Part shown: positions 1-24,116 of the stretch, piece after piece | Layout of the letters: each line of letters starts with the position of its first letter | How positions within the stretch are numbered: the first letter of the stretch is position 1 | Source: a virus | IMG/VR virus record: IMGVR_UViG_3300044970_000021 | Location: 1-24,116 of that record | Strand: one strand, 5' to 3' | DNA: 24,116 bases | Notes under the pieces: model-generated | What the model saw: only the letters and a program-made list of their open reading frames with translations | The model's database searches: none | Told to the model about the DNA's origin: nothing | Translations under genes and position numbers: made by a program

Positions 1-1312
1 CAGTGCCTAGTCGAATACGGCGTTGCTCGGCTTCACGCATACCGGCTCTAGCCTGAGGGATCTTACCTAGTGTTTCCCGCTCAACCCTTGCACCAGCCTG
101 TTGAACTTGACGCGCACGCTGAAGACCGAAGTACTCAGGATCAAAGTAGTTAGCACCTTGAACCAACGAACGGGCGGCATCAAGTTTTTCTCTAAACATT
201 TCTTGGTTTGTAGAACGAAGCGTTTCAAGTTCTTGACGCTGTTGGTCAAGTAATTGTTTTTCTTCGGGGGACATACCTTCAGGTGCAAGATAAGTACCAG
301 CAATTTGACCGGCAGCACGGAGAAGGAAATCAGCCTGTTTCTTAGGATCAGTAACATTCTTAACAAGTTCAGAGCCAGCCTTTTGAACGCCCGTAACAAG
401 ACGATCACCTAGTGTGCCAGTTGAACCAGCAGTTTGTGGAGCAGAAGTAGGAGCAGTGCTAGGAGCAGTGCTAGGAGCAGTGCTAGGAGCAGTTTGTGGA
501 GCAGGAGCCGCAGGGGCAGTAGCAGTATTAAGTCCAGCACCCTCAGCACCTTGAACCGCAGGAGTCGTACTAACTATTTGTCCTTCAGTATTTGTAACGA
601 TTGTTGAACCATCACCTAAAGTTTGAATAGACGATCCATCATCAAAGGTTTGTGTACCCATCCGATAAGCAGGGGCAGATGTGCCAGATAGTTGTGCGCC
701 AAGATCAGATGCAGTTTGTGCAGCGGCTTGTGCATCTAAACCACCTTGAACAGCCAGACCAGTGGATTTGTCAACAACATCATACAGACCAGTTTCTACG
801 TTATAGGAAGGAGTAAAGCCTGATGTAGCGCTAACAGGGGCTTGAGAACCAGCACCAACGGCAGCACTAGCGGGAGTATTTAGCGCACCCGTAGCAGCAT
901 TAATCCCTTGGTATCCAGAGATACCACCGCCAATAGCACCAAACAATGCGCCACGACCTGCGTCTTGTCCAGTTACTTTAGCCGCCACAGCACCAAGGGC
1001 AGCACCTACGATACCGCCAGCAATCGCACCAGACGCACCTGCCGCAAACGTACCGGCTAGGGCAGTACTAACTGCACCTGAAAGACCGATAGAAGAAGCA
1101 ATTGCCGGAGCAAAATAAGGAACAGCCACGGCTGCGGCCACAGCCACTACGGCTTTGAACACATTACCACCACCTCCGCCATGCAGTGTAGGTTGTTTGT
1201 GCATCAGCGAGTATGCGATGGGGTTTAGTTTATGCGGGCCAGCGCCACCAAAGGCATCAAGCGGCATGTACTCAAGTTCAAGCCCATAAGGGGCGCGGGT
1301 AGTAATAGACAT
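1..1312 (-). CDS. DNA ejection / internal virion protein, glycine-zipper type (partial, runs off left edge)
   Basis: One reading frame is open from the ATG at 1312 to position 1, giving 437 complete codons without a stop; the C-terminus lies outside the window. The start has GGAGG five bases upstream and follows the previous stop directly (TAAATG). Residues 51-114 are almost entirely Ala/Gly/Val, with small-residue zipper patterns (GAIAGGIVGAALGA at about 95-108, then GRGALFGAIGGGISG). This is typical of membrane-inserting pilot or ejection proteins of podoviruses, such as the short T7 core proteins. A Thr/Ser/Gly linker follows, then an Ala-Pro-Ser-Thr tandem repeat at about residues 273-289, and from about residue 345 a charged helical region rich in Gln, Glu and Arg that looks like a coiled coil. 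The place at the end of the virion gene block, next to a GNAT-fold protein, fits an internal core or ejection role. Function is inferred from composition, not from a catalytic motif. Confidence 0.72.
   Translation of the reverse strand, partial: MSITTRAPYGLELEYMPLDAFGGAGPHKLNPIAYSLMHKQPTLHGGGGGNVFKAVVAVAAAVAVPYFAPAIASSIGLSGAVSTALAGTFAAGASGAIAGGIVGAALGAVAAKVTGQDAGRGALFGAIGGGISGYQGINAATGALNTPASAAVGAGSQAPVSATSGFTPSYNVETGLYDVVDKSTGLAVQGGLDAQAAAQTASDLGAQLSGTSAPAYRMGTQTFDDGSSIQTLGDGSTIVTNTEGQIVSTTPAVQGAEGAGLNTATAPAAPAPQTAPSTAPSTAPSTAPTSAPQTAGSTGTLGDRLVTGVQKAGSELVKNVTDPKKQADFLLRAAGQIAGTYLAPEGMSPEEKQLLDQQRQELETLRSTNQEMFREKLDAARSLVQGANYFDPEYFGLQRARQVQQAGARVERETLGKIPQARAGMREAEQRRIRLGT
449..493. repeat. 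12-bp in-frame tandem repeat in the ejection-protein gene
   Basis: Three full copies and one 9-base partial copy of AGGAGCAGTGCT (plus strand) encode repeated Ala-Pro-Ser-Thr on the minus strand. A 14-base sequence, AGTTTGTGGAGCAG, sits on both sides (431-444 and 491-504). The unit is a multiple of three, so copy-number change would alter linker length without shifting the frame. Confidence 0.9.
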
Positions 1313-1792
1313 TTAAGCCTCCGTCAAATTAAATCTCATGTGTGTATACACATGATTAAATCCATATCGAGAAATGACACGCTCCATTGCTGGGGATACC
1401 CATCCCTCAATGGCTCGGACACCGTTCATGTAAGCCCAACCACACAATCTTTTCCAAAACTTTTCAAAAAAGAAGTCAAGATCAGATCCGCCAAGTGCAA
1501 GAATGTTCATAGCCGGTAGCCTTGGGTATTGGACGATTTCAAGGACAACCACCAACTTAACGTCAGGTGAGATGCACTTATCATTCTTGACAACAAAAAC
1601 ATAAAACTTGCCTTGTAAAGCAAGTGTGTAAATGTCATCAGCGGTAATCTCTCCATGCATGGATCGTTTGATGCACTTCTCCACAAGTCCTTTGGCTTTA
1701 GGCCAATACTTGTCAAACTGTTCCTTGGTGCTAAGTAGTAGGGCATCGTAGTCTTCCAAGGGTATCGGGTCGAATCCGGGTGGGTGCGCCAT
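1313..1792 (-). CDS. GNAT-fold virion-associated protein
   Basis: This 159-aa protein starts at an ATG that overlaps the upstream stop by one base (TAATG) and ends directly before the ejection-protein ATG. The layout resembles a GCN5-type N-acetyltransferase fold: an N-terminal helical part, a central beta hairpin (FYVFVVKND, VKLVVVLEIVQYP), a strand with INILALGG-like character, then a helix and the final SRYGFNHVYTHMRFNL strand common at the end of this fold. No clear acetyl-CoA loop of the R/Q-x-x-G-x-G/A type is visible, so catalysis is doubtful. T7 gp13 is a GNAT-like protein encoded beside internal core genes, and this gene holds the equivalent position. It may therefore help assemble the ejection apparatus. 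Fold is inferred by eye. Confidence 0.6.
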   Translation of the reverse strand: MAHPPGFDPIPLEDYDALLLSTKEQFDKYWPKAKGLVEKCIKRSMHGEITADDIYTLALQGKFYVFVVKNDKCISPDVKLVVVLEIVQYPRLPAMNILALGGSDLDFFFEKFWKRLCGWAYMNGVRAIEGWVSPAMERVISRYGFNHVYTHMRFNLTEA

Positions 1793-2784
1793 TAACTAGC
1801 CTTTGGTTTATTGGAGTATGCCTCCAACAACTTATCAAAAAACTCTGTGCCTTTTGCTTTTACAACATGAGCAGGGATTACATACTCACCTGCGGACACA
1901 CGAATCGGGATGCTATCGCTAGTACCTGTACCAGCACCTTTTACTTTACCGCCCATTGCAGCATGATCGCCAGCAGTAACAACACCACCATCACGCATCT
2001 GAGGCAACTCAGAAGGATTAATCATTGGTGCAGTACCCATGCTGCCACCCATACCCATCTGCCCAATCATTTGCTGAGCAGCACGGAAAGCGATAATGAT
2101 CGTAATAACTAGACCTTGATCGAAGTCAGTAGGAAGATCTTGCTCACTAGCCAGTCCTTGTTGAATTGCAAAACGACGCAGATACGGATACATGTCAGGA
2201 TTTTGTAAAGCAGTCATAGCCAACTGACCACCTTGATTCATTTCTTCAGGAGTCAACTCACCCGTTTGATAACCAGCCATAATGGCTTGTTGAATCTCAG
2301 CCACGGCTTGTGGTTGCGTACGCATAAATTCTTGAATCTGCATCTCAATCATCTGCGGAGACATATTCTCTTGTGGTTGGGCTTGCGGGTTCATACCAGC
2401 GGGGCGTACGGGCGCACCGCCTTGTCCGACCATTCCGCCTTGGGCATATGTGGGTTGAAGTCTGAAGTCGAGTGCAGGAAATTGTGGGTTCACGGCAGTA
2501 GTCCCCATAGGAAAAGATTGAATGGCACGTTCATTAACAGCAACTTGTGGGGATCCAGACCCCATAAGGCCGGTCAAAGACGCGGGTAGATCAAGTGAAT
2601 TAGTAGAAACAGGCAACTCCGTAGGTAGCGCAGATGGCGCTGGAGTCATTACAGGAGCAGGAACACTGCTCAAATTTGTTTGTGCTGGGCCAGCGACAGT
2701 AGGTTCGGCTGGCTGAGGAAGCGCAGCCGGAGCCTTTTGTTGCATATTTAGAATTGATAAAACCGGATTCGCAGCCCTAGCCAT
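1792..2784 (-). CDS. minor virion protein with Gly-rich SDSIP/GEYVI C-terminal motif
   Basis: This 330-aa protein starts at an ATG with AAAGGG upstream, three bases after the previous stop. The first ~150 residues are Pro, Ala and Gln rich and probably disordered. A helical middle part (about 145-235) contains several Met/Gln-rich helices. The C-terminus (about 265-325) carries a basic Gly-rich run, then TSDSIPIRVSAGEYVIPAHVV and a short helix. This SDSIP...GEYVI signature is widespread in phage minor structural proteins and tail-associated proteins; its role is not known to me. The position between the nozzle-like gene and the ejection protein suggests an internal or tail-tip component. It could also be an assembly factor lost from the mature virion. 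Confidence 0.6.
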   Translation of the reverse strand: MARAANPVLSILNMQQKAPAALPQPAEPTVAGPAQTNLSSVPAPVMTPAPSALPTELPVSTNSLDLPASLTGLMGSGSPQVAVNERAIQSFPMGTTAVNPQFPALDFRLQPTYAQGGMVGQGGAPVRPAGMNPQAQPQENMSPQMIEMQIQEFMRTQPQAVAEIQQAIMAGYQTGELTPEEMNQGGQLAMTALQNPDMYPYLRRFAIQQGLASEQDLPTDFDQGLVITIIIAFRAAQQMIGQMGMGGSMGTAPMINPSELPQMRDGGVVTAGDHAAMGGKVKGAGTGTSDSIPIRVSAGEYVIPAHVVKAKGTEFFDKLLEAYSNKPKAS

Positions 2785-2787
2785 AAC

Positions 2788-3135
2788 TTACCCTTTCAAT
2801 TGTACGATCATGGTATTAACCACTGACCTCAAATAGGCAACGTCGTTTGCAAGTTCTTGGACATTTAGAATCAACTTTGCAAAGTCGTCCAAATCTGCTA
2901 CGTTTTGCCCGCTAATAGTATACCCTTTACCTTCGGCTGTGACACGTTTCATATTCAATTCTCGTGCCTCATTTACCGTAATGTCAGACCGCACAACCGC
3001 CCGACTTGCTAAATCCGCTTCCCCCCGAATACCACAAAGCAACTCCACGTTTTCTTTCATGGTGTTGGACAACTGGTTTTGCCACTCGTTAAGACCAGTC
3101 GGCACGGCAGGGATGGCTGTAAATCGTCCGGGCAT
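2788..3135 (-). CDS. small helical virion protein, function unknown
   Basis: This 115-aa protein has an ATG that overlaps the stop of the large upstream gene (TAATG). The N-terminus (MPGRFTAIPAVPTGLNEWQ) is followed by a helix, then a segment with a charged turn, and residues about 80-113 form a heptad-like helix (DLDDFAKLILNVQELANDVAYLRSV) likely to oligomerise. There is no catalytic motif, signal peptide or membrane segment. Its coupling to the nozzle-like protein suggests they are made in related amounts, for example as partner or chaperone of the tail tip. I do not recognise a named family. Confidence 0.55.
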   Translation of the reverse strand: MPGRFTAIPAVPTGLNEWQNQLSNTMKENVELLCGIRGEADLASRAVVRSDITVNEARELNMKRVTAEGKGYTISGQNVADLDDFAKLILNVQELANDVAYLRSVVNTMIVQLKG

Positions 3136-5750
3136 TAAGCAGTCCTCAATCCATAGGGAGTTTCACCAATATGAATGGCACGGACTCTAGCCGAACCAGA
3201 CACACCAACTTCAAAGGTATCCGAGCGGTAGCCAGTAGGGAGGCGGAACACTTCATCGCTACTTACTGTGGCTTGGAATACAAGCACTTTATCAACCCAC
3301 AACTTAAATGTGATTGGTAGAGTACCCGGAATTGGTTTTAACGACCGTGTAAGGTTATCACCATTGATTATGGTAGAGTTCAATGTGCCGTCGTTTTGAA
3401 TACGAATCCCAAGTGAGGTCGTGCGGTCATAGGGGCCATTAAGATCCCCTAACCCTTTAAGACAAATGACCGTACCAGAAGTATCTGCGGTAGTGCTGAC
3501 CGTAGAACCCACATCAGCAAAAGTAAAGGTCGTCGAATTTACGACAGTTATCTCAACCTGTTGGGCATTAAATGTTGAGGCCGTACCACCCGTAAATCCA
3601 GAGATGTCAACTTTTGAACCAGTAGCCAACAAATGCGGCGTTGCAGTAACAATGGTTGCCACGTTAGCATTACGGGCATATGAGGCTGTCTGTGTTGGGG
3701 TAGAGTAGTCCTCCCAAACTTGAGCGTTATAGGCGGGAACCCCGGCGTTGTAGGCTGTAATAGCATCAGTTTCAGCATCGGGGGTCGCATAGTCCGCAAT
3801 AATCCGTGCTGCGCCAAGGTTTAGAAAGTCTTTGGTGATGATGGTTTTAGACTTCCATTCCATTGCTCCAAGAGGTTGAGTCTCTAAGTCCCACTTATAC
3901 AAGTTACCTAGGGAATCCCCTATGTAGTAGAAATCGTTGGTCAGAGGGTCATACCACGAGGCTGTAAACTTATAGTTAATCTGGACAAAGTAGCCACCGA
4001 TTCGGTCATCTCGCTCAAAAATAAATGAGTTCAAAGCGTGGGAGCCAAAGTATTTGCCATTGTAGAATTTACCCACAATGGTAGAAGGGTCAAGTGTTTC
4101 GTTCCATGTGTCCCAGTCGTGAACCAGTTTGGTCATCACATCCATACCAGCCGACGGATTGTAAAGCGCCATACCACCGTAAGTGGCGTAGGCTACACCG
4201 TAACCCATATTGACAATTGACCGCTTAGACACACAGGGAAGCAAGGTATCAATACGGGCAAACGCCATAGTCGCAGGATTGTTCCCCGAAACTTGATATG
4301 GGTACTCCTCAGTTAAAACAAGAACATATCCCGCAGTGGCAGCAATCCCAACGATCTCGTCTTGGAAAGTTAGGGCATATTTTTCCGGCCATGCATGGGG
4401 TAATCCCGGCTCAGAAAAGTACAACTTGTTGCCAGTAAATCCCACCAAGATGTTATTTTGCACCGCAGTAAGACCTTGCAAATTTTCTGGTGGAGGATCG
4501 TAGTCGTCCGTAAGCAGTACATCAAAGAGCAAGGTAGAGTCAAAGTCATCAGTAAAATCATATGACCCATCACCCCAATAACGGGCGGTAGAAGTCGGAG
4601 GATTTTCAGAGACATCGTGATAGAGCGTGCCGGTAGTATCAGCCGTTGTAGCCGTAGTAGCAGCCGTCTGAGCGTACTCAAAAGTGTAGTCATCAATGAC
4701 ACTGGTAACTATACCGCCTGTAATGTTAAACGATGTATCAGTGCAACCACTAAGTTTGAAGCGATCATCCACCACTAAGTTGTGGTGTTTTTGTAGTTTG
4801 ACGCGTGAAACATTGGCGGCTCGACTAACTGTGGCAGTTGCAATTGGGAACCACAGGGTCTTAAGTAGATAGTAGTCCGTACCAGAAGTCGAAGGTAAAG
4901 TTCTATACAGCCGTACTCCGCCGACAAAGTAGTTAGCCGAAGGAGTAGCCGTAGGCAACCCAGTAACAGTTACTGTTTGCCCCTCTTTAATGTACAGCGC
5001 CGTAGATGGCTCAGAAGCAATAGACTCCTCCTCCCACGGGGTGTACCAAGTAAACACATAAGTACGGGTTTGGGTATTACCAGCCAGTGAGACACGACCA
5101 GCCGAGTCAGCCGTAGTTGAGACTGCTGAACCGGGGTTAAAGTAAGTAAAGGTCGTGCTATTGACTACCGTTACTTCGACGTTGGTAGCGTTAAAGGTCT
5201 TACCCGTAGTCGTTGTAAAGTCACTAATCGTAACAATATTGCCAGTACGCAAGCCGTGAGCAGCAGAGGTAATGATAGTGGCAGTATTACCAGCGTCACG
5301 AGCGTAAGAAGTTGTGGTCTTCTGAGTAAAAGAAGTTGCACTCGTGGTAAGAATTGTCGTAGGTAGCGGCAGTCCTAGATAGTAATAGTTGTTTGGGTAT
5401 GGCTCTCCAGTAGCAGTAGCCAGTTCATAGTTCGATACCTTCGGCACACCATCGCCGGTGTAGTAAAACCGTTGCTCCTCGTCATTTGAATCAGAAGCCA
5501 CGGCAATATCCACATCGTTAAGCCAAGTCAAAAACTTTAACGCCCCTGTACCGGGAGTACGCAGGGCATACAAAGTTTTAATCACGCCTGTACGCCCAAC
5601 GCTACCTGCTTGAAATGGCGCACGGTAGGGGATCAAGTCGCCTGAATACAACTTGGAGTTAAATGCTAACTGAGCAGCCGAGTCCGGCAGCAACTCCGAA
5701 GCAATTTTCGGTGCTTCTCCAAGAAACTTAACGATCTTTACTGCGGCCAT
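3135..5750 (-). CDS. large tail protein, nozzle/tubular-B-like, with repeated FCCH-like beta modules
   Basis: This is 871 aa from the ATG at 5750; the frame extends three codons further to a TTG at 5759, but that start would overlap the upstream gene without gain. The ATG lies one base after the endolysin stop, with only weak Shine-Dalgarno sequence, so coupled translation is likely. The N-terminus (KFLGEAPKIASELLPD...SGDLIPYRAPF) is a signature I associate with large tail proteins of podovirus-like phages. The second half is rich in short beta strands with turns such as GVAYATYGGMALYNP and WYDPLTNDFYYIGDSLGNLY, which suits a beta-propeller like that of T7 gp12 or P22 gp10-type nozzles (T7 gp12 is 794 aa). 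Three beta modules with the pattern HGL-TG--V-ISG ... V-VVNSTTFT occur at about residues 148-222, 305-377 and 687-762. Likely role: distal tail tube or nozzle through which DNA leaves. Confidence 0.68.
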   Translation of the reverse strand: MAAVKIVKFLGEAPKIASELLPDSAAQLAFNSKLYSGDLIPYRAPFQAGSVGRTGVIKTLYALRTPGTGALKFLTWLNDVDIAVASDSNDEEQRFYYTGDGVPKVSNYELATATGEPYPNNYYYLGLPLPTTILTTSATSFTQKTTTSYARDAGNTATIITSAAHGLRTGNIVTISDFTTTTGKTFNATNVEVTVVNSTTFTYFNPGSAVSTTADSAGRVSLAGNTQTRTYVFTWYTPWEEESIASEPSTALYIKEGQTVTVTGLPTATPSANYFVGGVRLYRTLPSTSGTDYYLLKTLWFPIATATVSRAANVSRVKLQKHHNLVVDDRFKLSGCTDTSFNITGGIVTSVIDDYTFEYAQTAATTATTADTTGTLYHDVSENPPTSTARYWGDGSYDFTDDFDSTLLFDVLLTDDYDPPPENLQGLTAVQNNILVGFTGNKLYFSEPGLPHAWPEKYALTFQDEIVGIAATAGYVLVLTEEYPYQVSGNNPATMAFARIDTLLPCVSKRSIVNMGYGVAYATYGGMALYNPSAGMDVMTKLVHDWDTWNETLDPSTIVGKFYNGKYFGSHALNSFIFERDDRIGGYFVQINYKFTASWYDPLTNDFYYIGDSLGNLYKWDLETQPLGAMEWKSKTIITKDFLNLGAARIIADYATPDAETDAITAYNAGVPAYNAQVWEDYSTPTQTASYARNANVATIVTATPHLLATGSKVDISGFTGGTASTFNAQQVEITVVNSTTFTFADVGSTVSTTADTSGTVICLKGLGDLNGPYDRTTSLGIRIQNDGTLNSTIINGDNLTRSLKPIPGTLPITFKLWVDKVLVFQATVSSDEVFRLPTGYRSDTFEVGVSGSARVRAIHIGETPYGLRTA

Positions 5751-5751
5751 A

Positions 5752-6216
5752 TTAGGCAACCAATCCGGGTAGATAAACCGTCTTGCCGTCTTTTTTGACA
5801 GCCGTTAGGTTTTGTTTTTTCAAATTTGCAGGGTCATACGATACATGCACCCAACCTGAATCAGGGATACCCGGAGTATAGAACTCAAGAATCAGTTGCG
5901 TATACTGCAAGTTATCCATAATCCAAATGGCTAAGTCCGCGTTCGGGATGCCGGGGATTTCGATGTCCGCCGCTTGCCCTTTGCAGTGGTCGCTGGTTTT
6001 GGAGCCACCGACTTTGGCGTTGACTTCCGGGTGACGGAAGCCGGAGTTGACTTTGACCCCCGTTTTGAAATGCTCTCTAACAGGCTGAAGAACCTGTTCA
6101 CATAGTTGCTTAAGATTTTCAATTTCAGTCTCCCCCGGCGTATTGTCCATGTCGTGACGCAACGCCGTTTCAGATTTAACCAGTTCGGCTAAGGAAAAAT
6201 TACTTGTCAGTTGCAT
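5752..6216 (-). CDS. endolysin, zinc peptidase of the M15 (D-Ala-D-Ala carboxypeptidase-like) family
   Basis: This 154-aa protein should cleave peptide cross-links in peptidoglycan at the end of infection. The M15_3 motif set is complete: SGFR at 58-61, the zinc-binding SDHCKGQAADIE at 75-86 (H77 and D84 as ligands), a Glu at 111 in ILEF as the probable catalytic base, and WVHVS at 122-126 with H124 as third ligand. Length is normal for single-domain phage M15 enzymes. No signal peptide is present, so it needs a holin to reach the periplasm. The ATG is preceded by AAGGAG and overlaps the holin gene by 17 bases, a compact holin-endolysin pair. A virion-associated lysin role is less likely given this context. 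Confidence 0.9.
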   Translation of the reverse strand: MQLTSNFSLAELVKSETALRHDMDNTPGETEIENLKQLCEQVLQPVREHFKTGVKVNSGFRHPEVNAKVGGSKTSDHCKGQAADIEIPGIPNADLAIWIMDNLQYTQLILEFYTPGIPDSGWVHVSYDPANLKKQNLTAVKKDGKTVYLPGLVA

Positions 6217-6619
6217 CTTTTTTCTCCTTAGACTTCATATCCATGATCTTCTCAAGGGTACGACCGCCGAAATAAAACGACATGATTAGCATGCCCCACT
6301 GCCCAAGCAGTTCGACATAGTTTTGATTTACCTCAATATCCCATGCCGACATCAAGCCAAAGACAGTGTAAGTCACAAGGATAAATACCAGTGTCATGGG
6401 GCGAATGTTCTTAGACAACCACGAGTCCGACTTCATGTCAGCCTCAGCCCGTTTAGTCAAGTTATCTTGTTCATTCATGTCTGCTTGCAGTTGGGCAAGT
6501 TCGCCCTTTTGCTGCATTTCAAGAAGTGTGGCTTGGGCTTTAGCCCTTGCTTCTGGATCAGGCAATACCTTATCTAAAACCTTTTCGCCAATTGATAGTA
6601 GTGCGGCTATTGGAAACAT
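6200..6619 (-). CDS. holin of the GTA 3TM-like family
   Basis: This 139-aa protein has the layout of the holin family found in gene transfer agents and many phages of alpha- and betaproteobacteria. An N-terminal amphipathic segment (GEKVLDKVLPDPEARAKAQ) leads into a charged helix with LEMQQKGELAQLQADMNEQ, followed by RP and two membrane segments at about 74-92 and 103-118, and a conserved FGGRTLEK-like end. The tail is Lys-rich and cytoplasmic in the usual topology. The ATG overlaps the previous stop by one base (TAATG) and has AAGGAG upstream. It directly precedes and overlaps the endolysin gene, so it is the best candidate for the lesion-forming holin paired with that enzyme. Confidence 0.82.
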   Translation of the reverse strand: MFPIAALLSIGEKVLDKVLPDPEARAKAQATLLEMQQKGELAQLQADMNEQDNLTKRAEADMKSDSWLSKNIRPMTLVFILVTYTVFGLMSAWDIEVNQNYVELLGQWGMLIMSFYFGGRTLEKIMDMKSKEKKDATDK

Positions 6620-7236
6620 TATTTTTTCTCCTTTGCTAGTATGGCCGAAGCAATCTGTAACATAGCCTTAGTCTGTTCTAAGTTAGCAGGAGGTGTAGCC
6701 CAACCAACTGTAATCTGCCCAATAAATCGATCATGCTCAGGAGGAATACTTATCCGACAGCCAAAAGTCATGCCCTTCTCTATATACCAAAGTCCAATCT
6801 CAGACTGGGCAACCTTATACTCGCCACATGGGATTTCATTCGCCATCATGGTTACTACATCTTTATTGTTGTTAGCGTTACCGCTAAACAACCCAACATC
6901 TAATCCTTCAACTGTCTTATCCCGCCCTTCTTTTGTATAGGCACGGAACAACACCCGACTATTAGTAATAGGGTTTACCTTAAATATGGCGACTACTTGA
7001 GCGCCTGTATGCTTGAACAAATGAGTAGCCGCATCGTCTACTCGGCCTTCAGCAATCTGCGGAAGTTTCTGATGTTCTTTATAAGTGCCTACAATTAGTT
7101 CCCGATTGTCGTAAACGAAGTAACCAGCGAACGCTAACACAGCCATAATAATCAGGGCGAATAACTTGAACGGCGAGTCAACGTACGCCAACACTTTAGA
7201 TAGTGTGTCGTTTGCGTTAAGTTTTTCTTCTGCCAT
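6619..7236 (-). CDS. T4 gpT-like holin (class III): one N-terminal TM and a periplasmic globular domain
   Basis: This is 205 aa from the ATG at 7236, which overlaps the upstream stop (TAATG) and has AGGGG seven bases upstream; an ATG two codons earlier lies too close to that site. A short cytoplasmic N-terminus, one membrane segment at about 23-42, then a globular domain ending in CRISIPPEHDRFIGQITVGW and a final helix (MLQIASAILAKEKK) match the layout of the T4 holin T (218 aa, one TM, periplasmic domain). That protein ends with a Cys-containing strand, G-ITMYW, and a helix with QAARILGRAK. Cys137 and Cys160 could form a periplasmic disulfide, as in T4 T. The domain also has a GAF-like look. 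A second holin, an antiholin or a timing sensor are all possible. The similarity was compared from memory, so it needs a profile search. Confidence 0.62.
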   Translation of the reverse strand: MAEEKLNANDTLSKVLAYVDSPFKLFALIIMAVLAFAGYFVYDNRELIVGTYKEHQKLPQIAEGRVDDAATHLFKHTGAQVVAIFKVNPITNSRVLFRAYTKEGRDKTVEGLDVGLFSGNANNNKDVVTMMANEIPCGEYKVAQSEIGLWYIEKGMTFGCRISIPPEHDRFIGQITVGWATPPANLEQTKAMLQIASAILAKEKK

Positions 7237-7694
7237 TACCATGCCCCTGTTGCTTTAAGAATTCCGTAAACAATTCCAGCAAATAGGAATATAAGGATCC
7301 ACATTAGCCGCTCCTCGGCTCGCATCCGCTGAAACTCGTGGTCAAGCGTCTGCCTTTCCTTACGCATTTGTGCAACTAATGCTTTTACTTCTCCTACTGC
7401 GGCTTTACCAAACTCAATACTTATGTTCTTATACATCTGTTCTTCAGCATCTTTAATCTTTCGTACCTCACGATACTCTGTGGCTGCATCAACAAAGACC
7501 AAATCACCACGACGCTCAAGTTGTAACTGTTTCTTTTTCCACGCAATCCTTGCTCGTGCTTCCTCATCAAGGAAGGAGTTGACCTCGGCCCCAGTCTGTT
7601 TGATTTCCCGACCGACTTTGATTGCTTCCTTGATACCGCCAAGGGCTAAACGAGCAACTTCGGCCGGACTCCCCGGATCTGGTAACTGACTCAA
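7236..7694 (-). CDS. coiled-coil protein with C-terminal membrane anchor, lysis-region
   Basis: This 152-aa protein starts at a TTG (7694) with GGGAG seven bases upstream; no in-frame ATG gives the full N-terminus. Residues 12-125 are nearly all helical and highly charged (KKKQLQLERR, EYREVRKIKDAEEQ, AQMRKERQTLDHEFQRMRAEERL), consistent with a long coiled coil. A single membrane segment lies at about 130-147 (MWILIFLFAGIVYGIL). With the charged domain N-terminal and the anchor C-terminal, the protein would sit as a tail-anchored cytoplasmic rod, the reverse of an i-spanin. It is followed with overlap by the T4-like holin. It may regulate holin timing or be a virion-assembly factor. Family not recognised. 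Confidence 0.6.
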   Translation of the reverse strand: MSQLPDPGSPAEVARLALGGIKEAIKVGREIKQTGAEVNSFLDEEARARIAWKKKQLQLERRGDLVFVDAATEYREVRKIKDAEEQMYKNISIEFGKAAVGEVKALVAQMRKERQTLDHEFQRMRAEERLMWILIFLFAGIVYGILKATGAW

Positions 7695-7725
7695 GATTCA
7701 TCTCCCGTCCCTGATAAGTAGGCTA

Positions 7726-7875
7726 TTACTTGCCTTTTTTCATGCACTTGCCCATTGCCTTACACTTTGCAGCGTTGGGACAGCCGGGACAAGGTTTGAA
7801 AGTCATACCACCTTTGGCGTAACCCATTGGCTTAGCGGCGACTTTCTTTGCAGCAGGTTTCTTTTTGCCCATCAT
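7726..7875 (-). CDS. 49-aa basic four-cysteine mini-protein
   Basis: This is a short gene. The ATG at 7875 has AAAGGAG seven bases upstream, while the ATG at 7881 lies only one base after that site; either may be used. The protein is Lys-rich (MGKKKPAAKKVAAKPMGYAKGG) and ends with a CPGC-x5-C-x5-C arrangement (Cys 29, 32, 38 and 44), able to bind one zinc ion or form two disulfides. I recall similar small CPGCP...AKC-A-GKC proteins in uncultured aquatic phages, without a known role. It sits between fibre and lysis genes and its ribosome site lies inside the end of the preceding gene. The preserved frame, strong site and patterned cysteines make it a real gene. Confidence 0.72.
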   Translation of the reverse strand: MMGKKKPAAKKVAAKPMGYAKGGMTFKPCPGCPNAAKCKAMGKCMKKGK

Positions 7876-7877
7876 GG

Positions 7878-8060
7878 TCATACTCCTTTAAGAACGATAG
7901 CCACAAGGATACCCGCCATACCGACTATCAAAGCACCGGCGGTTTTAATCATTAGAGACTCCAGCCGATCAACGCGCTGGATAAAGGTGTTGTACCGCTC
8001 TGCACAAACGGCTTCATGCGAGGTCAGTTGCACCTCTAATTCATGCGTTGTTGTTGCCAC
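7878..8060 (-). CDS. XhlA-like small membrane protein (holin accessory candidate)
   Basis: This 60-aa protein starts at a GTG (8060) with GGAGG six bases upstream, inside the end of the preceding small gene (20-base overlap). Residues 3-38 form an amphipathic helix with E-V-L--HEAVCAERY-TFIQRVDRLES, and residues about 41-57 are a single hydrophobic segment (AGALIVGMAGILVAIVL) followed by a Lys. This is the layout of hemolysin XhlA-type proteins that act with phage lysis genes. It is the first gene of the apparent lysis group. An antiholin or holin-assisting role is plausible; the family is short and weakly conserved, so naming stays cautious. Confidence 0.68.
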   Translation of the reverse strand: MATTTHELEVQLTSHEAVCAERYNTFIQRVDRLESLMIKTAGALIVGMAGILVAIVLKGV

Positions 8061-8214
8061 TTTCGGCCTCCATTACTGCTTGGGTTTGGTCAATTACCGG
8101 AGGTAAATCCGGCTCTACGATTTCAGGTTCAATAACTAATACACATCCCTCAGGCACTTCCTCACACCGAGCAAGCGCACCGTTGGGGAACATAACTAAA
8201 GGTTTGCGTGTCAT
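8041..8214 (-). CDS. 57-aa acidic protein of unknown function
   Basis: The frame from the ATG at 8214 to the TGA at 8041 encodes 57 residues beginning MTRKPLVMFPNGALARCEEV and continuing with an acidic, Pro- and Val-rich part (VIEPEIVEPDLPPVIDQTQ). The ATG overlaps the TGA of the glycine-rich fibre gene by four bases (ATGA), a standard coupled junction, and the far end overlaps the next gene by 20 bases. It fills an otherwise empty 150-base gap in a tightly packed operon. No membrane segment or domain is evident. It could be a fibre-assembly helper because of the coupling, but this is a guess. Confidence 0.62.
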   Translation of the reverse strand: MTRKPLVMFPNGALARCEEVPEGCVLVIEPEIVEPDLPPVIDQTQAVMEAESGNNNA

Positions 8215-9104
8215 GCTGTAAATGTTCCAGATGATGTGAATGTATGATAGGTATAGCCACCGGAGGATGTAACAGTACCGCCAGTGCCTTTTTGTGAGCC
8301 AAGATAACGAATAATAGCGATGCCTGAACCACCGCTGCCGCCGCTAACAGTAGAAGCATTTACACCACCACCACCACCTCCGCCGCCTGTGTTAGGAGTA
8401 GCATTAGACGGTGTTCCAGTAGAAGTACCGGCTGACCCGCCGCCGCTGCCACCTGAGCCACCGGGATAAGTGCCGTCGTAACCAGTACCAGCGCCGCCGC
8501 CACCGCCAGCATAAAAAGTCCCAAGGGATTTCCAATTTATTCCATTACCACCATTTCCGCCACCAGATGTTGTTCCAACAGAACCTGCGGCTCCTGCACC
8601 GCCGCCACCGCCCGCGCCATAACCGGGAGCAGCACCCCCTCCCGCATGGTTTCCACCAGCGTTACCTTGCCCAGCAGTACCTGCTCCTCCAAGTCCGGCA
8701 TAAGCGCTGCCGCCGCCTGAACCACCGCTGGCCCCATTTGTTGTATTGTTATATGACCCGCCGCGCCCACCGCCAATTGCGGTTTGAGAAAACAAAGAAC
8801 TATTTGTCCCATTAACAGCATCTGAAGAACCTGCAACAGTACCAGCACCGCCGCCGCCAATAGTAACAGTATAAGCAGTCCCAACAACAGCGGTTGCAGA
8901 AGAATCTATAGCACCTCCTGCACCGCCGCCGCCGCCATTTCCTACAAGCGATGATGAAGTTGAACCTCCACCGCCACCACCTCCGGCAACTATGAGATAC
9001 TCAACAGAATAAGTTTGGAGCGGCCATTCGCCACCGCGTAATGCGTTACGGACTTCGTTTAATTTCCAAATTCCGTCCGCAGAAGATGTAGAAGGATGTG
9101 GCAT
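8211..9104 (-). CDS. glycine-rich tail fibre / adhesin
   Basis: This 297-aa protein starts at an ATG overlapping the upstream stop (TAATG) with GAGGAG upstream. The first ~35 residues (SSADGIWKLNEVRNALRGGEWP) match a short N-terminal module I recall at the head of phage fibre proteins. From residue 37 (VEYLIVAGGGGGGG) to about 265, long glycine tracts alternate with short Ser/Thr/Asn loops and occasional aromatic residues. The end (GIAIIRYLG...GYTYHTFTSSGTFTA) is a beta-strand cap. Such proteins are known as polyglycine-type adhesins; phage S16 gp38 packs glycine-rich strands as polyglycine II helices and displays variable loops at the tip. A receptor-binding role is therefore likely. Confidence 0.75.
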   Translation of the reverse strand: MPHPSTSSADGIWKLNEVRNALRGGEWPLQTYSVEYLIVAGGGGGGGSTSSSLVGNGGGGGAGGAIDSSATAVVGTAYTVTIGGGGAGTVAGSSDAVNGTNSSLFSQTAIGGGRGGSYNNTTNGASGGSGGGSAYAGLGGAGTAGQGNAGGNHAGGGAAPGYGAGGGGGAGAAGSVGTTSGGGNGGNGINWKSLGTFYAGGGGGAGTGYDGTYPGGSGGSGGGSAGTSTGTPSNATPNTGGGGGGGGVNASTVSGGSGGSGIAIIRYLGSQKGTGGTVTSSGGYTYHTFTSSGTFTA

Positions 9105-9463
9105 TACGAAATCTCCTCGTAGGACACGATGATCTCAAGGTCGCCTGAAGCCGAAGCCAGTGCTGTAATCTTGTCACCTTCTTCGAGATAAAGTGCCTTA
9201 CTCAGAACATCAAGCGTTGCATCAAATGGCACAGTAATCGTATGTGCAATTTTGTATGTCGTTGTATTGTCAGCGTTATAAAACCCAACAGTTGCATCAG
9301 CGTTTGCTGCACCATCTACGTTGGCTACAAGAATTGCGTTGACCTTAAAGACTTTACCGCTACCTGCGGAGTTAGTCACAATGTCAGCACTAGAGGTAGT
9401 CAGTGCTGCTCCAACGGTTTTACCTGTAATGGTTGCTACGTTCACGATGTTTGGGGCTGCCAT
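9104..9463 (-). CDS. small beta-rich virion protein
   Basis: This 119-aa protein has an ATG with GGAGAA upstream, three bases after the previous stop. It is made almost wholly of predicted beta strands with small polar residues (VFKVNAILVANVDG, YKIAHTITVPFDATLDVLSKALYLEEGDKITALAS, LEIIVSYEEIS), consistent with a jelly-roll or Ig-like virion domain. I recall similar proteins in cyanophage and marine phage structural clusters. It lies between two fibre-type genes, so a fibre collar, neck or capsid decoration role is possible. No enzymatic motif is present. Confidence 0.6.
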   Translation of the reverse strand: MAAPNIVNVATITGKTVGAALTTSSADIVTNSAGSGKVFKVNAILVANVDGAANADATVGFYNADNTTTYKIAHTITVPFDATLDVLSKALYLEEGDKITALASASGDLEIIVSYEEIS

Positions 9464-9465
9464 GA

Positions 9466-9819
9466 TTATTCTCCTAGAGCGGGTACTTCGACCCAGTTAC
9501 CTTGTTGTTCATCCCACTGATAGTATTTGCCATCATTGGGCATCTGTGTTGGAGCATCCCAAAGGCATGTCTGCTCGTTGAGAACCCACTGTGAATATGG
9601 TTTAGGCGGTATGAACGCATCGCGTGATGGGTCATATGTGTACCCAATTCCGGCATAGTTTTTACGCAGCGGGCGACCTTCAGGATGGTCACCACCACGG
9701 GTGTTATAAGAAGTCTGTACCCAAGAAGATGCGTCAGGTAAAGTATCAATAAAGTCTTGTTCTGCAACAATAACTTGCTCGACAATACCCTGTGCATTGA
9801 CTCTAGCAAAATGCGCCAT
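9466..9819 (-). CDS. cyanophage-type tail fibre/structural domain protein
   Basis: This is 117 aa from the ATG at 9819, which follows the previous stop by one base and has GGGGG upstream. The frame stays open further upstream, but there it runs through the coding sequence of the preceding gene. The protein begins MAHFARVNAQGIVEQVIVAE and contains WVQTSYNTRGG, then LRKNYAGIGYTYDPSRDAFIPPKP and a W-x-L-x4-C-x-W-x-A-P segment ending with a YYQWDEQQGNWVEV repeat. I recall this combination as a small domain in T4-like cyanophage fibre and structural proteins. Many aromatic residues suggest a compact domain, perhaps carbohydrate-facing. Its location inside the fibre block agrees. Confidence 0.72.
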   Translation of the reverse strand: MAHFARVNAQGIVEQVIVAEQDFIDTLPDASSWVQTSYNTRGGDHPEGRPLRKNYAGIGYTYDPSRDAFIPPKPYSQWVLNEQTCLWDAPTQMPNDGKYYQWDEQQGNWVEVPALGE

Positions 9820-9820
9820 G

Positions 9821-10174
9821 CTATCCCCCAAACACAATTGCCATTGCGATGGCTTTACCCGTCGTCGCTCTGGCTGCAAATTCATCAAAAAGCGCCGCAA
9901 CTGGGCGCAACTCAAAACGATCATTGGTACTAAAGGCACGGGCAGTAGTGCTGTCTTGACCTCGTACAACTGTCATGGTGTCAGTAGACCGAGCGGTTAC
10001 TTTCACAATTTCAAGATTGTTAGTCGTGTCGATCAGCGTAGCAAAGAAATAGTCGCCAGCGGACAGCGAGGGAAACCGTGCGCCCTCACCAGCGTTAACA
10101 ACAATTGTTGTGTCCGAACTGGTAATACCAGCGTTTAGCGTACCGAAAGCGTTATTGGCGACTTTTAATCCCAT
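9821..10174 (-). CDS. short virion-attachment-domain protein, paralogue of the 328-aa fibre N-terminus
   Basis: This 117-aa protein's ATG is preceded by AAGGAG located in the last codons of the gene before it. About 65 of its first 90 residues are identical to the first 90 of the 328-aa protein at 10471-11457 (hand count), including ARFPSLS, ATLIDT-NNLEIVK, ARSTD, TVVRGQ and TTARAFS. Only about 27 residues follow (AALFDEFAARATTGKAIAMAIVFGG). The shared part is probably the domain that attaches to the virion, and this version lacks a distal fibre. It could be a cap, a collar unit, or the remnant of a fibre whose distal part was lost; frame and ribosome site are intact. Confidence 0.68.
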   Translation of the reverse strand: MGLKVANNAFGTLNAGITSSDTTIVVNAGEGARFPSLSAGDYFFATLIDTTNNLEIVKVTARSTDTMTVVRGQDSTTARAFSTNDRFELRPVAALFDEFAARATTGKAIAMAIVFGG

Positions 10175-10177
10175 GAC

Positions 10178-10474
10178 TTACTCCTTAGGGTACTTGGCTT
10201 TGACAGCCTGTACCTGCGCGAGCATTGCAGCAGCCGCATCCCCACCTTTCCACAGTGCGTCAAGTTGGTCGCCGATGGGTGGATACTCTTTTGCTCTGTT
10301 GCGAGCGTATTCTTTAGCCCTATGTGCGGCTAATAGCCGGGTTACTTCAGCATTTACTTCGGCTTCGGATGGCTTAGTTTGTTGTGTATCTAGCCAATCA
10401 ATACCGTCGTAGTTGTCCCCATTAAGAGACCATTGAGCGCCGGGGCGTAAACTTTGTAGTGCCGAGGCTATCAT
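10178..10474 (-). CDS. small helical protein associated with fibre genes (assembly-chaperone-like)
   Basis: This 98-aa protein starts at an ATG overlapping the previous TGA by four bases. The N-terminus reads ALQSLRPGAQWSLNGDNYDGIDWLD, then a long Ala/Glu/Arg helix, and the C-terminus has PPIGDQLDALWKGGDAAAAMLAQVQAVKAKYPK. The last segment is recurrent in tail-fibre-region proteins of many phages, often labelled tail assembly or XkdW-like. The coupling to the 328-aa fibre and the helical, soluble character fit a fibre-folding chaperone. That is inference from position and recalled similarity. Confidence 0.6.
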   Translation of the reverse strand: MIASALQSLRPGAQWSLNGDNYDGIDWLDTQQTKPSEAEVNAEVTRLLAAHRAKEYARNRAKEYPPIGDQLDALWKGGDAAAAMLAQVQAVKAKYPKE

Positions 10475-11457
10475 GGTGCGACCTCCAGTAAAAGAATAGT
10501 TGAGGCAAAACGACCTCGGTTAGTTTGGTCAGCGTCATCACCAGATGCGTTAATCCTTGTAGTACCGCTAACAAAAGAACCTGCTTGAATTTTGTAAGTT
10601 ACTGACGAAGTAGTCCCCGGAGAATCTCGATATGCAATAGAAACAGAAGAAGAAACTGCGGAGTCATAACCAACGCGCATATCGTGCGTTGCAGTAAACC
10701 TAGTACCGATACCCGATGAACTTCCTACTTGAATTGGTGTTGAATCTCTTACCAGTCGAACAGCACCCATATCACCGCTATTAGAAACTACAACTGCGCC
10801 TAAAACCATGATGTAGTTACTCGCACTTGTCGGGGTAATTGAGACACTTAGCCCGGTAACATCAACATAAGAAGTAGATGTTGTACTAAAAGTATCTTGT
10901 TTGTAAACAAACTGTGATTGCACCAATCGTTGTGTTACAGTTCCAAAACTTAAAACTCCTGACCCATCAGTTTTCATGAACTGACCGTTTGTACCATCCG
11001 CAGAAGGAAGTGTAAAGTCAAAACTACTTGCAATAGATGCTGCGGCTTTTAATCCAACATAATGCGTACCATTGTCTGTATCTTCAGATAGTCGGATTAT
11101 TGCACCACTTGAAGAAGTACCCGGAATAACTAAAGTACCGCTGGCTATTAGTTCATTAGCCGACTCCGTAATACCGGCGGCCGTAACTCTCAACTCAATG
11201 CGATCACCTGTGCTAAACGCACGAGCAGTCGTCGATTCTTGTCCGCGAACTACAGTTAATACATCCGTCGAACGTGCTGTACACTTGACAATCTCTAAGT
11301 TGTTAGAGGTGTCAATTAGTGTGGCATAAAAGTAGTCACTGCCAGACAGAGATGGGAAACGCGCACCCTGCCCGGTAGTCAGCGTAATGCTTGTAGCCGA
11401 ACTGTTAATTCCAGAGGCTAGTGTCGCATACGCGCTATTTGCGAATTTAATTCCCAT
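10471..11457 (-). CDS. tail fibre protein
   Basis: This 328-aa protein has an ATG with GGAG six bases upstream. Residues 1-90 form a beta-rich module shared with the 117-aa protein at 9821-10174, presumably the virion attachment domain. Residues about 91-160 (ELIASGTLVIPGTSSSGAIIRLSEDTDNGTHYVGLKA, FDFTLPSADGTNGQ-MKTDGSG) resemble the shaft and the LP-ADGT-GQ-L-TDG-G phrase very common in phage fibre proteins. The rest (170-328) is a beta-sandwich-like distal domain ending in a hydrophobic strand (FASTILLLEVAP), probably the receptor-binding tip. There is no autocleavage chaperone domain. Confidence in a fibre role is good; the receptor is unknown. Confidence 0.75.
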   Translation of the reverse strand: MGIKFANSAYATLASGINSSATSITLTTGQGARFPSLSGSDYFYATLIDTSNNLEIVKCTARSTDVLTVVRGQESTTARAFSTGDRIELRVTAAGITESANELIASGTLVIPGTSSSGAIIRLSEDTDNGTHYVGLKAAASIASSFDFTLPSADGTNGQFMKTDGSGVLSFGTVTQRLVQSQFVYKQDTFSTTSTSYVDVTGLSVSITPTSASNYIMVLGAVVVSNSGDMGAVRLVRDSTPIQVGSSSGIGTRFTATHDMRVGYDSAVSSSVSIAYRDSPGTTSSVTYKIQAGSFVSGTTRINASGDDADQTNRGRFASTILLLEVAP

Positions 11458-11469
11458 CTCGTACTCCGA

Positions 11470-11910
11470 TTAGTTAACAGTCACTGTCCAAGTGATACCA
11501 AGCGTATCGGCTGCACCCTTGTTAATCACTGAGAACACAGTACGGCAAAGCATTGTGCCGCCAGACGAAGCATTAAAAATACCTGCCTCAGTAATTGCGC
11601 CAGTACCAGTACCGGCAGGGAATGTAGCCACATACGCTACGCTGTTGGAAGTAACAGTAGTTGAAGTCAAAGCAACACGCCCGGCTTGAGTTTCAAGAGC
11701 AGTATCGCCAACTGCCGCAGCGGTTGTACCTGTACCAATAGCCATGTGTGACATGACATTAGACGAAGTACCTTCCATGCGGGAAGCAATAAAGTTTTTA
11801 CCGGCGGTCACTACGAGGTTGGGGACAACAACTTCATGTTTGACATTGCCCTCCGGGTTGGTCACGGTGATCCGTAGTTCACCTTTCATCTTAACAATAT
11901 CGTTAAACAT
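11470..11910 (-). CDS. beta-rich virion protein (fibre/head-fibre type)
   Basis: This is 146 aa from the ATG at 11910, which has AAGGAG seven bases upstream. The frame is open 22 codons further, but that part lies inside the preceding gene and lacks a site. The sequence contains GELRITVTNPEGNVKHEVVVPNLVVTAGKNFIASRM, SHMAIGTGTTA, RVALTST and GAITEAGIFNASSGGTMLCRTVF, a pattern I recall from many phage structural proteins where strands alternate with Gly/Thr turns. It likely forms part of a fibre or tail appendage. No enzyme motif is seen. A specific role cannot be assigned. Confidence 0.65.
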   Translation of the reverse strand: MFNDIVKMKGELRITVTNPEGNVKHEVVVPNLVVTAGKNFIASRMEGTSSNVMSHMAIGTGTTAAAVGDTALETQAGRVALTSTTVTSNSVAYVATFPAGTGTGAITEAGIFNASSGGTMLCRTVFSVINKGAADTLGITWTVTVN

Positions 11911-11920
11911 CTTTCTCTCC

Positions 11921-13540
11921 TTATAGGATCGGGGTTTGGTTAAAGTAGTAACCACCAACAGTGCGATCACTCGCATCAGTATAGTGGAAGTTTACAACTA
12001 ATCCAGCGCCGCTGGTATCAGCGTAAGTGATAAATTCACCGCCAACTAACGGGGCAGTGAGTAGTAGTCCGGGGCCATTGATAAGGCCAGTGTAATTCTC
12101 ATGTGTATGACTATCGCTAGAACTCTGCATGTAATCAGAGTTAAACATTCCATTACCTAACACTTCTGTATAGTCAGGTACGTTTGTCGTGTAGCGATGA
12201 AACACAAAGCCGTTGCCATCCGCCATCGACACGTAGTCAGGGTAGATTGGCGTGGTTTGCCCAAGGATTAGTATGGTTGAGATCGACTCAGCCATCGTGA
12301 CAGAATCAGTCAGTACCTTGGAAATTGCAAATAAATTTAGAACATCCGTTGCTGTCGCTGTATCGGTCAGCCCTTTGCCAACTGTAAATGTGTTGATGGC
12401 ATCGGTTGGAGTAGATATAGAATCAGTCAGAACCTTAGCAGGGCTGAAGGCCATAGCCTCAGAAGCCGTAACCGAGTCAGTCAATACCTTACTCACTGAA
12501 GCCACAACAGCATCAGAACCAGTCACAGAATCTGCTAGGTCTGGTTTAGTAACACTCTTAGCAGCCGCATCCGTAGCAGACACCGAGTCACTACGGGTAG
12601 TATCTAGGCTGAACGCCTGTGCATCCGCCATCGAAACGGGGTCTGGGTCAGCGTCAGCATCGGTAACGTCATAGTCAAACGCATAGCCGGGAGTCTTAGC
12701 CACGAACTCAGTCATCGTGACTGAATCGGTTAGGACTTTATCGACCGAGATAGTATTGATTGCATCTGCAATCGTTGCCGAATCACTAGGGTTTTTACCT
12801 ATATTGAATGGCCCAAATGCGTCGGAGGCTGTAACTGTCTCTGTCTTAACCAGTTCAGGTGAGCGGAAGGAAGTATCTGTTGCGGTAACAGTCTCGGCAA
12901 TATTACCTTTTGTTACGTCAAGCGCTGCTGCTTCCGTAGCCGACACACTATCAGCAACAACTTTACCTGTGTTAAATTGATTGATCGTGTCCGCCGCGGC
13001 CGTCGCGTCAGTCAAACTCTTGCCAACATCTTTGGTGTTGATTGTTTCAGATGCGGTAACTGCGTCTGACGAGGCTTGCCCAATATCTTTGACATTTACA
13101 TCAGACGCAGTAAGCGTTTCTGTTAGGGTTTTCCCTATGCCCTTTACATCCGCATCGGCTATGTTGATTGGGTCTGGGTCAACATCTGGGTCAGATGGGT
13201 CAAAGTCTACCGTACCACTAAATATCTTGACGCTGTTCTCAACAATAGCCACCGAGTCAACAGCAGTAGCCGTAATATCAAACGCTACGTTATTGACATC
13301 CGTTGCAGTAACTACATCAATGAGGACTTTGTTAATGTCAAAGACTCGGAAATCAGCCATCGTTACAGTCTGTTCTTCCAAGTACTCCATTGGCACAACA
13401 AACGCCGAGACTGCAATAACTTGGTTAGGCTGGGCTGAAACTGTGGTCGAGTATGTGCTTACGCCAGCAGATACCGTAGCCGCCGCTGGGGTGGCTAATA
13501 GTACTGACGATAGCGCGTAAGCGACTCGAATGTTTGCCAT
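11921..13540 (-). CDS. tandem-repeat virion protein (LTDSVTxTD repeats)
   Basis: This 539-aa protein's ATG overlaps the upstream stop (TAATG). From about residue 55 to 425 it is built of some sixteen to eighteen degenerate units of 17-20 residues with consensus GK-LTDSVTATDA---F (for example SKVLTDSVTASEAMAF and VGKGLTDTATATDVLNLF). Each unit could form one coil of a beta-solenoid or a thin shaft. An acidic Asp-Pro block (DPDPINIADADV at about 121-132; DPDPVSMADAQAF at about 298-310) occurs twice and splits the array. The C-terminal ~110 residues are not repetitive and contain HTHENYTGLINGPG and a Tyr-rich end, a possible tip domain. The first 25 residues look slightly like a signal peptide, which is probably chance. 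I recall similar repeat proteins in uncultured aquatic phages. Likely an elongated appendage. Confidence 0.68.
   Translation of the reverse strand: MANIRVAYALSSVLLATPAAATVSAGVSTYSTTVSAQPNQVIAVSAFVVPMEYLEEQTVTMADFRVFDINKVLIDVVTATDVNNVAFDITATAVDSVAIVENSVKIFSGTVDFDPSDPDVDPDPINIADADVKGIGKTLTETLTASDVNVKDIGQASSDAVTASETINTKDVGKSLTDATAAADTINQFNTGKVVADSVSATEAAALDVTKGNIAETVTATDTSFRSPELVKTETVTASDAFGPFNIGKNPSDSATIADAINTISVDKVLTDSVTMTEFVAKTPGYAFDYDVTDADADPDPVSMADAQAFSLDTTRSDSVSATDAAAKSVTKPDLADSVTGSDAVVASVSKVLTDSVTASEAMAFSPAKVLTDSISTPTDAINTFTVGKGLTDTATATDVLNLFAISKVLTDSVTMAESISTILILGQTTPIYPDYVSMADGNGFVFHRYTTNVPDYTEVLGNGMFNSDYMQSSSDSHTHENYTGLINGPGLLLTAPLVGGEFITYADTSGAGLVVNFHYTDASDRTVGGYYFNQTPIL
12270..13375. 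repeat. degenerate ~54-bp coding repeat array
   Basis: The DNA under the repeat protein shows recurring plus-strand phrases such as GTCAGTA/AACCTT, GCATCHGTAACNGAGTC and their variants every 51 to 60 bases, plus two GGGTCTGGGTCA blocks near 12640 and 13170. Synonymous and non-synonymous changes are scattered, so the copies are old rather than a recent slippage event. Confidence 0.7.
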
Positions 13541-13875
13541 TAGAAGTTCGCCCTAACTGTAAAGCGCAGGGTATCAAACACTGTCTGCAACTGACCATTG
13601 TAGTTAACCACAATCTCACCCTCATACATGCCGGGGTCTACATTTAATACGTTGCCTTGAAAGTCAAACTGCACCTGACCGGTAGTACCGCCGCTTAACT
13701 TTGTACAACTTATTGTAGATAGAAGCGTGGTCGTACCAGCAGCACGGAACTTAACAGATACAGTCGTTGTCCCCAACGACAAGTCAATCGGCGTGCCGGT
13801 AATGTCATCCGTCAAAGTGAGGACGATAACTGGCTTTTCATCGCCTTTTACTAATCGGATAACATCAACGGCCAT
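13540..13875 (-). CDS. small Ig-like/BppU-N-like virion protein
   Basis: This 111-aa protein starts seven bases after the previous stop with GAGGAAA upstream. It contains VKGDEKPVIVLTLTDDITGTPIDLS, TVSVKFRAAGTT, GQVQFDF and PGMYEGEIVVNYNGQLQTVFDTLRFTVR, the pattern of a single Ig-like beta-sandwich known from the N-terminal domain of phage baseplate upper proteins and small virion proteins. In podovirus-like gene orders a protein like this can decorate the tail or tether fibres. It is translationally coupled to the repeat protein, so it may be that protein's anchor. No enzyme features. Confidence 0.68.
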   Translation of the reverse strand: MAVDVIRLVKGDEKPVIVLTLTDDITGTPIDLSLGTTTVSVKFRAAGTTTLLSTISCTKLSGGTTGQVQFDFQGNVLNVDPGMYEGEIVVNYNGQLQTVFDTLRFTVRANF

Positions 13876-13882
13876 AATTTCC

Positions 13883-14536
13883 TCACGCTAATGGGTTCAT
13901 TTGTACAGACATCGACGCACGGGCTGCACCTATATTTGCCCTTGCTCTACGCTCTGTGGTCTTGTAAAGGTATTGCCTAGAGTGATACGAAGCCAACTCA
14001 CGGTCTGACCAGTTTTTATCCGGCAGTACCAGTAAATGTTGCAATGCACCATGCATGATGACGTTTTCAAGATCATCAAACACATTTTTATCCATGCCTG
14101 TGGCATCTCGAAGGGGCTTTAGAGCCACAATCATCTTTAGATCGTAGTTCACCGTTGCATCGGGGAGCGGGGCAAGAATAAAATTATCTGGGTCTAATTG
14201 ACAGATTAAACGGGGGGTAGCCCGTTTTGCAGGATCAAGGCTAGGCCAATCAGGATAAGCAGCATACAACTGCTCAAGAGTCACAGGATCTACTTTCTCG
14301 TTATTGACACTTGATGTCAGGAACGCATGGACTTCAGTCTGCAATGGATTTGTGTAGGGGTACTCATACACACCGGGTGTCAGTCGGATCAACGGCTGTT
14401 CGTAGCGCCACGCTAGTGTGCGCTCGCATGCCTCAATTGCAGCATCACGAACATATTGCTGGATGATTGGCTGCGGGCAGCCCGGCACACTTGGGGCTAT
14501 CCGATTAACAAGGGAGAGGAATGTACGCGTAGCCAT
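13883..14536 (-). CDS. head-tail connector / adaptor-like protein
   Basis: This 217-aa protein overlaps the upstream gene by one base (TAATG). An N-terminal helical part (LSLVNRIAPSVPGCPQPIIQQYVRDAAIEACERTLAWR) is followed by beta segments with PGVYEYPYTNPLQTEVHAF, and a helical C-terminus (DDLENVIMHGALQHLLVLPDKNWSDRELASYHSRQYLYKTTERRARAN). The helix-beta-helix layout, and the position after capsid genes and before fibres, match adaptor or gatekeeper proteins such as T7 gp11-type tubular A or P22 gp4-like connectors, which join portal to tail. I have no specific motif to decide which. Likely a ring-forming neck protein. Confidence 0.62.
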   Translation of the reverse strand: MATRTFLSLVNRIAPSVPGCPQPIIQQYVRDAAIEACERTLAWRYEQPLIRLTPGVYEYPYTNPLQTEVHAFLTSSVNNEKVDPVTLEQLYAAYPDWPSLDPAKRATPRLICQLDPDNFILAPLPDATVNYDLKMIVALKPLRDATGMDKNVFDDLENVIMHGALQHLLVLPDKNWSDRELASYHSRQYLYKTTERRARANIGAARASMSVQMNPLA

Positions 14537-15180
14537 TAAATCACCTGATCGTTAGCAAGTCCGCCTTCCTCAGTGTCAGTAATGACACGACCCTGAGCGC
14601 TAACGCCAAGAGCCTGAGTAAAGGACTGTTGGAACAACTGCGCCCGATTGGAGTTGACATGTTCATTATCCACGGACTCAGCGATAAAAACTGTCGCATC
14701 AATTACAACGGGGAAGTAAGCATCTGACAACAAAGCGACCGTTGTTGTACCGTCGTACACCGGAGGTGTCTGCGCATATTCCCCAATAAGAACCTGTGCC
14801 GCTGGGGCTTTTGGGTAAATAAAGAACCGATTGGCGTTACGGGTGTGCCGCATCCAGTTAACTGTGGCAGCAGCCGCATCATTCATCCATGTAGGATAAG
14901 TTTGATCTAGCGCCTCACGATTAGTTTCCGTAATCCCTGAGCCATCTTTAACTTGGAAAATCTCCATAATACGGATGGAATCAGAAGGGGCTGATTGAAG
15001 AACTTGCCCTGCCGTAGTAGGGATTTCCCCTATGTAAGCAAAGAGGTCGGGACGCAAGACAGCAATCCGCTTCAATGCCTGATTGGCAAAGCCCAACAAC
15101 ACCGCATTGCTATAACGCTGCGGCGAGTTGATGTCTTGGAGGATCCGTCGAACCTCAGTGATTACATCATTGAGTATCAT
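14536..15180 (-). CDS. phage adaptor protein, DUF6682-like
   Basis: This 214-aa protein's ATG overlaps the previous TGA by four bases. The N-terminus (MILNDVITEVRRILQDINSPQRYSNAVLLGFANQALKRIAVLRPDLFA) is the opening I associate with a widespread phage adaptor family (recalled as DUF6682, not searched). A beta-rich middle (GQVLQSAPSDSIRIMEIFQV, RFFIYPKAPAAQVLIGEYAQTPP) is followed by a helix with YFPVVIDATVFIAESVDNEHVNSNRAQLFQQSF. Together with the 217-aa protein it should form the neck between portal and tail. The pair are coupled by TAATG, consistent with a fixed stoichiometry. Confidence 0.7.
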   Translation of the reverse strand: MILNDVITEVRRILQDINSPQRYSNAVLLGFANQALKRIAVLRPDLFAYIGEIPTTAGQVLQSAPSDSIRIMEIFQVKDGSGITETNREALDQTYPTWMNDAAAATVNWMRHTRNANRFFIYPKAPAAQVLIGEYAQTPPVYDGTTTVALLSDAYFPVVIDATVFIAESVDNEHVNSNRAQLFQQSFTQALGVSAQGRVITDTEEGGLANDQVI

Positions 15181-15422
15181 TCGGGTAATCCCTTAGATGC
15201 ATCTGCATTGAGTTCTTCATTCTCAACAACGGGGGCCTCAGGAATCTCGTCAGCCGGGGTTTCTAAAGCCAAACCAGACTTACGACCTTTTTGTTTCTTA
15301 GGAACAAACTTCTCAGGAAATGCTTCTTCCTCAGTGACTTCCTCACAAAGAGGGTTTTCAGCCAATAGTTCCGTATAGTCATAAATAAAGCCATCACGTT
15401 TATTGCGTAGGTATCGTGCCAT
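15177..15422 (-). CDS. 81-aa acidic phage protein, function unknown
   Basis: The ATG has AGGAGAA upstream and follows the previous gene by nine bases. The N-terminal half (MARYLRNKRDGFIYDYTELLAENPLCEEVTEEEAFPEKFVPK) resembles small head-region proteins seen in other aquatic phages. The C-terminal half is acidic and Ala/Pro/Glu-rich, probably disordered. No domain or membrane segment. It could be a head completion factor or an acidic partner for the neighbouring basic proteins; neither is shown. Confidence 0.55.
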   Translation of the reverse strand: MARYLRNKRDGFIYDYTELLAENPLCEEVTEEEAFPEKFVPKKQKGRKSGLALETPADEIPEAPVVENEELNADASKGLPE

Positions 15423-15431
15423 TTAATTCTC

Positions 15432-15665
15432 CTATCTAAATCGAGCCGTCTTAGCCGCTATTTTAGCGGGCTGTTTTACAAACTGTTGACCTTTTGATTT
15501 GCCAGAACGCTTTGCTTTTGTTGTAGCGGCGTACTCTGCTGGGGTCAACGCCTTTATTGCTGCCTCTGGTAAGTATCGCTCACCAGTCTTGCTAGATGGC
15601 TTACCGCTTTTGGTACGCCATTTCTGATCTGTCCAGTCTTTTAGGGACTTTTGCGGGGCTTTCAA
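15432..15665 (-). CDS. 77-aa basic protein, DUF5872-like
   Basis: The start is a TTG at 15665 overlapping the previous TGA (TTGA), with a GGGGGG site about nine bases upstream. The sequence KSLKDWTDQKWRTKSGKPSSKTGERYLPEAAIKALTPAEYAATTKAKR...KGQQFVKQPAKIAAKTARFR is strongly conserved in character. I recall it from many phages and some large eukaryotic viruses, catalogued I believe as DUF5872 (recollection, not checked). The net charge is highly positive. A DNA-associated virion protein is plausible because it sits among head genes beside two other basic proteins. No function is established to my knowledge. Confidence 0.75.
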   Translation of the reverse strand: MKAPQKSLKDWTDQKWRTKSGKPSSKTGERYLPEAAIKALTPAEYAATTKAKRSGKSKGQQFVKQPAKIAAKTARFR

Positions 15666-15856
15666 TCTTTGTACCCCCCGCCAGCGGCTTTGTATTTCTT
15701 AGCCACTAACTGCGCTTTACGGGCTGACCATTGACCAGCAGCCGTACCCTGAACTGCCGCAGCCTTAACCTGCGACACAATCCGCTTACGCAACTCAGGC
15801 TTTGTATAGTTGCCCGCTGCGTTTACTTTGGATTTTGGTTTGGCCTTGGCTACCAT
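15662..15856 (-). CDS. 64-aa basic phage protein
   Basis: The ATG at 15856 overlaps the previous gene by seven bases. The protein contains KSKVNAAGNYTKPELRKRIVSQVKAAA and ends GQWSARKAQLVAKKYKAAGGGYKD, a C-terminal phrase I recognise from T7-like and T4-like aquatic phages. About a fifth of residues are Lys or Arg, and there are almost no acids. This suggests nucleic acid or capsid binding. Being one of three consecutive basic proteins supports a shared purpose, such as neutralising packaged DNA. Confidence 0.72.
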   Translation of the reverse strand: MVAKAKPKSKVNAAGNYTKPELRKRIVSQVKAAAVQGTAAGQWSARKAQLVAKKYKAAGGGYKD

Positions 15857-16119
15857 TTCACTTTATCCGCCCAATAAGCCGCAGACATTTTGCCTTTGGC
15901 TATGTTCTTTGCATGGCGGGCTTTGAAACTTTTTTGCCGCGCCTTCTCACTTGGCGTGCTTGGGCTAGACCCAGCGCCGCTTACACCCTGCTGACCAAAG
16001 CGAATAATCTTCTCTTTGCCGCCAGCACAGGCCTTAACTACATGAGACTTAGTAGCATGCCCCGGTGTCTTTTTCGGGGAATTACATGCCATCTCAGATT
16101 TTTTGATGACTTTAGCCAT
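15850..16119 (-). CDS. 89-aa basic protein with KSFKARHAKNI...AAYWADKVKW ending
   Basis: The ATG lies one base after the previous stop. The protein has MACNSPKKTPGHATKSHVVKACAGGKEKIIRFGQQGVSGAG, a short Ser/Pro linker, then ARQKSFKARHAKNIAKGKMSAAYWADKVKW. The second part, with KSFKARH and a conserved AAYWA-KVKW end, is a family I recall from many phages. It is strongly basic, carries two to three Cys/His residues in the first half (CNSPKKTPGH, H26, C31), and could bind metal weakly. Role unknown; a virion DNA-binding component is inferred. Confidence 0.75.
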   Translation of the reverse strand: MAKVIKKSEMACNSPKKTPGHATKSHVVKACAGGKEKIIRFGQQGVSGAGSSPSTPSEKARQKSFKARHAKNIAKGKMSAAYWADKVKW

Positions 16120-16120
16120 A

Positions 16121-16402
16121 TTAGTCCCGAACTAAAATGGTTACCGAAGTAGCCCCACCAATATCACAATAGATACCAGTGGAGAATATCATTCCACCTT
16201 CGGGGATACCAAAGGCTACAACCCCTTGTTTCGTAGTATCAAGTTCTAACTTGACAGGGCCTGTTGCAGTAAGACCATCGTAAAGTTTAATGTGGTCTAA
16301 ATTTCCTCCGCTAGAGGTATATAAGAAACCCAGCATCCGAATTTGTCCGGTATAGAGTACAGCATCGTTATTTGTATGTATCGAAGTAACGTCACGGGCC
16401 AT
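16121..16402 (-). CDS. 93-aa beta-rich structural protein
   Basis: The ATG has the strongest ribosome site of the region (AAGGAGG, seven bases upstream), partly locked in an inverted repeat described separately. The protein (VLYTGQIRMLGFLYTSSGGNLDHIKLYDG, GVVAFGIPEGGMIFSTGIYCDIGGATSVTILVRD) is a compact beta-sandwich in appearance, like small capsid-associated or spike proteins. It follows the probable decoration gene. No named family recognised. Confidence 0.62.
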   Translation of the reverse strand: MARDVTSIHTNNDAVLYTGQIRMLGFLYTSSGGNLDHIKLYDGLTATGPVKLELDTTKQGVVAFGIPEGGMIFSTGIYCDIGGATSVTILVRD

Positions 16403-16409
16403 AATAAAA

Positions 16410-16439
16410 CCTCCTTAAAAGGAGGGGGCCGAAGCCCCC
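16410..16439 (-). promoter_or_regulatory. overlapping hairpins: UUCG hairpin plus inverted repeat that contains the ribosome site
   Basis: In the minus-strand transcript a GGGGGC-UUCG-GCCCCC hairpin (16424-16439) is followed at once by CCTCCTTTTAAGGAGG (16410-16425). The second half of that repeat is the Shine-Dalgarno sequence of the 93-aa gene. The two structures share two C residues, so forming one weakens the other. The UUCG hairpin lacks a clean U-tract, so it is a poor terminator; it could shield the 3' end of the decoration-gene message or gate translation. Confidence 0.65.
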
Positions 16440-16453
16440 ATCCTTACCTGCGT

Positions 16454-16927
16454 TTAGTTAACGTCTGTAAAAGTTGCAAAGAGACGCACAACAGCAGCGG
16501 CTGGTACAGCAGTACCAATCGTGATGTCGATAGTATCAGCAGCAGAGTACAGTTTGCCACCACTCAAAGTGGGAGCAAAAGCACCAGCCGACAGGACTGG
16601 AACACCACCTGAGAAACCGGTAGAGTTAGCGGTAGTAGCAGCCAAATAACCAGTAGCGGCAGAGCCGTCACCGATTGCAATGGTGCTAGTTACACCAGCA
16701 GCAGTCGTAACTTCCATACCTACGTTAGACACAATAGTGCCAGCGGGTACAGGAATTACTTCCAGAACGTCAGATGCAGCAAGAGCGGTTGCACTAGCAG
16801 CAGAACGCGCAGCAATGATCTTGGGAAAATCAAGAACCATTTCCACACGGACGGACTTGTTAAGGTCATTTGCCGGGTAAGCGGCTGTGCCTTTGTTAAA
16901 ACCGAGAGAGTCGGTATATGTTGCCAT
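16454..16927 (-). CDS. probable capsid decoration / minor head protein
   Basis: This 157-aa protein has an ATG with AGGAG eight bases upstream and is flanked by two copies of the same UUCG hairpin. The N-terminus (MATYTDSLGFNKGTAAYPANDLNKSVRVEMVLDFPKIIAAR) is followed by repeated short strands rich in Ala, Thr and Gly (VIPVPAGTIVSNVGMEVTTAAGVTSTIAIGDGS, TIDITIGTAVPAAAVVRLFATF). Such a beta-rich protein directly after the major capsid gene is often a decoration or head-stabilising protein. Position and composition support this; no motif proves it. Confidence 0.62.
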   Translation of the reverse strand: MATYTDSLGFNKGTAAYPANDLNKSVRVEMVLDFPKIIAARSAASATALAASDVLEVIPVPAGTIVSNVGMEVTTAAGVTSTIAIGDGSAATGYLAATTANSTGFSGGVPVLSAGAFAPTLSGGKLYSAADTIDITIGTAVPAAAVVRLFATFTDVN

Positions 16928-16939
16928 GTTAATTCTCCT

Positions 16940-16970
16940 AAAAAAGTTACGAGAGGGGGCCGAAGCCCCC
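16940..16970 (-). terminator. UUCG hairpin with delayed U-tract after the major capsid gene
   Basis: The minus-strand transcript contains GGGGGC-UUCG-GCCCCC (16955-16970), then a nine-base gap and UUUUUU (16940-16945). Stem and loop are identical to those at 16424-16439. The gap makes full termination unlikely; partial termination or protection of the abundant capsid message against 3' exonucleases fits better. Confidence 0.6.
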
Positions 16971-16976
16971 CGTCAA

Positions 16977-17882
16977 TTACAGAGTAATGATACCTTGTGA
17001 CAATGCCTCAGGCTTGACCACTTTGTATCCATACACTTGTAGACCACGGATGATGTTACCGAAGGTGGACTCAGAGCGAATGGTTTCCATGTTGGTCATT
17101 TGCGAAGCAAAAGTGAAGCCCATCTTGTGACCAGCGATGATGCTGAACTTGCCGCTGGAAACACTGAGGTTGTGGCTCATGTAAACCGTAAAACGGTCGA
17201 TCATGCCAAGGCGACCATTACGAAGAATGGACACGCTGTCACCAGTCAAAGAAGCATCCTTAAGGTCAGACTTCTTAATCATACCGGCCATCTTGGCAGG
17301 GATAACTACGAAGCGGTTACCTTCTGGGCAGTTTGCCTCATCAAGAACAGTACCGATGTCAACAAGGTACTCCAACACGTTGGTCTTGGTAATAGCGATA
17401 GGCGAACCAGTCGTACCCAAGTCAATGTTGTTAGAGATGCGACCAGCGGTTGCACCTTTGTTGTCAGCAGAAATGTCCGGCAGAATGTCGGTCAAAACAC
17501 GTTGGTCAATCTTGATCTTCATACGCTCAGAAGCGTCTTTTGACCAAGTATCCATCAGATTGATGTCCGACTGAACCTTATCCACATCGTCCTCAACGCA
17601 AGCGAAGTACTCGCCTTTGTCGATAACAAGTTGCAGTTTAGGTTTGTCAGGATTCTCAACCGACAAAGTTTGACCTTTTACATAGGTCTTGATGGTGATC
17701 TCAGGGGTAGTACGGATGTTAACCGTGTCGCCCATGTTACGAATTTCACCTTCGTAATCAGTGTTGGAAATAGCAGCCAACACAGTTGCGTCGTAGAAAT
17801 TCTCGATTAATTTACCTGACCAAATCTCAGGAATGAAGTTACCCGAATAGTTCGGGCGGCCTGTGGAAACGGGAAATCCCAT
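16977..17882 (-). CDS. major capsid protein
   Basis: This 301-aa protein starts at an ATG with GAGGAG seven bases upstream, one of the strongest sites in the window. The N-terminus (YSGNFIPEIWSGKLIENFYDATVLAAISNTDYEGEIRNMGDTVNIRTTPEITIKTYVKGQ) is the opening seen in HK97-fold coat proteins of P22-like (gp5-type) phages, with an E-loop-like region and a beta-rich P-domain afterwards. Residues about 150-230 hold the A-domain pattern (NVLEYLVDIGTVLDEANCP-NRFVVIPAKMAGMIKKSDLKDA). The last segment (GFTFASQMTNMETIRSESTFGNIIRGLQVYGYKVVKPEAL) is characteristic. At 301 aa it is much shorter than P22 coat (430 aa), so the insertion domain is probably missing. The gene follows the scaffold gene, the usual order. 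Confidence 0.88.
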   Translation of the reverse strand: MGFPVSTGRPNYSGNFIPEIWSGKLIENFYDATVLAAISNTDYEGEIRNMGDTVNIRTTPEITIKTYVKGQTLSVENPDKPKLQLVIDKGEYFACVEDDVDKVQSDINLMDTWSKDASERMKIKIDQRVLTDILPDISADNKGATAGRISNNIDLGTTGSPIAITKTNVLEYLVDIGTVLDEANCPEGNRFVVIPAKMAGMIKKSDLKDASLTGDSVSILRNGRLGMIDRFTVYMSHNLSVSSGKFSIIAGHKMGFTFASQMTNMETIRSESTFGNIIRGLQVYGYKVVKPEALSQGIITL

Positions 17883-17898
17883 GATAAAACTCCTCTAA

Positions 17899-18951
17899 TC
17901 AAGCGTTAACAGTTATGCGACCGTCTCGCTGTGCAGCGAAAATGTCGCGTTCAATGCGGTCACGCTCTGCTTCACGGCCACGATATTTACCAGATCTAAC
18001 ATCATTAAAGAAACCTTTAATGTCATCAGGGCTGTATGTCTTGGCATTGTTGTTCGCAGGTGTTCCGGTGTTCTTTGAACGACCCGGTGCAACCTGACGC
18101 TCCAACTCTGAAGCAGTCGCTGTCCGACGAGTGTTTTGAGCAACATTGGCTTTGCCAGTCAACTCATTCCAAGTTTGGAAGAAACTAGCAACCCGGCGTA
18201 CATCAAGGATACGCTGGGCATCCTCAAGGTAAGTCTGACGGCTAATTCCAGTTAGCGGGTCAATCTCCAACAACCATGATTGAAATGCATGGTCATCGTT
18301 AATTTCGCGCCAATTGGGGGCCGCACTTGACAGGTCAGACCAGAACTGTTGCTCTGCTGTCATTGCTTGTCGGTGCGCCACTGCCTGTACCTGAGGTACG
18401 ACACTGGTTTGCAACGAGCGAATGATTTGATCTAATTGAGCAATCTTCTGAGCAACCGGATAGAGTTCCTCGCGAGTCACACGACGCATAACGTCAATAG
18501 ACTCACCATACTCTTGGACATCATTCTCAGTTACCAAAGGTTGAACTTGAGTTTGCTGTGCCGGTTGAGAGGATTGCTGCGAAAGAGACGCAAGCAATTG
18601 TTCCATCTGTTGTACGCGACCATTTAGTTCACGATTCTGCGAGTGCAGACGCGGAACTTCGGCGTTGTACATACCTTGTAAAGTACGCCATTTCTGAGCA
18701 TAAGTCTCAGAATTGGGGTCATCTTCTTGGCCTGTACCACTGGGGGTTTGCTCATTCCCCTGCGGTTGAGCAGCGTTATTCGGTACAGCGCTCTCGTCGG
18801 CTGGTGCGGGTTGTGCGGTGTTCTCAGAAGGCGAAGTGTTGCCATCGGCAGGAGGGGTCGCCTCATTGCCATTGTTTTCATCGCCATTGAGTTGCTTGTA
18901 CAACTCCTGTACGGCCTCGGTCTGTTTACGAATTTGCTCTGGTAGTGCCAT
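17899..18951 (-). CDS. capsid scaffolding protein
   Basis: This 350-aa protein's ATG has AGGAG nine bases upstream. Residues 20-82 are acidic, Pro/Asn/Gln-rich and disordered; residues about 84-128 and 155-190 are helical with heptad-like patterns (KWRTLQGMYNAEVPRLHSQNRELNGRVQQMEQLL). The C-terminus is basic and helical (DIKGFFNDVRSGKYRGREAERDRIERDIFAAQRDGRI), as in scaffolds where a basic end touches the coat protein. The position between portal and major capsid is decisive. No protease domain is visible, so it is likely released intact rather than self-cleaved. Confidence 0.85.
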   Translation of the reverse strand: MALPEQIRKQTEAVQELYKQLNGDENNGNEATPPADGNTSPSENTAQPAPADESAVPNNAAQPQGNEQTPSGTGQEDDPNSETYAQKWRTLQGMYNAEVPRLHSQNRELNGRVQQMEQLLASLSQQSSQPAQQTQVQPLVTENDVQEYGESIDVMRRVTREELYPVAQKIAQLDQIIRSLQTSVVPQVQAVAHRQAMTAEQQFWSDLSSAAPNWREINDDHAFQSWLLEIDPLTGISRQTYLEDAQRILDVRRVASFFQTWNELTGKANVAQNTRRTATASELERQVAPGRSKNTGTPANNNAKTYSPDDIKGFFNDVRSGKYRGREAERDRIERDIFAAQRDGRITVNA

Positions 18952-19001
18952 GATAAAACGCTCCTATCGGTGTGCGTGGATTAGACGGCGAGTCATATCA
19001 G

Positions 19002-19217
19002 TTAGGACTTTGCCGCTAGTTCAGGGGCTTCTTTGGCAAACTTGTATAGTTCACCCAAAACCTGACACCGCCCTTGTAAGAGTGCCGGGTTGTTAATAGC
19101 GCTAGGCAGTTGCTCTAACTCGTGATAGCGCCATGTTCTAAGCCAGTCCAGAATTTCTGGATACTGGCGCATGGCAATGCCAAGAGCCTTTACGACTTTA
19201 GGATCGGGCTTAATCAT
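19002..19217 (-). CDS. 71-aa helical protein between portal and scaffold
   Basis: The ATG overlaps the portal TGA by four bases. The protein (MIKPDPKVVKALGIAMRQYP, ILDWLRTWRYHELEQLPSAINNPALLQGRCQVLGELYKFA) is wholly helical. I recall comparable small proteins beside portal genes in other aquatic podoviruses, with the phrase LQGRCQVLGEL. No function is known to me. Coupling to the portal suggests a portal chaperone or assembly initiator. Confidence 0.62.
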   Translation of the reverse strand: MIKPDPKVVKALGIAMRQYPEILDWLRTWRYHELEQLPSAINNPALLQGRCQVLGELYKFAKEAPELAAKS

Positions 19218-21250
19218 GCAGCCCTCCCTCCAGCACCGGACACTAGATTACCTTCTTGTCCACCTTTGGGAGAACCGTCTGGTTGAGTCGGTGTAGGCGC
19301 AGGTTGTTGCTGCGACTGTGCCGCTCTCATTGCCAAAGCGTTTTTCTCTTTAGATGGAATAAGTTCATCCAGTGGCATTTGCAAACCTTTAGCCACTTCG
19401 CGAAGAATCGCGGCGCGGCCATCCTTACCAAGGATCTCCATATCGATCTGATTGGCGGTTGCATTAAGAAATTCAATACGGCGGACGTTGACGGTTTCTT
19501 TGACCGCAAGGTTAACTGCACCTTTGGCGATAACCTCAACGTCGCCTTTAATAGACTCATCCTCGTCATAGCGCATGTTGTAAACGAACTGGCGTTGGAC
19601 AATGGGTTTAATCACATCATTGTCGATGTGCATGACTACTTGTCGGATTCCCTTGCCAGCCGCTCCCATGAGCATTGACAAACCAGAGGATGTACGCCCA
19701 GCACCCTGAACATTCAAGTCTCCATACAGATATGCAGGAACACCTGAGTGGTCATCAGCCAAGCGTGAAAACTTCTCGTACACACCCATGAGTGTCTGTG
19801 CGTTATCTTCGGGCTGCGTAAAGCGTACGGCTGGTGCGCTCGATCCTACTGGATCGTTCATCACCTGCCAAATCTTCCAAGGATACATCTGTGTGATGTC
19901 CTCGTTGGGAGGAATACGCTCTAAGTTTACTTCGACTTGCGGGCCACTAGAGATGCCCATATTGTTGACAAGCGCTCGCGCAGCCGCGTTACATACGTTT
20001 TGAAGGTCTTCAATGATTTCAGGGATTCCTTTACCCCAGAAAGCACCCGGACACTTAATGAATGAAGTTTTTGCATAAGGCTTTTCTCCTAACGGATCAT
20101 AGTTAAGTACAGCCTTGATAACATAATTGCCAACCATCCAGACGTTCGCATCGTATTCTTGGGCTGGATCAGGGACTTCATCCTCTGACATACCCCAGTC
20201 GAGCAGCATCTGTCCGCTAACTTTGCCCCAGAACTCTAGTGCATCAAACACTTCTGTTGGGCGCATGTATGAGTAGAACTTCCGTTCTTCCTCATTTTTA
20301 ATCAGTTCAACATCTTCACTGATCCATGATTGACCATTACCAATCTCAAGGACTTTACGAATAGCATCTTCGTCATACCCCGGCACACCGATCAGGTCAG
20401 ACAAATCCATTCGGGTCAGTGGGTGATGTTCAAAGATGTAACCTTCGTTAATGTTTGTAATCCCCGGCTCAGGATAAATACGGAACGGATCGACGCGCTC
20501 GTACTCCGGCGCAATGCGCTCAGAGGACTTAACCACGGTACGACCGGATTCGTCTTGTTCCCAACCAAGGTATCTCTGACGACGGACAATCGGCCCTTTA
20601 ACAAAGGCACATGGGAAAGTCACGAGGTCAGTAATGAAATCGTTAAACGCATTTGCCCAGCCACCTTGTGTAAACTGATCGCTAATTCGCAACTTCATAC
20701 GGTCTACACGGTTCTGGGCTTCTTGCAAAATCTTGAAGCGATAATCTTGGGAAATAATCTCTTTGAGTTCTCCCATGACTTCTTGCGATGGTGCTTCTCC
20801 ACTACGCTGAATCATCTCCAACACTTTGTTGGCAAAGATGTCTTGAATCTCTTTAGTTGCCTTAGGGCTAAGATCAGGGATAGGAGTAGCGCTCAAATCC
20901 CAAGGGGGTGTCCCTGTGTCAAGTAGAATGTCTCTGAGCCAAGACTCCGCTGCGCGGCACTTGACTTCAGTAATCATCATAAAAATTTCTGAGCCGCCTT
21001 GTTTACGAATACCTGCCATCTTATCGGCTTCGTATTCGCCATTACGCTGACGCATAGCCATCAACATCTTATTCTCAATAGGCTTCTTGGCTTGCTGGGC
21101 TACATCCCAACAGGCACGCAGATACTCTGCCATACCGAGGATAAAGGGCTGGGCTTGACGATCCTCTAAGGCACGATCAGCCAACATCTTCTCCTGACGA
21201 TCTAACTCGTCATTGGACACTATACGAAGAAGGGTTAGTCCACCGGCCAT
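19214..21250 (-). CDS. portal protein (P22-like length)
   Basis: This 678-aa protein starts at an ATG overlapping the upstream stop (TAATG) with AAGGA upstream. The N-terminal half (AEYLRACWDVAQQAKKPIENKMLMAMRQRNGEYEADKMAGIRKQGGSEIFMMITEVKCRAAESWLRDIL) and the segment VKGPIVRRQRYLGWEQDESGRT...YERVDPFRIYPEPG match the wing/clip layout of large portal proteins. The later part (ICPGAFWGKGIPEIIEDLQNVCNAAARALVNNMG, YLYGDLNVQGAGRTSSGLSMLMGAAGKGIRQ) is a strong portal signature, and the C-terminus is Pro/Gln-rich. P22 portal is 725 aa. It forms the dodecameric ring through which DNA is packaged by the terminase. Confidence 0.9.
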   Translation of the reverse strand: MAGGLTLLRIVSNDELDRQEKMLADRALEDRQAQPFILGMAEYLRACWDVAQQAKKPIENKMLMAMRQRNGEYEADKMAGIRKQGGSEIFMMITEVKCRAAESWLRDILLDTGTPPWDLSATPIPDLSPKATKEIQDIFANKVLEMIQRSGEAPSQEVMGELKEIISQDYRFKILQEAQNRVDRMKLRISDQFTQGGWANAFNDFITDLVTFPCAFVKGPIVRRQRYLGWEQDESGRTVVKSSERIAPEYERVDPFRIYPEPGITNINEGYIFEHHPLTRMDLSDLIGVPGYDEDAIRKVLEIGNGQSWISEDVELIKNEEERKFYSYMRPTEVFDALEFWGKVSGQMLLDWGMSEDEVPDPAQEYDANVWMVGNYVIKAVLNYDPLGEKPYAKTSFIKCPGAFWGKGIPEIIEDLQNVCNAAARALVNNMGISSGPQVEVNLERIPPNEDITQMYPWKIWQVMNDPVGSSAPAVRFTQPEDNAQTLMGVYEKFSRLADDHSGVPAYLYGDLNVQGAGRTSSGLSMLMGAAGKGIRQVVMHIDNDVIKPIVQRQFVYNMRYDEDESIKGDVEVIAKGAVNLAVKETVNVRRIEFLNATANQIDMEILGKDGRAAILREVAKGLQMPLDELIPSKEKNALAMRAAQSQQQPAPTPTQPDGSPKGGQEGNLVSGAGGRAA

Positions 21251-21531
21251 TAGTCGTCCTTAGACAGTTTTATCATACGATCCTTTGGAGATCTTTTATC
21301 TTCTGCATCTGGTACATAAGGCCCACGAATAATACTGTCCTCAAGTCGTTTTCTTGGGGAGCGTTTATCTTCTGGGTCTATTTTGTAAGGTAGAGTCTGC
21401 ATCCCCTCTGGCATCTTAATGCCACCGGGTGAGCCGTCTTTGTATCCCTTGACAAGACCGCCATCTTTATATCCTTTGACGGCCATGTTGCCCATCTTGG
21501 GATTAGTCGAGGAAAACTTTAGGCACTTCAC
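21250..21531 (-). CDS. 93-aa repeat-containing small protein
   Basis: The start is a GTG at 21531 overlapping the previous TGA (GTGA); an in-frame ATG 12 codons later has no better ribosome site. Two internal duplications are visible: VKGYKDG at about 18-24 and 27-33, and EDKRSP followed by a basic helix at about 54-60 and 77-83. The N-terminus shares FSSTNPKM with ILSDNPKM of the upstream gene, suggesting related proteins. It is basic overall with no membrane segment. Function unknown; probably a head-region accessory. Confidence 0.6.
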   Translation of the reverse strand: MKCLKFSSTNPKMGNMAVKGYKDGGLVKGYKDGSPGGIKMPEGMQTLPYKIDPEDKRSPRKRLEDSIIRGPYVPDAEDKRSPKDRMIKLSKDD

Positions 21532-21716
21532 GATGCTTCCGTCTCTGGGCGTTTGTTGCCCTTCTTCTCATGCACTTCCATGATCTGTTTGATATTCATA
21601 GCGGGCATCTTAAACTCCATCTCGTAGAGTTCCATTGGTGCTGGTTTGCCAGCCAAGCCAGAAGTATCCATCTTGGGGTTGTCTGACAGAATCGTGAACT
21701 GTTTGCCTGACTTCAT
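21528..21716 (-). CDS. 62-aa first gene of the structural operon
   Basis: The ATG has GGAGGAA six bases upstream and lies about 35 bases downstream of the predicted promoter start. The protein (MKSGKQFTILSDNPKMDTSGLAGKPAPMELYEMEFKMPAMNIKQ, then a charged end) has no recognisable domain. It resembles the start of the next gene (NPKM phrase). As the first gene of the operon it would be expressed strongly. Role unknown. Confidence 0.6.
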   Translation of the reverse strand: MKSGKQFTILSDNPKMDTSGLAGKPAPMELYEMEFKMPAMNIKQIMEVHEKKGNKRPETEAS

Positions 21717-21732
21717 AGCGTTCCTCCGGTTG

Positions 21733-21758
21733 CCGCACTACTACATATTGTAGTGTGG
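21733..21758. promoter_or_regulatory. inverted repeat over the start of the structural transcript
   Basis: CCGCACTAC and GTAGTGTGG form arms with eight of nine positions matched (one G-T) around an 8-base centre. One arm touches the -10 box and the other reaches into the leader, so the dyad spans the predicted +1. It could be an operator for a repressor, or a weak 5' hairpin; only part of it would be transcribed. Confidence 0.5.
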
Positions 21759-21786
21759 TTATAGCAGCAAGTATACATGCTGTCAA
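21758..21786 (-). promoter_or_regulatory. strong sigma70-type promoter for the head/tail genes
   Basis: On the minus strand TTGACA (21781-21786) and TATAAC (21758-21763) are separated by 17 bases, with TGC just before the -10 (extended -10). Predicted start is near 21751. It lies directly after the terminator of the packaging unit. Confidence 0.85.
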
Positions 21787-21819
21787 AGAAAAAAGAACCC
21801 CCTACGTTTCCGCAGGGGG
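21787..21819 (-). terminator. rho-independent terminator after terL
   Basis: The minus-strand transcript forms CCCCCTGCG-GAAA-CGTAGGGGG (nine pairs, one G-U, GNRA loop; 21798-21819) followed immediately by TTCTTTTTTC. This is a textbook intrinsic terminator and ends the terS-terL transcript about 60 bases after the terL stop. Confidence 0.9.
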
Positions 21820-21842
21820 CAAGAGGCGTGAAGGAGAACGCC

Positions 21843-21852
21843 AAGGAGGTGA
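21843..21852. other. perfect Shine-Dalgarno / anti-Shine-Dalgarno element in the terL 3' region
   Basis: The plus strand reads AAGGAGGTGA and, 13 bases before it, AAGGAG. In the minus-strand transcript this becomes CACCTCCTT and CTCCTT, a copy of the 16S rRNA 3' tail. No convincing plus-strand gene follows (the GTG frame gives 26 residues). Meaning is unclear. Confidence 0.4.
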
Positions 21853-21878
21853 AACTGCATCCTACTATATCACACATT

Positions 21879-23267
21879 CTAAGTCCAGCCGACTGCCGAA
21901 ATGGGCTTGATTTCCCGGCGTTCGTGTAAATGACCCCCCTCGCCAATACTAGCGATATGGAGCATGAGGTATTGTAGCGCCTCAGCCACATGGGAGTGTT
22001 TATTTTTCTCAATGTCGCCGTCGCCTTTGGGTTTATACCTATATCCACCCATCATGGCAGCCTTGAGTTGAGTGCAACTGGGGTCTACTAGGAAGGCCGG
22101 ATCACCGTCTACTTGACGCATCAAGTAGTCATCGACCGAGTTAATCCGTGCCGAGATGCTGTTAGTCCTAGCGGGCATGACCCTTAGCCCCTCCGCCTTA
22201 ATGATGTCAACCGCCGATCTCTCATCTGTCTGCGCCCGCTGGATACCCGCAGGGTCAGTAACCACCAGTATAGGTGCGCCTCCAAACCGCTCGTATAGCA
22301 ATGGCTTAAGCATTGTCCTGACAAAACGCTGTACTCCCATATCAAACGATACACACTCGCCAAGTATCAGCGCCCGACCACGGGGGTCTTGTTGTCCGAT
22401 AACAGCCGCTGGGGTAAGCCCCAAGTCCATCCCGATAACAATGGGTCGAACCCCATTGTTGATATAGCGAAGTCTCTCGCGAGCCATATGGTAGTCCGGC
22501 CTGAAATACTTATACACCGGCATACCAGCCGAGGACAGCCCGTACTCTCCATCGATGTAAACCCTAATATATTCTTCGCTTCGGCCTTGGGTGTCGTAGT
22601 AACCTTCGGGGAGGTTCTCGATGTTCTCGGCGTACGCCGAGCGCCCGCTTGGCTGTTTGAATACCGCCCAACCATTATCGTTCGGAGATACGCCATCTTT
22701 AGGATCCAGCCCTTCCATCTGGTAATACCACCAAGTGTCCATTGTAGGTGGGTTAGTATCCCCCCACATCCCATGCCATGTCGGCCCCCCGTCCTTAGCC
22801 GACGGGAAACGCCCAATACGCTTAGACATCGCATCCATAATGTCAGGGTGAATGTCCCGACACTCGTTAAACCACGCGAATGTCAACTCCAACGAGTTCA
22901 AGTTAGCCACATCGTCGGCATCATCCAACGCCCGGAACATAATCTCGCACTCAACCTCGCCCACTTTGAAGAAATAGGTCTTGGTTGTACGCATATACTC
23001 CCCACAGACCCCCGGCGGGAACCAATCAAGGAAGGTTTTGATTGTAGTATCCTGCAACTGTCGTGCGGTTTCCCGCACAATAGCCGCCCGCGTCTTGCGG
23101 ATGCCCTGTGCATTGGGGGTTTGTAGGGATGCCCGCCTTACAATCTCGAACGAACAGGTCACGGACTTGCCAGAACCTACCGGCCCCATCAAAACGCGCA
23201 TTTTTGCGTCTGACTCCATGAACTTCGCCCCAGTTGGCGGGGGTGTGTAGTTAATATCGAGCGCCAT
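21879..23267 (-). CDS. terL: terminase large subunit (packaging ATPase and nuclease)
   Basis: This 462-aa protein's ATG overlaps the previous TAA by one base. The ATPase domain has Walker A GPVGSGKS at 28-35, and a Walker B region ending FNEC with catalytic Glu135. The nuclease domain shows MDLGL with Asp281, VVTDPAG with Asp338, and HVAEALQY near 426-433 with a Glu in place of the more usual third Asp. It drives DNA into the prohead and cuts concatemers. Length and motif order are normal for podoviral terminases. The frame is well conserved across its length. The unit ends with the terminator at 21787-21819. Confidence 0.95.
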   Translation of the reverse strand: MALDINYTPPPTGAKFMESDAKMRVLMGPVGSGKSVTCSFEIVRRASLQTPNAQGIRKTRAAIVRETARQLQDTTIKTFLDWFPPGVCGEYMRTTKTYFFKVGEVECEIMFRALDDADDVANLNSLELTFAWFNECRDIHPDIMDAMSKRIGRFPSAKDGGPTWHGMWGDTNPPTMDTWWYYQMEGLDPKDGVSPNDNGWAVFKQPSGRSAYAENIENLPEGYYDTQGRSEEYIRVYIDGEYGLSSAGMPVYKYFRPDYHMARERLRYINNGVRPIVIGMDLGLTPAAVIGQQDPRGRALILGECVSFDMGVQRFVRTMLKPLLYERFGGAPILVVTDPAGIQRAQTDERSAVDIIKAEGLRVMPARTNSISARINSVDDYLMRQVDGDPAFLVDPSCTQLKAAMMGGYRYKPKGDGDIEKNKHSHVAEALQYLMLHIASIGEGGHLHERREIKPISAVGWT

Positions 23268-23467
23268 TAGTGGGTTTCCCCTACTACCATGACCACAAAC
23301 TCACGGCCGCGCTTCTTGTGCTTGCTGATTTTGGTCTTAAACGAGGCTCCCGCCTCCTTTAACGCCAGTGTAAAGTTGTTGTACTCACTTGAAGTGGTAA
23401 AAATTGCTGCCTTGAACCCGTCGTAGGTGGAATTAAGCCTGTTCGCTATGCTCAATGGTAGTGACAT
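23267..23467 (-). CDS. 66-aa protein between the terminase genes
   Basis: The ATG at 23467 has AGAGG six bases upstream. A TTG six codons earlier is possible, but its site is poor. It overlaps the small terminase candidate by 35 bases and the large terminase by one (TAATG). The protein (MSLPLSIANRLNSTYDGFKAAIFTTS, NNFTLALKEAGASFKTKISKHKKRGREFVVMVV) has an N-terminal helix and a basic beta end. No family recognised. The tight overlaps with both partners suggest a packaging helper. Confidence 0.65.
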   Translation of the reverse strand: MSLPLSIANRLNSTYDGFKAAIFTTSSEYNNFTLALKEAGASFKTKISKHKKRGREFVVMVVGETH

Positions 23468-23915
23468 CCGTCGCCTCTTGTTCAATTACCTGTGCTTCAT
23501 GGGTCTGACCACCCAAATTGATCGTGATTTTCACGCCTCCCCCTGCACCATCAGATACTTCTGTGTTCTTTGGCTCTAGTCCAGCCCACTTAACTGTCGA
23601 TTTTATGAGGTCGGCCTTCACCGCAGGGCTAACTGCGGGGTCATGTATCAATAAGTAGGAGGTTGTTAGGAGTTCTTCGGCTTGGGCGCGGGCTTTGAGT
23701 TTGAATGTCAGCCCTTTCTCACGCACTTCGTTCTGATAATGCTCGACTTTCTTGAGAAAGATCGGGTCTTTGTTAAAGGCAAGGATGTCAATGGCCGCAA
23801 TCTTATGGCGTGCAATCACTTCTTGCAGAGATTCTCCGCTGCCTTCGAGCATCAACGCCACATCGAAGGCCAGTCTGTCTGACCACTTCGTGTGGTAAAG
23901 AGGTAGGTTGTCCAT
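23433..23915 (-). CDS. terS: terminase small subunit candidate
   Basis: This is 160 aa from the ATG at 23915, the first codon after a promoter; there is no ribosome site, which fits a leaderless message. Residues 8-33 (WSDRLAFDVALMLEGSGESLQEVIA) look like a helix-turn-helix, followed by a long helical stretch (LKKVEHYQNEVREKGLTFKLKARAQAEELLTTSYLLIHDPAVSPAVKADLIKSTVKWAGLEPK). HTH plus helical core plus a KWAGLEPK end is the usual pattern of small terminases, which recognise the packaging site and regulate TerL. The Gly-rich end is probably the TerL-contact tail. Position before terL agrees. A regulator role cannot be excluded. Confidence 0.78.
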   Translation of the reverse strand: MDNLPLYHTKWSDRLAFDVALMLEGSGESLQEVIARHKIAAIDILAFNKDPIFLKKVEHYQNEVREKGLTFKLKARAQAEELLTTSYLLIHDPAVSPAVKADLIKSTVKWAGLEPKNTEVSDGAGGGVKITINLGGQTHEAQVIEQEATDVTTIEHSEQA

Positions 23916-23922
23916 ACGCCGG

Positions 23923-23950
23923 AGTATAGAACAACTTACTGTTGTGTCAA
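23923..23950 (-). promoter_or_regulatory. sigma70-type promoter of the terminase unit, leaderless design
   Basis: TTGACA (23945-23950) and TATACT (23923-23928) are separated by 16 bases. Only seven bases lie between the -10 and the ATG at 23915, so transcription should start at or within a base or two of the start codon. A dyad ACAAC-TTACT-GTTGT (23931-23945) fills the spacer and may be an operator. Confidence 0.82.
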
Positions 23951-24034
23951 TAGGGGGACTCTAGGTAATCTGAAAATTCCGTAACTTTACACTTGGGTTT
24001 TTTGGGTCTTGGTTTAAGAGGTTGCCTACAATAA
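23951..24034. other. gene-free leader upstream of the terminase promoter
   Basis: Between the promoter and the G tract I see no reading frame, no tRNA and no clear second promoter. The strand is T- and G-rich on the plus side, including TTGGGTTTTTTGGG at about 23993-24006. Nothing more can be supported. Confidence 0.5.
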
Positions 24035-24104
24035 GGGGGGCGTGTCCAAAGCGCAGTCCATGTCCCCCCCCTCTCGCTCGCTCACTCGCTCACTCACTCG
24101 CTCA
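24035..24104. repeat. (CTCR)8 tetranucleotide array with flanking G and C tracts upstream of terS
   Basis: From 24073 to 24104 eight units of CTCG or CTCA follow without interruption, in the order G G A G A A G A. An eight-C tract (24064-24071) precedes the array and a six-G tract lies at 24035-24040; these two could pair around a loop of about 25 bases in which the GTCC phrase recurs. No gene overlaps it. The region may be a packaging-site element or an edge of the left-hand genome end. Confidence 0.6.
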
Positions 24105-24116
24105 GGCACTAACCCG

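Follow-up and report, generated by a model that had tools for sequence, protein, structure and literature searches.

Two identical hairpins flank the cement gene

The window, a 24,116-nt stretch spanning positions 1 to 24,116 of the IMG/VR virus record IMGVR_UViG_3300044970_000021, carries its head genes on the minus strand, and all features below lie on that strand. The major capsid protein (MCP) gene (16977-17882, 301 aa) matches the phrog_267 major head protein with an E value of 1.9e-58. It is followed by a 157-aa gene (gene 2, 16454-16927) with the Shine-Dalgarno (SD) sequence AGGAGA at 16934-16939, and then by a 93-aa gene (16121-16402) that has a weak match to phrog_28102, a family of unknown function. 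Gene 2 gave no PHROG or Pfam match, and tblastn against the phage collection found no relative of it. An AlphaFold2 model of its product, built from 23 sequences (pLDDT 80.5), was compared with PDB structures in Foldseek; the best matches were chain J of the Ralstonia phage GP4 capsid, the KHP30 capsid, the Pam1 capsid and the KHP40 cement protein, in the order 8h89_J (E 2.9e-4), 7dn2, 7eel and 7dou. The predicted fold and the position of the gene next to the MCP gene are those of the GP4/KHP30/Pam1-type cement proteins. The model supports assignment of the gene 2 product as a cement or decoration protein, the label that an earlier note made from the sequence alone had given it. The GP4 virion contains 540 MCP and 540 cement copies (PMC9698820). 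Elsewhere in the window, a 539-aa protein (11921-13540) consists of repeated TDSVTASDA-like units and has no match in Pfam, and a glycine-rich 297-aa protein (8211-9104) matches Pfam Gly_rich_2.

The stem-loop GGGGGC-UUCG-GCCCCC occurs on both sides of the cement gene. H1 (16955-16970) lies 6 nt 3' of the MCP stop codon and H2 (16424-16439) lies 14 nt 3' of the cement stop codon, both on the mRNA strand, and their exact identity reaches 18 nt. Coordinates and match confirm that identical UUCG hairpins follow the MCP gene and the gene after it, as the earlier note had proposed. The 16-mer is present twice in the whole window against 0.02 copies expected from shuffles. Only H1, H2 and the terminator after terL are strong coding-strand hairpins situated clearly between genes in the window; two more strong matches, near 1000-1150, sit within an ORF that continues beyond the window edge. 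H1 and H2 have a C(UUCG)G loop on a stem, are intergenic and read on the coding strand, and both belong to the intercistronic CUUCGG hairpins. An Rfam search at the two sites returned nothing convincing. We dropped a mini-ORF within H2 (ATGGGGGC...TAA), which relatives do not preserve.

H1 and H2 are conserved and covary among close relatives

The close set contained 82 sequences, the window included, with MCPs 82-100% identical. H2 was found in 82/82 and H1 in 74/82, being absent from the other 8; the loss of both hairpins from close relatives that the earlier note had seen as fatal to its proposal did not occur. Loops interchange in these relatives among UUCG, UUUG, UACG, UCCG, GCAA, CUUG and others. 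When a MAFFT alignment of 39 H1 regions was folded, RNAalifold returned exactly the H1 stem, which was 96.3% paired and in which four of the seven pairs had changed on both sides; none of 500 shuffles reached its covariation score. Stable loops (UNCG, GNRA, CUUG) were present in the sense reading of 82 of 109 distinct hairpins with four-base loops, drawn from five sets, and in the antisense reading of one. Because the stems covary and stable tetraloops appear on the sense strand only, selection most likely acts on the RNA, that is, on the mRNA. The rank of the 40-nt minimum free energy was weak in the window's own clade (median p 0.079), and we therefore relied on covariation there.

Fifteen longer relatives (26-55 kb) have UUCG hairpins of this kind clustered at the H1 and H2 sites and few elsewhere. 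The L071 record (G007) has three consecutive UUCG hairpins in its head region, not two (16171-16184, 16779-16792 and 17294-17307). Inside one genome, the cores of H1 and H2 matched at 0.25, compared with 0.24 by permutation. Near the MCP-cement junction, L024, L026 and L030 combine a capsid of one type with a cement start that is the same as in the window's lineage, placing a recombination joint near H1.

A stem-loop marks the capsid-unit end in distant clades

For three distant MCPs, those of roseophage CRP-3, pelagiphage HTVC104P and Rhizobium phage RHph_TM3_14A, we retrieved 80 loci apiece. Downstream of the MCP stop, the best 40-nt fold averaged -20.9 kcal/mol against -9.9 elsewhere in the CRP-3 clade, -19.1 against -7.3 in the HTVC104P clade and -22.9 against -13.4 in the RHph_TM3_14A clade. 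In all three, this region ranks with the most stable folds that the locus has. Stability peaks between 0 and +100 nt from the MCP stop; in the window's clade stability peaks again near +500, 3' of the cement gene. The CRP-3 alignment (A2) was too gapped and was left out of the covariation evidence. For the HTVC104P clade RNAalifold alone gave only 3 pairs; the named 12-pair helix scored above shuffles for covariation and for paired cells, but its numbers of pairs and of types did not exceed theirs.

In the HTVC033P clade, a homologue of the cement protein was recognized by BLASTP (3e-8) and hhalign (probability 98%). Among the 65 distinct loci with cement in this clade, the hairpin follows the cement gene in 62 and stands between MCP and cement in one; two of the three loci lacking a post-cement hairpin run off the contig edge. 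L394, which has no recognized cement gene next to its MCP gene, carries GGGGGGA-GCAA-TCCCCCC directly after the MCP. From these two observations, the hairpin sits at the 3' boundary of the capsid unit: it stands after the MCP gene if no cement gene follows, and otherwise after the cement gene. Four distant capsid clades have a stem-loop at the matching place with a different sequence, and since the stem sequences differ between clades, structure and place are what is kept.

H1 and H2 generally lack a terminator U-tract

A canonical intrinsic terminator with the tail TCTTTTTT follows terL (21797-21820) and offers a contrast within the same DNA. In the window the classical terminator score is -8.4 for H1 and -4.3 for H2. 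Medians were -8.5 for H1, +8.5 for H2, -6.5 for CRP-3, -4.2 for TM3 and -19.0 for HTVC104P; scores were positive for 29% of H1, 61% of H2 and 14% of HTVC104P-type hairpins in the relatives, and 49% of CRP-3-type tails had at least 5 T of 8. The H2 tail is pyrimidine-rich. The terL terminators of the same phages have clear long U-tracts and score up to +45.6; for 4 of 11 terL segments the wrong hairpin was scored, giving negative values, and the U-tracts are visible in the sequences. Neither hairpin of the window pairs a GC stem with an immediate U-tract, and across relatives H2 is borderline. Given these scores and the U-tracted terL terminators of the same phages, H1 probably does not act as a normal terminator and H2 is a borderline case. 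A stable, conserved hairpin without a U-tract at the end of the gene to be protected is the form of an mRNA decay terminator, with the U-tract caveat applying to part of H2.

A candidate sigma-70 promoter of the head operon, TTGACA-17-TATAAC (21758-21786), was recognized by its consensus match; it is located immediately downstream of the terL terminator, some 3.9 kb upstream of the MCP start, and is only partly conserved. A candidate promoter so far away would suit an operon whose output needs post-transcriptional adjustment. A search for a T7-like RNA polymerase gave no match, and its controls were equally silent. The genome-contig search for a host returned just four MAG contigs, none pointing clearly to a host.

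Two other elements were observed in this interval. Just after terL, at 21782-21858, an sRNA-like element combines a CCTCC-type motif, a small hairpin and a U-tract terminator; it also occurs in L337, L346 and L348, and at the same place in several relatives Rfam gives weak matches, below its cutoff, to suhB/mmgR, anti-hemB and Betaproteobacteria toxic sRNA. Possibly the phage encodes an sRNA here that carries an anti-SD motif. A CTACAATATGTAGTAG-like palindrome at about 21735-21760, between the promoter candidate and the first gene, has similar counterparts in L337, L338, L340, L342 and L344 and is possibly an operator or a -10 element.

The inverted repeat beside H2 is mostly a local detail

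The 3' arm of H2 is fused to an inverted repeat (16410-16425), in which CCTCCT (16425-16420) can pair with AGGAGG (16415-16410), the SD sequence of the 93-aa gene starting at 16402. The two stems compete for the same C residues, CC at 16425-16424 being common to the H2 3' arm and CCTCCT. Both features had been pointed out in the earlier note. A further pairing that it overlooked joins AAGGA (arm 1, 16445-16441) to UCCUU (arm 2, 16423-16419); arm 2 can pair with either arm 1 or the SD (arm 3), and in the minimum-energy fold its pairing with arm 1 lengthens H2 and competes against the SD hairpin. The earlier note had further claimed that the repeat hides the ribosome site and had suggested RNA folding as a check. 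The repeat exists, but when the local region is folded to minimum energy the SD hairpin is missing. Openness of this SD is predicted at 0.59 in a short context and at 0.21 with 60 nt upstream and 30 nt downstream folded, so single values carry little weight; it lies within the spread of the window's genes (mean 0.39) and is not unusually closed. With arm 1 blocked, openness in the short context falls from 0.59 to 0.07, and the SD-closing and arm 1 pairing energies are slightly stronger than in shuffles. Among the 59 distinct H2 sequences of relatives, about 5% show such switch-like pairing, and H2 is kept though the gene 3' of it usually differs. A conserved SD switch was therefore rejected as a general function, and the SD-hiding part is mostly a local detail without broad support.

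Discussion

We consider it fairly likely that H1 and H2 act as intercistronic 3'-end barriers to mRNA decay on the head-operon mRNA. The transcript would start at an upstream promoter, be cut or ended downstream and then be trimmed by 3'-to-5' exonucleases, which would halt at the tetraloop-capped GC hairpin just past a stop codon. Stable capsid (H1) and capsid-cement (H2) messages would remain while the portion encoding the downstream low-copy proteins decays. H2 would be the conserved mark at which the capsid unit ends, and H1 an optional extra step between capsid and cement. Some partial transcription termination is also possible, since the H2 tail is pyrimidine-rich and its score is positive in most relatives. 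Exonuclease blocking and the setting of protein ratios, which the earlier note had suggested, give the best fit to conserved, covarying hairpins that have stable tetraloops, mostly lack a U-tract and stand at the capsid-unit end in five clades; the exonuclease stop, the mRNA stabilization and the effect on protein ratios are what we infer from this pattern.

A somewhat unlikely reading is that H1 and H2 are leaky intrinsic or NusA-assisted terminators, at which RNA polymerase would partly stop so that transcription steps down after each capsid gene. A GC stem with a UUCG loop is a common terminator form, and the positive median of the H2 tails and the T content of the CRP-3-type tails favor this reading; against it are H1 and the HTVC104P-type tails with their missing U-tract, the negative scores of both window hairpins and the long U-tracts that the same genomes place after terL. 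It is quite improbable that the exclusive pairings of arm 1, arm 2 and the SD form a translational switch, in which a ribosome terminating on the cement gene would free arm 2, close the SD of the 93-aa gene and lower its translation. The predicted closing of that SD when arm 1 is blocked, and pairing energies slightly above those of shuffles, would suit a switch, but such behavior is confined to a small minority of H2 sequences, the openness of the SD is within the range of the window's other genes, and H2 stays while the downstream gene is often unrelated.

The mosaic nature of the cement and downstream genes, and the combination in L024 and L026 of one capsid type with another's cement start, would agree with a role of H1 and H2 as recombination linkers, in which short stretches shared between modules would favor the shuffling of genes. 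We nevertheless hold this to be very improbable: the two cores of a genome resemble each other only to the degree that permutation gives, stem sequences are unrelated between clades, and covariation with sense-only tetraloops argues for selection on RNA. A protein-binding operator, at which for example the capsid or cement protein would bind the hairpin and repress its own message, recalls the coat operators of RNA phages, where a stem-loop stands beside structural genes. It is extremely improbable here, the loop and stem sequences varying freely between relatives, unlike a specific binding site.

Several known systems come close to H1 and H2. In phage T7, T-phi is a terminator hairpin with a U-tract that follows gene 10. 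Like H1 it stands after the major capsid gene, but T-phi terminates transcription with its U-tract, unlike H1. Alternative pairings around a ribosome site link the window to SD-sequestering hairpins and translational attenuators, but here they are not conserved among relatives. CUUCGG hairpins in intergenic regions of T4 and other phages have been known since 1988 (Tuerk et al. 1988, as cited in PMC8948821); as described there, the T4 hairpins have the same (X)nCUUCGG(Y)n form, between genes and on the mRNA, whereas the type described here is fixed at the capsid-unit end across clades and often has stable loops other than UUCG. Protective hairpins without a U-tract are known in E. coli operons, menBCE having two in a row as H1 and H2 are (PMC5927463), and intercistronic mRNA decay terminators are also cited for puf of Rhodobacter capsulatus and malEFG (malEF) (PMC5927463 and its references). 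By analogy, H1 and H2 resemble these in placing a stable hairpin without a U-tract between a high-copy and a low-copy gene, but here the setting is a phage head operon and the decay effect is a proposed one. Most decay-terminator hairpins of E. coli lie inside the downstream coding region (PMC5927463), unlike H1 and H2. Our literature search found no description of hairpins of the H1/H2 type, and the main text of the HMO-2011-type paper mentions neither hairpins nor terminators. Intercistronic CUUCGG hairpins are thus an old theme from T4; the papers that could be searched describe neither such deep conservation nor the rule on the capsid unit.

How one operon yields many capsid and few connector and tail proteins is usually explained by promoters and terminators. 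In relatives of abundant uncultured, SAR11 and Roseobacter phages, a covarying RNA hairpin is maintained precisely at the capsid-unit boundary. This provides a sequence mark for the end of the unit and makes decay-based stoichiometry testable in cultured phages such as HTVC033P, HTVC104P and CRP-3. Only tentatively do we extend this to a general role for the stable-tetraloop hairpin at the capsid-unit 3' end. Phages with capsids of this family would then continually maintain it as a punctuation mark, and mRNA decay, not promoters or terminators, would bring output down from hundreds of copies for capsid and cement to a few for tail and connector. Across a large group of phages from water and soil, this very stable hairpin is probably an end-guard that allows the capsid genes far higher amounts than their neighbors.
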